From: Zygnema cylindricum
Lineage: Eukaryota > Streptophyta > Zygnematophyceae > Zygnematales > Zygnemataceae
Reading direction: 5' to 3'
NCBI GenBank assembly: GCA_037447655.1
Contig: JBBHKE010000573.1
Location: 285,332 to 349,331 of the forward strand
Length of the DNA: 64,000 nt
Shown here: positions 1 through 64,000 of the stretch, one piece after another
How the letters are laid out: every line of letters starts with the position of its first letter
Numbering within the stretch: the stretch's first letter is position 1
The notes under the pieces: model-generated
What the model was told of the DNA's origin: nothing
Database searches by the model: none
The model's input: only the letters and a program-made list of their open reading frames with translations
Program-made: the position numbers and the translations under genes

Positions 1-620
1 TGGCATAAGAGATTAGGCCATGTTAATTATGATAGCTTACAAAAGATGTTGAATTCAGGAAAGGTTGAGGGTGTTTCTCTTACTTCTCAGCTTGTGAAAT
101 CATGTGATGGATGCTCATTTGGAAAGATCCACATATTACCTTTTCCACAACAATCTGACCACAGATCGGACAAAAATTTACAACTTATCCACTCGGATGT
201 TCTCGGTCCATCACAAGTTCCATCAGCTAGAGGTGTCCACTATATGGTTACATTCATTGATGACTACTCGAGGTTCACAAGAGTTTACTTCATGCATCAC
301 AAGAGTGAAGTGTTTTCACACTTCAAGCACTACAAGGCATGGGCAAAAAAGCTGCAGGGAGTTTCAATCTTGACACTAAGATCGGACAACAAAGCAGAAT
401 ATACTTCAAAGGAGTTCGAACCGTTTCTCCTCCACAAAGGTATCAGTCATAACCTGACACTTCCACAGACACAGAAATAGAATGGTGTATCTGAAATACT
501 AAATAGAATTGTAACAAAAAATGCTAAATCTTTGCTTGCAGACAATGGTTTAGATTTCAAATTCTGGGCTAAAGCACTCAATTGTGCGATTGAAAAGAAA
601 GTTGTTGTATGTAGAAATAT
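1..620 (+). pseudogene. copia integrase relic (GAG-pre-integrase and IN core)
   Basis: The reading frame is already open at base 1, so the gene starts upstream of the window. It opens with WHKRLGH and a later CDGC pair (the zinc-binding HHCC module of copia integrase). The core follows, with HSDVLGP and LRSDNKAEY matching the first two catalytic Asp positions. TAG at 478-480 interrupts the PQQNGV-type motif; the same frame then continues as NGVSEILNRI to about 620. The catalytic Glu region is degraded (VSE in place of VAERKNRT). It belongs to the same element as the RT and RNase H relics downstream. Function is known from the family only; this copy cannot make intact integrase. Confidence 0.88.
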
Positions 621-1008
621 ACAGTTGAAAGATGAATACGATTCGGTTGATCTGTTCACAAACACCGAAGGTGAACAAACAAGAAAGGTACAGGAGTATG
701 TGATCTTTCAACATACTCAATCTGTCTATTTCCTGTCACAGCCACCGCCTACAACTATATTTCCACAGGTTCCTCTACCATATGTAGCACCAACTAGATT
801 CTCCACCGGTATCTTCACAATTTTATTCGCATGCGTAAGCAGCAAACCCAGATCCAGTTTCGGCACCTGCAACAGCTCAGAACATTAAAAGAAATAGCAG
901 GCAGTCGACAATTTCAGCGTCAAAATTTCCCAGGGGAAGAAGAACCAACAGCCCGTTTGCAAGCAAGCTCACATTTTGCTTTCTCTGCAGCTACAACATA
1001 ACCGTTAA

Positions 1009-2029
1009 CAATTCAAGAGGCCTTCTTAGAGAGAAATCACTTGATCGAGGCAGTAAATGACGAAATGGAGTCCATCATGGAGGTGCAGACGTGGGAGATG
1101 GTGGATCTTCCTCCGGGGAGGAAAGCCATTGACAGCAAATGGGTGTTCAAAGTGAAACTCAACCCGGACAACACCATCAAAAGTTACAAAGCCAGACTTG
1201 TGGCCAAAGGTTACAATCAGAAAGAAGGTATTGATTTTGAGGAAACCTTCTCTTTGGTTGTCAAATTTCCCACTGTCAAGATTTTACTAAGTTTGGCTGC
1301 TATAAAAAAACATAGAAGTCCACCAGATGGATGTTAAGACAACTTTGCTGCATGGAGAATTAGAGGAAACCATTTACATGAAACAACTAGAGATGTATGC
1401 AGAGAAAGGGAAAGAAAACTTAGTCTATAAACTAATAAAATTGTTTTATGGGTTGAAACAGGCCCTGACAATGAAACTTAAAACTAGATGAATTTCTTGC
1501 TGGACTAGGATTTCAAAGGATTAGTTCAGATCATTTAGTGTATGTACTGCAAGGGGAGGATGGGATCCTTTTTATTGCTGTATATGTGGATGACTTGCTT
1601 TAATTAAGCAAGTTTATGGATGAAATAAATCGAATTAAAGCGGCTTTAAGGTGAAGGTTCGAGATGAAGAACCTTGGTGAATCTAAGTATATCTTAGCAA
1701 TACAGGCAGAGAGAGACAAAAACAGAAAACTCATTATGTTAACCCAAAAGGAAGCAATAAGTAATATGCTAGAAAAATTTGAAATGAAAGATGTAAAAGG
1801 ATTTTTTACTCCCATGGAATTCAGACAGAAGCTTGATGGAAGTGAGTCAGACTTAGGCATAATGGTTAGTGAGAGCCTAAAGTCAGGGGAGGAAGAATTT
1901 ATGGCTTCAAAGCTGTATAGACATGTAGTGGGAAGTCTTATATACTTCATGAATCGTACGAGACCTTACATTGCAGCAGCTGTAAGAGTCTTAAGTAAGA
2001 GTGTGCAGAATCCTAAGAGGACAGACTAG
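1009..2029 (+). pseudogene. copia reverse transcriptase relic
   Basis: The open frame from about 1009 gives the typical copia RT entry: [33 protein letters not shown] frame change near 1310 leads to [21 protein letters not shown] and LFYGLKQA. The catalytic YVDDLL is at 1580-1600 and is followed at once by TAA (1601-1603). The connection segment resumes at 1664 with MKNLGESKYILAIQ and runs to RPYIAAAVRVLSKSVQNP. About 390 bases between the integrase and RT (621-1008) are a degraded linker in which I see no domain. Several stops and at least two frame changes make it non-functional. Confidence 0.9.
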
Positions 2030-2569
2030 GAAGGTGCAAAAAGAGTTTTGAGATACCTTGCAAGCACTCGAGATCTTAAGTTGATACTCGGAGGAGGAGA
2101 AGTGAAAATGCAAACTTGGAGTGACGCCAGCTATGGGGATATGCCAAGCCAAAAATCCACAACCGGCTTCGTCCTAAAGATCGGAGATGGAACTTGTTGG
2201 TGGAGCACCAAGCAGCATAAGATTACAGCACAGTCTACAATAGAGTCAGAATACATGGCAGCAACTACTACACTAAAAGAACTCCTATGGGTTAAATCCA
2301 TTTTGTAGGAACTTGGATACATGCAGAAAGGTCCATAGATTATTTGGTGTGACAATCAAGCAACCACTGATATTGCTACCAAGCCGAGTAATCATTTTAA
2401 GAGGAAGCACATGGATGTTAGACTTCATTTTGTGAGAGAAAATGTACTTGCAAGAGTGTTAAAATTGTGTTATTTACCGGATGAGAAAATGGTTGTTGAC
2501 ATGCTAACCAAACCCCTTCCTGCTCCTAAGCTGTATTTTTGTAGAAAGGTTATTGGGCTGAGTGAGTGA
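2030..2569 (+). pseudogene. copia RNase H relic
   Basis: This is the copia-type RNase H end of pol. TWSDASYGD, STIESEYMA and WCDNQATT carry three of the expected acidic catalytic positions. The C-terminal KRKHMDVRLHFVREN and DMLTKPLPAPKL motifs are typical of copia. In-frame stops lie at TAG 2306-2308 and near 2337. The frame ends with TGA at 2567-2569, 23 bases before the LTR. It resembles the RNase H at 36188-36686 more than any other copy here. Confidence 0.88.
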
Positions 2570-2592
2570 CTGAGTCTAAAGATTTAGGGGAG
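2570..2592 (+). other. polypurine tract of the first copia element
   Basis: A purine-rich stretch ending in ATTTAGGGGAG precedes TGTTGAAA, the typical plant copia junction between internal DNA and 3' LTR. In the family it primes plus-strand synthesis. It fixes the left edge of the LTR at 2593. Confidence 0.65.
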
Positions 2593-3485
2593 TGTTGAAA
2601 TTGGAAATCTTTAATTATTAGATAGAGTTGTGAGGAGGAATTAAGAACTTAGAAAATTTTGGGAAATGAAAACCTGTAATACTTACCTCAAATAGTGTTA
2701 CATTAATAAAAGACTAAAAGTGTGTACTGTATAGCCAGTTGAACGCGCGTTGGTAGGTAAAGGGTGTTACAAGTTTCACGGAGTAGCGCCGATGACCAAT
2801 TACACGTGTCGCGAGAATAATGAGGGGATTGATAAAATCGGACGAACGGAACACAAACCGTATATCTGGAAATATATGGTACCGTCAACCAAGAAGGGCC
2901 GTTGATTGACATCAAATTAACGGACGCAATTCAGAAGGGACCACAAATGACGAAGCACACTTGGACGGTATCAAGTGCTTCGTACTATACGACAACAGTC
3001 AGCCGAATGCTATGGACCACTATTGACTAAGCGCCAAGAATATTTTATGTACGGTCTACTATTTGTAAATATTTGGATACAAGGATTTGTTGTTTAGCTA
3101 ATTTAAAATAGTGTCGCACTATTCATATTTAGAGAAATGGCAAAATTAGGTTTTGGAAGTACTCTTTGAATAGTAAGTACAGTTTTAGTACTTTGTCGTA
3201 GCATAAGACAGTAATGTAGTACAGTCACTTAAATTAGTGTGATTAGTAGATACTCACTGTGAGTATAGTTTAGGACTTAGACTAATTGTCATCATCGAAG
3301 TCTTGGGATATTAATAAACTAAGGCAGTTTTTGTGAATCTGCAGTGTGAATATCTTATGGTTGACTAGATCAATTGAATTGAATCTTTGAGGAGTTATTC
3401 TACACTGTGTTTACTATTGTTATGTAGAATTTGAGTCTACATAGATGACTGAGTTGCATTCTCTTACATCTTGAAGTTGGCTGTT
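2593..3485 (+). mobile_element. LTR of the first copia element (right edge approximate)
   Basis: It starts TGTTGAAA right after the polypurine tract. The right edge is inferred from the leader and gag start that follow at 3486-3578, which match the leader and gag start on the minus strand at 63169. The segment holds no ORF worth calling. Pol lies on its left and a gag start on its right, so this single LTR seems shared by two element bodies. I could not find a clear CA end, so the boundary may be off by tens of bases. Confidence 0.5.
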
Positions 3486-3578
3486 GAGTAGGGTGCTTGA
3501 TAGCTTCTGTTTTACATGTCTCCTTCCACTACTACTGCTTTTGGCTCACCTCTTTCTACTCTGGTTGTTGAACAACAT
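3486..3578 (+). pseudogene. leader and first ~20 codons of a copia-type gag
   Basis: After the leader motif GCTTGATAGCTTC, an ATG at 3516 opens MSPSTTTAFGSPLSTLVVEQ. The minus-strand ATG at 63167-63169 opens MSTSTTTAAPPPAPVVVEQ after the same leader motif, so both look like the start of one gag family. The coding sequence stops being recognisable at about 3578, where the polypyrimidine tract begins. The match between the two copies is my own by-eye alignment. Confidence 0.5.
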
Positions 3579-6500
3579 CCCTCTCCCACTTCCTCCCTCC
3601 CTCCCTCTCCCTATCCCTCTCCATCTCACGGTGGTCCCTCTTTATTTTAGTACCCCTTTCCTACTCACTCCCTTCCTTTCTTCCTCTCCCTCTCCTTGTA
3701 CGTTTCTCTCTCCCTCTCCCTCTCCATCTTTTTCTCCTTCTCCCTCTTTTTTTTCAACCCCCTCTCCCTCTATCTCTCTTTTCCTTTTTTTTTCCTCTCT
3801 TTCCACCCTTTCCCACCTGCTCCGAGGACGAATTTCTCTACCTATCTGTCTTAACTTCTTCTCCCCCTTTTCTTGTCCCTCACCATCCTCTCTTTTCTCC
3901 CTATTTTTCTCCTCTACTCTCTTTCTCCCTTTTTATTTTATGCATCCGACTCCCTCGTCCTCCTCCTCTCTTACTCATGATTAATATGCCTCACCGTCTC
4001 CCTTCCCTCCCTCTTTCGCTCTTGTACCCTAGTCCTTTTTCCTCTCCACTCCCTCCTCTCCTCCCTTTCATTCTCATTTTCTTTCTCACTCTCCTCCTCT
4101 TCTTTTTCACCCTCTACCTTTCCCTCTAACTCTCTCTCTCCTTCTTCTTGTTCTTCTCCAGTTCCCTCTCTCTCTCCCTCTCTTAACCATTCAAACTCTA
4201 TTACTCCCTCTCCCTCTCTCTCTTACTAACATCCCCTATGTCTCGCCCTCCTCTTTTCTTTCCTCTAATCTGTGCCCTGTCGCTCAATTTTTTCCCTCTT
4301 CCTCTCCCTCTCCCTCGCCTTTCCCTCTTTCTTTTCCTCCGCGTTTTTTTACCACTTTAGCTCCCATTTCTTCTGCCTTCTTTTTTCCACTCCCTCTTCT
4401 CTGCCAACTTCCCTGGCCTCTCTCTCTTTATATACTTCTCCCTCTTTTTTGCTCTCACCCTCTCTGTTTATCTCTCCCATCGCTTTTACCTTGTATCTTG
4501 ACGTCTTAATTTTTCATCTCTACTTTTCCGTCCCAATCATTGCCCTCCCTCATTCCCTCGATCCCCGTCACTTTTTTTCTCCTATCCTTCTCCTTTCCCT
4601 CTGAGGCGTGTCGTCCTCGGGCCCAACATGCTCTCAGATTTTCTCTCTCTCGTTCTACCACTCTCTCTCTCCCCTTTTCCCTCTCCCTCTGCCTCTTTTT
4701 TTCCCTCCCTCTCACTTTTGCTTCCTCGACACTCTCTCCCCCGTCGATCTTCACCCTCTCCCTTTCGTTCTCTTCAACCCTCTCACTCTCTCCTCCTCTC
4801 CCTCTCACGCTTCCTTTTCCTCTTTCACTTTCTTCTCCTTTCCTTCGTCTTCTCCCTCTCTCTCTACCTATATCTTCACTTATTTCTCTCCCCTTCCATT
4901 CACCTCTCCCATCTCTCATTTTTTTTGATCTCCCTCTCTTTTGCCGTTTCCCTCTCCTTGAACCTTTTTCCTTCTCTCTCCTTCTCCCTCTCTTTTTGCA
5001 TAGGAATAGCAAAAACTAAAAGAAGACAAAAGAGGGAAAGAGCAGAGGGAAGGGAGACGACAATGTAGAGGGGACCTCCTCTTTTTATTCTCATCCCTCT
5101 GATCCTTCTTCCTCTCCCCTTTCCTCTCCCACTCCCTTTCTTCTCACTCACAATTTCTCCATCTCCCCCAACTTTTACCTCTGTTTACCCATTCCTCTTT
5201 CTCTCCCTGTTCCTCTCCTTCTCCTCTCCCTTGCCTTCTTTCTCAACCACTTTATTTTTCTCCCTCACGATCTCCCTCTATACCCTCTCCCTATCCTTAC
5301 ATCGCTCTTTCTTCCACTCCCTCTCCACTCTCTCTCCCACGCCCACTTCCCCCTTTGCTCTTCCTTTTACTCTTCCACTCTCTTTCCCTCGCGCTCTGCC
5401 TCTCTCTTACCTCCTTCCCTCTCTCCTATCCCTCTCCCCATGCCATATCCTCTATCCTCTTCTTGCCCTCCCTTATGACCTCTATTTCACCCTCTCCATC
5501 CCCCTCTCCCTCTCTCTCTCCCTCTTTCTCTCACTAACCTTATCCCTCTCCTTCTCGCTCTCACCCTTTCTCTCCTTTTTCCACCCTCATTCCGTCTCCT
5601 CTTTTTTTCGTTCTCCCTCTCCATCTCTCATCTTCTACCTTTCTCCCGTTCTTTCCTTCTTGTTCTCCTTTTCATTCTCCCTCTTCTTTTCCCTCTACCT
5701 CTCCCTCTTATTTTCCCTCTCTCTCTACCTCCCTCCTTTTCCCCCTCCCTTTCCTTTTTGTTCTCTTTTTCTTTTTCACTCTCCTTCTCCCTCTGCCTCT
5801 CCCTCACATTTTCCCTATCGCTCCCCTTATCCTCTCCCTCTCCCTACCTCTCTCTTTCTTTTTTTCCCTACCTCTCTCTTTCTTTTTTTCCCTACCTCTT
5901 GCTCTCTATCTTTCTCCTTTTCTCCCTCTCCCTCTCCTCTCTTGCTCCCACTCCTTCTCCTACTCCGAACCCCCTTAATCTCTTTTCAACTTTCCCTCTC
6001 CCTTTTCCAATTTTCTTTCTTTTTTCTTATGCCTAACTCTCTTCGTCTTCCTCTCCCTCTCCTTTTTTATTTGCGTCTTCGTCTTCCACTCATATTCCCT
6101 CTGCCTCTCCTTTTCCCTCTCCCCCTCCTCCCTCTCTCTCTCCCTCTTCTTTATCCTATACCTCGTTATTTCCCTCCCTATCGTAATTGGCCTTTTCTTT
6201 CTCTTAGCGCCTCCATCTCTCACCATTTCCCTCTATCTCTCCCGCGTCTCTCCTCTTCGTTTTCCTACATCCTTTCGCTCTAATATTTTACTCCTCCAGT
6301 ATCTTTCCCTTTCCCTCTCCCTCTTCCCTTGCCATCTCCCTTTCCCCTTTTTTTCCCTCTACCTATTACACCTCACACCTCATATTTTTGGCACTCTTCC
6401 CCCCTCTTTCCCCTCCTCTCCCCCTTTATTCCCCTTTCCCACTATCTTTCCCTTTTCTTCTCCCTCTTCCTATCCTCCGTGCCCTCTACCTTTCCGAAAA

Positions 6501-7390
6501 TCCCACTGCTTTCTTCCCTCTTTCCCCTCCACACTCTTCTTGTCCTTCTCCATTTCCCTCTCCATTTTCATTGGGCACTCCCATTCTTTTTCCCTTTCCT
6601 TTTCCCATTTCCATTTCCCCTCCCTCTCCCCCCCAATCTCCTTTCATTCGCCCTCTCTTTTTCCATCTCCCTCCATCTATCCATCTTATTTTTTCTTTAT
6701 ATCTCCTTATCCCTATCTATATTAATTTTCCACCCTCTCTTGCTTTCCCTCTCTCTCCTCCTCTCCATCTCCTTCTTTTTCTCCCTCTGCCACACCTCCT
6801 CGACTCTTTCTCACCTCTCCTTCTCTCCGTCGCCACTTTCCTCACCCCGTCTTCTCCCGTCTCCCCCTCTCTCTCCCTCTCTTTCTCCCTTTCACGTGCT
6901 TTTTATTTAACCCTCTTCCTCCCTCTCCCTCTCAATCTCCTTCTCTTGTTCTCTCTCCCTCTTGTCCTTTCTTTTATACTCCCGCCCCCTCTCCCTCTCT
7001 CTCTACCTCCTCCCTCTTCCTCCATCTACATTTTCCTCTCCCCCTCTCTCGCCCTATCTCCCCTTCCTTTTGGCCCTCCTTTCCCTCTCACTCTCATTTT
7101 TTCTCTTCCACTCTTACTTCTTTTCTCATATCGTATTCCCTCTCTCATTTCCTCCTCGTTTTTTACCAATCTAACTCGCCTTTTTTCTGCCCTATTTTTC
7201 CTTCTCCCTCTCCCTCGCCATCTTTGCGGCCCTCTCTTTCTTGTTCTACTTCTCCCGCATCCTCTCCCTCTTTGTTTTTCTCCACCTTATTTCACGTATC
7301 CTGCCCCCGCCTTACCTTTTCACCACTACTTCTATACCCATATCGTTGCCCTCTCTCACTCCCTCATCCCCCATCTCCCTCGCCTTCTTT
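3579..7390 (+). repeat. 3.8 kb polypyrimidine (C/T) tract
   Basis: The plus strand is almost only C and T, built from drifting CCCTCTCC, CTCTCC and TTTTTC words with scattered A and G. Long open frames cross it in several frames at once and encode only Ser, Pro, Leu and Phe; they are composition artefacts, not genes. Short perfect duplications exist, for example a CTACCTCTCTCTTTC unit repeated near 5850-5895. One purine-rich island lies at about 5000-5078. Homopyrimidine tracts can form triplex (H-DNA) structures; whether this one does is unknown. Confidence 0.95.
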
Positions 7391-7651
7391 GAAAAATCTC
7401 CTTGGCAATTGCACTCCCGCTAACCCGATGAATTTGAGGAATGTGTTCTAGGTTCACATTGTCTGGGCTATATAGTTAGTGAGTGTCGTCCGGACTATAA
7501 AGTGTGTGCTGTAATTTTGTCCCAGTGACATACATGCTACCAAACTTATCCCATGTTAGGAAGCCCAACCGAACGCTCTGTAAGGTTCCATGGGAGGCTG
7601 ACCACAGTATTCATGTTCGTTACCGTGAGACTCTTCATGTCATCAACAAAG
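7391..7651. other. unique-looking sequence, nothing recognised
   Basis: Mixed-composition DNA between the polypyrimidine tract and a MITE relic. I see no ORF, RNA gene or clear repeat. Confidence 0.5.
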
Positions 7652-8184
7652 TACACTGTGAATAGCTATTAAAGTTAAGAAATAATTAGTGTAAAAAAAC
7701 AATTAGTGTTATCAACTCAATTTTGGGTTCAAAGGCCTAACACCAACAAATGTTAACGATCATTTATACACCTAACACTAATTTGGATACACATTTCTAT
7801 ATTGTAGTTGTGATAGTCCACATATTCCACGCTTAAACATGTGAAGACAGATTCTTCGCGATTTTCCCTCGTCTCTATGAGTAGAAATCAAATTTGATTG
7901 CGCTTTCCCATGGCGATGCACTCAATTTCACGTGTCAACGCCTTCATATGACACTTATTCTGTATACTTTATACGAAATAATGAGCACTTTTAGTACGGA
8001 CACACACATTTCATACATTACACCATTTCAAAACATTCGAAACTAGAGTAATTAACTCTAATTAAACAGTACCTATATAAACGTAAAAATAAAATTTGAG
8101 TTATTAATACTACCTTAGGTTCAAGGGTCAAAATTTGAGGGCGGCGAATTAGCTTTGTTATCGATAATAGCGATTCACGGTGTA
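7652..8184. mobile_element. Stowaway-like MITE relic or composite
   Basis: The left end TACACTGTGAATAGCTATTA and the right end, ending CGATTCACGGTGTA, are imperfect inverted copies that resemble the clean termini at 46202-46745. The interior shares with 47166 onward a block around CCTAACACCAACAAA. I am unsure whether the two ends belong to one element or to two decayed copies. Confidence 0.4.
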
Positions 8185-8279
8185 GCGTCCATACAAATGT
8201 GATGTGACGCCCTAGTATCAATGATCTATTCCTTTTCTCTTTTCTCATGTTCCCTCACACAATCTAATGTCTAATGTAA

Positions 8280-8970
8280 AAAGGTTGCGATAGCTTTGCC
8301 TTCCTCTAACATTGTCCCCTTAATCCATAAAATTTCCCCATCCACCGTTGCGAGGGCCAATCTCACGGCCCCCTTTCAACAACCACGGACATGGTCTCCT
8401 CGTCGGACATCTTTTGGAACCACCATCGCCTTTGTTGTAGAACCGTGAACCGATGAGAGCCCAATGCTTGAGGTGAGCCCAATTCTCGCAATAATAGCAT
8501 TGAGGTCTTTTTTAGGGTAGTTAGCCATTAAGTGCCCATAATATTGACATGTATATCATAGTAAATCACTCAAATCTCGTTGACCTTTTCCACTTTGGTC
8601 CTTACCCCTACCACGACCTCTAGGAGTACATTTAGCGCCCATTCTAAGTCCCATGAATTACCGAAACCCTTAGAAATTATTTTCCTATTTATCTCTACAT
8701 TCTTAACATAGTTAGTGGCAAATTCATAACAAGCTTTTTCTCCTTGCCAACGGAATTTGGTTCAAATAGACTATGATTTCCGGTAAGGTAATTATACGGA
8801 TTTTTTCCTCCCCTATAAGCCTTCCATGACTTATCAAGTGCTCATTCATGATGTTATATATCTTCACTACATCCTCTACGGACTGTTATCTTTGGAATAA
8901 CGAAAGAAGTCTTGAAACACATTGATACTATTATATCAATTATGATAAGTATAATTAGGATAATTAGATA
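8280..8970 (-). pseudogene. decayed copia gag with zinc knuckles
   Basis: Read on the minus strand, fragments resemble a copia Gag tail: YEFATNYVKNVEINRKIISK, then a basic RGRGRGK patch (8590-8625), a degraded QYYGHLMANYP knuckle (8530-8555), and QCYYCENWAHLKHWA (8461-8505), which is close to CX2CX4HX4C but lacks the last Cys. Several frame changes and stops separate the pieces. Nucleocapsid knuckles bind RNA in the family. No intact protein can be made. Confidence 0.5.
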
Positions 8971-8999
8971 TTATCTACTATTGAGTAATCAAATTAAGA

Positions 9000-9292
9000 G
9001 AGATATGTACATCCTTTGCGATCAATTAAGAGATAGGTGAAGATCCTTTGTGATCAATTCAAAGGTGTTAAAGATCTTTAATGATCCATTTGGAGAATAG
9101 AGGTGTTGAAATTTAGAAAGATTATCTTTGAAAATATAGAGGTGAGAACAGATTGTTGTTGTAAAAGAGGCTTCGGCCAAAACATATAAATTTTTTTTTG
9201 GTCGACTATTCTTTGTTGTGAATGCTTCTGCTGTGCATTACGTTTTTATGAATATTTATTTATGGTGATTTATTTACGATCCTACCCTTCCT
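9000..9292 (+). mobile_element. old LTR-like relic (similar to the LTR end at 16810)
   Basis: The 3' part has GAATGCTTCTGCTG, then a short AT-rich stretch and ATTTACGATCCT. This follows the order at the end of the well-defined LTR at 16233-16810 (GAATGCTTCTGCTGCAATAA, then ATCGATCCTTTCA). The left edge is not resolved. Short GATCCTTTGNGATCAATT repeats lie at about 9010-9060. Confidence 0.4.
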
Positions 9293-10296
9293 ACATCGAT
9301 CCCTTCTTTCTTTGGATGCATGAAAAGCACGTTGGAAATGTTTAAAGGCACACTCACCTAAGATTATAGCATAAACATAATTTTACTATTATAATGAGCG
9401 CTAAACATAATTTCACCTTTCTCTTTCAAACCACTTTCTCCTTTATAGTTTAAATCGATTATGTTGACTAGAGTCGGCCATTTAGATATTTAGAGCCAAA
9501 TACGATTTTGAGTAACCATATGGATCCTTAGAGCCACGAACGTCAAAATCGTTTACACGATAGCGTAGGAGCACAGAAGTTCTCACCTACGGTAATCCAA
9601 TCTCACCGCGGAAACTTACGTAAACACATTCTCACAAGTGAAAAAAAAACACTAACAACTCATAAGAATCATATCGACTAATTCTAATAATATTGAACCA
9701 ATATTCAAAGCTCTCACTCTCACTTTGCTAACTCACTACATCCCTTACTCTTACTCAAATTACTCTTTTCACCATATTGAACACTAATCCTCCCACATCC
9801 TAAAATACTTCATAGCGACTAATCCTCCACTCTCCTAAAATACTTCGTAATGATAAATAATTACCACTAACCCCACAAGATAAAACATACATAAAGGCGT
9901 CGTAGTCCACAAGTGGACGTGCGCCTAACAAGACCCGTTGGCGGCGAAAACAGATTGGCGCGCGAAACTAAAATATATCAACGCACGAAAAAAAATAACC
10001 ACCGTACAGGATCGAACGAAACATAAACTGACACGCCTAACAAAACAATTACATCGAAACTTTAAAGCGCACCAAATAAAGTCTTACGCACTAAATCACT
10101 TAACTTCCAACTAAACCAAACAAAACCGACAAAATATAAATAAACGTAACAAAAATCAGACCACACACACTGACAGCTGAAACTGAATGCAACAGTAAAA
10201 CATAACAAACTAAGAGTACACGTGATTTTGGTTGATCTGCCGATATCCTCTTCGATTCTCCCAATATCCTAATAGAAATACACACTTGCGTATGAG
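9293..10296. other. AT-rich sequence without recognisable genes
   Basis: Contains a CACT/TCTC-rich stretch (about 9650-9890) that looks like the one at 12820-13040, probably debris of one repeat family. No coding frame is supported. Confidence 0.45.
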
Positions 10297-10299
10297 TAA

Positions 10300-10998
10300 A
10301 ATTCCATTAAAGGGAAAGTGGGGTTTTTTACTAGATGCCGTCTGTTTTCGTACAGTTTCATACCATTTTTATTTTTTTGGTCAGACGAAATTTCTTTACC
10401 GGATAATTGCTAAAGGTTGCTCCAATATTATACGTGTACGTATTGACTGTTGAATGTTTCAATTTTCAGATCCGCGAAGCAATCGCGCAAATCATCCAGT
10501 GTGAAGAAACTCTCCTCGCGAAGAGAGTTGCTTCACACTGATCTTGTAACACTGGTACACATAAAAAAGCAAAATAACACCCACCTCAAACAAGCGATCA
10601 CACGCCTACACGTCGTACAAGCCATGTGCCTCCTGCCACGCTTGATGCAGGTCAACCAAAATTAACCTCGCACGCTCCGTCTGATATCCACCGACCTTCA
10701 AAGTTTGCCGCAACTTTTCGCCATTCCATTTCGAATTATGATTTTCATTTTCAAAATTAAAAATCTGGCCGCAAACTTTTTGTACGAGTCATTAACTACA
10801 TCCGTTGGTATTGATGTTACATTCAGATTTTGTGTTTGAAGAATACTTTTATATTTTCTTAAAGTGAACACTGACCTACGTGGCACCAATCATAATTTTG
10901 AAAGGTTGTTTACTGGCCGACAAAATAGAGAGGATTGGTAAACTCTATCAATAGTCGTGTCTGTATGTTTACAGGGACCGCCTAATGGAATCAAGGCC
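10300..10998 (+). mobile_element. Tourist-like MITE relic (GAAAAGTGGGG family)
   Basis: The left end holds TTCCATTAAAGGGAAAGTGGGG-type sequence and the right end CCGCCTAATGGAAT, matching the inverted CCTTCCATCAGGCG and TTGATGGAAGG ends of the clean copies at 31716-32517 and 42862-43663. About 600 bp of the interior aligns by eye with 14650-15299, including CGCAAAGCAATCGCGCAA-type and CCTTCAAAGTTTGC words. Small ORFs here are not conserved between copies. Confidence 0.55.
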
Positions 10999-11001
10999 TA
11001 A

Positions 11002-11200
11002 GGTTGGCCTTCGATTAGCGAAAAAGTGGGGTTGTTTACTGAGGGCCGTACCGTTTCGTACAGTTCCGAACCATTTATTTCTTTTTCAAGGAAATCATCA
11101 TTACGGAAAAATCTCCAAGGTTTTAGGTGTAAAAGTTGACTGTCAGATGCCATTACACTCTTTATCCGAGACGCCACGTTGCCAGCCTTACAGTCTGTGA
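11002..11200 (+). mobile_element. left end of another Tourist-like copy
   Basis: Starts right after a TAA shared with the previous element, with GGTTGGCCTTCGATTAGCGA and then AAAAGTGGGGTTGTTTACTG, as in other copies. The right half is missing. Confidence 0.45.
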
Positions 11201-11339
11201 CGACCGTGCACGGGGAGGACACTTTGTTTGTTTGACTGAACGTGTAAAAATGGGCCGTGTAGAAAAGGAAAAAAAATATCCTTGATGAGCGTGCGCTTAT
11301 GTGCGTACACATTGCATGGGCCATGTGTTAAGGGACATT

Positions 11340-11565
11340 TAGCGTCAAGTTATTTTTGTCTTGTCCATACATTTTCTTACGTCGGTCAAGTCTTGTTGAC
11401 CGTCTTATCCGGATGTCTCACTTTTGGTCCTATCCGTACTTCCATACGTCGATCCAGTCATTTGTACTTTTTTGGAATATACGTCAGTCTAGTCTTTTTA
11501 TGTATAAGTCCTTTGACCGTCGGTCCAGTCTTTTGGGCGACGGTTCAGTCTTTTGTCTTACATAC
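11340..11565 (+). repeat. imperfect short repeats (CGTCGGTCCAGTCTTTT type)
   Basis: Around six drifting copies of a CGNCGGTCCAGTCTTTT-like word at irregular spacing of 25-45 bp. Degenerate minisatellite with no coding evidence. Confidence 0.45.
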
Positions 11566-11568
11566 ATT

Positions 11569-11740
11569 TGTTAGAATCTAGACTAAGATTCGTTTGTTAT
11601 AGCGCACCATAGAGCGCTTAGACTCCACAGTAATTAGCATAGTATATTTTGTATATAAGTGACTTTTCTCACTTAATGAAATCATCCCAAATACAAATCA
11701 ATTCCTCTCTCTAATGTATTGATCTTTCTCTTGTGTACAA
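11569..11740 (+). mobile_element. possible LTR or leader before a copia gag
   Basis: Begins TGTTAGAATCTAG, contains a TATA-like TTTTGTATATAAG (about 11647-11662), and leads directly into a gag ATG at 11745. No tRNA primer site could be recognised, so this may be a leader or a partial LTR. Confidence 0.3.
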
Positions 11741-11744
11741 TTTC

Positions 11745-12254
11745 ATGGCGTCCGCCAATCCACCTCCTATAGGTTATGGGCCTAGCCATGCCACTTCTAA
11801 TAGTATCCAGAAGTTTTATGGCCAAAACTTTTATGATTGGTCATTTTCAGCCATGCATTTTTTCAAACACGAGAAGATTTGGGACCATTTTATAGGAATT
11901 TCAAAACCTCCCATCCTTTCCTCTAATGATACACCAGCAGAAAAAGCTACCAAAGAGTTGGCGATAGCTATATGGAAACAAAATGATGAGGATGCGCACG
12001 CTCGTCTAGTGATGTCACTTACTACCGAGCGCACTCGTCTTATTCGCGGCGCCTCCTCTTCCGCTGAGGCTTGGAGTCGTCTTCAAGCAGCTTACATTCA
12101 AACCGGATGGGCCGCTTGCCAAATTCAGAAACGAGCGTTTTTTAACTCCATGAAAAAGCCGTCGGAATCTATGCATGATTGGATTAGCACAGTATCAAAG
12201 TTTGTCGCCACCTTTTTGTCGTTGCGTTCTGAAATTTGGGAAAGTAAAATATAA
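11745..12254 (+). pseudogene. copia gag, N-terminal fragment
   Basis: ATG at 11745 opens MASANPPPIGYG, followed by FYGQNFYDWSFSAMHFF, TKELAIAIWKQNDEDAHARL and the helical AEAWSRLQAAYIQ...MHDWISTVSKF region, typical of the plant copia Gag (UBN2/Retrotran_gag type). The frame is open for 169 codons and stops at 12254, where a Tourist-like fragment begins. The zinc knuckle, protease and the rest of the element are absent. It is a truncated capsid gene that probably lost its 3' half to a rearrangement. Confidence 0.75.
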
Positions 12255-12480
12255 TGCCCTTTGTACGAGTCAATAATTACCTTTGGTGGTAGATATTGCC
12301 TTCGCTGGTAGAGATATTACCCCCGCTAGTACAGATATTGCGTCCAGACTTTGCATTCGAATTCTTTCAAGATTTTAAGAATCGAATATTAACCTACGTG
12401 TTACTAACCAAAATGGGCCAAGCAAATAAAAAACGGTTTACTGACGCGACCTAATGGAAGGCACGCCCTTCTGTAAAATT
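12241..12480 (+). mobile_element. right half of a Tourist-like MITE
   Basis: Shares TGTACGAGTCA-type, ATTTTAAGAATC, AACCTACGTG and GACCTAATGGAAGG words in order with 10780-10998 and 15080-15299. The left half is missing; the break coincides with the end of the gag fragment. Confidence 0.5.
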
Positions 12481-12499
12481 TTACGTACTATTACTCGAA

Positions 12500-12796
12500 C
12501 GCCTAATGGAAGGCCACCCTAAGTCACAAAGTATTATTCAAATTTAGAGGGGGAAGAGGAGATTGCATTCACATAAAGTAGGCTTTATGAAAGAACACAA
12601 TGATTGAGGAACTTCACAAACAATAGACCAAAATGTAAAAAATTTTGTACAATTATTGAACGCCTAATGGAAGGCCACCCTAAGTCACAAAGTAGTATTC
12701 AAATTTAGAGGGGGAAGAGGAGATTGCATTCACATAAAGTAGGCTTTATGAAAGAACACGAGGATCCAGGAACTTCACAAACCATAGACCAAAATA
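12500..12796 (+). repeat. 161-bp tandem duplication
   Basis: A unit starting CGCCTAATGGAAGGCCACCC at 12500 repeats from 12661 with only a few differences up to about 12796. Each unit starts with the MITE end motif CCTAATGGAAGG. Confidence 0.85.
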
Positions 12797-13109
12797 GACA
12801 TGGAAGTTTAAAAGAATTCAATATCAGATATCAAATAAATTAAGCTTTAGGCTTTTCAATACAATCTCTCACTCTTCTTACTCACTCTCATTTCTAACTC
12901 TCATTGAATAGTTATTCTCACTCACACTCACATATATCTCACGCCTCTCACTAATAATTACTCACACTATATACATTGAATATAATTCCTAATTCTACTC
13001 ATTTACTAAATACCCACTACAAAGATAAAGAAAAAATACAACTGAATTCAATATAATGCAAACTGTCCCTGAACATAACGACCACGTGCACGGTGAGTGT
13101 GCCAGCCAT
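12797..13109. other. CACT/TCTC-rich repeat debris
   Basis: Rich in CTCACT words like 9650-9890; no gene seen. Confidence 0.4.
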
Positions 13110-13330
13110 GGCCTACAACAATAAGCTACTTGAAAGCTACCTGCAAGCTACCTACAAGCTACCTCTACTCTGACAAATTAACTCTTAACACTTTGTGAAT
13201 TGTAGCAGGCAAATTAACTCTTAACTACCTCTACTCTGACAAATTAACTCTTAACTCCTTGTGAATCGTAGCAAGCAAATTAACTCTTAACTGTGAATCG
13301 TAGCAGGATCGTGCAAGATCGTAGCAGGAT
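13110..13330 (+). repeat. imperfect tandem repeats
   Basis: AAGCTACCTGCAAGCTACCTAC-like 11-mers occur at 13130-13165. These are followed by repeated blocks of CAAATTAACTCTTAAC and GTGAATCGTAGCAGG. Unit length varies (about 45-70 bp). Confidence 0.6.
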
Positions 13331-13690
13331 TGGCCGTACAAAGGTATAACGCTTCGCCAACTTGTAATAAATACGCGAACGCGAAATCGCGCATCGATAA
13401 CCAACATTTCATCGAAATCCTCCAACGTCCGATTTCGTACAAATATATACCGATCGCACCAAAACGAAACAACAAAAAAGTACCAAACGAAGCGAAACAT
13501 AACTGTCACACTGAAACGAACCAAACATTGTAATCGCGCTTTCGGCCAACACCTATTTGCCCAATATTTTAACACGTTAAACATGTTCCAAGGGTGAACT
13601 TCCATTTTAATACAAATTATAGACTTTTGGTCGTCCGTTTTAAAACCTTTAAATAGGCCAACTTTCTGTCTGTCTACACCCGTAAACGGT
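13331..13690. other. no recognised feature
   Basis: Short overlapping frames exist on both strands but none shows a domain or similarity inside the window. Confidence 0.4.
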
Positions 13691-13698
13691 GTGTTCTC

Positions 13699-13822
13699 CA
13701 GAGGTCACAAAAGTCAAAACCCCACATAACTGAAACAGATTGTTTTTTTTATTTTCAAAATCTATTTTTAATCGGTCGGTTAACAGACGGTCACGGTTTC
13801 GGTTGACGATTTGCGACCTCTG
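13699..13822. mobile_element. 124-bp hAT-like MITE
   Basis: The ends CAGAGGTCACAAAAGTCAA and TTGACGATTTGCGACCTCTG are imperfect inverted repeats and match the ends of the 1010-bp element at 57132-58141. Flanking 8-mers GTGTTCTC (13691-13698) and GTGTCCTC (13823-13830) agree at 7 of 8 positions, as expected for a hAT 8-bp target duplication. No coding capacity. Confidence 0.8.
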
Positions 13823-13884
13823 GTGTCCTCGACCGATGTCAACAAATGGGTAACTTTGCCTCTCGACCCACGTCAGCGAATAGG

Positions 13885-14505
13885 TACACCGCGAATCGTA
13901 ATTAGAGTAATGAAAAAATTAGAGTAAAAAAACCAAAAAGAACAATTAGAGTAATGAACACTAATTTATGTGATAGAGCTTTTTCAACTATGAAGTTACT
14001 CTAATTTATTTAAGTATTATATATTGGGTTATGTTGGCGATAATTATGTCCGTGATTATTATGAACACTAAATTAAATATACGTACAAAATATGTCAGTC
14101 TGTATAGTATTGACGTCATTATGACGCAAGTACTATTTGTCGCACTCAATGTCAGTTAATGTTCACACTGACGACGATGCTGTTGACGAAAGAGAGTTAT
14201 GCCAACGACTTTTTTTTCAATGTAATTGATTTTTTTGTTTAGTGCGATTTCACGTGAGAGCGCAATTCTATTAAATCATTATTTGTACCTTTTTACTTAT
14301 AAAAGCACAATTTTGCACAGTCAGACGACGTCCGTATTCCACACTATTTAAAAATAACCTATAATATATTTTTTTCCGCTAATTAAGCCTCACCTAAATT
14401 AGAATAATGAAAAAATTAGAATCGATTACTCTATTTGATGTGATAGAGTCGAAATTTCGAGCGACCGAATTAGAGTAATTTACTCTAATTACGATTCGCG
14501 GTGTA
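13885..14505. mobile_element. 621-bp Stowaway-like MITE with 26-bp perfect TIRs
   Basis: TACACCGCGAATCGTAATTA plus AGAGTAA on the left is perfectly inverted at the right end (14480-14505). With TA as the target duplication this fits Tc1/mariner-type Stowaway elements. The interior is AT-rich with many AATTAGAGTAA words and no transposase frame. Confidence 0.85.
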
Positions 14506-14649
14506 GCGTTGTCCCTTGGCCTACGTTGGCAAACGAGTAGCCTTTGTCTCTTTGCTAACGTCAAGAAACAGGTAATTTTCAAAGTACTCCCTCGGCAATT
14601 GTTCTTGACCGTCAAATCTTGCCTGCTCGATCTTGTCAATGAATATTGA

Positions 14650-15299
14650 TGAAAGAATAATTCGTACCTTTTTTTTTTGTCAGACGGAACATGACGAAAT
14701 GTTTATTGGATGGCTCTAATATTTTAGGCGTAAGTATCGACCGTTGGAAGTTTCATTTTTTTAGATTCGCAAAGCAATCGCGCAAGTAGTTCATTGTGAA
14801 GAGACTCTCCTCGGCGAGTAGAGTTTCTTCACAAGGGTCGTATACCGTTGGTACACGTTAAAAGTAAAAAAAATGTCCACCACGAACAAGAGACGAGAAA
14901 TGAACAAGTCGTACATGCCATGCGCCTTCCGCCACACTGTATACAGGTCGACCGAAATATCCTTGCACGCTCCTTTTAACATCCGCTGACCTTCAAAGTT
15001 TGCAGCACCTTTTTGCCATTTTGTTTCGAAATTTTGATTTCCAATTTCAAAATTAAAATTTTGGTGGCAAAATTTCCATATGAATCATTAACTACCTCTG
15101 CTTGTACAAATATTACGTACAGATTTTCAGTTTTAATAATGTTTTTAGATTTTAAGAATCTAAAAGCTAACCTGCGTGGGGCCAATCATAATTGAGAAAC
15201 GATATTTACTGGCACGACATAAATGGAACGCCGTGCCAGTAAACACTACAAATAAATGTCTCCGAATGTTTACTAGGACCGCTTAATGGATTATAGGCC
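14650..15299 (+). mobile_element. Tourist-like MITE relic, copy of 10300-10998
   Basis: Aligns by eye over about 600 bp with 10350-10998: CGCAAAGCAATCGCGCAA, GTGAAGAGACTCTCCTCG, CCTTCAAAGTTTGC and the AAAATT-rich block appear in the same order. The right end CCGCTTAATGGATTATAGGCC borders a TAA. The left terminus is lost. Confidence 0.55.
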
Positions 15300-15561
15300 T
15301 AATTCTGCTTGTAGGTTCCATTATTAATAAATTGAAAACAAATGTATGATTTTGACCAAATAATAAAGTTGATTTTGGTTTGTATCCTCTAAGATCTGAG
15401 TGAATTTTACGATTAGTATTTTATTCTACCTTTTCCCACACTATTTGTATATAATGCATAAAAAACAATTTAAGTGGCGATCAAAGGACCGAGTGTTACG
15501 TGTCCCTAGTCAATTGATCATTATACAAACATAGAGAGCATTCACATGATATACACTAAAC
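15300..15561. other. no recognised feature
   Basis: AT-rich spacer between two MITEs. Confidence 0.4.
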
Positions 15562-15773
15562 TACACGGTGAATTGCTATTAACGTTAATCATGCTAATTT
15601 GGCGCCCCTAAATTTTTACCCTAATTTTTAAATAGAGTGATTAAAAAAACCCTAAAAACTATATTAGAGTGACAGATTTCCTTGAAAATCCCCATATTCC
15701 CAATTAGCGTTAATCACACTAATTGTTCTTTAACACTTAATATTTGTTAACGCTTTTAGCGATTCGCGGTATA
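15562..15773. mobile_element. 212-bp Stowaway-like MITE
   Basis: Left end TACACGGTGAATTGCTATTA and right end TTTTAGCGATTCGCGGTATA are inverted with mismatches. The interior carries CTAATTTGGCGCC and AATTAGCGTTAATC words shared with the family. Confidence 0.7.
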
Positions 15774-16232
15774 TTGAAAATCTAATGCTTCTCGTGAATC
15801 CCGGGTCTTTTCACAAGTTTCCATTTCATTGAACGGCCAAAGTCGTTGGTATAACCAAATCAGAAATGATGCGCATAATAAAAACAAAAATTAGTACTCC
15901 TACGCGATTATGCAGCAAAGTTTTCAAGCATTGACAAAAATTTGATTGTTAACATTCATCAAAAAATTTTGCGGTCCTCCTTAGTAAATTCTGATGGCGT
16001 AAAGATAATATTGTTGTCATATATATGTAGAAATATGCACACATGACGTCACTTCTAAGTAAAAGGGTGTGCCAATATAACCGATACTTCGAAGTGTTGC
16101 TGTGTATTTTATTGGCGATTCTACGTACTACTTTGAAGAGCATTCGAATGGGCAAAATTGGAACCGTTACTCTGAAATGTGACAAGTTTAGAAGAGTATT
16201 AAACTTGTGACAACTGGTGACATCTACAAAAA
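15774..16232. other. no recognised feature
   Basis: Flanking DNA of the copia element; minus-strand frames here run into the LTR and are not supported. Confidence 0.4.
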
Positions 16233-16810
16233 TGTTACGATTCATTGGAAGAATCGTATGCGCACGGAATGGGTTCAATTTCGCGAAGAACTGTAATTTT
16301 TGAATGTATAGAAAGTACATTCACGTAGGTTTTTCGTATAAGTACTAGTATGTTTGTTTCGCGAAACATTTGTCGTTTCGCGTCTAGAATTGTCGTACAT
16401 CTAGTTTAGTACAATAATACTTTTAGATTTGTCTAGTACTTTCGTTTTGGTTTGTCGTTTTGCAATGTTTGAGTCTTTAGTGAAATTTAGAACGTTCTAG
16501 CTTTATCTGCGGACAGGTGGCAGATTTCTAGAGGTTTCTTGGCGGCACACGCTTACACATGCCACGCCATGGCTAGTGTATTATTTAAGGGAAACCATGG
16601 ACTTGTGTAAAATCAATCAACGATCAATTGGAGATATATATATATGGAGGAATAGAAGAGATAGAAGAGAAATTGTAATTTCGGTTTTGTATTAATGTGA
16701 GAATTATTTTAAAATGTCTCTTCAATGTTGATTCAATGTTTTGTAATCTGAATGCTTCTGCTGCAATAATTATTCGTTAGTGAGCTATGAGTTTATTATC
16801 GATCCTTTCA
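16233..16810 (+). mobile_element. 5' LTR (578 bp)
   Basis: Starts TGTTACGATTC and ends GATCCTTTCA directly before the primer site. A TATA-like TATTATTTAAGG lies at about 16579-16590 and is also present in the 3' LTR, so transcription probably starts near 16610. The start contains an inverted GATTC/GAATC pair. It differs from the 3' LTR by scattered substitutions and small indels. Confidence 0.9.
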
Positions 16811-16812
16811 TT

Positions 16813-16824
16813 TGGTATCGGAGC
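16813..16824 (+). other. primer binding site, initiator tRNA-Met type
   Basis: TGGTATCGGAGC two bases after the LTR end matches the usual plant copia primer site TGGTATCAGAGC except for one base. It fixes the LTR edge and the element's orientation. Confidence 0.85.
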
Positions 16825-16857
16825 GGGTAGAGCTCTGTTGTAGTGTCTCCTTTGGGT

Positions 16858-18741
16858 ATGGGGGGAAGGAATAAAAAGAAGTCCCTTTTCACTCCCTCCT
16901 CTTCAGCTACCCCTGTTTCTAATTTTTGGGAAAATTTGCCGACTCCCGAGGATCCTCCTAAAGAAGAGAAAGAGTTCAGTTTTACCGGAGCCGCATTTGA
17001 GTCATCATTCCCCACGGATTCACTTGATCAAAATAGAGGTGTCGGTGGCTCGATGTCCGACAATCAAATGCGAGAGTATTTGGAGAATTTCATGCGTCGG
17101 ATTGATGAGAAATTCTCGGCCGTGGATAAGAGGTTTAATGAATTAGCTCACGGTGAGCCGGATCCTGATCCGGATGGAGGAGATTCCGATGATAGTGATG
17201 GGGAGGCAAAGAAAGTGAAAGATAAGAGGGGGAAATTTAAGCTTGATGACGATTCCGATTTAGAAGAAGATAGTCAAGGAGGAGTGGAAATGTTTCAGAT
17301 GCCCGGAAAGACCGTCGTATTCAATGGATCGAATTACCCTTCGTGGAAGAAATATATTCGAGCTCAATTGATTTTGAGAGGCCTTTGGAAGGTCGTCAAT
17401 GGAGAAGAGAAAATGCCGGTTGGAGATGCGAAGGCTCGTCGGTTGTGGAAGCGAAAGAATCTTGCGGCCATCACCGGATTAATGCAAACGTGTTCGGTGT
17501 CCGTGCATGATCATTTCCTCACGCATAGCACCGCACACGGATGTTGGAAGGCGTTGGAATCCCAATTTGAGAGGGGAATCCAAAACAAGGGGCAATATGT
17601 GTTTTCCGATTTCATGCAATTCAAAATGAAATCCAACGAATCTTTTGACGATGCCGTGAAGAGATTCAATATTATTGTGGAGCAACTTCTTAACAATGGG
17701 AGAGTGATCACGGAGGAGGACAAAGTAACCGGATTTTTGAATGCGTTACCGGATAAGTGGATCCACCTCAAGGAGATTTTACTTGCGAGGGAAAATAACA
17801 CTTACGAATTTATTGTGCATTATTTGAAGATGGCAGAGAGTAATCGTATCATTTCCTCAAAAGGATCTTTGGGCGTTGGATCTTTGAATGTGACCGCTCC
17901 CGAATTCGCGGATTTGCATTATTTTCGTGGAAGAGGGGGTGGAAAAGGAGGAGGATCAAGAGGTCGTGGAAAATGGCAAGATAAGAGCAGAAATCTAAGA
18001 CCTCGATCCGTCCAGAATGATAATAGCAACGTCTTGTGTTTCCGTTGCAATCCGCTCGGTCATATTTAGGCCTCTTGTCCGGTTAAAGAGAGAGAATGCT
18101 TCAATTGTGGGAAATCAGGCCATACGAGCCAGCAATGCTATTCTAAATTTAGTAGCGGAGGAGTAAGAGGCGGTCGCAGTTTTGGAGGTCGTGGCCGCGG
18201 ACGTGACAATGGTCGTGGTCGTGGACGCTATGGCGGCCATGGCGGAAGCCATGGAAATTTCGTCGACTTGGGAAATTCGGAAGGAGGCGAACGAGGACAA
18301 ACGTTCACTTGTCTCCACCTCACTATTGATTCACTAAGTGACGCACGCGATGATGCACGCGAAAAGGAGTGGATTATTGACACGAGAGCGTCTCACCACG
18401 TGTGTACGGACACTATATTGTTTGACGACATGCGTTCACTTACCGTACCAAAATTAATTATGGTCGCAAGTGGACAAACTATCACGGTTGGTACCGTGGT
18501 TACCGTTCGTTTAAATCTACCCACGTGGGACCGTTTTGGAAATGAAGCTATTTCGGAGGCGCGTCTATTGAACGTCTTTTATATTCCGGACGGTTCAGTC
18601 AACTTGCTAAGTGTACCTCAAATTCAGCGTGTCGGTGGAAACGTAATCGCTAGAGGTGATTCGGCGATTCCCATATATCGCACCGACGGCAAATTAATCG
18701 GCGAAGGCGAAGTCACCAATTCGATGCATAGTCGACTTTAA
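16858..18741 (+). pseudogene. copia gag-protease, one stop from an open frame
   Basis: ATG at 16858 (MGGRNKKKSLFTP) opens Gag. An upstream in-frame GTG at 16843 is not a likely eukaryotic start. Capsid motifs NYPSWKKYIRAQLILRGLW and HGCWKALESQFERG are typical of copia. Two zinc knuckles follow: CFRCNPLGHI-stop-ASC, interrupted by TAG at 18067-18069, and an intact CFNCGKSGHTSQQC. A Gly/Arg-rich tail leads in the same frame to the protease WIIDTRASHHV, where the usual D-T/S-G-A catalytic triplet has Arg in place of Gly. The frame ends at TAA 18739-18741. Both the stop and the active-site change would inactivate it. Confidence 0.92.
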
Positions 18742-18802
18742 TGGAGGCGACCGAAGAAGAATGATCCTTCCACGGGTATTCTAAATCAAATATCGGAATT
18801 AA

Positions 18803-19837
18803 ATGGGAGATTTAACGTTATGGCACCAGCGGATGTGTCATACATCCGAAGGAAATTTGAGGAGAATGATGAAAACGCCATATGTGAGAGGATTGGATCT
18901 TGCTACCAGTGAAAAAGTAAATGGATGCGATGGATGTAGTCAAGTACGACAAATTCGCAAACCACATCCTACGAAAGATGTGAAATTTCGGGCTCAACAT
19001 CCATTGGAGCTTGTCCATGTCGATCTATGTGGACAAATTAAGCCGGAAAGCCTAAGAGGAAATCGATATATTATGGTCATCGTTGAAGATTATTCGAGAT
19101 TTTCATGGGTGCGATTATTGAAGAGGAAATCGGATGCTCTTGAAACTTTTATTGAGTGGCATGCATTTGCCGAGAGACAATGCGAACGGAAATTGAAAGC
19201 GATTCGTTTGGATAATGGAGGCGAATTTATAGCATTTGAGAGGTATTGTAAGGAGAAAAGAATTACCCAACAATTCACTTCACCTTATTCTCCAGAATCG
19301 AATGGAGTAGCCGAAAGGAAGAATAGGACCTTACAAGAAATGGTGAGGGCGATGCTGCATTCGGCCGGTCTAAGTATCTCATTATGGGGAGATGCCATCC
19401 TCACGGCCAATTAAATTTGTAATCGGAGACTTACTTCAGTTTCCGGTGATAAAACACCATTCGAATTAATTTATGGGCGGAAACCGGCTCTCCATCATCT
19501 CCGAATTTGGGGATGTCGCGCTACGGTGTATGTGGATCAAGTGAAAAAGAAAGGAAAATTTGCGGCGAGGAGTTGGCCCGGAATATTTGTGGGCTATAGT
19601 ACAAAAGTAAATCTTTACCGTGTATTTGATCCGGTTCATCGCATTGTGGAAGAATCCCGAAATGTCAATTTTCATGAAGACTTAAAATCGGTTATTGAAA
19701 AATCGGCGGAATTGAAGAAGAATCTTGATTTTTTTGAGGTAGACGATGTTGCCAATTTCCCGGACATTGAGGATTCGGATTCGGATAAGGAGTCGGAATC
19801 CATCGTCAACATCAAGAAGGAAAAAACCAAATGTTGA
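18803..19837 (+). pseudogene. copia integrase with one internal stop
   Basis: Frame 2 relative to gag-protease, so a frame change precedes it. WHQRMCH and CDGC form the zinc module. The catalytic core shows VHVDLCG, IRLDNGGEF and GVAERKNRT. The spacing from the second Asp to the Glu of GVAE is two residues shorter than usual in copia (33 instead of 35 intervening residues by my count). TAA at 19412-19414 replaces the residue after LTAN; the frame continues through KTPFELIYGRKP and the C-terminal SWPGIFVGYS to 19837, where another frame change leads to the RT linker. Confidence 0.9.
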
Positions 19838-20469
19838 TTCGCGCTCGGAGAAATTGGACATTGACATAGATGTTCGGAGTAATGCAAGCCGAAATTCCAA
19901 AATGTCGACGGAAAGTCAAAAATCTTCAAGCTCAAAATCGAGTTTGACGAATGTGGACAAGGAGGAGAAAAATGTGGAACAAGTTCCGGTTCTTAGATGG
20001 AGTACTCGAGAGACTAAAGGAAAGAAACCAAATCGGCTTTCTTATGACAAAATTGGTGGAGAGAATTCAAATTCCCATTATTTCGTCTCCGATGCGAAGG
20101 AGACGGAATTCCTTTTATAGCAATTAATGTGCGAGAATTTGGCCGGCGATCCTCAATCATACACGGAGGCGTGGAACTCGTGTGATTGGGAAACGAAGTG
20201 GAATCCGGCATGGGAGGAGTATAAGTCAATTGTAGAAAATCGGACATTTGAGGAAGTAAAATTACCGGAAGGAAATAAAGCGATTGACCCAAAATGGGTC
20301 TTCAAAACGCAAACTGGTGCATCGGGTGAAGTAGTAAAATATAAGGCGAGACTTGTATGCAAAGGATTTCAGCAAAGCGAGGTGGTAGATTACACAAAGA
20401 CATATGCTCCCGTTGTGAAATTCAACTCTCTAAAGATGATTAGGGCGATTGCCGCTGCAAGGAAGAAAC
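19838..20469 (+). pseudogene. copia RT, N-terminal half
   Basis: Frame 3. An acidic/Ser-rich linker (TESQKSSSSKSS, RWSTRETKGKKPNRLSYDK) ends at TAG 20118-20120. The RT entry follows: WETKWNPAWEEYKSIVENRT, NKAIDPKWVFKTQ, YKARLVCKGFQQ, YAPVVKFNSLKMIRAIAAARKK. The frame is cut at 20469 by a solo LTR and resumes at 21369. Confidence 0.9.
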
Positions 20470-21363
20470 TGTTGAAAAGAGGTAATTAAATAGTTTACTT
20501 CTCTATTTTAGTTTTACTTTAAAGAGAGAGAGAGAGTGAGGATCAAAGGTACGCCATGGCTGCCGCCATATTTGGAAAGTGGCAGAATTTGAAGTTGAAG
20601 ATATTTAACCAAAATGTTGCCTACGTCGAGATTTTGAACATGGGTCTGTGGTTCACAATGTAGACGACAGCCTTATCCACTAAGGAATTACCGAAACGAT
20701 ACACGTGACGGATTTCAAAAATATATAAATATTAACTCAACGGCTAATTAACACCAACTTAACGAAGATGAACAATTCATGCACGTACGCGAATCTGAAC
20801 CGTGTAAAATATGTTTTGATCAGACGGCCAGCATTGTAGCCGCCACTCGAAGTGAGCTTTTGGCGACATTTGGAGATTGCGTCACGCGGTGCCACGTGGG
20901 GCCGCATTATTTGATACTGGAGAAGATGGGAGGAGGAACCATGGCTCCCGATTTGAGAGGTGTCACCTTGTAAACCATGTCGTACAATAGACGTACAATA
21001 AGTACATCGCCCATTGTACCTTCTTCTGCTATAAAGTGTTTCTATTGGACTAGGGTTTAGTAGTAGGTAGTCGTGAGTAGGCAGATCAAGACTTAGTGAT
21101 ATTTAGGTACCTCTCTCTAAGAGAGCTTGTAAATATAAATGTCATATTTGACCAGCCATAACTTACTGCTCAAGGGAGCAAATTCAATGATTCTTTTTGC
21201 GTTTGACTCAAAGGAGTCTTGTCCTCACACGGATGAGGGTGGTCAGAATATGTGTGTGCCTGGGCGGCACTTATTCAGTGGGAAAGTGGAAGGGGCAAAT
21301 ATTATCCAAGAGGCTTTACATAGGCTGCTCATTCTGTGGGTCAATAGAGACCACATAATTTCA
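20470..21363 (+). mobile_element. solo LTR, family A (894 bp), inserted in copia RT
   Basis: Begins TGTTGAAA and ends AATTTCA. GAAAC directly before (20465-20469) is repeated directly after (21364-21368). Removing one GAAAC plus the LTR joins RAIAAARKK to HVHQMDVENTF in frame, the exact continuity of copia RT. It is therefore a solo LTR left by LTR-LTR recombination after an insertion. Other family-A LTRs are at 27567-28619, 35171-36174 and 52348-53219. It contains a tRNA-like segment on the opposite strand (20618-20692). Small frames inside are not genes. Confidence 0.93.
20618..20692 (-). other. degenerate tRNA-like segment inside solo LTR A
   Basis: On the minus strand: TTAGTGGATAAGGC (D-arm like, three of four D-stem pairs), a TTGTGAA loop resembling a His anticodon loop, and GTTCAAAATC (B-box like). 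The anticodon and acceptor stems do not pair well. A tRNA-like segment also lies opposite the LTR sense in the LTR at 35171-36174. Confidence 0.4.
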
Positions 21364-21368
21364 GAAAC

Positions 21369-22076
21369 ACGTTCATCAAATGGATGTGGAGAACACGTTT
21401 TTAAATGGAGACTTAGAAAAAGAGGTCTATATGAAGGTGCCAAAAGGAGTGACGTCACAGGAAGGCATGGTATGGCGTCTTCGCAAATCGCTCTACGGAT
21501 TGAAGCAGGCGCCTCGCACTTGGTATCTACGCCTACACAAAGTTCTTTTGGACTTTGGTTTCACACGTACGATTTCGGATTCTGGAGTGTACGTGAAAGG
21601 ACAAGGAACGGATCAAATTATATTTTCAGTGTACGTCGATGATTTCTTGATGACGTCATATAGTTTGGAACGTATAGGCGAATTGGAAGCGTACCTGCGT
21701 CAACATTTCAAAGTCACAAATCTTGGCGAAGTAAAATATATTTTGGTGATCGAAGTGATTCGTAATGCGAACGTAGACATAAAGTTATCTGGCGCAATAT
21801 TGTAAGGAGGTATTAGCGCGATTTTCCATGTTGGACGCAAAACCAGTTTCAACGCTTATGGACGCGAAAAGTCAATTACGAAAGTTCGAGGAAGAAGCGA
21901 CGCTAGACGTACCGTACCGCGAAGTGATTGGGAGCTTAATGTACCTAAGTGTTGGTACGCTGCCCGATATTTCGGCGGCCGTTTCAATTATAATCGATAT
22001 TGTCAAGCGCCAAAGAAATCGCATTGGGAGGCCGTCTAAGTCAGTTGTGGAAAATCGGGCATTTGAGTTTACATGA
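21369..22076 (+). pseudogene. copia RT, C-terminal half
   Basis: Resumes with HVHQMDVENTFLNGDLEKEVYM, SLYGLKQAPRTWYLRL and the catalytic YVDDFLM. The first frame ends at TAA 21803-21805. A frame change leads to MLDAKPVSTLMDAK, YREVIGSLMYLSVGTLPDISAAVS. A second change near 22005 turns the expected PKKSHWEAV into other residues. RNase H is not recognisable, so about 0.4 kb of the pol 3' end was deleted or scrambled. Confidence 0.9.
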
Positions 22077-22322
22077 ACCGATCATATGGCGACGTGCCAT
22101 GTGGTGAAGGCATGAATATTTCATGAGAAAGAGTTTTCAGTTTGAGGAATGTTTAAATTGAAATCGGCGGTAACCTTTATGTTTAACAGTGGGCGACCAC
22201 GGAAAGAGTTTGTTACACCTTGTGACGATTCTCCCAATACGAGGGGGATGTTGGATATTGAAAGAATCGGCCGTGAGTTTAGGAATTTATTTTGGTTGTA
22301 GTGGGATTCGACGATTTTTCAA

Positions 22323-22335
22323 TGAAGTGGGGGAA
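22323..22335 (+). other. polypurine tract
   Basis: TGAAGTGGGGGAA directly before TGTTAAGATTC marks the 3' LTR start. Confidence 0.75.
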
Positions 22336-22911
22336 TGTTAAGATTCATTGAAAGAATCGTACGCACGCGGAATCAGTTAGATTTCGCGAAAGAAAAACTG
22401 TACTTTCTAGAATGTACCGAAAGTATAGTTACGTGTATTTAGATAAAGTTCTAGTTGTTCGCGAAATATATTTGTTGTTTCGTTTCGCGTCTAGATTGTT
22501 GTAAGTCTAATTTAGTACGATAGTACTTCTAGTTTTGTGTAGTACTTTCGTCCAAGCTTGTCGTTTTGCTATGTTTCAGCCCTTAGTAAAATTTAGAGTA
22601 TTCTAGGTTAATTTGCGGACAAGTGGCAGATTTATGGAGGCTTGTTGACGGCGCACGCTCACACGTGTCACGCCATGGCTGGTATTGTATTTAAAGGGAC
22701 ACCATGACTGTGTGTTAATCAATCAATGAGGAATTGGAGGATTATATGGAGTAATAGAATAGATAGAGAAGAAATTGTAATTTCAGTTTTATATTAATGT
22801 GAGAATTTTTTGAAATGTCTCATCAATGTTGATTTAATGTTTTATAATCTGAATGCATCTGCTGCTATAAGTGTTTGTAAGTGAGCTCAGATTTTTTTAT
22901 CGATCCTTTCA
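22336..22911 (+). mobile_element. 3' LTR (576 bp)
   Basis: Homologous along its whole length to 16233-16810. Starts TGTTAAGATTC and ends ATCGATCCTTTCA. The next base begins the GGGAGGA array. Confidence 0.9.
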
Positions 22912-23345
22912 GAAGGGAGGAGGGAGGAGGTAGGAGGGAGGAGGGAGGAGGGAGAAGGGAGGAGGGAGGAGGGAGGAGGGAGGAGGGAGGAGGGAGGAGG
23001 GAAGAGGGAGGGGGGAAGAGGGAGGGGGGAAGAGGGAGGAGGGAGGAGGGAGGAAGGAGGAGGGAGGAGGGAGGAGGGAGGAGGGAGGAGGGAGGAGGGA
23101 GGAGGGAGGAGAGAGGAGGGAGGAGGGAGGAGGGAGGAGGGAAGAGGGAGGAGGGAGGAGGGAGGAGGGAGGAGGGAGGAGGGAGGAGAGAGGAGGGAGG
23201 AGGGAGGAGGGAGGAGGGAGGAGGGAGGAGGGAGGAGGGAGGAGGGAGGTGGAGGGAGGAGGGAGGTGGAGAGAGAAAGGAGGTGGAGGGAGGAGGATGA
23301 GTAGGAGTAGTTGGAGTTGTAGGAGCAGGAGCAATAGGAGTAGGA
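22912..23345 (+). repeat. GGGAGGA purine array
   Basis: About 50 drifting copies of a 7-bp GGGAGGA/GGAGGGA unit, then a GGAGTAG/GAGCAG transition to about 23345. Runs of three to four G at regular spacing could form G-quadruplexes. The open frames through it (Arg/Glu/Gly on plus, Ser/Pro/Leu on minus) are artefacts. Confidence 0.95.
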
Positions 23346-23763
23346 GTAGGAGGAATAGTAGGGGAGTGAGATTAAGAAATGTTTCACGTATGCTACATGC
23401 TGCATGGTAATGATATGGGAAATAAGTTATGACAAAAGGACATCCAGTTGCTTTCAATTGACATGGCAACTGGAAGATTATCTTCAGAAAATTGCTTTGT
23501 ACAAATGCATACATTTTGGTTCGAACCACAGGAAAGAAGCTTTTTGAAAACCATTATTAATTCCCTCCTGATATATCTGCGCCGGGATATACACCTAAAA
23601 TGATGCATTAATCAACTAAATGAACTCCTATTGAATACCAAGAACCCAAGAGAAAAAATCCTACAATGGCTGTCTTCAATGTCTGCTATCTATATCATCA
23701 ACATGTTCCAATCTCAGATCTCAATAGCCACTTAAAATGCAAAATGTTTGTATCAACTAACCT
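23346..23763. other. 3' flank of the host gene
   Basis: Unique-looking sequence downstream of the minus-strand gene. No clear polyadenylation signal could be assigned. Confidence 0.4.
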
Positions 23764-25446
23764 CTAATTCAAGTTTACGAGCATATTCCGTTTCTCAACA
23801 ATCTCACTGAAAGGCAAATTCAATATGCGCTCTAGGATGTCAACTTCCGTCTCTTCTTCAGCTTGAAAATACACCGTGCTCTTTTCAAAAAAACTGTAGG
23901 CATCAAGAAGCTTCCTAGAGGCTATGATGGGAACCCCCGCAATAAGGGACGCCGCAACAGAGGATGACGACTTTTGAGTGTAGTAGTCCTCACTTGCGAA
24001 AGCCGGGAGAAGAGCCACATGATGGTGCATGAAATCATAAAACTCATCATAAAGAAGCCCTTCCCACGGAACAACCCTGTCTATTAGAGGAGGGGGAGGG
24101 GGCTCAAATTTGTGTCCTACATAGCTCCCCAGCAAGTTCAGCTGAAACTCGGACCAAGATTTATTTCCTGCTGTGCTTATAAGTTTAGCATTGATATCGT
24201 GAAAAATGCTGGCGTAATTTCTTCTCGACATGTCAAATTTTCCTTGAATCACAACATTTGCGACGCAGGCCACCGCTTTTTGGTCTTTCAAATTTGTAGA
24301 ACTGCCACTATTCTTCGACGGACATGGATTTGCCTGGGGAAGGAGAAATGTTGCGGGCAATGAAATGAACTGAAGCTCATCGAAAACAGACGAAATGTTC
24401 ATGAGATGAGGAAATATATCCGTTTTAAAATACTTGCAAACATGAGGGGCCAGTGTCAACAGAGTTGCCAAACGTCCTTCGACAAAAGGGTGAAGCTGTT
24501 CCTGGTGCTCCAAAATCCGGTCTGGATGATGAACAACACAAACTAGTTTGAGAGACGGATTAAGTTTCTTCATTTTTGGCAGGATATTAGCAAGGTTGTC
24601 TAAATCACCTCCTAAGCAAGTACACAAAAAAATGATATCCGGAACATCTGCATCAGTCACATTGTTGTCCTCAAACCTGAGTCTCCAATCGTTGAAGACC
24701 CGTGCTTCAGGCCCTAAAGGAAGAATCCTTTCCATAAAATCCTTCGATCCATGCTTGTGCTCGGCTATAACAATGGCCAATTTCACTTCTTTCATGGCAT
24801 TCAGATTTGACACCAACCAATAAACAACTTCATAATGGAATAGTATTGTATTTACGACTAAAACCTTATAAGGCGTCAAAACCTTAAAATTTTTGCTTCC
24901 ATCGGTCAAATCCGACTGCTCCCTGCTTTGTTGTACAAGAGAGACATCTGAAGAGACTGCATCTTCTCTATCTTCTTTGAATGGACAAAAGCTAACATCA
25001 GTGCCTAACACTTTAGAAAGTTGGTTACCACTTACTACGTCTAAGGATTCCTTTAAACTTTTGGTATCCTTAATACTATGCAAGGTTTCTATGACTGCTT
25101 TACTGCATAAGCAACATTGCTGAAGTGCGCTTGACGAAACAAAAGATTTATTAATTGACCAATGGCTAGTCCATAACGTCACGGCTAACGAGCATGCTAC
25201 GATGGAACACACAGTCAGGTACTGAATCGTTGAAAGAGACCGCCGTGAACTAAAGACTTGTGGCATGATTATCCGTATCAGTGGTCTCTCAGAAGGACGC
25301 ACTGGGAGATGAACGCGAAGCGAAATGCAGCTGTGTACAAAAGTACGATCGTACGAATTGTTTTGGTATGCCTGTACGTTAAGTTGTAGGTGCAACATTC
25401 GGTTCATATGAAATCTGATTGGTCCAAAGATAAAATTCACCGACAT
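23764..25446 (-). CDS. putative type II membrane glycosyltransferase (GT-B like)
   Basis: Single uninterrupted 560-codon frame, the only convincing host gene here. The more likely start is Met61 (ATG at 25264-25266), giving 500 residues with a short basic N-terminus (MPQVFSSRRS) and one hydrophobic segment (about residues 76-92 of the long form), a type II anchor layout typical of Golgi enzymes. A luminal domain begins around YKVLVVNTILFHYEVVYWLV. Near the C-terminus, PAFASEDYYTQKSSSSVAASLIAGVPIIAS looks like the nucleotide-sugar-binding end of GT-B enzymes (GT4-like E-x-x-A-x-G-x-P logic). Acceptor, donor and exact family are unknown; the assignment rests on layout and this motif. No introns or disrupting stops are seen. 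Confidence 0.72.
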   Translation of the reverse strand: MSVNFIFGPIRFHMNRMLHLQLNVQAYQNNSYDRTFVHSCISLRVHLPVRPSERPLIRIIMPQVFSSRRSLSTIQYLTVCSIVACSLAVTLWTSHWSINKSFVSSSALQQCCLCSKAVIETLHSIKDTKSLKESLDVVSGNQLSKVLGTDVSFCPFKEDREDAVSSDVSLVQQSREQSDLTDGSKNFKVLTPYKVLVVNTILFHYEVVYWLVSNLNAMKEVKLAIVIAEHKHGSKDFMERILPLGPEARVFNDWRLRFEDNNVTDADVPDIIFLCTCLGGDLDNLANILPKMKKLNPSLKLVCVVHHPDRILEHQEQLHPFVEGRLATLLTLAPHVCKYFKTDIFPHLMNISSVFDELQFISLPATFLLPQANPCPSKNSGSSTNLKDQKAVACVANVVIQGKFDMSRRNYASIFHDINAKLISTAGNKSWSEFQLNLLGSYVGHKFEPPPPPLIDRVVPWEGLLYDEFYDFMHHHVALLPAFASEDYYTQKSSSSVAASLIAGVPIIASRKLLDAYSFFEKSTVYFQAEEETEVDILERILNLPFSEIVEKRNMLVNLN

Positions 25447-25543
25447 TTATGGGATTTGAGCGTCAACAATGTTTCAGTTTTCCAAAACATAGAACAGTTG
25501 GTGCCGTAGTACAAAAAAGGGTACGAGCTTGGTAAGAACTCTT
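25447..25543. other. upstream region of the host gene
   Basis: About 100 bp between the long-form start and a MITE; the short-form start leaves about 280 bp. No TATA box could be assigned with confidence. Confidence 0.3.
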
Positions 25544-26127
25544 TACACCAATAATCGTTATTAGTGTAAAAAAATTAGCGTAAAAGCTAATTTAGTGTTG
25601 ATAACGCTAATTTGTGATTTTGTGTCCCAAAAAAAAAGCATTAACGTTAATTTGGCACCTAACGCCAATTTGTGTGTCGACTTCGTAGCGTGTACGCTAA
25701 GCTGTCCTCGATACTATTCCAAGAGCAAGTATACTATCATGACAGCTTTCGCCGAAATACGTACTTGTGCGGTTTGGAAATAAAACGAAACATGTAAGTT
25801 AGAGTAAAATTTACACTATTTTATGCTATATATTTTGTAATGTTCTGCTCCTTCCGGCGGCTAACTGGTACTGAAATTTAATTTACATACGAAGCGCACA
25901 TAATGTTAAAGAAATGAGATGTCACGACGACACGATGTATGTAAACGAGCTTTTGATACATCACACTAATTTCGACGAACGTATTATAAATTGGTTAACA
26001 TTAAATAAATACTTTCCATATTAGCGTTAATTATATTTAATGTTATTAACACTAATTTATTATTTTGGGCAAGAAAAAGCCGCGTCAAAATTACTGTTAT
26101 TAACAATAATAACGAATAGCGGTGGTA
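25544..26127. mobile_element. 584-bp Stowaway-like MITE upstream of the host gene
   Basis: Left end TACACCAATAATCGTTATTA and right end AATAACGAATAGCGGTGGTA are inverted with a few changes. The interior has repeated AATTAGCGT/ACGCTAATT words. It sits just 5' of the gene and may lie in or beside its promoter. Confidence 0.75.
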
Positions 26128-26338
26128 GTATATTAGCTTTTTTTTCCGACATGCACCTTCACCTATAAACTAACTCTTCCCGTTTGTTCGGGCTTTTAAT
26201 TCTCGGGCTAACTGGCTACTCTCTCCTTTTGGGGGTCCCTTGGGTGATGTTACCACTTTAGAGTCCGCAACTAGCATTGGCCTAGGTGATCCTTTAAGGG
26301 CACCTCTTTTTGCTTTAGCCCACCTTTAAGCATTACAA
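26128..26338. other. region before the LINE relic
   Basis: Probably also LINE-derived, but I could not assign a frame. Confidence 0.35.
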
Positions 26339-27562
26339 GCATCAACTACAATCATTCATGGTTGTTATTTCCTACATTCGCGAATGACACGCGTATCGTG
26401 GGTTCGTGCGATCAATTTTTTTTTGTTTTCTCTCATTTTGCAGACCAACTTCATCGGATCACGCTCTCAGCTAAATCATCTAAGTGTGTGGCTTGGTGCC
26501 CACGGGGTTTGCCATCGCATCGCCCCCTCCTTATGGTTTCCGTGTTGCATCCCCATATGAGGGGTTAAGGCTATAGATTGCCCTATCGAAGCCACTTATT
26601 TTGTCAATCAGGTAGTTACTGATGGGTTATTAGAAAACCTTGCCCTTAGCGACGACCTCCCCAAGCTTGCAGACTCCCAAGTGGCGTTTGCAATATTGAT
26701 CCGTTATTTTGCTCAACGCCCTACCTTGCGCAAACTTTACCACCAACGACTTCTTTGTTGCCATTCATTTAAGATTTTGACAACAATCTTTTGGGTGTGC
26801 TTATCCACCTCATTGGTCTTGGGATTTTTTATTGTCACGAAGGGTCGCTCGCTCATCAACAAGCTAACCATCCTATTTCGATCGATAGGTTAAGCTTGAT
26901 TTTCGTGGCCAAAATTGCGCATGCGGTGTATTTGGGTAGTTGGGCTTTGGTGGCTCCTTGTATCACTTCACCTTTCATTGTGGATGATGTCCCTATTTTA
27001 GTGTTTGTGTAAAAGGAAAAGAGATATAAGCACCACAGTCCACCAAGGTGCATAGCGGAAAGCTCCCAGGATCTTCCCGTAGCAACAGCTGACGCACACA
27101 ACAGTTAATAGTCAAAGTTGCGCTTTATTACTCAAAGGAGGATTACAATATTCAGCGCTCGCTGCGAAGGTCTACTCAAAGAGTCTGTCTCGTACTACGT
27201 CTGTCTCACTATTTAAACTAACTAACTGTTAGTCCACCCAATACTGTACAAATGTACACGTGGACTTTCGCGGTCAACCGAGATCTATCCAAGGTATCAT
27301 TCTAGAACTATACGGTAAAATCTACATTCTGCGGCGTTGCTATACTGCTCCGCTGCGTTGTTGTACTGCGCTGCTATGCTGCTACACCACTAAGTAGCTA
27401 TGCTGCTAAGCTGCTATACTGCTATGTTGCGCTGGTCTAGAATCGCAGCTGCGCTGCTCTGACATCGCAACCAAAACAGCCTAGTTGCTAACTGCTAAGT
27501 ACCCAACTTTGTAACCCTGTTACAGTTTGTTGTCTTTGACGTGGAGGATGGTCTTGTATAAA
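26339..27562 (+). pseudogene. LINE-type reverse transcriptase relic
   Basis: FPTFANDTRIVGSC (26368-26409) corresponds to the YADDT catalytic motif of non-LTR RT, with FAND in place of YADD. After frame changes come SAKSSKCVAWCPRGLPSH, NLALSDDLPKLADSQVAFAI, RYFAQRPTL and AHAVYLGSWALVAP, in the order seen in plant LINE RT C-terminal domains. At 27003 a solo LTR (family B) interrupts the frame; removing it and one GTTTG joins VPILVF to VVFDVEDGLV and a stop at about 27562. The upstream endonuclease and RT fingers are not present. Confidence 0.75.
27008..27524 (-). mobile_element. solo LTR, family B (517 bp), inserted in the LINE relic
   Basis: On the minus strand it runs from TGTAACAGGG to CCTTTTACA. 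GTTTG at 27003-27007 is repeated at 27525-27529, a perfect 5-bp target duplication. It restores the LINE frame when removed. Family members are at 33342-33905 and 44438-44954; by eye this copy is closest to the latter. The interior has a CTGCTATGCTGCTACG minisatellite stretch (27340-27440). Confidence 0.92.
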
Positions 27563-27566
27563 TTAA

Positions 27567-28619
27567 TGGTTCTTTTATTATTTTCTAGGTGTAAAATTAA
27601 ATGCAGAAAATAAGCCGAGGCAGTCTGCGTCTAACTCCTCTCTTCAGCTCCCACACTTGTCGCAGTCACTGAAGGTTGAAGAGGGAGATAAAGCCATGGC
27701 TGCTTGTGCTATCCAGAGAGAGACAGGCAGATGTTTTAGTAAATTTACTAAAAGGGTACTAGACAGACCAACGATTTGATCCTGATACCTACCGTGTGTT
27801 AAGCTAGCCGGCAGAGGATAACTTTATTCTACAAGTCTATGATCGGTGCTGAGACATATAGGGTTTGACAAATATATGAACTATTAGGGGTGAACTGAAT
27901 CATTTAACGGAAATTATAGACGTCGTGCATGGATACAGTTTTGTAAAGTACGGAGTATGGTACAGTTCCGAAACGGATACCACGCATTTTGTTTCAACAG
28001 CGAAACAAATATCGCGCAATGATTTATGACGGCTACGATTAAAACCTGGTATTGATCGAACGACCGCGAAGGATGTCGAGATCGCGGAATAGGATTTTGG
28101 CGGTTTTTTGGTCACCGCCACATCGATTGACACGTGGTGCGCCCACATTGAATTATGGCATCTCGTGGGATTACATAACGAATCAGATATGACATGTGTG
28201 GACTGGTGGGCCATGTTGAACAATGGCCTTACATAAAGTACATCAGCACTTGTACTTTTATGTACGACACAATATTTTGATTTGTAACGTATTTCAGTAG
28301 ATAGAGTTTTAGAGAGAGATAGGACTTAGGAAAATTTGGTAGATAGGAACCTCTCTCCAAGAGAGCTTCTATACAAAAGGTCAACTTTGACCCTTCCTAA
28401 CTTACTGCTCAGGGGAGCAAATTCACAGATTCTTTTTGCTATCGACTCAAGGGAGTCTTCCCTTCACAACGATGAAGGTGGTCAAAGTTTTTGTCTGCCA
28501 GGGTGGCAGTTATCATTGCTGAAACACAAAGGGGTCTAGGTTATCCTAGAGGTTTCGTGTGAGCTGCCTACTCTGAGGACATATGGAGGTCTCACCGCTG
28601 CAGGTCTCTTACCATTTCA
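27567..28619 (+). mobile_element. LTR, family A, diverged copy
   Basis: Shares with the solo LTR at 20470-21363, in order, a TTTTCTAG start region, GCCATGGCTGC, ACCTCTCTCCAAGAGAGCTT, AACTTACTGCTCAGGGGAGCAAATTC-like and GATTCTTTTTGC words, and an ATTTCA end. It is more diverged, and no target duplication could be identified. Confidence 0.65.
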
Positions 28620-29296
28620 GCAAGATCTCCTTTCTACTCGTACACTACTACACCTGTACGCTTGAAACGAAGTTCCACCTTTTCAATCTCTCATTACTGA
28701 CACTAATTTCAAACTACAGCAACGCATAACGGAGTAAGTGGCCACCGCTGATTTTGCAAACCTCTTAGAGGCGTTACTTTTCGCTCAATCACTTGCTCTT
28801 TTACGTTCGTGTTTTTGGTCGGGGATTGTGCGTGACTACAAGTAACGCCAACCTTTTCTACACTCCATTCATCGTCTACTTAGTTTACATGTGCTGTTCG
28901 CTTGCGTTTCCGTTTGGCTCACCCTTCGCTTTGAAAGGGGTTACGGTGTGTTTGCAACCAGCATATTAATGTTAAAAGAATCTATTTAATTCGTTGCTCG
29001 CATGACGGGGGAGAGGGAGAGGGAGAGGGATAGGGAGTTTTCGGAAAATCATCGGAATGGGCAAAAAGTTACAAATGCTCCGGTGGGAACCGGCTATCAG
29101 CATTCCAAGACTTTTTGCTGGTTTTCGACTGTCGCCTTTTGACTGGCAACTTGAAATGTCGCGGGCAAAGGGAAAACTCTGTAGCTGCAAATCTTGGTCG
29201 TTCGTACTTCGTCGCAGTCCGTACCCGCAACAGAAAGTTTCAAATCAAATCCGCGGGTGTTCTTTAATGGGAAGACTGCCGACACGAAAGGAGTTA
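28620..29296. other. no recognised feature
   Basis: Mixed sequence; a short GGGAGAGGGAGA run lies near 29010. Small frames are not supported. Confidence 0.4.
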
Positions 29297-29452
29297 CAGC
29301 AGATAGAATCCAGCTAGGCATGTCGACATTGATACGAAAAAAATTACCGTACTGTACTGTAGCTACAAATGGCTGGGAAACGACTGCTAAATTGACAACT
29401 ACATTTTTTCGACCTTTATTTCAACCACCTTTTTTGAGTATTCAAGCAGTTA

Positions 29453-30410
29453 GGGTACGTCCCCATGTGTTAAAGTATCGACTTTAATCTGTCGTTTTGG
29501 CACAAAACGCATGTCCGTACGAGAAAAACTTTAGACGTACAAATAAATCAATTCTTTAAAAGTACAGCAAACGTCAAGTTAATACTTTCATTGTACTTCA
29601 TATTTGTCGTCATCTTAACAAATTTTGGCGTTTTCCTTTTTTTCGACCCTCGGGCAAGAGATTCCAGCCCGTCAAAAAACTTCATCAAAAAATCACCTCG
29701 CGAGGTGATTATAGGGAATGTACCGCCCAAAACAACGAATGCAAAACGGCCCACGCACGCGACACACGAGCGAGAAAATTTTAGGACGACTCGCTATTTT
29801 TCTCCCTGCGCGTCACGCGCATGTACGGAAAATACGAGGATATACCGAAAAAAAGTGAATGGGTCGCGGACCTCCACTTTCATTCATAGGTCCTCGGTAG
29901 AATTTTGCGTCGTTGTGGCCTCTCCCCTCTCCCTCTCACAATATCACTTTTATCTCACACATTTTAGAATGAGTCACGACAAAACTGGTATGAAATTAAA
30001 GGTATTTGAAAAATAATTATTTTGGCTACCGTTCATTATATTTTTATGGCAAGTAGAGCGAAAAAAGTAGAGAAAACGAAATTGGGTATCCATGGCCGAA
30101 AGTCCTTGAATCTGTGATGTCGACGTTGTCACAAGTGAGCGTGACATCACGATGATAGAAAACCCTAAACATCTGCCATGTCACAAAATTACAAAAATCT
30201 AGACGTCAACATCTGTCGTAGTTTTTGTTAGCGTCACTAATTTCGTAGTCGTCGTCAACCATCACAAAGTTGTACCTACGTCTACAACCATCACATTTCA
30301 AAGTTTTGATTTCATTTTCGCACATAGGGACGCTTTTCAAAGTGGTACGGAACACTTCACTACAGTCCAAAATACTTTTTCAAAGTATCGATTACATGGG
30401 GACGTACCCT
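29453..30410. mobile_element. 958-bp Tourist-like element
   Basis: TTA (29450-29452) and TTA (30411-30413) flank GGGTACGTCCCCATGTG and its inverted copy CATGGGGACGTACCC. A 3-bp TTA target duplication and G-rich ends fit PIF/Harbinger (Tourist) elements. Contains a perfect 20-bp palindrome at 29691-29710. No transposase; the 141-codon frame inside is not conserved in related elements. Confidence 0.85.
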
Positions 30411-30794
30411 TAGAACTTAGAAGCTAAGCTTAAACGAAAAAAGTGGGGCGAAAAATGTACCTTTTCAACACGTGTTCAAAATTTTCACGAATCTAGTTGG
30501 CCCATACCGTCTAAGTAGCAGCTAACGTCAGCAAGGCTCGCCCGTACTCTTCAGTCTTGACAGTTGACCTATACTTCCAAGCACGGAACTTGAACGTGAT
30601 TGGTCCACACCTCCCAGGAGCCGCGGAGAGTGGGACAGCATATTCCCGCCTCCAGGATGCAGGATAGCCTGCAGAAAAATGCAAAAGGACGGCCCATATA
30701 TCTTCTCACAATTGCTTGGGGCTTTTCCGTTTTTCGGAGGGACGGTCGTCCTCAATGCCGTCAATATTTTACAGGCAAGAAAAGAAATGAGGCA

Positions 30795-31248
30795 TAGTAA
30801 AAAAATAGGTGAAAGTACACCTATACAATATGCTTATTGTACGCAAAAAAATACAATATACCCTTAAGACCCATATTGTATTGGCCGCAAAATGAAATAA
30901 AATAGTAACAGGGTTGAGTTGCACATGGATCAATAGAGAATTGAACATCATGTCTAAATTTGAAAAAAAAACCAGACAAAAAAAAAAAATTTCTGTGAGT
31001 TTTTAGCAACTTTTTATATAAACCGTCAGATCCGGACGATCGGACGGTCTATGATCAAAGTAACGATCTAAGAAGATCACATGAAAAGCCTAAAACACAA
31101 CTTACGATAAGACTATCGTTAGATTTGGATGATCAAACGGTTCTCTGATCAAAGTAGCGACTTAAGACGATCACATAAAAATCCCATAACACAACTTACG
31201 ATGAAGGCGCCGACAAAAGACCTACAATAGAAACGCCTACTTTTGAAC
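30795..31248. mobile_element. MITE with TTCAAAAATAGG-type ends, copy 1
   Basis: Same family as 41948-42393 and the better-preserved 60944-61963. The right end is CCTACTTTTGAAC; the left end is degraded. Contains ACAATATGCTTATTG/ACAATAT inverted words and a repeated GATCGGACGGT / AGATCACAT block. Confidence 0.6.
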
Positions 31249-31715
31249 AATGAAATGACAGGACTTTTCCCGACGGCCGTTCCCACTCGCCGTCACAAAA
31301 ATATCGTACTATCTCAAAAAATATACGCACAGTCTGGAATTTTGTGCTCTCATTCAGGTTTTCCTTCTTTAATTCTTTTCCAGGGTGTGTAAACGCGTAT
31401 TATGGTGGCATATTCTACTATTATTAGTGTTAAATTATTATTTTTGCTACTTAAATTTTTTTTTATTCGTGTATACGTGTCAAATTGCCGATCTGACGGT
31501 TTTCATTGAATGAAAATATTCTCACATTCTTATTGGCGGTCTCAGATTGGCAACGTAACTCGGACATGTCATCCAAGTTGCGCCAAAATGTTTTTTCAAA
31601 AAAAACAAAGGGGAAAGTTGTGGACACACCCTGGATCTGCCGAGGACGCACCCTGATCTAATTCTCTTGTACGGAGTCAATAATTGACGATTGCTAGGTC
31701 TTTGGCTAGGACTTA

Positions 31716-32517
31716 GGGTAACCTTCCATCAGGCGAAAAGTGGGGTTGTTTACTGGAGAAAGTACCTTTCCAGACTAGGTCGTACAATTTTTAATTTTTT
31801 TTTACAAAAGATGTTTACTAAAAATTCGTTGAGATTCTCCAGACTTCTTGGAGAAAAATACCACCGTTCGATTTTCAATTTTCGACGCAAACGTTTCTTG
31901 TTTCCAATACGTAGCTAGTCTCCTCCGACTGTCCTCGGAGGAGAGTTTGTGATTACAGGACGCGTGTTTTGGTCCACTTGTAAAGTCAGAGTCGATCCAC
32001 GACATATGTGAAGCAATAAACTTACATATGGCAAATGGAGTGTATCGTGTGACATCTAAGCCAGCCTGTTCGACGTCAAAAAAATCCTGGTTGTATAGCC
32101 AGCCTGTTCGACGACAAAAAAAACTTGGTTGTAGGACATCCTGCAACATCTCCTTCATAAATGTGCGATACAACGATTCACGTACAAATGGTACATTATT
32201 GGACATTTGTACAAACTTTAATTTTGCAACGGTTTTCGTGGCCATTTATACCACAACAACCCTAAAAACGTTCAGATTGTACATTAGCGTGACGTTACTA
32301 GATATTTTAATCGGCGTCTGCCCTTACACATACGCAGCTGCGATTTTGTCTTTTTGGAAATGATGATTATTCCTGTGCGGCTCAACAGGTCCTACGTGGT
32401 ACTAATCACAATCTAACACCTCATTCACTGGCACGACCTGATGGGAGGGTGTTACAAATATTACTGCCAATAAACGTGTTTGTACGATTATTGGGAACAC
32501 TTGATGGAAGGTTACCC
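31716..32517. mobile_element. 802-bp Tourist-like element
   Basis: TTA (31713-31715) and TTA (32518-32520) flank GGGTAACCTTCCATCAGGCG and the inverted TTGATGGAAGGTTACCC. The interior has GAAAAGTGGGGTTGTTTACTG near the left end. A 147-codon minus-strand frame exists but has no domain I recognise. Confidence 0.85.
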
Positions 32518-33198
32518 TTAGGGGAGTTTTTTATATCGGCACATGTTTCAGTGTTCTGCTGGCATATATCTCAGCTTTTATGAACGTACGACAAATTTTC
32601 CGTAAGTTTTGTGGCGTGACGCTTCACCTCTGTACGGCGGACAGTCCGAGTGAGTAACGCATACGGTAAGTCGTGATAGCTTGGGGGCAAATGTCCATCG
32701 AAAAGGACAAACCTCTTTTCTGCAAAAAGTTGATGTAACCGATTGTACTTTTCCTTCCAAACAAATCAATTAGCCGATTCGATTTTGTTTTTTTGTCACC
32801 ATTGTCACATACGACAAACTATACGGATTGCTTGTCGTTTTATAAAATATCTTCCCTCACAAGGTGGGTTTTACGATTTGGGATTACAATACCATGCGCT
32901 TCGCTATTACAGTGGTGTAGTGCTATTACTTATTAGTGCAGGGAAACAAATAGTATTATCAACACCATTTTAAGTTCCTTGAGCTAAAGCCGACAAAAAA
33001 ATAAATCTACAGTCACCAACACTACAGTATTGCACCCATCGTAATTAACCTTTGGCATTTAATAGTGTTTATGCCGAATTATAATATATAGAACTAATAA
33101 GGCCATGGATCAATCGTGTAATCGTACGGACAACATTACTAGGTGTATTGTAAAGGACTTCGCGTAATATCTATAAACCACGTGTTGTGATTTTATTC

Positions 33199-33341
33199 TG
33201 AGAGGTAGGAGATCCTGTTACAACGGCGCTAAGTTTTTCAACAAAATGACAGAAAAAAAACCCTTACTTATGCACATGGGGACATACCCTTATACCCTAA
33301 CACGATTCCAATATGCCATTTGGCCATAAAATACTATAAAC
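33199..33341. mobile_element. Tourist-like right-end fragment and spacer
   Basis: ACTTATGCACATGGGGACATACCC ends at 33289 followed by TTA, matching the right end of the 50119-50897 element and its relatives. The left part is missing. This stretch differs completely from the corresponding place after copy 2 of the 3.9 kb repeat. Confidence 0.55.
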
Positions 33342-33905
33342 TATAACAGGGACAAAACACCACAGTGCACAACGGAAGATACCCAAGACCTCCTCGTAGC
33401 TACAACAACATCACACCATAAGGACAAGTAAAGGGTAGCGCTTTTCTACTCAGGAGAAGATTACAACATCCAGCGCTCGCTGCGAAGGTCTACTCGAAGA
33501 GTCTGTCCCTTATCTAAGTCTGCCCGACTATTTAAACTCACTAGTTGCTAGTCACTCTTTTACTATACTGGTGCACACATGGACCTTCAAGGTCTTCCTA
33601 GATCAATCTCAAAACATCTTTATAGAACTATACAATTCAATCTACATTCCGCGGCTTTGCTATACTGATACAATGCGTTGCTATGTTGCGCTCTTATACT
33701 GCGCTGCTATGCTGCTACGCTACTTAGATGCTTCGCCGCTAAGTTGTTACGCTGCTATGCTGCTACGCTACTTAGTTGCTTCGCCGTTAAGTTGCTACGC
33801 TGCTATGTTGCGCTGGTCTAGAATCGCAGCTGCGCTGCTCTGACACCGCAACTATAGCAACCTAGTTGCTAGCCACTAAGTACCCAACTCTGTAACCCTG
33901 TTACA
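33342..33905 (-). mobile_element. 3' LTR, family B (564 bp)
   Basis: On the minus strand starts TGTAACAGGG directly after a purine tract (CCCAGTGGGAGGCAC) and ends CCCTGTTATA. It contains CTGCTATGCTGCTACGCTACTTAG-type tandem words (33690-33810). It is clearly more diverged from 27008-27524 and 44438-44954 than those two are from each other. Confidence 0.82.
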
Positions 33906-33922
33906 GTGCCTCCCACTGGGGC
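33906..33922 (-). other. polypurine tract of element B
   Basis: CCAGTGGGAGGCAC on the minus strand abuts the LTR start, as expected for an LTR retroelement. The same tract precedes the LTR at 44954. Confidence 0.65.
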
Positions 33923-33948
33923 TTCAACGTCCCGTTGAACCTTCTGTC

Positions 33949-35190
33949 TCAGGGAAACTGCAACTGCCAGAGTATACTGTACGTCTCTTCGCGGTACTCC
34001 TCGAATTCTTGTCGCAGGGTGTCGAGTTTGTTTTGGAGCTGCTCACATCGGGTCTCGAGCAACGCAATATGATAGTCTGCCGCTGCAAAACGTCTACGAA
34101 TGATTCGCTCCCGCGCTTGGTCCTCCCCCTCCTCCGGCACATCCTCGGGACCTTCGGGTTGCGGCGAAATGGCCGCTAGCTCAGGCTCCTCAGGTGCTAG
34201 AATTTGGGGCGATTCGGGTTCTGCAAGTTGTTGTGCCTCTTCCGCCTCCTCTTCAGCTGGTTCCCACCTAGGTACCTTTCTTAGCTTTAAGGACGCATGT
34301 TTTCTGGCAGCTCGGGCTCGCTGCAGAGCGTTTTTTCTGGCCAGCTTGAGTGCTCGTACTTCATGGGTGACCTCTGCCTGAGCAATGATGTCATAGAGGT
34401 GAACATCCCACGGGTGATAACAGCGGAGTAACCCGGGAACATCCACCCTGTACCAGTAATTATCCTCAACTACTTCCACAAACGCTAGGACATGGGGGTT
34501 TAGCTGCACATAACCCTTGTGGTTGTTTCCGAGGTCCTTTGTTCTCATAAAATTCCAGACCGGGTGTGACGGTACGATGGCGGGGATAAAGATAGGGTCC
34601 CCCGGTTTTCCTGTGCGCCACGTTGCAGGCCACTCTGAAGGGTCCCAATACAGGCGTTTGGCGAAGATAAAGGTAGGGTCCGGATGCCGAGTGTCCATAG
34701 GAGATGGAAAAAGATAATCGGAGATTTTTTCTTCCTGCTCACTTTCCCCGTCCGTGTCCCCGTTTTCCCTTCCGAGGAGAAATACCTCGTCTCCACTATG
34801 GTATTGTGCTTCCGCCTTCTTTTCCAAGCCTTCTGAGGACTGCTTGTCCGCGGTGCTCTCCTTATTAGGGTTCCGCATCACCTCCAGATCAGAGGCACGC
34901 TCCTTGATTGGTGGGGGTGTTGGTTCCCGTTCCGGCTCCTCCGCATCCGAAATCTCATGGTCTTCCTCATCCTCCCGATCCCCTTCCTGGAGCGGGTTGT
35001 ACTCAAGGTCTTCTGAATTTTCTGACCCCTCTCCTCCGCTGGTCTCCGCTGGCTCTGCCCCGCTACTAGCAGTCTCCTCTGGTTTAGGGACTGCCTCTAC
35101 CTCCCTCCTCCTGTCAGCCTCTACCATGGCCTCTGCCGCCTCTAACAATCTATCCTGGCGGGGTACATCCTGCAATTCTGTGTCCTCCAT
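33949..35190 (-). CDS. acidic coiled-coil protein of LTR element B, 5'-truncated
   Basis: A 413-codon frame ending 44 bp before the B 3' LTR. The first half is acidic and Pro/Ser-rich (EENSEDLEYN-like, REPTPPP), predicted disordered. The middle has a compact segment: FAKRLYWDPSEWPATWRTGKPG, HPVWNFMRTKDLGN, VEVVEDNYWYRVDVPGLLRCYHPWDV. The last 60 residues have heptad-like spacing (YHIALLETRCEQLQNKLDTLRQEFEEYREE), a probable coiled coil. No known domain, zinc knuckle or protease is seen. The first seven codons (MEDTELQ) come from the adjacent family-A LTR, so the native start is lost; Met22 is another possible start. A gag-like or env-position accessory role is inference from location only. A 186-codon copy at 44998-45558 differs by about nine residues. 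Confidence 0.6.
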   Translation of the reverse strand: MEDTELQDVPRQDRLLEAAEAMVEADRRREVEAVPKPEETASSGAEPAETSGGEGSENSEDLEYNPLQEGDREDEEDHEISDAEEPEREPTPPPIKERASDLEVMRNPNKESTADKQSSEGLEKKAEAQYHSGDEVFLLGRENGDTDGESEQEEKISDYLFPSPMDTRHPDPTFIFAKRLYWDPSEWPATWRTGKPGDPIFIPAIVPSHPVWNFMRTKDLGNNHKGYVQLNPHVLAFVEVVEDNYWYRVDVPGLLRCYHPWDVHLYDIIAQAEVTHEVRALKLARKNALQRARAARKHASLKLRKVPRWEPAEEEAEEAQQLAEPESPQILAPEEPELAAISPQPEGPEDVPEEGEDQARERIIRRRFAAADYHIALLETRCEQLQNKLDTLRQEFEEYREETYSILWQLQFP

Positions 35191-36174
35191 TGGACTACAG
35201 AATACAGGAAGCCTCTAGATAGTATTTAACTAACCCTCTTTAAGCCACGACCACTTCTGCCCAAGAAGGCAAACTGACAATTTGACAGCACCCTTGTGTA
35301 GCCTGGACTCCCCTGAGTGCGTAGCAAAAAGAATCACCGAAAATGGCCAACCAGGCGATAAGTTATGAGCCGGCAAAAATGCCAATTTATACAAAGCTCT
35401 CTTAGAGAGAGGTGTCTATCTACCAAATATTTCCTAAGTCCTAAATCCCTCTCACAACCCCTATCTACTAAAGTACGAACCAATCGTATTACTGTAAAAT
35501 ACAGAAAGGTACTATGGCCGATGTACTTTCTGTACGGCCGGTGTACGACAAGGCTCTTGAGTGGACGCGTGTCATTTTTTCACTTGTCCGTATTTCCTCC
35601 AGAATTCCCGCGACCGAATGTCATCCTTCCACGCGGCGCCACGTCATGCCACGTCCATAAAATCCAAAGTGACCATTCCGCGATCTCGGCGACGACGTGC
35701 GTCGTCGGATTAAATCCGACATTAAATGTCGACCGTTAAAAGTGTCTGTTTCATTTGTTTCGTGCGAAATGACGTTTCGCACTAAACCTTAACAAGTTCT
35801 ATGTTCGTTTCGTTTCATATTCCAGTTAGATCATTTCGGTACTATACAACAGTTTATATATGAATGAAACCCTATATAATCTAACGGACTTCTATGACAG
35901 ACTGGTTAGAGCTAACGGCTACGCCGCGCTCTCCCGGTCGGGGGTTCGAGTCCTGCCGGACTCAACCTTTTGTTGAGAGTGACTTAAGTCACTCTTTAGT
36001 CCTTCCTATGGAGCTGAGGCAGCCATGGCTCCATCGCTCTCTCTCTCTCTTTCAGTGACTACAACAAGTATGAGGGAGAGAGAGAAGAGATGGAGGCAGG
36101 CTGCCATCATTTCTTATATATGTTTCCGCTAATTTATTTTAAACTAGAAAATACAAAAACTACTTATTTCAACA
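35171..36174 (-). mobile_element. 3' LTR, family A (1004 bp), of a minus-strand copia element
   Basis: On the minus strand starts TGTTGAAATAAG right after the polypurine tract AAAATAAGGGGAG (36175-36187) and ends GAATTGCA at 35171. The end was set by alignment with the copy at 52348, which breaks at the same base. It contains a perfect 20-bp palindrome AGAGTGACTTAAGTCACTCT (about 35977-35996) and a tRNA-like segment on the plus strand. Confidence 0.85.
35895..35968 (+). other. tRNA-like segment antisense to LTR A
   Basis: CTGGTTAGAGC resembles the end of a tRNA D-arm, and GGTTCGAGTCC is a good B-box, followed by a 6-bp GAGTCC/GGACTC hairpin. A full cloverleaf does not form (acceptor unpaired, T-stem mismatch). 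A closely similar segment lies at 53071-53144 in another A LTR. Confidence 0.45.
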
Positions 36175-36187
36175 CTCCCCTTATTTT

Positions 36188-36686
36188 CTAGTCTATTTTT
36201 AATTTTTCTTTTAATCCACATTTTTCCCTGCAGTATTTTAATTTTGGCGAAGGTACAGGTTTGGTCATCATGTCCGCTACCATTTCCTCATCAGATCCAT
36301 ATACAAGATTCACTATTTTATTCTCAACTTTTTCTCTTACAAAACTTAATCTTATGTCCATATGTTTAGCTTTAAAATGATGTTTTGGATTTGCTGCAAT
36401 TGCTATGGCCGCTTGATTATCACAAAACACTTCATGCACTCCTTCCTTCATATACCTAAGTTCTTGCAGCAAGGACTTGACCCACATCAACTCTTTCACT
36501 GCAGAACAAGAGGCCATGTACTCAGCCTCCATGGTGGACTGTGCAACCACTTTTTGTTGCTTACTGCTCCAACAGCATGCACCTTCCCCAACATACAACA
36601 CATACCCAGAAGTGGATCGTCTCATAGGTGCGTCCCCATAACTGGCATCACTCCAAGTAGTGATGTCAGTGTGCTCCCCTCCCAAA
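36188..36686 (-). pseudogene. copia RNase H (family A element), cut by assembly gap
   Basis: Intact-looking RNase H end of pol: TWSDASYGDAPMRRSTSGYVL, STMEAEYMASCSA, VFCDNQAAIAIAANPKHHFKAKHMDIRLSFVRE and DMMTKPVPSPKL, with Asp, Glu and Asp catalytic positions present and no stops up to the gap. The stop is followed by the polypurine tract and LTR A. Everything N-terminal to the RNase H is missing because the sequence changes to an unrelated MITE beyond the gap. Confidence 0.88.
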
Positions 36687-36696
36687 NNNNNNNNNN
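36687..36696. other. assembly gap (10 N)
   Basis: Ten N bases. Codons across it are meaningless. Left is copia pol; right is a Tourist-like fragment. Confidence 1.
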
Positions 36697-36892
36697 GCAT
36701 GCTTGTGCAAAGCTGCGATTTTGTCCTTTTGCAAATGATGATTATTCCCGGGCGGCTCAACAGGTCCTACGTGGTACCAATCGCAATCTAACACCTCATT
36801 CACTGGCACGACCTGATGGAAGGGTGTTACAAATATTAGGGCCAGTAAACGTGTTCGTACGATTACTGGGAACGCCTGATGGAAGGTTACCC
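36697..36892. mobile_element. right end of a Tourist-like element
   Basis: Nearly identical by eye to 32335-32517 and 43480-43663, ending CTGATGGAAGGTTACCC. The left part is beyond the gap. Confidence 0.8.
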
Positions 36893-38317
36893 TGAGGCGA
36901 AAGATGGAAAAGGTAGATGTATACATTAGTCACGCTGTAGAACCAGGGCCCGCACAAGAGAGGAAAGGGACTCGAAAAGCGTATGAAGAAAACACCTCGA
37001 GAAACTTAGATTTGAATGGTGGAGACCACCTTTTCAATATTTATTCATGTATTCGCATAGGTGCTGTGGTGACAAGATCGGAGATTAAAGGGGTCGTAGC
37101 TAAACCAATGGGAGGAAGAGGCTGCAAGAAAGGAACGGTGTAAAGACAAGAGAGGTGACCGGGGCATTGACCAGTAAAAGCATAGCACTATGTTCCCGTC
37201 TACACTAGTTATAATTGACGGGATAGTTCGTACTTTATAATAATGAGAAAATGCAAGTAGCACTCGGGCCTCTTCGGTTCGGTTCGGTTTGGCTTCGTTT
37301 TTGGTCTGACCAAAACTAAACGGTCCCGGTTCGGAAATTTTGAACCACACCAAACGGTTGGATTTCGCCGAACCGAACAGATCGAACCGTTGGTAATCTT
37401 TAAAATTCTTAAAAAATATAGAATCCCAGGAAAACCTAAAAGCTGCATGCTATTTTGTACATCAATCGCCATTACTCTATTTTGATGTACTTTTATATAC
37501 ACACGTACTGTACCTCCAGTAATTTTGTACCTTTAGATGACGTACTGTAGTACTGTGCTTTCGTACTTCGGTTCAGGTTCGGCTTGGGCCGAACTAAACG
37601 TTTTTTTTAATCGCCTTAACCGAACCAAGCCGTAGAAAAACGGACCTTCAAGGGTCCGCCACCTCAGCTTTTCCCATCATTAAATTTTGTACGGAAAAAT
37701 GCTGTCCACGGCTGGCCAATAATTTGACGAATATGTGACGATTTTATTTTTTAAGGTCGTATAAACATTTTTTTGTATGGAAAATCCTGTACATAATCCG
37801 ATTTTTTGATTCATCCGTACAGATTCGTAACGCAGCATAAAATATTGAAACGTGCAGGAGGCCAGGTCTACCGGGCTTTTTTTTTAACTGTTCCATATTT
37901 AATTTTTGACATGACAAACCGTACAGATGTACGGTTATTGACAAAATTCTTTATGACTGTGACGCGTTGAAAGGCGACAAAAAACATTTTGTTCCAAACC
38001 AACAGTTAAGAAACATGTAAAACTGATGAAACTGTGTACGTTCATCTTCTAATATTGCAATTTCTCGACGAGAAGAGTGAATACGCAAAACCCTTCACTG
38101 CATGTTCCGATATTCCCGATAATCCGCATCATTTTGACCAATTAGGATATTTGAGTGTGATGTCATTCGCATTTGTTGCTGGTCCTTGCAGTTCGGTCTC
38201 TTCCTATTGGTTTAACTATTGCTGACGACCTTTTCAGAGACAACGTAGATTTTGTTCCTATGTCATCATTGGTTGTAGCCCGTTCCAATCGTTCGATTGG
38301 CTCGATGACACGTCACT
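36893..38317. other. mostly unassigned sequence
   Basis: No gene recognised. From 37260 to 37665 the motif GGTTCGG and its complement CCGAACC recur many times in both directions, suggesting an old element with internal subterminal repeats, but I could not define ends. Confidence 0.4.
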
Positions 38318-38465
38318 CCAGACTTTGACAACAGCAATCATGCCCAGAAATCGAGGAGAGGAGTGGGAGCACGTGATCCTCCCTCCCAAGCTTTTTACTA
38401 TCCTCGCCTCCAGACTTCGACAACAGCAAATCATGCCCAGAAATCGAGGAGAGGAGTGGGAGCAA
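38318..38465 (+). repeat. 92-bp offset direct repeat
   Basis: A ~56-bp block (CCAGACTTTGACAACAGCAA onward, then GAAATCGAGGAGAGGAGTGG) at 38318-38373 recurs at 38410-38465 with few changes. Confidence 0.8.
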
Positions 38466-38528
38466 GTGAAGGCTGCGGACGGTGAGATTCTTTTGGCCAA
38501 CCGATTATGCATCTGTATTTATTATTAG

Positions 38529-38633
38529 GCTCGGACAGACGAAATTCAAAAAATTATACCTCCGTGGCATTCGAACCCGGGCTCGGACAGACGAAATTTC
38601 ATAAAATTTTACCTTTGTGGCATTCCAACCCGG
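38529..38633 (-). repeat. two 52-bp repeats with B-box-like ends
   Basis: GCTCGGACAGACGAAATT at 38529 and 38581 start two tandem units. On the minus strand each has CCCGGGTTCGAATGCC or a variant, resembling a tRNA B-box. Upstream on the same strand, CCAATTGGTAGTCCAACTG (near 38685) is D-arm-like. Possibly a tRNA-derived SINE relic. Confidence 0.4.
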
Positions 38634-39052
38634 GTACGTCATGCGCGTAGAATACAAAACAGTGAGCAGTTGGACTACCAATTGGTGGAGAAGTTCCAAT
38701 ACAAGAGTGTGATTAAAATAGGGAATTGCTAATCGCAGAGACGATTTTTGCTTCGCGCAGGTAGTTGTCAAAAATTGTACATTTGAAGTACATTTTCGTA
38801 CAGCCTACGTACCTTTAAGTTTAGATTTGACGGTCAATCCGTCAAACACCTTTGACTGGCGAAATGTTGTAACGGCGGTTAAAATAGTGTCCCGGTTGCG
38901 AACGTCGACCGTCATAAAAAAAATCAATTCACACGGCCGGCGCAAGTTTACTGTTACAGAACTGCGGCAGCCACATATAAATAAAAATGGCTGCGCGCAG
39001 GTAGTTTCTCACTTCACGTGACCTCCACACACCGACATTTGATTTAGGCACT
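38634..39052. other. no recognised feature
   Basis: Spacer before the foldback element. Confidence 0.35.
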
Positions 39053-39309
39053 TAGCCGCAAAAATATATTCTAATCGCGAACCGTTATAAATTATAGGAC
39101 GACGTACGACATCTATAAACTCGCATGAAACGAAATTAACTTCAAACTTACACGAAACGAAATTAACTTCATACAAAATCAAATTAACTTCATACAAAAT
39201 CAACTTTTGATTTTGTATGAAGTTAATTTCGTTTCGTGCGAGTGTATATATGTCGTACGTCATCCTTTAATTTATAACGGTTCCCGATTAGATTATATTT
39301 TTGCGGCTA
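39053..39309. mobile_element. 257-bp foldback element
   Basis: TAGCCGCAAAAATATATTC at the left is inverted at the right (TATATTTTTGCGGCTA), and the arms stay complementary through GAACCGTTATAAATTATAGG, GACGTACGACAT and GAAACGAAATTAACTTCA to a centre near 39200 (CAAAATCAACTTTTGATTTTG). The left arm carries an extra tandem copy of AAATTAACTTCATACAAAATC. Forms a long hairpin; no ORF. Confidence 0.8.
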
Positions 39310-39310
39310 G

Positions 39311-40004
39311 GGGTACTTTCGCATGTGCTAAAGTTACAATTATTTTCTGTCGTTTTCCTCTGTAACTTAGAAAAAAACGAGAAAATCTGCAGCCGTACCA
39401 AAAAAACGAAATTAATACCGTACAAATTGCAACTTTAAATGTACTGTAGTTTGTCGTTTAGGTCGATGCAGTTTGTCGTCTAGCGAGTTTCGACCCATTT
39501 TCACGTCCTTCCAGCTCATCTTCAAACTTGAAATCAAATCACCTCGCGAGGTGATTTTAATTAAAGTTCCAGGATGCGAGCGAATAGGCAGACGTTGTAA
39601 CACGTGCCGGAAGTTTTTTACTATTCCCGAGCGCGGAGTACCAAAAAAAAAACCAAATGCACGTTTACGGCATGTACGAACCGTATTCCGTGCGCTGTTT
39701 TCCGTACAGGGGCCGTGGAGGGGTCACGACCAACGGACGCCATTTCGCAAAAGCGTGAAGGCGCCTCCTTCCTTCCCCTCATATCCTTCCTCAACGTTCT
39801 CTGTCGTAACACTCCTTTCTCAAACACACGTGCCTTCACATATACGGCGTAGGAAAAACATTGGGCACCTTTCGACAAGCGGGAAGACGAAAAAAAAACC
39901 GCATTTCTGTGCAACTGCCTGCCTGTCTGCATTTATATGGTAGGCACACAGGCAGGCTGTTGGCAGGCAGGTAATTAACAGGCAGGCAGTTGGCATATAC
40001 ATTA

Positions 40005-40051
<47 letters not shown>

Positions 40052-40447
40052 GTCTGCCAACTGCCTGCCAAGCTTTGTATCCGTTTTTGCAAGAATGGCG
40101 AAGAAAGGTGGTGGAAAGTACAAAGACATGACACTGCAGAGAAGAGAGGGGCGTTTTGTGGAATAGCTGAGGAAGTACGGCAGAGTGCTGAAAGTCTCCA
40201 CGTCGACAATGTCCCAAAGATTGTACAGCGTGCGGTTTGACGTCTCAATTTGCAGGTGAGTTGAAGTTTCGCATAATTTTGGTCTATCACATCACCTGTA
40301 ACTGTTTCGTACACGTCTACGCGAGTCACCTTTGTAAAGTAACAAGTTTTTTTGCGTTTACATCCGAATACTTTGAAAATTGTACGGAGAATCTTTGCTA
40401 AAAAACAAAGTAACAAGACTAAGTTTCAGTTACATGCGAAAGTACCC
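39311..40447. mobile_element. 1137-bp Tourist-like element
   Basis: GGGTACTTTCGCATGTG at the left is inverted as CATGCGAAAGTACCC at the right, followed by TTA (40448-40450). The left 3-mer is TAG, so the target duplication is not clean. Shares the 20-bp palindrome AATCACCTCGCGAGGTGATT (39537-39556) with 29453-30410 and 40607-41562. Holds an AT microsatellite hairpin (39945-40074). Confidence 0.75.
39945..40074. repeat. TA microsatellite inside a CAGGCAG hairpin
   Basis: CAGGCAGGCAGTTGGCA on the left and TGCCAACTGCCTGCC on the right flank about 60 bp of (TA)n. The left arm also has extra GGCAGGCAGG copies from 39945. A strong cruciform candidate. Confidence 0.75.
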
Positions 40448-40606
40448 TTACTGCAGATAGAATCCAGCTAGGCATGTCGACGTCGATACGAAAAAAGTTA
40501 CCGTACTGTACTATAGCTACAAATGGCTGGGAAACGGCCGCTAAATTGACAGCTACATTTTTTCCACCTTTATTTCAACCACCTTTTTCGAGTATTCAAG
40601 CAGTTA

Positions 40607-41562
40607 GGGTACGTCCCCATGTGTTAAAGTATCGACTTTAATCTGTCGTTTTCGCACAAAACGCATGTCCGTACGAGAAAAACTTTAGACGTACAAAAAA
40701 ATCAATTCTTTAAAAGTGTAGCAAACGTCAAGTCTATACTTTGAATGTACTTCATATTTGTCGTCATCTTAACAAATTTTGGCGTTTTCCTTTTTTCGAC
40801 CCTCGGGCAAGAGATTCCAGCCCGTCAAAAAACTTCATCAAAAATCACCTCGCGAGGTGATTTTAGGGAAAGTACCGCCCAAAACAACAAATGCAAAACG
40901 GCCCACGCACGCGATACACGAGCGAGAAAATTTTAGGACGACTCGCTATTTTTCTCCCTGCCCGTCACGCGCATGTACGGAAAATACGAGGATGTACGGA
41001 AAAAAACTGAATGGGTCGCGGACCTCCACTTTCAATCATAGGTCCTCGGTAGAATTTTGCGTCGTTGTCGCCTTTCCCCTCTCCCTCTCACACAATCACT
41101 TTTATCTCACACATTTTATAATGAGTCACGACAAAACTGGTATGAAATTAAAGATATTTGAAAAATAATTATTTTGGCTACCCTTCATGTGTATTTTTAT
41201 GGCAAGTAGAGCGAAAAAAGTAGAGAAAACGAAATTGGGTATCCATGGCCGAAAGTCCTTGAATATGTGACGTCGACGTTGTCACAAGTGAGCGTGATGT
41301 CACGATGTTACAAAACCCTAAACATCTGCCATGTCACAAAATTACAAAAATCTAGACGTCAACAACTGTCGTTGTTTTTGTTAGCGTCACTAATTTCGTA
41401 GTCGTCGTCAACCGTCACAAAGTTGTACCTACGTCTACAACCGTCACATTTCAAAGTTCCGATTTCATTTTCGCACATAGGGACGCTTTTCAAAGTGGTA
41501 CGGAACACTTCACTACAGTCCAAAATACTTTTTCAAAGTATCGGTTACATGGGGACGTACCC
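40607..41562. mobile_element. 956-bp Tourist-like element
   Basis: Copy of 29453-30410 with TTA on both sides (40604-40606, 41563-41565) and the 20-bp palindrome at 40843-40862. Confidence 0.85.
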
Positions 41563-41947
41563 TTAGAACTTAGAAGCTAAGCTTAAACGAAAAAAGTGGG
41601 GCGAAAAATGTACCTTTTCAACACGTGTTCAAAATTTTCACGAATCTAGTTGGCCCATACCGTCTAAGGAGCAGTTGACGTCAGCAAGGCTCGCCCGTTC
41701 TCTTCAGTCTTGACAGTTGACCTATACTTCCAAGCACGAAACTTGAACGTGATTGGTCCACACCTCCCAGGAGCCGCGGAGATTGCGACAGCATATTCTC
41801 GCCTCCAGAATGCAGGATATCCTGCATAAAAATGCAAACGGACGGCGCAGATATCTTCTCACAATTGCTCGAGGCATTTCCGTTTTTCGGACGAACGGTC
41901 GTCCTGAATGCCGTCAATATTTTACATGCAAGAAAAGAAATGACGCT

Positions 41948-42393
41948 AGTTCAAAAATAGGTGAAAGTACACCCATACAATATGTCTATTGTACGCAAAA
42001 AAATACAATATACCCTTAAGACCCATATTGTATTGGCCGCAAAATGAAATAAAATAGTAACAGGGTTGAGTTGCACAGTGATCAATAGAGAATTAAACGT
42101 CATGTCTAAATTTGAAAAAAAAACCGGACAAAAAAAAAATCTATGAGTTTTAGCAACTTTTTATTTAAACCGCCAGATTCGGACGATCGGACGGTCTATG
42201 ATCAAAGTAGCGATCTAAGAAGATCACATAAAAGCCTAAAACATAACTTACGATAAGACTATCGTTAGATTTGGATGATCAAACGGTCTCTGATCAAAGT
42301 AGCGACTTAAGACGATCACATAAAAATCCCATAACACAACTTACGATGAAGGCGCCGACAAAAGACCTACAATAGAAACGCCTACTTTTGAAC
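41948..42393. mobile_element. MITE with TTCAAAAATAGG-type ends, copy 2
   Basis: Left end TAGTTCAAAAATAGG is preserved here; right end CCTACTTTTGAAC. At about 42089-42102 it has AATTAAACGTCATG, the uninterrupted form of the site where the TRIM at 61094 inserted in the third copy. Confidence 0.7.
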
Positions 42394-42861
42394 AATGAAA
42401 TGACAGGACTTTTCCCGACGGCCGTTCCCACTCGCCGTCACAAAAATATCGTACTATCTCAAAAAATATACGCACAGTCTGGAATTTTGTGCTCTCATTC
42501 AGGTTTTCCTTCTTTAATTCTTTTCCAGGGTGTGTAAACGCGTATTATGGTGGCATATTCTACTATTATTAGTGTTTAAATTATTATTTTTGCTACTTAA
42601 AAAAAATTTTATTCCTGTATACGTGTCAGATTGCCGATCTGATGGTTTTCATTGAATGAAAATATTCTCACATTCTTATTAGCGGTCTCAGATTGGCAAC
42701 GTAACTCGGACATGTCATCCAAGTTGCGCCAAAATGTTTTTTCAGAAAAAACAAAGGGGAAAGTTGTGGACACACCCTGGATCTGCCGAGGACGCACCCT
42801 GATCTAATTCTCTTGTACGGAGTCAATAATTGACGATTGCTAGGTCTTTGGCTAGGACTTA

Positions 42862-43663
42862 GGGTAACCTTCCATCAGGCGAAAAGTGGGGTTGTTTACT
42901 GGAGAAAGTACCTTTCCAGACTAGGTCGTACAATTTTTTTTTTTTTTTACAAAAGATGTTTACTAAAAATTCGTTGAGATTCTCCAGACTTCTTGGAGAA
43001 AAATACCACCGTTCGATTTTCAATTTTCGACGCAAACGTTTATTGTTTCCAATACGTAGTTAGTCTCCTCCGACTGTCCTCGGGAGGAGAGTTTGTGATT
43101 ACTGGACGCGTGTTTTGGTCCACTTGTAAAGTCAGAGTCGATCCACGACATATGTGAAGCAATAAACTTACATATGGCAAATGGAGTGTATCGTGTGACA
43201 TCTAAGCCAGCCTGTTCGACGTCAAAAAAATCCTGGTTGTATAGCCAGCCTGTTCGACGACAAAAAAAACTTGGTTGTAGGACATCCTGCAACATCTCCT
43301 TCATAAATGTGCGATACAACGATTCACGTACAAATGGTACATTATTGGACATTTGTACAAACTTTAATTTTGCAACGGTTTTCGTGGCCATTGATACCAC
43401 AACAACCCTAAAAACGTTCAGATTGTACATTAACGTAACGTTACTAGATATTTTAATCGGCGTATGCTCGTACACATACACAGCTGCGATTTTGTCTTTT
43501 TGGAAATGATGATTATTCCTGTGCGGCTCAACAGGTCCTACGTGGTACTAATCGCAATCTAACACCTCATTCACTGGCACGACCTGATGGAAGGGTGTTA
43601 CAAATATTACTGCCAATAAACGTGTTTGTACGATTATTGGGAACACTTGATGGAAGGTTACCC
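42862..43663. mobile_element. 802-bp Tourist-like element
   Basis: Copy of 31716-32517 with TTA on both sides (42859-42861 and 43664-43666) and the same inverted ends. Confidence 0.85.
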
Positions 43664-44344
43664 TTAGGGGAGTTTTTTATATCGGCACATGTTTTAGTGT
43701 TCCGCTGGCATATATCTCAGGTTTTATGAACGTACGACAAATTTTCCGTAAGTTTTGTGGCGTGACGCTTCACCTCTGTACGGCGGATAGTCCGAGTGAG
43801 TAACGCATACGGTAAGTCGTGACAACTTGGGGGCAAATGTCCATCGAAAAGGACAAACCTCCTTTCTGCAAAAAGTTGATGTAACTGATTGTACTTTTCC
43901 TTCCAAACAAATAAGTTAGCCGATTCGATTTTGTTTTTTTGTCACCATTGTCACATATGACAAACTATATGGATTGCTTGTCGTTTTATAAAATATTTTC
44001 CCTCACAAGGTGGGTTTTACGATTTGGGATTACACTACCATGCGCTTCGCTATTACTGTGGTGTAGTGCTATTACTTATTAGTGCAGGGAAACAAATAGT
44101 ATTATCAACACCATTTTAAGTTCCTTGAGCTAAAGCCGACAAAAAAATAAATCTACAGTCACCAACACTACAGTATTGCACCCATCGTAATTAACCTTTG
44201 GCATTTAATAATGTTTATGCACAATTATAATATATGGAACTAATAAGGCCATGGATCAATCGTGTAATGGTACGGACAACATAACTAGCTGTTTTGTAAA
44301 GGACTTCGCGTAATATCTATAAACCACGTGTTGTGATTTTATTC

Positions 44345-44437
44345 GTAGCACAGACGGTATAAAGAAACTATATACAAAATCGTCAAAGATTTATTTACAA
44401 ACCGACCAATTTCACTGTGAAATCTGTACTTTCGTAC
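44345..44437. other. spacer after repeat copy 2
   Basis: Unlike the matching position after copy 1; no feature seen. Confidence 0.4.
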
Positions 44438-44954
44438 CGTAAAACGACAAGAGATATAAGCACCACAGTCCACTAAGGTGCACAGCGGAAAGCTCCCAGG
44501 ATCTTCCCGTAGCAACAGCAGACGCACACAGCAGTTAACAGTCAAAGTTGCGCTCTATTACTCAAAGGAGGATTACAATATTCAGCGCTCACTGCGAAGG
44601 TCAACTCAAAGAGTCTGTCTCGTACTACGTCTCTCTCACTATTTAAACTAACTAACTGTTAGTCAACCCAATACTATTCAAATGTACACGTGGACCTTCG
44701 GGGTCAACCAAGATCTATCCAAGGTATCCTTGCAGAACTATACGGTAAAATCTACATTCTGCGGCGTTGCTATACTACTACGCTGCGTTGCTAAACTGCG
44801 CTGGTATGCTACTACACCACTAAGTAGCTATGCTGCTAATCTGCTATACTGCTATGTTGCGCTTGTCTAGAATCGCAGCTGCGCTGCTCTGACATCGCAA
44901 CCATAGCAGCCTAGTTGCTAACTACTAAGTACCCAACTCTGTAACCCTGTTACA
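44438..44954 (-). mobile_element. 3' LTR, family B (517 bp)
   Basis: Minus strand TGTAACAGGG start after the same purine tract as at 33906; the opposite end is CGTTTTACG. Very similar to the solo LTR at 27008-27524. Confidence 0.85.
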
Positions 44955-44997
44955 GTGCCTCCCACTAGGGCTTCAATGTTTCCTTGAACCTTCTGTC

Positions 44998-45558
44998 TCA
45001 GGGAAACTGCAACTGCCAGAGTATACCGTACGTCTCTTCGCGGTACTCCTCGAATTCTTGTCGCAGGGTGTCGAGTTTGTTTTGGAGCTGCTCACATCGG
45101 GTCTCCAGCAACGCAATATGATAGTCTGCCGGTGCGTAACGTCTCCGAATGATTCGCTCCCGCGCTTGGTCCTCCCCCTCCTCCGGCACATCCTCGGGAC
45201 CTTCGGGTTGCGGCGGAATGGCCGCTAGCTCTGGCTCCTCAGGTGCCAGAATTTGGGGCGATTCGGGTTCTGCAAGTTGTTGTGCCTCTTCCGCCTCCTC
45301 TTCAGCCGGTTCCCACCTAGGTACCTTTCTTAGCTTTAAGGACGCATGTTTTCTGGCAGCTCGGGCTCGCTGCAGAGCGTTCTTTCTGGCTAGCTTGAGT
45401 GCTCGTACTTCAAGGGTGACCTCTGCCCGAGCAATGATGTCATAGAGGCGAACATCCCACGGATGATAACAGCGGAGTAACCCGGGAACATCCACCCTGT
45501 ACCAGTAATTATCCTCAACTACTTCCACAAATGGTAGGACATGGGGGTTTAGCTGCAC
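44998..45558 (-). pseudogene. C-terminal 186 codons of the element-B coiled-coil protein
   Basis: Begins MQLNPHVLPFVEVVEDNYWY, corresponding to VQLNPHVLAF in the longer copy, and ends with the identical ILWQLQFP. About nine residue differences over 186 and no stops or frameshifts. Homology to the first copy stops at about 45561, where unrelated sequence begins, so the N-terminal half is missing and the Met is a chance start. Confidence 0.65.
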
Positions 45559-45984
45559 ATATTTTGTATTGTCGTTTTTTTTTTAAACCTAAAAGAAAAA
45601 TACAGTACCACATGGTACGGCAAAGTATGAATTTTTTATTTATTTTTAAACAACCTCACTTTTTCGTCTGATGGAATTGAACCCTAACGGTAACGGGTAA
45701 GGGGAATTCTCCATGTCCAGTTTCCAGTAAAAAATGCTCGTGGAACACAAAAGTTTCCCGTAAAAGAAAAATCAGAAGTCAACATTTCAGTTTAGAAACG
45801 GACGCCATGTCACACTCTCCGTCGCCATGTAGGATTTTTGTCAGCTTGTACCGTCCGTACGTATATCATATTACAGTACAGTACTGTACTTTACCGTACT
45901 AGGCGTTCGAATTTCGTCATTTCTTGCGGCCATGTACTTTCTCCATTTCGGCAGATGGCATCCAGCTGTCGTCTTGTGAAGCGT
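45559..45984. other. no recognised gene
   Basis: Contains AACCTCACTTTTTCGTCTGATGG-like sequence (45650-45675), an inverted Tourist-like end fragment. Confidence 0.35.
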
Positions 45985-46029
45985 AACGAGCCTTTTTTTT
46001 TTTTTTTTTTTTTTTTTTTGTAACGAGCC
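45985..46029 (-). repeat. 25-nt poly-T between 10-bp direct repeats
   Basis: GTAACGAGCC (45985-45994), T25 (45995-46019), GTAACGAGCC (46020-46029). This looks like the target duplication and tail of a target-primed retroposition that delivered only a poly(A) tail on the minus strand. Confidence 0.7.
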
Positions 46030-46201
46030 ATCTGAATGGGCCGACGGAAATTCACTGTTTTCGGGGAAACACTGAGGATCGTAACCATTCAATACTGCTT
46101 ATCGCATAGAAACACCGAAAGCCGAAGGTTTGCTTTCGTCCTTGGCCGACAAGTGGCGCGCACGCAAAAAGTTATATTCGACGATGTAAGGTACAGTACA
46201 G

Positions 46202-46745
46202 TACACCGCCAATCGTTATTAGCGTTGTGTACGCTAATTCCGTCCCGCTTTTTTTTTTTTTTATTCTCCATTAGTGTAGTTCATTCTATTTTTTTCTTTA
46301 TTCTATTTAGGGTTATTTTCAGTACGTTGTCTCTTAAATAGAGTGGTGTACGGTCAATGTCATACCGTACATAAATGTACCTTCCTATGTTAAAAAGTAC
46401 AATAAATTAGTTTTAGTAACCGCGGACGCATGAGAATGTGCGTTCTAAAAAGGAAAAAAAACCATGTCGTAAAAAATCCCGCTCGCACATATTCGTCCGA
46501 CAGCCGCGTTTCGACCGTGTGAATGTACGATTTGTGTACGATTTGTCAGATTTTGTACGGAGACCTATATTAGTGTAAGCATGTTTGCGACCGACATTTT
46601 TTTTTTCAAAGATCCAAATTACCATAACCAAACAATTAGAATGTATGATTTTTTCCAAAATTTTCAAATTCTTAAATAGCGTACACCACGGTAATTATTT
46701 TTATACGCTAAAAAAACTTACACGCTAATAACGATTGGCGGTGTA
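46202..46745. mobile_element. 544-bp Stowaway-like MITE with perfect 24-bp TIRs
   Basis: TACACCGCCAATCGTTATTA plus GCGT is exactly inverted at the right end. TA target duplication. The interior (CCGCGGACGCATGAGAATGTG, TGTACGATTTGTCAGATTTTG) is shared with 54140-54696, its sister copy. Confidence 0.9.
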
Positions 46746-47165
46746 CTGTACGGATGTAGAGGCATGCTGAAACTCGCAACTATATAGACTATAGAGAGGT
46801 ACGTAGCCAATTGCAAGAAGCCGAAAATATGACCGCTCTTAAAATTGCACGCCTTCTTATGCGAAAACAATGTCCAACAAAATATCTAGCAGGGCCGTAC
46901 ATCCTAATCGACATGGAACTTTCTCCATAAAGTACAAATGTTTTTTCTACTTCATGAAAAGCACGCGTTCGCGACTTTACGTCGGTTGCGTGCCATGGTT
47001 TATGCCGTTATCGACATTGTGGTTGGTCCTGTACTTTTTAGCTGTTTCACCGACACACAAAAGTACAGACCGAGACAACCACGGAACCACCTCTTCAAGT
47101 AATTACCGGTATTATAGGGTAATTGATAAATTACATATTCATAAAATAATGCGAATCGTAGTAAC
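46746..47165. other. no recognised feature
   Basis: Spacer; small frames only. Confidence 0.35.
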
Positions 47166-48320
47166 CACATCGTGAATCGCTATTAGTGTAAATAAATTAT
47201 TAAAATAAAATAATAAACGAATAGTGTAATATACTCTGTTTTTTGTTTCAAGGACCTAACGCCAACAAAAATTAACGCTAATGAACACATTTAGCGCTAA
47301 TTTGGATAAACACTCGCATAGTGAAGCCGATGCATTATGTGTTCACGTAGTTAACGTTTGAACACGAGGGATCAAATTTGGGTGATTTTCCCTCGCCGCG
47401 ACTCGCGGGTGAATTTTGTACAAAGTAGCGATTGAACAACGAATAAGATTGTGTTTTTGCATGTGTTGTATCATTTCAAACCATTTTTGCAGAACGCGGA
47501 GTTTGCGAAAAAAAAAATTCGTTTGCAACCTATACCGACTTTTCAATCTTATGATTCTAACCTAAACGACCTTTTTCTCATGCAAGGGTCTTTGACATCA
47601 GATGTCATTGCGCAAAATCAAAACCCTCAAAGGCACCTCTCTCCCTCTCCTGCACCCTCTCACACTATTTGTTGTATCTCACACTTCTTCGAATGCAGCA
47701 CGACAACAACGGTATGAGTTAAACAAGCTAAAAACAAATTACTTTCAGACATAGTTTAATGGCATTTCGAGTTAGAAAATAATACAAAAATTTAGATGAC
47801 GGAAATGTTCTCGAACTAGTGACATCGGCGTTGTCCCAAGCGAACATGACGTTAAAACGTCACAAAACCCTAGCAGTCACAAATTGTACCCACATCTACC
47901 ATCGTCACAATTTAAAGTAACGAGTATTTTTTTAAACATATGAGCACGCTCAAAAGTATTACAACTATTTTTCAATAAAAACAGAGTAACAAGTATCAGT
48001 TATGGTTGCATAAGAACCTTACCAATATGGATATTTTTTTAGTGCGCTTTCCTGTGTCAACGTCATTACCCAACATTTTTTTTTATACTTTTGCATGAAT
48101 TAACCAACGATTTATCTACGAGTTTACACTTCTCTTATATCGTACAATTTCAATGCCTTTTACATTAGAGCAATTGACACATATTAAATTGTTCATATAT
48201 TAGCGTAAAGGGAAAAATATCATTAATAATTGTTTTTTAGGTTTGAGAGGGTCATAATACAGGGGCCCCATGACAGGTGTTATTAACACTAAAAGTGTAA
48301 TAGTAATAGCGGATCGAACC
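47166..48320. mobile_element. Stowaway-like relic, edges uncertain
   Basis: The left end resembles TACACCGTGAATCGCTATTAGTG; the right end is near GTAATAGTAATAGCGGAT. The first 200 bp align with 7652-7800. The middle differs and may hold a second insertion. Confidence 0.35.
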
Positions 48321-50115
48321 TGTTTATAAAGGGGTATTTAGGTGTTATGATTATAGAGTACTAAATTTGGTAGACGTCCGCGAAAGAATCAACCTATTTT
48401 GGAGTTATATTTTAAAAGTTATAGCGATGGGTGTATTTAAGTGACAACGTGGGGTCTAAATAACAAGTGGGTATCATTGAAACGGGTTGAAGGTCAAAAT
48501 AGTACCGAAATCACGCGTGTACGTTTCATAAAGTTCTAACGAAACGTTTAGTATGCACGGTGGTTCGTTTCGTACAAATTTTAGTACAAAACGTCACTTT
48601 CACTTAAGGGAATTTCGTAGGAAGTTTCGCGTGCGAAATTTGTTACGCACGATCGTGCGAAGTCAGGTTTCGTTTGGCGCGCACTTTTGCACGTAAATGT
48701 TACGTAGTGACACGTAACGTTTGATTGGTTAGTAAAGTGCTAAGTAGTTAGTAAGAGATTTCACACGTTTTTGCATTGGTCAGTCTGAGTCTTTGTTGAT
48801 CAATGATTGGCCCAAGTAAAAGCCTGTTAAAACGGAGCGTTGACTCTGGCCTGGCGATTCTAGGGCGATGATGGATAAATAGTGAAGTGTAAGAGGAGAG
48901 TAGACATCTTTTCCTTTGGAAAATTTTGTAGAAATTCCGGTTGATCTTGGTCCTGAGCGATTTATACCAAATTGGAGAAAAGGCATTTTTGCATTGAAAT
49001 CTCTTACTAACTAAATAGTGTTTTAGTACTAAGAGATAAAATTATTAAAAGTGGAGAGTAGTGGAAAACACTTTAATAAGAAGGGTTGAGCCATGAGGGC
49101 AAGAGACCAAGCTAATGTTATGTGGACAAAACCTTATTCTAATTTAAAGTTTATCCTTATGTGAGTGTGGTCCAATATGGATGTGTATTTTCCAATGTGT
49201 GGAATGTGTGGTTGGGATTGTTTGTAGTATTGGGATTTTGTGAAGTGGTAGGAGATCCTATTACAAAAAGCAATTCAAAATGTAGTGTTATGTGTACTTT
49301 TATATTGCGATAAATCTGATGGTCGCGATGTTTCCAATTTTCATTATCCCTTCAAAACTACTTAAACGTAATTTCCTGTATATATGGGTTTTTTGTCTTT
49401 TTTTTTAGCAATGCCCCTAATAAAACACAATAGGTGTACGGTTTTTACCATATATATCACGATAGTCGCTTATCGACTTATCGGTACCGATACGCCAATA
49501 AATTATCGCAATTGATGATTTCTTTACCAATATACAAGGAATTTATATCGTTTATAGGTATGTCAAATAAGGGTACGTATCCATAATCGTTAAGAGGCTA
49601 CCGATACAAAACACTATAACGTTCATCATTGTTATTGGTAATAATACTAATGTTATCTTAATTTTCTTTTATGTTTACATTAAATTAACGTAAACGTTGA
49701 TATGGAAGCTTTTAATTATTAGTGTTAATCATTTTATATTATGTTCGTCAATATTACAACAAGTCTGCTTTCGTACAGAGCGTGACACGTGACACCTCGT
49801 TTCTACAACGTTAAATGCGTTTCACGAGTAAATCTACTTCCATCTCCTCTTAGCCGTCGGAAATGACGGGAACAATAGTTAATATAAAGCATACAATAAC
49901 GTTAAGTAACCAAAAACATTGACAAATTTAACTAAATTTTGTATGTTTTGTACAGTTTGCAAAGCCCACAAGTACGTCTCTCGGCAGATGCTGTCAAGGT
50001 AATACACTGTCACTTGAAATAGTATTTATGACAGCTCATCGCAAACGCTACAAAGAAGACACACAAATTGGCTTTAAGTGCGCACTTGTCGGATTGTCAA
50101 TCGGAGACCCCAAAA
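48321..50115. other. unassigned AT-rich region
   Basis: No gene seen. GGTAGGAGATCCTATTACAA near 49250 resembles GGTAGGAGATCCTGTTACAA near 33205, a small shared repeat. A TAAGGGTACGTATCC at about 49568 looks like a lone Tourist-type end. Confidence 0.4.
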
Positions 50116-50118
50116 TAA

Positions 50119-50897
50119 GGGTGCGTCTCTATGTACTACAAACTTAGAGAATTTACTTTGTTTTTTAGCGCAGATCCGGCGGACCCGGATTTCAAGTGTC
50201 CCTATGTGTAACACCGAAATTGTCACCTAATGGTGTGACGATTGTATACGCTGACAATGCTCGTGACGGCTGTCAACGTCTACAATATGTGATGACGCAC
50301 GTTATTTTTCGTAACTGCTTGTGACGTCGCGTGAGTTTTCGTGACATTGTAGACCCACCGCCCTCCAGCCTGTGTTGTTTCACGGTTGAAGAAGATGCGT
50401 TTTGCCTATGCGTCTATTGTCGGCTCGACGTGAAATGGCATCGGAACCTTCGGACCCCCGCAAAAAAGAAACCTTGTACCGGATGGAAACGGACAAAAAA
50501 AAACAAACTGTGTACTTCTGTTTGTCGTATTAAACAAAAACGGACAAAACATAGCGAATCGTGTACATTCTACGTCGTTTGAAATAGCTTGAAATTTTTT
50601 CAAAAAATACGACACGCGCGAATATATGTTCCTATTTGTTTATAAAAAATCCGTAATTTTAAAACTCATCGCGCATGTGTTTTAAACATAAGGTTGAAGA
50701 TGACGTTTTTGGTCGTCGAAGTGGGTCGAAAAACACAAGACGACAACATGTAGTACATCTTAAATTCGATGATGACACAAAATGTACTTCTCTTTTTCTC
50801 TATTTTTTTGTACGGTTGAAACTTACGCGGTAAGGCTAAGTTTTACAGGAAAACGACAGAAAAAAAAACCCTTACTTAAGCACACAGAGACGCACCC
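50119..50897. mobile_element. 779-bp Tourist-like element
   Basis: TAA (50116-50118) and TAA (50898-50900) flank GGGTGCGTCTCTATGT and the inverted ACAGAGACGCACCC. No transposase frame. Confidence 0.82.
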
Positions 50898-51424
50898 TAA
50901 GAAGGTGAGAATCTTGCCTTTTAATAACAACTATCCGATTGACAACCCGACTAGACTTTTGCTCGTATAATCACGCTGAGTTGAAAATACTGCGGAACAA
51001 AAAAAAGATTTTGTTGCGGGCAAGAACTTCCAGACTGTGCACAGAAAATTCCAGACTGGCACTTCTATGATATTCTGTCACGGGCAGCTGGATGGCCGTC
51101 GGTTCGTTTGGTCATTGTGTCCATCACGTATTTATGACTAACAACGTTATGGACGTTCATTACTTCGCGAGATATAATGACATGTGATCTGGGCCGTCGA
51201 ACTTACATTTTGTAAAAGGGGGCCCTTTTCTTTGAAGCGAGAAGATGCGCTCGCACAGTTCCATCTTCGACAGTGTTGTTAAACAAATAGCGTAAAATTC
51301 CGGCCTAAATAAATTCCTATTAAGGGCGGATCGCGTGGAAGTCAAATCTCTACACGTAGAATCACCACAAGTCACATCTATAGTGAGTGGTGTGCCTACG
51401 ACTTCAAAATTTCGCACAATGCAT
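50898..51424. other. no recognised feature
   Basis: No supported ORF or repeat. Confidence 0.35.
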
Positions 51425-51519
51425 CATAATATAAATCAGGGACGTTGTTCGCCCCTCTGCGAAACCTTATATAGGCGGTAGGCGGTGTGTCTGTCTTTGA
51501 TTTTTTTTATGTCCGTCCA
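51425..51519 (+). promoter_or_regulatory. conserved leader before minisatellite, TATA-like
   Basis: GGGACGTTGTTCGCCCCTCTG, CGAAACCTTATATAGGCGGT and AGGCGGTGTGTCTGTCTTT recur nearly unchanged at 62911-62980, also just upstream of the same kind of repeat. TTATATAGG is TATA-like. Promoter function is inference. Confidence 0.4.
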
Positions 51520-52235
51520 TTGTACGGACAACCGTACAGGTGGCACAATGTAACGCTGCCGTGCGACCGTCCGCAGTACGGACCGCCGTACCGTTGGCAC
51601 AATGTAGCGGTGCCGCCCGTACCGCCGTACGAATGGCGTAATCTTACATTGTCAGTTGTCGGTGTGCAGACCACCGTACGGTTGGCATACTCTAACATTG
51701 CTAACCGTCGGTATGCAGAGCGCCGTACGGTTGGCGAAACCTAACATTGCCACGCGTCAGTGTGCAGACCGCCGTACGGTTGGCGTAATCTAACATTGCC
51801 AACCGTCGGTGTGCAGACCACAGTACTGCTGGCGTAAAATAACATTGCTAACCGTCGGTGTGTAGATCGCCGTACGGATGGCGTATTTTAACGTTGTCGT
51901 GCGTCGTTGTGCAGATCGCCGTACAGATGGCGTAATGTAACATTGGCGTGCGTCGCTGTGCAGACCGCCGTACGGATGGCGTAATTTAACGTTGCCGTGC
52001 GTCGTGGTGCAGACCGGCGTACAGATGGCGTAATGTAACATTGTCGTGCGTCGCTATGCAAACCGCCGTACGGATGGCGTAATTTAATGTTGTCGTGCGT
52101 CGTTGTGCAGATCGTCGTACGGATGGGCTAATGTAACATTGCCGTGCGTCGTTGTGCAGATCGCCGTACGGATGGCGTAATGTAACATTGCCGTGCGATG
52201 CTGTGCAGACCGCATTACGGATAGCGTAATGTATC
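51520..52235 (+). repeat. 49-bp minisatellite, about 14 units
   Basis: Unit: GTGCAGACCGCCGTACGGAT, then GGCGTAATGTAACATTGCCG and TGCGTCG..., 49 bp long. From about 51850 units alternate between TTTAACGTTG and GTAACATTG variants, giving a 98-bp higher-order repeat. Forty-nine is not divisible by three, so frames crossing it cycle through all phases; the repeating peptides are artefacts. No spacers, so not CRISPR-like. Confidence 0.92.
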
Positions 52236-52347
52236 ATTAATTTGGGTTCTTGATTTTTTTTTTTTTTAAATAGGATACATGATTTTAATTTTTCCTTTAC
52301 TTTAATTAAGGTACCGTACAAAATAGCGTAAAGAACGAAAGTAAAAA
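52236..52347. other. spacer
   Basis: Short T-rich spacer between the minisatellite and LTR A. Confidence 0.35.
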
Positions 52348-53219
52348 TGCAATTATGTGTCATCCATTAGACCACAGAATACATGAAGCCTCTAGATAGT
52401 ATTAAACTAACCCATTTCAAGCCACAACCACTGCTATCCAAGATAGCAAAATGACAGTTTGACTGCACTCCTATGCAGCTTGGACTCCCTTGAGTCCGTA
52501 GCAAAAAGAATCACTGAAAACGGCCAACCAGCCAATAAATTATAAGGTGGCAAAGATGCCTAATTTATACAAACTCTCAAACGGAGAGAGGTCACTACCT
52601 ACCAAATTCTCTAAGTCCTAAACCCCTCTCACAACCCCTATCTCTTGACGTACGAACCAATCAAACGACTATAGGGTACATAATGGTACTACGACCGATG
52701 TACTTTCTGCACGGCCTGTGTACTCCAAGGCCATTGAGTGGACGCGTGCCCACTTTTACTTCATCCTTATATTCCCTGGAATTCCCGTGACCAAATGTCA
52801 TCCCTCCACGTGGCGCCACGTCATGCCACGTCCATAAACGCCAAAGTGACCATTCCGCGATCTCGGCAGAGATATACGCCGTCAGATTAAATGTGACATT
52901 GAATGTCGGCCGTCGAAAAAAATGTCCGATTCATGTGTTTCGTGCGAGATAATGTTTCGCACTATATATAACATTAGGTTCTATGTTCTTTAGTTTGTCG
53001 TTCCGTTAATCGAATTCATGGTCTCAATAGTGTTTAAATATTTATCAAACCAAATGTACCCTAACGGACTTCTACGACAGACTGGTTAGAGCTAACGGCT
53101 ACGCTGCACTCTGCCGGTCAGAGGTTCGAGTCTTGCTGGACTCAACCTTTTGTTGAGAGTGACATAAGTCACTCTTTTGTCCTGCCTGCTTACGCTAGGA
53201 CAGCCATGGCTCAGCCACC
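52348..53219 (-). mobile_element. LTR, family A, truncated solo copy
   Basis: Left edge TGCAATTATGTG equals the LTR end at 35171. Alignment continues through CTCTAGATAGTATTAAACTAAC, the TGGACTCCCTTGAGTCCGTA block, ACGTGGCGCCACGTCATGCC and the tRNA-like segment (53071-53144), and stops near 53217 before the U3 start. No copia body is attached. Confidence 0.8.
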
Positions 53220-53345
53220 CGTCGAAAAAAATGTCCGATTCATGTGTTTCGTGCGAGATAATGTTTCGCACTATATATAACATTAGGTTCTATGTTCTTT
53301 AGTTTGTCGTTCCGTTAATCGAATTCATGGTCTCAATAGTGTTTA
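53220..53345 (+). repeat. 126-bp direct duplication of 52911-53036
   Basis: GTCGAAAAAAATGTCCGATT to CTCAATAGTGTTTA is repeated with offset 309 bp, exactly where LTR A is truncated. Confidence 0.88.
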
Positions 53346-53510
53346 CAATCGTACGGATAATATTTGATTTTTGTTGTTCCCAAATTAGCATTAAGCCGAA
53401 ATTACAATACACCTTTTGAAAAAAAAAATCAAATTCTTAATTAACATCGATTACAGTAAATTACCTTCAACACTATTTAAACTTTGACACTAGTAATGAT
53501 TCGAGGTGTA
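53346..53510. mobile_element. Stowaway-like right-end fragment
   Basis: Ends ACTAGTAATGATTCGAGGTGTA, like the family right end, and sits directly against the next minisatellite. Confidence 0.35.
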
Positions 53511-53720
53511 ACTTTGTCGTGCGATCGTCCGCAGTAGGAACCGCCTTACCGCTGGCACAATGTGACGCTGCCGTGCGTCAGCGGTACAGACCGCCGAACC
53601 GCTAGCACAACTGACGTTGCCGTGCGTCACGTGACGTTGCCGTGCGTCACGTGACGTTGCCATGCGTCAGCGGTACAGACCGCCGTACTGCTGACACAAC
53701 GTGACGTTGTCGTACGTCCA
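53511..53720 (+). repeat. second minisatellite related to the 49-bp unit
   Basis: Four to five units with GTACAGACCGCCGTACTGCT, GACACAACGTGACGTTG and CCGTGCGTCAG words, plus a short ACGTGACGTTGCCGTGCGTC triplication at 53611-53665. Confidence 0.8.
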
Positions 53721-53746
53721 GGGTACGAGCATGATAAACTTGACAG

Positions 53747-53914
53747 TAGTGTTGGGTATCGGGTAAATTCATATCGCGATAATCGATCGAGCAGAATCCT
53801 CAATATATCATACCGGGACCAACATAAATTATCGCGATATACATCGCGAAAAATGGGTGTTCGTATAGCTGAAGAACAAAAATCGTACGGAAAATCGACA
53901 GAAAAATCGTACGG

Positions 53915-53956
<42 letters not shown>

Positions 53957-54141
53957 ACTGAGCGAGCGCCACAGTGGGGGGGGGGGAGGGGTTGAGAAAA
54001 AAATCGGGAAGAAAAGAAAAAAATCGCGTGAATATCCGGATATTTAGCTTCTAGGTACATGGATTCGATATATCGATTATCGGATCCCTAAAAGGTGATA
54101 TACATCGAATATCGGCAATAGGTCCTCGATACCCAACACTA
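53747..54141. mobile_element. 395-bp hAT-like MITE with long poly-C
   Basis: Perfect 15-bp inverted ends TAGTGTTGGGTATCG / CGATACCCAACACTA. The left 8-mer CTTGACAG (53739-53746) matches GTTGACAC (54697-54704) at 6 of 8 positions, lying beyond a Stowaway element that entered the terminal TA. The interior holds C41 (53916-53956) facing an 11-G run (53976-53986), and several ATATCG/CGATAT words. Confidence 0.75.
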
Positions 54142-54696
54142 CACCGCCAATCGCTATTAGCGTAGTGTACGCTAATTCCACCCCGCTTTTTTTTTTCCAT
54201 TAGCGTAGTTCATTCTATTTTTTTCTTAACTCTATTTAGGGTTAATTTGTTAGTACCGTACAAAATGGAAGTACTTCATCTTTTAATTAGTGTGGTGTAC
54301 GGACAGTGTCAGACCGTACAAAGTTGTATTCTTTTAAGTGAAAAAGTATAATTAATGAGTTTTAGTAACCGCGGACGCATGAGAATGTGCGCTCTAAAAA
54401 ATGGATATAATCGGGTTGTCAAATATCACGCTCGCACATATTCGTCCAGCAACCACGTTTCGATTTTGTGAACATACGATTTGTGTACGATTTGTCAGAT
54501 TTTGTACAAATACCTATATTAGTGTAAGCATGTTTGCGACCGACATTTATTTTTTTCAAAGACCCAAGTTATAATTATTAAACAATTAGAATATATGTTT
54601 TTTATTCAAGATTTTCAAATTCTTAATTAGCATAACCAGCGGTAATTATTCATATATGCTAAATAAACTTCTACGCTAATAGCGATTGGCGATATA
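54140..54696. mobile_element. 557-bp Stowaway-like MITE, sister of 46202-46745
   Basis: Left end TACACCGCCAATCGCTATTA, right end CTAATAGCGATTGGCGATATA. Interior words shared in order with 46202-46745. Inserted at the last TA of the hAT-like element. Confidence 0.85.
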
Positions 54697-54874
54697 GTTG
54701 ACACGGTACATGCTCGTGTAACGGGCGTTGATTTACTAGTTATCTTAAAAAAGAGGCGTGTAAGGAACTGTCGCCAAAAATTTGAACAGTCTAAAAGAAA
54801 TAAGCGCAGGAGACCTTTAGCGGCCGGCAAGTATAACAAAAATAGCTAACGTTTAATGAAATTAAATGGTACTG
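54697..54874. other. no recognised feature
   Basis: Spacer between two MITEs. Confidence 0.3.
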
Positions 54875-55093
54875 TACACCTTGAATCGTTATTGGTGTTA
54901 ATGTTTTTTTCGTCTCTTTAAACACATTTTCTCCGTACACGCATGTCAGTTTGTAGATCTGAAGGTTGAGATTAAAAGGTAAGATTCTCAGCTTCCGATT
55001 AACAGTCTCGAATTGAAAATTGGACAAGAGTGCACGGAGCAACGGTGTTTTAAGTGGTGAAAAATTATTAACACTAATAGCGATACACGGTGA
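54875..55093. mobile_element. 219-bp Stowaway-like MITE, diverged
   Basis: Left end TACACCTTGAATCGTTATTG, right end CACTAATAGCGATACACGGTGA; imperfect inverted repeats. Confidence 0.6.
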
Positions 55094-55164
55094 AGCAATC
55101 GAGAAGGTTGTGGCCGTTTTGCGGCTGCGAAGGAGGCGCTTTATTAGGTGGGCTATTATAAAAA

Positions 55165-55545
55165 TCATTCCTTTACCCTAATAGAGGGATCAAGAATCGT
55201 CTGATCAAATTTATAGAACGTACATTCTGCATCACTTTGGGCGTAAATGACATTATATGGGTGCCCCTTAAACTTATAATTATATTCAAAATTCCACGTT
55301 ACTATTGAGTCACTATGTTTAGCTGGTTTTCTTTCCTTAAAAGCTAAGCCTACATCACTTTGTCTTAATAATACTACTTCAACTAGTGTTCATGTACCTG
55401 TTGCTTTATTTAATGTTATTTGTACATTTTTTTTTTAGTGTTATTTTAATCTTTCGAACTAGTGCTTCCTTAACCGTTATGAATCTACCTATATTAGTTA
55501 TTCCTAAAGTAATACTACCTCCACTTTTTACATTGCAACTTCCAC
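55165..55545 (-). pseudogene. possible unknown protein remnant
   Basis: Minus strand: open for 75 codons (55165-55389, stop TGA at 55390-55392 upstream) with protein-like content such as LLRQSDVGLAFKERKPAKH, NFEYNYKFKGHPYNVIYAQS and FYKFDQTILDPSIRVKE. A frame change at a poly-A near 55430 leads upstream to KSGGSITLGITNIGRFITVK. No ATG and no recognised family. A run of this length can occur by chance in AT-rich DNA. Confidence 0.25.
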
Positions 55546-57131
55546 GTTTGAGTTATTATGTAAAACTCAAATGTCTCATTGTTGTTTATTATTCGTTCAT
55601 ACCAAATTTACATCCACGACAACCTCTCTTTGTCCCTTGTTGTTTTCTTTTTTGTTTGTTATTTGTTATTTGTTTTGTCCTCTCTTGTCCCTTTGCTTTT
55701 TTCCTTTTTTTTTATCTTCTTAGTGACGCTAATTTACTAGAACTAATGGCAATGACACTTTACTATTTATTCGTCACTCTATCCTTTAAAAGACTAAAAT
55801 AAGCCACGGCCTTCGGCATTGAAGTATAACTCATATCACATACATATATACCACGTTAAACAAATAATTTATAATAAAAAAAATTATGGAAAACCATTGG
55901 TGTAAACAAATCGTTAGCAAAAAAAAATAAAACCAAAAGAGTCACATAGAGTAAGTTGCGTCTAAAAAAAACAAAAACAAATCTAAAAAAAACAAGGATC
56001 TAAAGAATAAATAATAACACGTGTAAAAAGAGAAAACCTAAACGAGTAAACCCACACACAAGCTAAAGTCAACAACCAAAGAAAGTACGGATGTGGACCA
56101 AGTCTTTTGGTGGCGGATTTTGAAGACATAACGTGACATCTACCGTTGTGTTTCGTCGAAGAAGGGTCTCATCTTGCCTCGATTGAAAGCCAATGGAAAA
56201 TTATTAACGGTGGAACACAACCAAACAGCTCGGCGGAAGACTCCCTCGACCCCTGAGTTCAAACAATTTTCTTGAATATAGGCAAACGGAATTCATCGAC
56301 CGCCTTATCTAAATACCTAAAATCTCCACAACAAATGGGACAAATTAATGTGACAATCTCGATATGAGTATTCTCTTTCGTTTGTAACGTAGCATCTTAA
56401 AAGGCCAAAAATTAAGTGCACTCCGTTGTTAATCACTATGAGTGTTAATAACAAACAACCTTCAATTAAGACCCTTAAACCCATAATTTTGTTAATAAGA
56501 CATTTTTTTTCCATTGTGTTAAAATATGTCCGATTTAATGAGTATCAATTACAATACCCTATGACGTATCTAGCGTATCTTAATGATCGTGCAATTTCGT
56601 ACGTTAAATGTTTGTTATTTGTAGAAAACCATGTAAAAAGTAAAAAATAACGACGTCGACATGAGAAAGCGAGTGTCGTCGACACGGATAGGGCACTCGT
56701 CCTTTATGATCAAACTTATTGTATGCAATGGTGTGTTGCTTTAATCGTTGTTATATTTAATAATTCGGTAACAATTTTTTTTGGCCAAAAATCACAAATA
56801 AGTGTTAATACCACTATTAAAAAAAATTGGACTACAAACTGCATTGTCTCCTTTTAATTCTCACATTACGATTAAGAAATCCTTTTGGTAATAAAGATGG
56901 GTGGTTTAGGGTTTACGGTTTGTTAGCTTGAAGTCATCGAAGCCATAATTGAGTTAACAACAATAATTTATCCTCTACACTAATAAGCTACTTACACAAA
57001 TGGCAAATGCAAGGTGTACTGTACATATGTACTAGCGTAGCAAGTTTTTTGCATGTCTTTTTTTCGCCTTTCTTCCCGTTCCCTGTTGAGACTTCAAAGT
57101 GCAGTATCGTATTTTACGATATGCTACGTGC
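55546..57131. other. unassigned AT-rich region
   Basis: Low-complexity T/A-rich DNA. The hydrophobic plus-strand frame at 55386-55802 overlaps the remnant above and is compositional. Confidence 0.4.
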
Positions 57132-57368
57132 CAGAGGTCGCAAAAGTCAAAAAAAATCATACCCGAAACCGACCGTTTTTTTTTTTTCAAAATCTGAGTA
57201 ACCGACGCCCGACCCGAGTTTTGTCACGCTCCAAAATTGTTAACCGTTAACCGACCGTCGTTTACGAAAAAAAAAAAACCGAATCTTGATTTTTCGTGAC
57301 TAACCGTGCCCGCCCGTAACCTAAAAAGTACAAAATTAATCAATGTACGACGGAATAAGCCAATAATT

Positions 57369-57888
57369 ACGATTTGTCGCGTTCGTTAAGATTTGCGAAA
57401 TGAATAGTGTTACTACCGTGTCAGATTTGCGACGCTTTGTCGCGTTCCCTAAGATTTGCGAAATGAATAGTGTACTACTGTGTCAGATTTGCGACGCTTT
57501 GTCGCGTTGCCTAAGATTTGCGAAATGAATATTGTACTACACCGCCAATCGCTATTAGAGTCAAGGATTAATTAGCGTCAAAAAACAATTAGCGTTATTG
57601 ATTCTAATTTAGTACCTGAGACGTGGCAGATTATGGTCCACGTACTTAAATAGCGTTATTAATTGTATTTCAGGTTTTTTTTTTTTTAAAAGGGCACCGA
57701 ATTGGCGTTATATACTCTAATAGCGATTGGCGGTGTACCGTCTCAGATTTGAGACGCTTTGTCGCTTTCCCTAAGATTTTCGAAATGAATAGTGTTCTAT
57801 CGTGTCAGATTTGCGACGCTTTGTCGCGTTCCCTTTGATTTGCGAAATAAATAGCTTACTACAGTACCGTGTCAGATTTGCGACGCTA
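57369..57888 (+). repeat. five 62-bp tandem repeats inside the hAT-like element
   Basis: Unit: GCGACGCTTTGTCGCGTTCC, CTAAGATTTGCGAAATGAAT, AGTGTACTACNGTGTCAGATTT. Starts near 57369, 57429, 57491, 57749 and 57811 (approximate). The third copy is split by the MITE at 57538-57737. Confidence 0.85.
57538..57737. mobile_element. 200-bp Stowaway-like MITE with perfect 24-bp TIRs
   Basis: TACACCGCCAATCGCTATTA plus GAGT is exactly inverted. Related to 62166-62364 through a shared GACGTGGCAGATTATGGTCC block. The neighbouring repeat units give the empty site GTACTACNGTNTCAG, proving a TA target duplication. Confidence 0.93.
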
Positions 57889-58141
57889 ATCATGATGCCA
57901 CGTACTTCCACGATACCAAAAGTACAAAGAACAATAATGTTGGAAAAAAAAAGTACAAAATTTTCATTTTTTTTGGTTTTTTGTTTGACCGACCGTAACT
58001 GACCGTTTTTTCTTTTCCTGTTGAGTCAACCGACCGTAACCGCCCGACCCCCAAAATTTGGCAACCGAATCCGTTCCGGATCCGGCGCGGGCGGTCGGTT
58101 AACGGTCGGTCACGGTTTCGGTTGACCGTTTGCGACCTCTG

Positions 58142-60943
58142 CTACGTGCTACGTGTCAGTTTCTTTCACAAAATCTGCGTTTCGAATATCGAGCCATAAT
58201 TTCTAAACCGTAGCGAGACTCGTTTTGGTGTCGATACGCAACTTGAAGAGATTTCCATTCGATGTGAGGAATCCACATAATAAATCCGCACGTTTTGAAA
58301 ATATTAGGTGAAATTACAGTCACTTGCCGTACGACTCTGCAAATGCATGGTCGTGGAAATTAAAAGCTGCCATTTGTCAGGCGCCGACCATTTGCTCTCG
58401 TGTCGGTTGCAGAGTCTAGCGACCAGTGCGCCCTGTCACGGCGAGAGGGGGTGACAAAAACCTTTCAGCTGTTCGTTGGTAATTACAAAAGAAAAATAGC
58501 TGGATTCAAATATTTTCGCTTGGCTGCCCGAGATTCAGCAGTTCATGGTTGGAAAAATTCAACAATGAATTAAATACCATCATTCCAGAGAGGTACAGTA
58601 CCACCCATCGCAATCATCGATAGTGATTTTTTAGCCCTTACACATATTGAATATTTTTAGCGCTTACACTATATTCAAATTAACTACCCCAAACGTTGTA
58701 TGTACATGTGGCGTACCGCAGGCAACTTTATTTAATAGTGTTTAACACTACTTCATGTTTTGGGTAAAAAAAGAGTCGCCGAAATCATAGTTGCCTCCGA
58801 TAACGATAAGAAGGATGCAGTGGTGCGTACTGAATAAAAACCCTAAAATTAACATAAATCTTAAATTGCATAACTTTACAAGCGTATTATAACCTATGTT
58901 TCCACCAAGCGAAACATTCATAAAAATATATATTTACCACATTTTTTTTACCTTTAACACATATTAAAGTCACTTAATATCTACAATTCCTTAAATGAGT
59001 TACAAATACTTAAACAAACATACATTAAATCCAAAAAACAAATCCAACATATGATTTATACAAAAGCTCAAATTAAAACAAACGAAGTTGCATATTTTAT
59101 TTCAGGTCGACATTGAAAATACTAGTGGTATTAAATAATAGAAATCAACATAAAGAAAAACATCAAATTTGGTGACTACGAATTAGGATCATCGTATGGA
59201 TATCAAGTTATGTGAAATCGACAGCAAACCATTTCAACATGTTTGAGTAAAAATAAGTTACACATGTTAAAAATTATAATTCATCCGTAATTTACAACAA
59301 TATTCATTTTAGTTTCTATATTATTTTGAGGTTGTTATACATTTTCGCCACATTCATACATTGCAACGTAACGCCTCAACAACATCAACATAATATAACC
59401 TATAAAAATGCTTAAATTGTATTGCGGTTCCTACACGTTGGTAACAATTGTAACGTTTCTATGTTGTATTTTTTGCAATTATGACTTTTACCAATTCTCT
59501 AACAATATTTTAATTCGGTTTTACTATAAACTTGGATGTAATTGATGTGTGTGAAGTTTGTTATGCGTATTCAAATTATGTGTTAATGTTGGAAATTTGG
59601 TGTAAAAGTATTTAACAAACATTGGTATAACTTAACGTAAATGATTAGGTTAACATAATGCGATTTTAGTATATATTGTTTCTTTAAATGATAAACATTG
59701 TTAGGTCGTGGAGTTTTGTGAATGTACATAAAACAAATGTTACTAACGACCGGCAATGCAAACTTATATTGTATCATGTCACCGTAGTTGTTTTTTCGAA
59801 AAAAAATACATATTTGTTAGTCACAACTTCACAAGAGCATACGATATAACATTATTATTTATTTAATTTTAAACTCGTTAAATATAATACGAGCGTGTGC
59901 AATAAAGTAGAATCGCAACACCACTTTGGTATTTGATTGTTCCGAACGTTTCGACAAGGATGTTTGAAAAAAAATATTGTGTGTCATAAAAAACACTCTC
60001 GTATTGAGTTGTATTAAAGTATGCATTGACGAAGAGCATTTGTTTACACAAAAAAAAAAATGTAAACACGCATACAAAAACGGTATTCATGGTGAAAATA
60101 TGAAAAACGAAGTTACCGTTACAAAAATTGTACCATTTTAATAAGGCATTCACGAGGCACACTTTGTTCATAGTTGTCATAGGAAATATCTTGTTAATAG
60201 CTATGCTACATAAACCAAATCTAGAGCAATGTTGTAAATACATTTGAAATTGTCAACGTGTTATTGTTCATCTAATTATTTTCGTATAACACCTCATAAC
60301 AATGTATATGGAATGAACAGCTTATAGGAGACGAGGGAGTCCCGTTCTCACATTTTTACCCACCACCGAAAAGCGAAATGATAAAACGTGGTTTTTTTAT
60401 GTGTTTTGGTTTTTGTCATTATCTTTTATAAAGTTAGACGCAAGTGATAGCTCTTACATCACTATAAGTTGTACCCCATTTTCCTCACAAACACACTGTT
60501 TTTATTTAATTGAATATGTAAGCGCGGATGGTAAACCTTTCCACATTTGTCAACATGTTATCGGTTTATATTGAGCTTTAAAATATTTAATCCCATATGT
60601 TTTTTATTATTTGTTGCCTTTAAATCTTGCTTTTCTTTTGCTTCACCAAACGATAAACTTATTTTTTGTTTTTTTATTTAAACTCGGACAAATTAAACTC
60701 TTTAAGATGCGATCATTGTGATTGGACAGATTAAACTCATTAAGATGTGATCATTGTGATTTACTCGGTATCAAATTTGCGATAAACTTTGAAAAAATAT
60801 ATTTTTTATTAATAACCTACATAATTTTACGTCATTATAATCAACCCATAGCCCTTTGTTTCCAATTTTTGTAACATTCTAAATGTTTAATTAATAAGTT
60901 AACTTCTAAGTATTGTTTTTTTTACAATATAGTTACTCCACAT
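58142..60943. other. AT-rich region with few landmarks
   Basis: A possible decayed Stowaway-like copy lies at 58595-58830 (ATCGCAATCATCGATAGTG to GATAACGATAAG). Two 40-bp imperfect repeats with TTAAACTC and TTAAGATG(C/T)GATCATTGTGA lie near 60690-60760. No gene is supported. Confidence 0.4.
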
Positions 60944-61093
60944 CATAGTTCAAAAGTAGGTGAAAGTAGGCCGATACAATATGCCTATTGAATGCAAAAC
61001 ATACAATATGGCCTTAAAAACTATATTGTATTGGTCGAAAAAAAAAATGTAGTGACAGGGTTGAGTTGCACATCGATCGACAGAGAATTAAAC

Positions 61094-61321
61094 TGTTGAT
61101 TTCCGTGAAATACGGGATTTGGTATGTCCCATAACAGGGAAAAGTGAGCCGGCCATGGCTAAAACCTAGGACCTCTGCCTTGAGCTGTCACCACACCAAC
61201 CACTGTGCCACCAGCTCGATGTAGAGCCTGGCGGGTCCGTACCTAATTTTTTAGGCGGCTTTGAGTGTGACGTATCACATTCTACCACGTATTGAACCGA
61301 CATTCATGTGCCAATCCAACA
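61094..61321 (-). mobile_element. TRIM 3' LTR (228 bp)
   Basis: Minus strand TGTTGGATTGG start and ATCAACA end. Contains a diverged tRNA-like segment (61146-61217). Confidence 0.88.
61146..61217 (-). pseudogene. diverged tRNA-like segment in TRIM 3' LTR
   Basis: Same layout as 61431-61502. The acceptor and D stems still pair; the T-loop has changed from TTCGAGC to TTTTAGC, damaging the B-box. Confidence 0.55.
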
Positions 61322-61378
61322 CCCCCCCCCATGAGAAGGTCGGTCACACCATCCGCAATCCCATTGGCTACGATACCA
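61322..61378 (-). other. TRIM internal region: primer site and polypurine tract
   Basis: 57 bp. On the minus strand it starts TGGTATCGTAGCC (61366-61378) and ends with ATGGGGGGGGG (61322-61332). No coding capacity. Confidence 0.85.
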
Positions 61379-61607
61379 TGTTGATTTTCGTGAAATCCGG
61401 GATTCGGTATGTCCCATACTAGGGAAAAGTGAGCCGGCCAGGGCTCGAACCTAGGACCTCTGACTTGAGCTGTCAACGCACTAACCACTGTGCCACCAGC
61501 TCGATATAGAGCCTGGCGGGTCCGTACATATTTTTTTTATGCGGCTTCGAGTGTGACGTATCACATTCTACCCAGTATTGAACCGACATTCACGTGCATA
61601 TCCAACA
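61379..61607 (-). mobile_element. TRIM 5' LTR (229 bp)
   Basis: Minus strand TGTTGGATATG start, ATCAACA end; a few percent different from the other LTR by eye, with the better-preserved tRNA-like segment. Confidence 0.88.
61431..61502 (-). tRNA. complete tRNA-like cloverleaf inside TRIM LTR
   Basis: Hand folding of the 72 nt gives a 7-bp acceptor (GAGCTGG/CCGGCTC, one G-U), a 4-bp D-stem (GCAC/GTGC) with AGTGGTTA loop, a 5-bp anticodon stem (TTGAC/GTCAG), and a 5-bp T-stem (CTAGG/CCTGG) with TTCGAGC loop. A-box and B-box promoter positions are present. The anticodon loop AGCTCAA has G at position 33 instead of U, so a translating tRNA is unlikely; the nominal anticodon would be CTC. It is in the same orientation as the TRIM. 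Confidence 0.6.
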
Positions 61608-62165
61608 TAAACGTCATGTTTAAATTTTGAAAAACATTTGGACAAAATAATAATTATGTGAGTTTTGAGGTATTTTTTATTTAAACCGTCAGATTTGGAC
61701 GATCGGACGGTTGTTAATCAAAGTAGCGATCTAAGAAGATCACATGAAAAGCCCATAACACAACTCATCCTACGCTGTGTCAGTTCGCTTAAAATTTCGG
61801 TTTGCGGCGTGCGCTTACTATGATCATACGTCAGATTCGTACGTTCGTACAAAAGTGTGCACAAACGCACACACATACAGTATGCCTACTCTGCGCGAGT
61901 TTTGTGCCAAGTTTTGTGCGCCTACTAAAGGCCTACCATAAAAACTTCTACTTTTGAACTATGATCCGTCTGGATGATGAGATACACATCAATCCTTATG
62001 GTGATGTCCGTTGAATTTCCGGACAGTAGATCATGTACTTTTTTTGTGTAAAACTTTAGATGTCGTACATATTGAAGCTTCCACCTTTAAATTTGACCAA
62101 GTCCACAAATTTCCCCCTCACAGCCTTCAGTTCTAAACGTCCGAAACAAACTGACCAACAGACGG

Positions 62166-62364
62166 TACACAAATCTTTATTAGCCTTATGTACTCTATAT
62201 CGGCACCCCAAAATGTTGACATTGATACCTTGAATAGAATAAATTACACTATTTAAGGATGTGGACCATAATCTGCCACGTCTTCGACACTAAATTAGAA
62301 TAAATGGCGCTAATTTTTTCTTTACTCTAATAATTTCTATAGTCTAATAACGTGTCGCGGTGTA
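62166..62364. mobile_element. 199-bp Stowaway-like MITE
   Basis: Left end TACACAAATCTTTATTAGC, right end CTAATAACGTGTCGCGGTGTA. Inverted relative of 57538-57737 with the shared GGACCATAATCTGCCACGTC block. Confidence 0.75.
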
Positions 62365-62750
62365 CTGTAACATGACCATGAATAACGTGATTTAACGGAA
62401 ATGTTTTCGTATAGAGAACTTACCGTACACAAACGTTACGGTGCAGCAACTTCAACGAACAAAAAAGTTAGCGGATAAAAAGACTGCCGTATAACACCGC
62501 TATCGTATGGATAGATCACCGTTCAAAAAAGTGACCATAGAAAACGTCACTGTACAAAAACTTCAAAAACGTGACGAGATAGAAACGTGACCTTATTTAC
62601 AACACCAGACATAAACGTGACGGCACAGAAAGATTACCGTACTGAAACGTGACCATACACAAACGTGACTGTACAAAATAGTTCACGTCGTATTTTGAAG
62701 GTTGACGGACAGTGACGTGATCGAACAGTAACGTGACTGTTCCGGACATC
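62365..62750 (+). repeat. degenerate AAACGTGACNGTACA repeats
   Basis: About fifteen drifting copies of AACGTGAC followed by a variable CGTACA or TGTACA word at 15-30 bp spacing. Confidence 0.6.
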
Positions 62751-62894
62751 TGCCCTAAATTAGAAATATCAAATATTGACGACGAGCAGAGGAAATGACA
62801 CAAACAGATTTCTCGCTGGAAAAGAGCCTCAGCCGAAAAAATGAGGAAGCTGAAAGTGGCACAGTATTTGTTTTGTGTACGTATTTCTATTCTT

Positions 62895-63107
62895 CTCTAT
62901 CAGTATATAAATAAGGGAACGTTGTTCGCCACTCTGCGAAACCTTATATAGGCGGTAGGCGGTGTGTCTGTCTTTTATTTTTTTCCGTCCATCCGCAGTA
63001 CAGACAGCCGTACCGCTAGCACAATGTAACGGTGCCGTGCGACCGCTTGCAGTACTAACCGCTATACCATTGGCGTAATTAAATGTTGCCGTGCGTCCCT
63101 ATGCAGA
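62895..63107 (+). repeat. TATA-like leader and short minisatellite, related to 51425-52235
   Basis: CAGTATATAAATAAGGGAACG, then the same GTTGTTCGCC...CTTATATAGGCGGT leader as at 51440, then two to three units with CCGTACCGCTAGCACAATG and GTGCCGTGCGACCG words. Confidence 0.75.
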
Positions 63108-63169
63108 TAGTGTTGTTCTACAACCACCGGTGCAGGTGGAGGAGCAGCAGTAGTAGTAGAAGTAGACAT
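63108..63169 (-). pseudogene. first ~20 codons of a copia-type gag
   Basis: ATG at 63167-63169 opens MSTSTTTAAPPPAPVVVEQ, with upstream leader TTGATAGCTTCGG matching the leader at 3495. The gag sequence ends where minisatellite sequence begins. Upstream on this strand (63170-63400) is probably LTR or leader DNA. Confidence 0.45.
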
Positions 63170-64000
63170 GATACACTCTCCGAAGCTATCAAGAATCCTA
63201 CCAAACAGTTGTACTTAAGTGCTCACCAATTCTTATACAAGCATCCAAACCTCACAAAACTCTATCAGAATATAGAGTAGCGTAAACACTGATAACTCCC
63301 AAAGTTTAAGCACAATTAACTTGACAACACACAAGATATAATACTCAGAAGTTTCCCAAAAACTCTTGTTTTTGAAATGTTTGTTTCGTACTTACGCCAA
63401 ATTTTGTGTGCACGCGACGTTTCGTCCGTAGATTATTACCGGAAGTAATGTGGTTGTACAAATGTAGGTTCGAATAGATTTGTGGATTGGGGGAGTAAAT
63501 GTATGAGTAAAATTAAAGGGACGTGATGGAGTAATTGAGTGGCGCGGAATGCGTTAAGAAATGGACGGCGGATTGCGACGCGATCCGACGTGAAATATAC
63601 AAAATGTACGTCGCCAGTACGTAGCATCTAATTTGGACAAATGTACTTCATATGCGACAGGCGACGTTTATGACAAATGACGTGTACCTTATTTGTGACA
63701 ATCCGCATTTAATGCAAAGGACGCATCTGCGGTACGGAAATGATTTTGGTTGTACTATTATAATATTGGCAAGTGGACGTGAATTCGCTTCTCGATGTCG
63801 TGGGATATTTGACGACTCGTGTGGATTTCGTTTGGATTTTGTGACCACGTGGCGCGACATCGAGGGTGCCGGGTAAGAGCTACGGACGGCGGAAAAGGGC
63901 CGCCGCTATTTTTCAATTAGTGGGAAAGCGAAATCACGTCAATCACACGATATATATTTTTGGACGGCCCGGATTATTTGACGAGATTCGTGGAGTCTTG
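63170..64000. other. leader/LTR-like DNA then unassigned sequence
   Basis: 63170-63400 is presumed minus-strand leader/LTR of the gag fragment (TTTGGTAGGATTCTTG may be a primer site). 63400-64000 holds no supported gene. Confidence 0.35.

Follow-up and report, generated by a model that had tools for sequence, protein, structure and literature searches.

The window, by which we mean the whole 64,000-nucleotide stretch of DNA analysed here, contains on its minus strand a gene-less TRIM retrotransposon with a tRNA-like segment in both of its LTRs (Table 1). The LTR and interior lengths and the TAAAC target-site duplication (TSD) that an earlier note on this DNA had given proved exact by coordinates and sequence, the poly-G polypurine tract (PPT) that it had reported is the G-run adjoining the 3' LTR, and the ORF list holds no open reading frame of at least 150 amino acids within the element. 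The primer-binding site (PBS), described there as of tRNA-Met type, reads TGGTATCGTAGCC and is mutated in the window copy; the commonest forms elsewhere in the family, TGGTATC[AG]GAGCCA, which we take to match the 3' end of plant initiator tRNA-Met, bear out that description. As the two LTRs of the window copy are merely 90.4% identical, this is an old insertion.

Table 1. Features of the TRIM element, in positions of the 64-kb window.
Feature	Position	Strand	Basis
TRIM, gene-less, 514 bp	61094-61607	minus	LTR-interior-LTR with TSDs
5' LTR, 229 bp	61379..61607	minus	TG...CA ends; outer flank is the TSD
Interior, 57 bp, no gene	61322..61378	minus	ORF list
3' LTR, 228 bp	61094..61321	minus	TG...CA ends; 90.4% identity to 5' LTR
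Primer-binding site, initiator-tRNA-Met type, mutated in window copy	61365..61378	minus	commonest family forms TGGTATC[AG]GAGCCA
Polypurine tract, G-run adjoining 3' LTR	61322..61330	minus	sequence
Target-site duplication TAAAC, two sides	61089..61093 and 61608..61612	.	sequence
tRNA-like segment, 5' LTR, LTR positions 106-178	61430..61502	minus	Rfam, ARAGORN; all 21 stem pairs formed
A-box region, segment positions 8-19	61484..61495	minus	standard tRNA numbering
B-box region, segment positions 52-62	61441..61451	minus	standard tRNA numbering
TTTT directly 3' of 5' LTR tRNA-like segment, possible weak Pol III terminator	61425..61428	minus	sequence
Decayed tRNA-like segment, 3' LTR	61145..61217	minus	sequence comparison; no Rfam match
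TTTT after 3' LTR tRNA-like segment	61140..61143	minus	sequence

The segment in the 5' LTR matches the Rfam tRNA model RF00005 (49.4 bits, E 1.5e-7, gathering score 29), and this covariance-model match, a check that the earlier note had proposed, is the sole gathering-level Rfam match within the 64 kb. Using ARAGORN, the same segment is called as a tRNA-Glu CTC, and the fold into four tRNA stems claimed for the better copy, in the element's own orientation, is complete on the minus strand, with 21 of 21 pairs formed. The A-box and B-box regions were placed by standard tRNA numbering, which we assume to apply to the segment. Its counterpart in the 3' LTR gives no Rfam tRNA match, even at E ≤ 10. 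In the scanned copies of the family ARAGORN calls Glu-CTC for one subfamily (A) and Gln-CTG for the other (B), with the exception of one Ser call. Position 33 is a G in 91 of the 100 LTRs of the first set described below and, with U33 absent, the segment is probably no working tRNA.

Searching the genome for other copies, as had been suggested, showed that the window TRIM belongs to a many-copy, recently active family. The exact interior 22-mer occurs 148 times genome-wide, against one occurrence of its reversed control, and the genome of the window (352.8 Mb) holds at least 50 matches to the element, at least 66 to the LTR and at least 40 to the tRNA segment alone, all of them lower bounds since 40 were scored of 893, 878 and 1049 candidates, respectively. 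Fetched copies yielded 115 LTR matches, from which 15 partial ones were dropped; the remaining 100 near-complete LTRs, our first set, were collected for their similarity to the window copy and are mostly of subfamily A, with at least three B-type LTRs. They form 57 chains, namely 34 with two LTRs, 19 single LTRs (some being half-elements, the rest lying beyond the fetched stretch or lost to the length filter), 3 triples and 1 quadruple tandem. A perfect 5-bp TSD flanks 23 of these chains (18/34 two-LTR, 4/19 single, 1/3 triple, 0/1 quadruple); none ended at 4 bp, and one three-LTR chain ended at 3 bp. The PBS and PPT adjoin the LTRs in family copies, both in the first set and in the B loci. 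One fetched locus carries an exact 1148-bp repeat with a whole TRIM inside (L067, 1-1148 and 6754-7901), which is either a recent duplication or an assembly artefact.

The family can be divided into two main subfamilies, A, which includes the window copy, and B, which was found through a divergent LTR in locus L077; intermediate or mixed A/B LTRs are also present. A search with the B LTR returned at least 84 matches, mostly at 97-98% identity (40 scored of 974 candidates). In 20 fetched loci we counted 46 B LTR spans, one of which (in L109) is a truncated LTR with its end extended over its neighbour, and 20 of the 46 are letter-identical. Perfect 5-bp TSDs occur in 15 of the 20 loci, and the outer LTRs are identical in 6 of the 19 multi-LTR loci, which together with the letter-identical spans indicates that B is young; by its LTR divergence the window copy is the older. 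Tandem arrays are found in L097 (3 LTRs), L108 (5 LTRs) and L109 (irregular). Rfam tRNA matches in the B loci range from 33.7 to 56.9 bits, 31 of the 41 scoring 53.6 bits.

Copies chosen by their LTRs could not tell whether the module is a constant part of the LTR, and we therefore also sampled 40 of the loci listed for the interior 22-mer (one of them, L123, overlaps the earlier L017), that is, 80 LTR sides, each scored as tRNA-positive if BLAST with an A or B LTR covered at least 70% of the tRNA region. The tRNA region is present in 66 of the 80 sides, while 8 are truncated (the rearranged upstream LTR of L123 being counted here) and 6 have no LTR match; the 74 matching sides divide into 62 nearer B and 12 nearer A. 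The earlier note had reasoned that LTR copies lacking the segment would reveal a chance insertion, and no such copy appeared: no side among the 80 retains both LTR ends but lacks the tRNA region. The same loci give 39 gathering-level Rfam tRNA matches, the best at 58.1 bits. This top score among the scanned copies belongs to a 3' LTR whose tRNA segment lies about 85 bases beyond its usual place (L112, 510-581). Overlong segments of 120 and 110 bases were seen at L074 (368-487), where the D-to-anticodon piece is present three times, and at L084 (431-540).

From this anatomy we think it likely that the element is a TRIM of the published Helenus kind (compared below) that is transcribed by Pol III from the segment of its 5' LTR, uses the tRNA-like segment as R, is primed by tRNA-Met and borrows its enzyme. 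Pol III would be brought in with TFIIIC by the A and B boxes and would begin transcribing at the tRNA-like segment in the 5' LTR. The TTTT behind that segment would act as a weak terminator, often read through, so that the read-through RNA would continue across the PBS, interior, PPT and U3 as far as the TTTT of the 3' LTR. This RNA would carry the tRNA-like segment at either end, as an R repeat of about 75-80 nt for strand transfer, and initiator tRNA-Met would prime its reverse transcription. 5-bp TSDs fit Copia integrases, and this TSD length and the Met primer site make a Copia element the most likely source of the enzyme, which would be supplied in trans. A link between 5-bp TSDs and Copia is reported for fungal Helenus in the available excerpts of Kojima 2024 (PMC10886601).

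A TTTT follows the segment by 1-2 bases in 93 of the 100 first-set LTRs and in 44 of the 46 B spans, whereas 0.38 T4 runs are expected per shuffled LTR. In four intact elements (three B, one A) the two runs directly after the tRNA segments are the sole T4 runs; the window element has one more. The excerpted part of a study in yeast, an organism other than the present host, describes T4 alone as a weak terminator, Pol III release being helped by RNA structure that lies no more than about 7 nt upstream (PMC9278858). The T4 after the 5' segment should keep many Pol III transcripts from reaching the primer site, and read-through is assumed in our scheme.

Once inserted, copies decay neutrally, as expected. 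In the first set, G-C stem transitions that keep and that break pairing are equal in number (59:59), and over 77 distinct segments they stand at 56 to 59; among all single changes in the stems, 69 keep pairing and 118 break it, and the tRNA region is 95.3% conserved against 94.0 and 94.1% in its flanks. Pairing-keeping double changes number 14 in this set, against 6.4 in column shuffles (0/1000 as high), with many of them coming from few related B-type or old rows.

Between the subfamilies, where one real A LTR was compared with one real B LTR, the flanks differ at 26 of 156 sites; for the tRNA, with the anticodon arm set aside, the figure is 1 of 54, and one D-loop base is deleted as well (Fisher 0.004). 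The acceptor stem, which contains neither promoter box, is unchanged (0/14). The anticodon arm differs at 6 of 17 sites, and the five changed sites of its stem leave 5 of 5 pairs intact, two by double change: C-G became T-A, G-C became C-G, and A-T became G-T, the last being G-C in two LTRs of L108. Five random substitutions keep five anticodon pairs in 0.9-3.9% of trials. That pairs are kept between the subfamilies in a stem without a promoter box is a moderate hint of selection on RNA structure. The earlier note had looked to compensatory changes for support of its cloverleaf, and to a lack of stem conservation for evidence against it: the first are seen in the anticodon stem between A and B, while the second describes the inserted copies and not the comparison between subfamilies.

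Covariation was also scored on two alignments, in both of which relatedness among rows inflates the scores. In a set of 34 segments (33 of 37 distinct segments, four with deletions being left out, and the window copy), the covariation score was reached by 2 of 500 shuffles and the number of double-change cells by 7 of 500, while the number of double-change pairs was ordinary (205/500 shuffles as high). Across 13 hand-picked LTRs, with the cloverleaf and two U3 helices taken together, the score was 0.167 against 0.119 in shuffles (sd 0.010; 0/500) and fell to 0.065 or less when the pairs were slid. The folding energy of the isolated segment is ordinary (z -0.66 for B, -1.13 for A), and the minimum-energy fold is the cloverleaf for the B segment and not for the A segment. 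A hairpin in U3 (LTR 43-56, window 61565-61552) has arms that differ between A and B yet are paired in both (TGTGA/TCACA and ATGGA/TCCAT); among the 13 rows it has at least five pairs in 11, three pairs in one and none in one, and the agreement of its arms could reflect RNA structure, a DNA dyad or perfection of an inverted repeat by template switching. A structured LTR as a whole was considered, with z at -4.17 (one B LTR) and -2.97 (one A LTR), and is not claimed because its sub-regions are inconsistent: four copies gave -2.98, -1.37, +1.12 and -1.15 for U3 alone, and the values for U5 alone were -0.43 and 0.05.

These data bear differently on what the segment does. It may be a promoter only, its cloverleaf a relic kept because the A and B boxes sit in the D and T arms, and the agreement in the anticodon stem the product of chance or of conversion with another tRNA-like sequence. 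To this reading we give about an even chance: the balance of G-C transitions, the excess of pairing-breaking single changes, the absent U33 and the ordinary folding energy all agree with it, and the rate at which random substitutions keep the five anticodon pairs is non-negligible, although it leaves aside the unchanged, box-free acceptor stem, five anticodon-stem changes that keep every pair (with the third pair G-C in L108) and the excess of double changes over shuffles, most of which lie in few related rows. Another reading, in which Pol II transcribes the LTR, as it does in ordinary TRIMs, and the segment is a passenger left from a former SINE or tRNA insertion, seems to us unlikely. The excerpts of Kojima's paper do propose SINE insertion into a TRIM LTR as an origin (PMC10886601), and Pol III use is read here from anatomy; such a passenger would however sit poorly with tRNA sites outside the anticodon arm that are more conserved between subfamilies than the flanks, and with 80 LTR sides none of which has both ends but no segment.

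The cloverleaf may instead act as RNA and be selected for its pairing, as an aid to termination at the TTTT, as protection or positioning of the RNA ends, or as a recognition element in reverse transcription or packaging. We hold this as a tentative possibility, in keeping with the covariation of the 13 rows, the kept anticodon-stem pairs and the G-C pair of L108, the cloverleaf as the minimum-energy fold of B, and the help that structure near T4 gives to Pol III release in yeast (PMC9278858, excerpts). Its evidence is essentially one A-to-B comparison and covariation in hand-picked, related rows; on the 34 rows the double-change pairs are ordinary despite the scores for covariation and cells, and the A segment prefers another fold. 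A fuller version, about which we are rather doubtful, would make the cloverleaf a selected RNA structure at both ends of the genomic RNA, as R, that aids the stop at a weak and passable TTTT, its box-free anticodon stem having been rebuilt in a compensatory way between subfamilies, with a U3 hairpin that likewise changes on both sides. The near-identical natural copies are material in which RNA analysis could settle both the Pol III promoter claim made for Helenus and how a Pol III terminator inside an LTR is passed.

A search for an autonomous partner identified none. One candidate, a Copia LTR abutting the TRIM primer site and interior at C1618 (L075, L089), was first read as a recombinant. 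Among 40 scored of 2494 candidates, the other full genome matches to the C1618 stretch stop at query 141-156, no more than 8 bases from the LTR end (148), and of eight Copia LTR ends that we fetched, two (L151, L158) continue with GGTTATGGGCCCACC and six run into differing sequence. We take GGTTATGGGCCCACC to pair with the anticodon arm of initiator tRNA and not with its 3' end. Because the matches end at or near the LTR end and the primer site seems to differ, the claim of a Copia partner was dropped, and L075, L089, L115 and L135 are better read as truncated 5' LTRs beside Copia LTRs. The Copia LTR family of L089, with 2494 candidates at first look, also occurs in the window (20782-21362) and seems to have an anticodon-arm primer site in 2 of 8 ends (L151, L158).

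The window itself contains a Copia element (16231-22911) with LTRs at 16231-16810 and 22334-22911 that are 80% identical, and with gag and integrase ORFs. A Copia-type LTR of another family, the one at about 20782-21362, lies inside it. The primer site of this element, TGGTATCGGAGC, is of the same primer type as that of the TRIM, and no likeness to the TRIM beyond primer-site type was noticed. Elsewhere in the window, a long CT-rich low-complexity tract (3475-7451) gives overlapping Ser/Pro/Leu-rich open frames in several frames. A protein search with one window ORF returned no match at E ≤ 0.001.

Among known systems, the earlier note had compared the element to Cassandra, with a tRNA-like module in place of 5S, and the comparison stands: the module is present in both LTRs in the same orientation, and other copies keep it. 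Cassandra, the 5S-containing TRIM counterpart of plants in the excerpted source (PMC10853983), is likewise a TRIM with a small-RNA promoter module in its LTRs, a Met primer site and tandem arrays, but its module is 5S, and neither the window nor the scanned family copies gave a gathering-level Rfam match to 5S rRNA. In the excerpts of Gao 2016, TRIMs of 129 plant subfamilies occur in tandem, and other TRIM families are reported to lack 5S (PMC4717578). The tRNA-like Pol III head is shared with tRNA-derived SINEs, from which the present family differs in its LTR pairs, PBS, PPT and fixed 5-bp TSD, as opposed to target-primed insertion. Retrozymes, as far as their partial descriptions go, are also small, gene-less, non-autonomous LTR elements of plants with a functional RNA module in the LTRs; theirs are hammerhead ribozymes, whereas Rfam gives no gathering-level ribozyme match here.

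In the open-licence literature, outside which subscription papers lie, and in the excerpts it offered, tRNA-in-LTR TRIMs appear only in Kojima 2024 (PMC10886601) and in a mention in a meeting report (PMC12859917). According to those excerpts, Kojima gave the name Helenus to TRIMs with tRNA-derived sequence in their LTRs, known from fungi, animals and one plant, Selaginella moellendorffii, with TSDs of 5 bp in fungi and plants and 4 bp in animals; Pol III use was proposed and called unproven, and the predicted tRNA structures, whose isotypes disagree in tRNAscan-SE, were said with few exceptions not to support tRNA function (PMC10886601). The present elements have two LTRs around a short gene-less interior, a tRNA segment in the LTRs, a PBS and PPT, and 5-bp TSDs, and thus form a new family of the Helenus kind, matched to it by described features. 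Their likeness extends, within the excerpts, to TRIM length (311-1263 bp in Helenus), to A and B boxes within the tRNA-like LTR sequence, to tandem arrays as in LTR-11_DR and probably to the expectation that mostly no working tRNA is encoded.

To the one plant in the excerpted table of Kojima the family adds a further Helenus, recently active and high in copy number, from a genome with 18S sequence of green-plant type. A pattern for green-plant-type 18S matched this genome twice, once exactly and once with 1 mismatch, and a pattern for the animal/fungus type gave 0 matches; taken with the primer site, this suggests that the host is a green plant or alga. The two 18S-like copies (L159, L160) look diverged or broken, and the assembly may lack or mask the proper rDNA. 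In a genome of this sort many tRNA predictions (Glu-CTC, Gln-CTG) could be retrotransposon ends. What appears to be new here is the family and, from comparison of its sequences, a hint of selected RNA structure: a young, high-copy family with an intact cloverleaf would go beyond a routine addition in offering a testable sign that the fold, besides the promoter, matters. Set beside the Selaginella moellendorffii family as excerpted, in which the LTR and interior measure 120 and 85 bp, the present one has an LTR of 229 bp and an interior of 57 bp, and it differs from Helenus further in the complete cloverleaf of its young copies and in having two subfamilies with compensatory changes in the anticodon stem.
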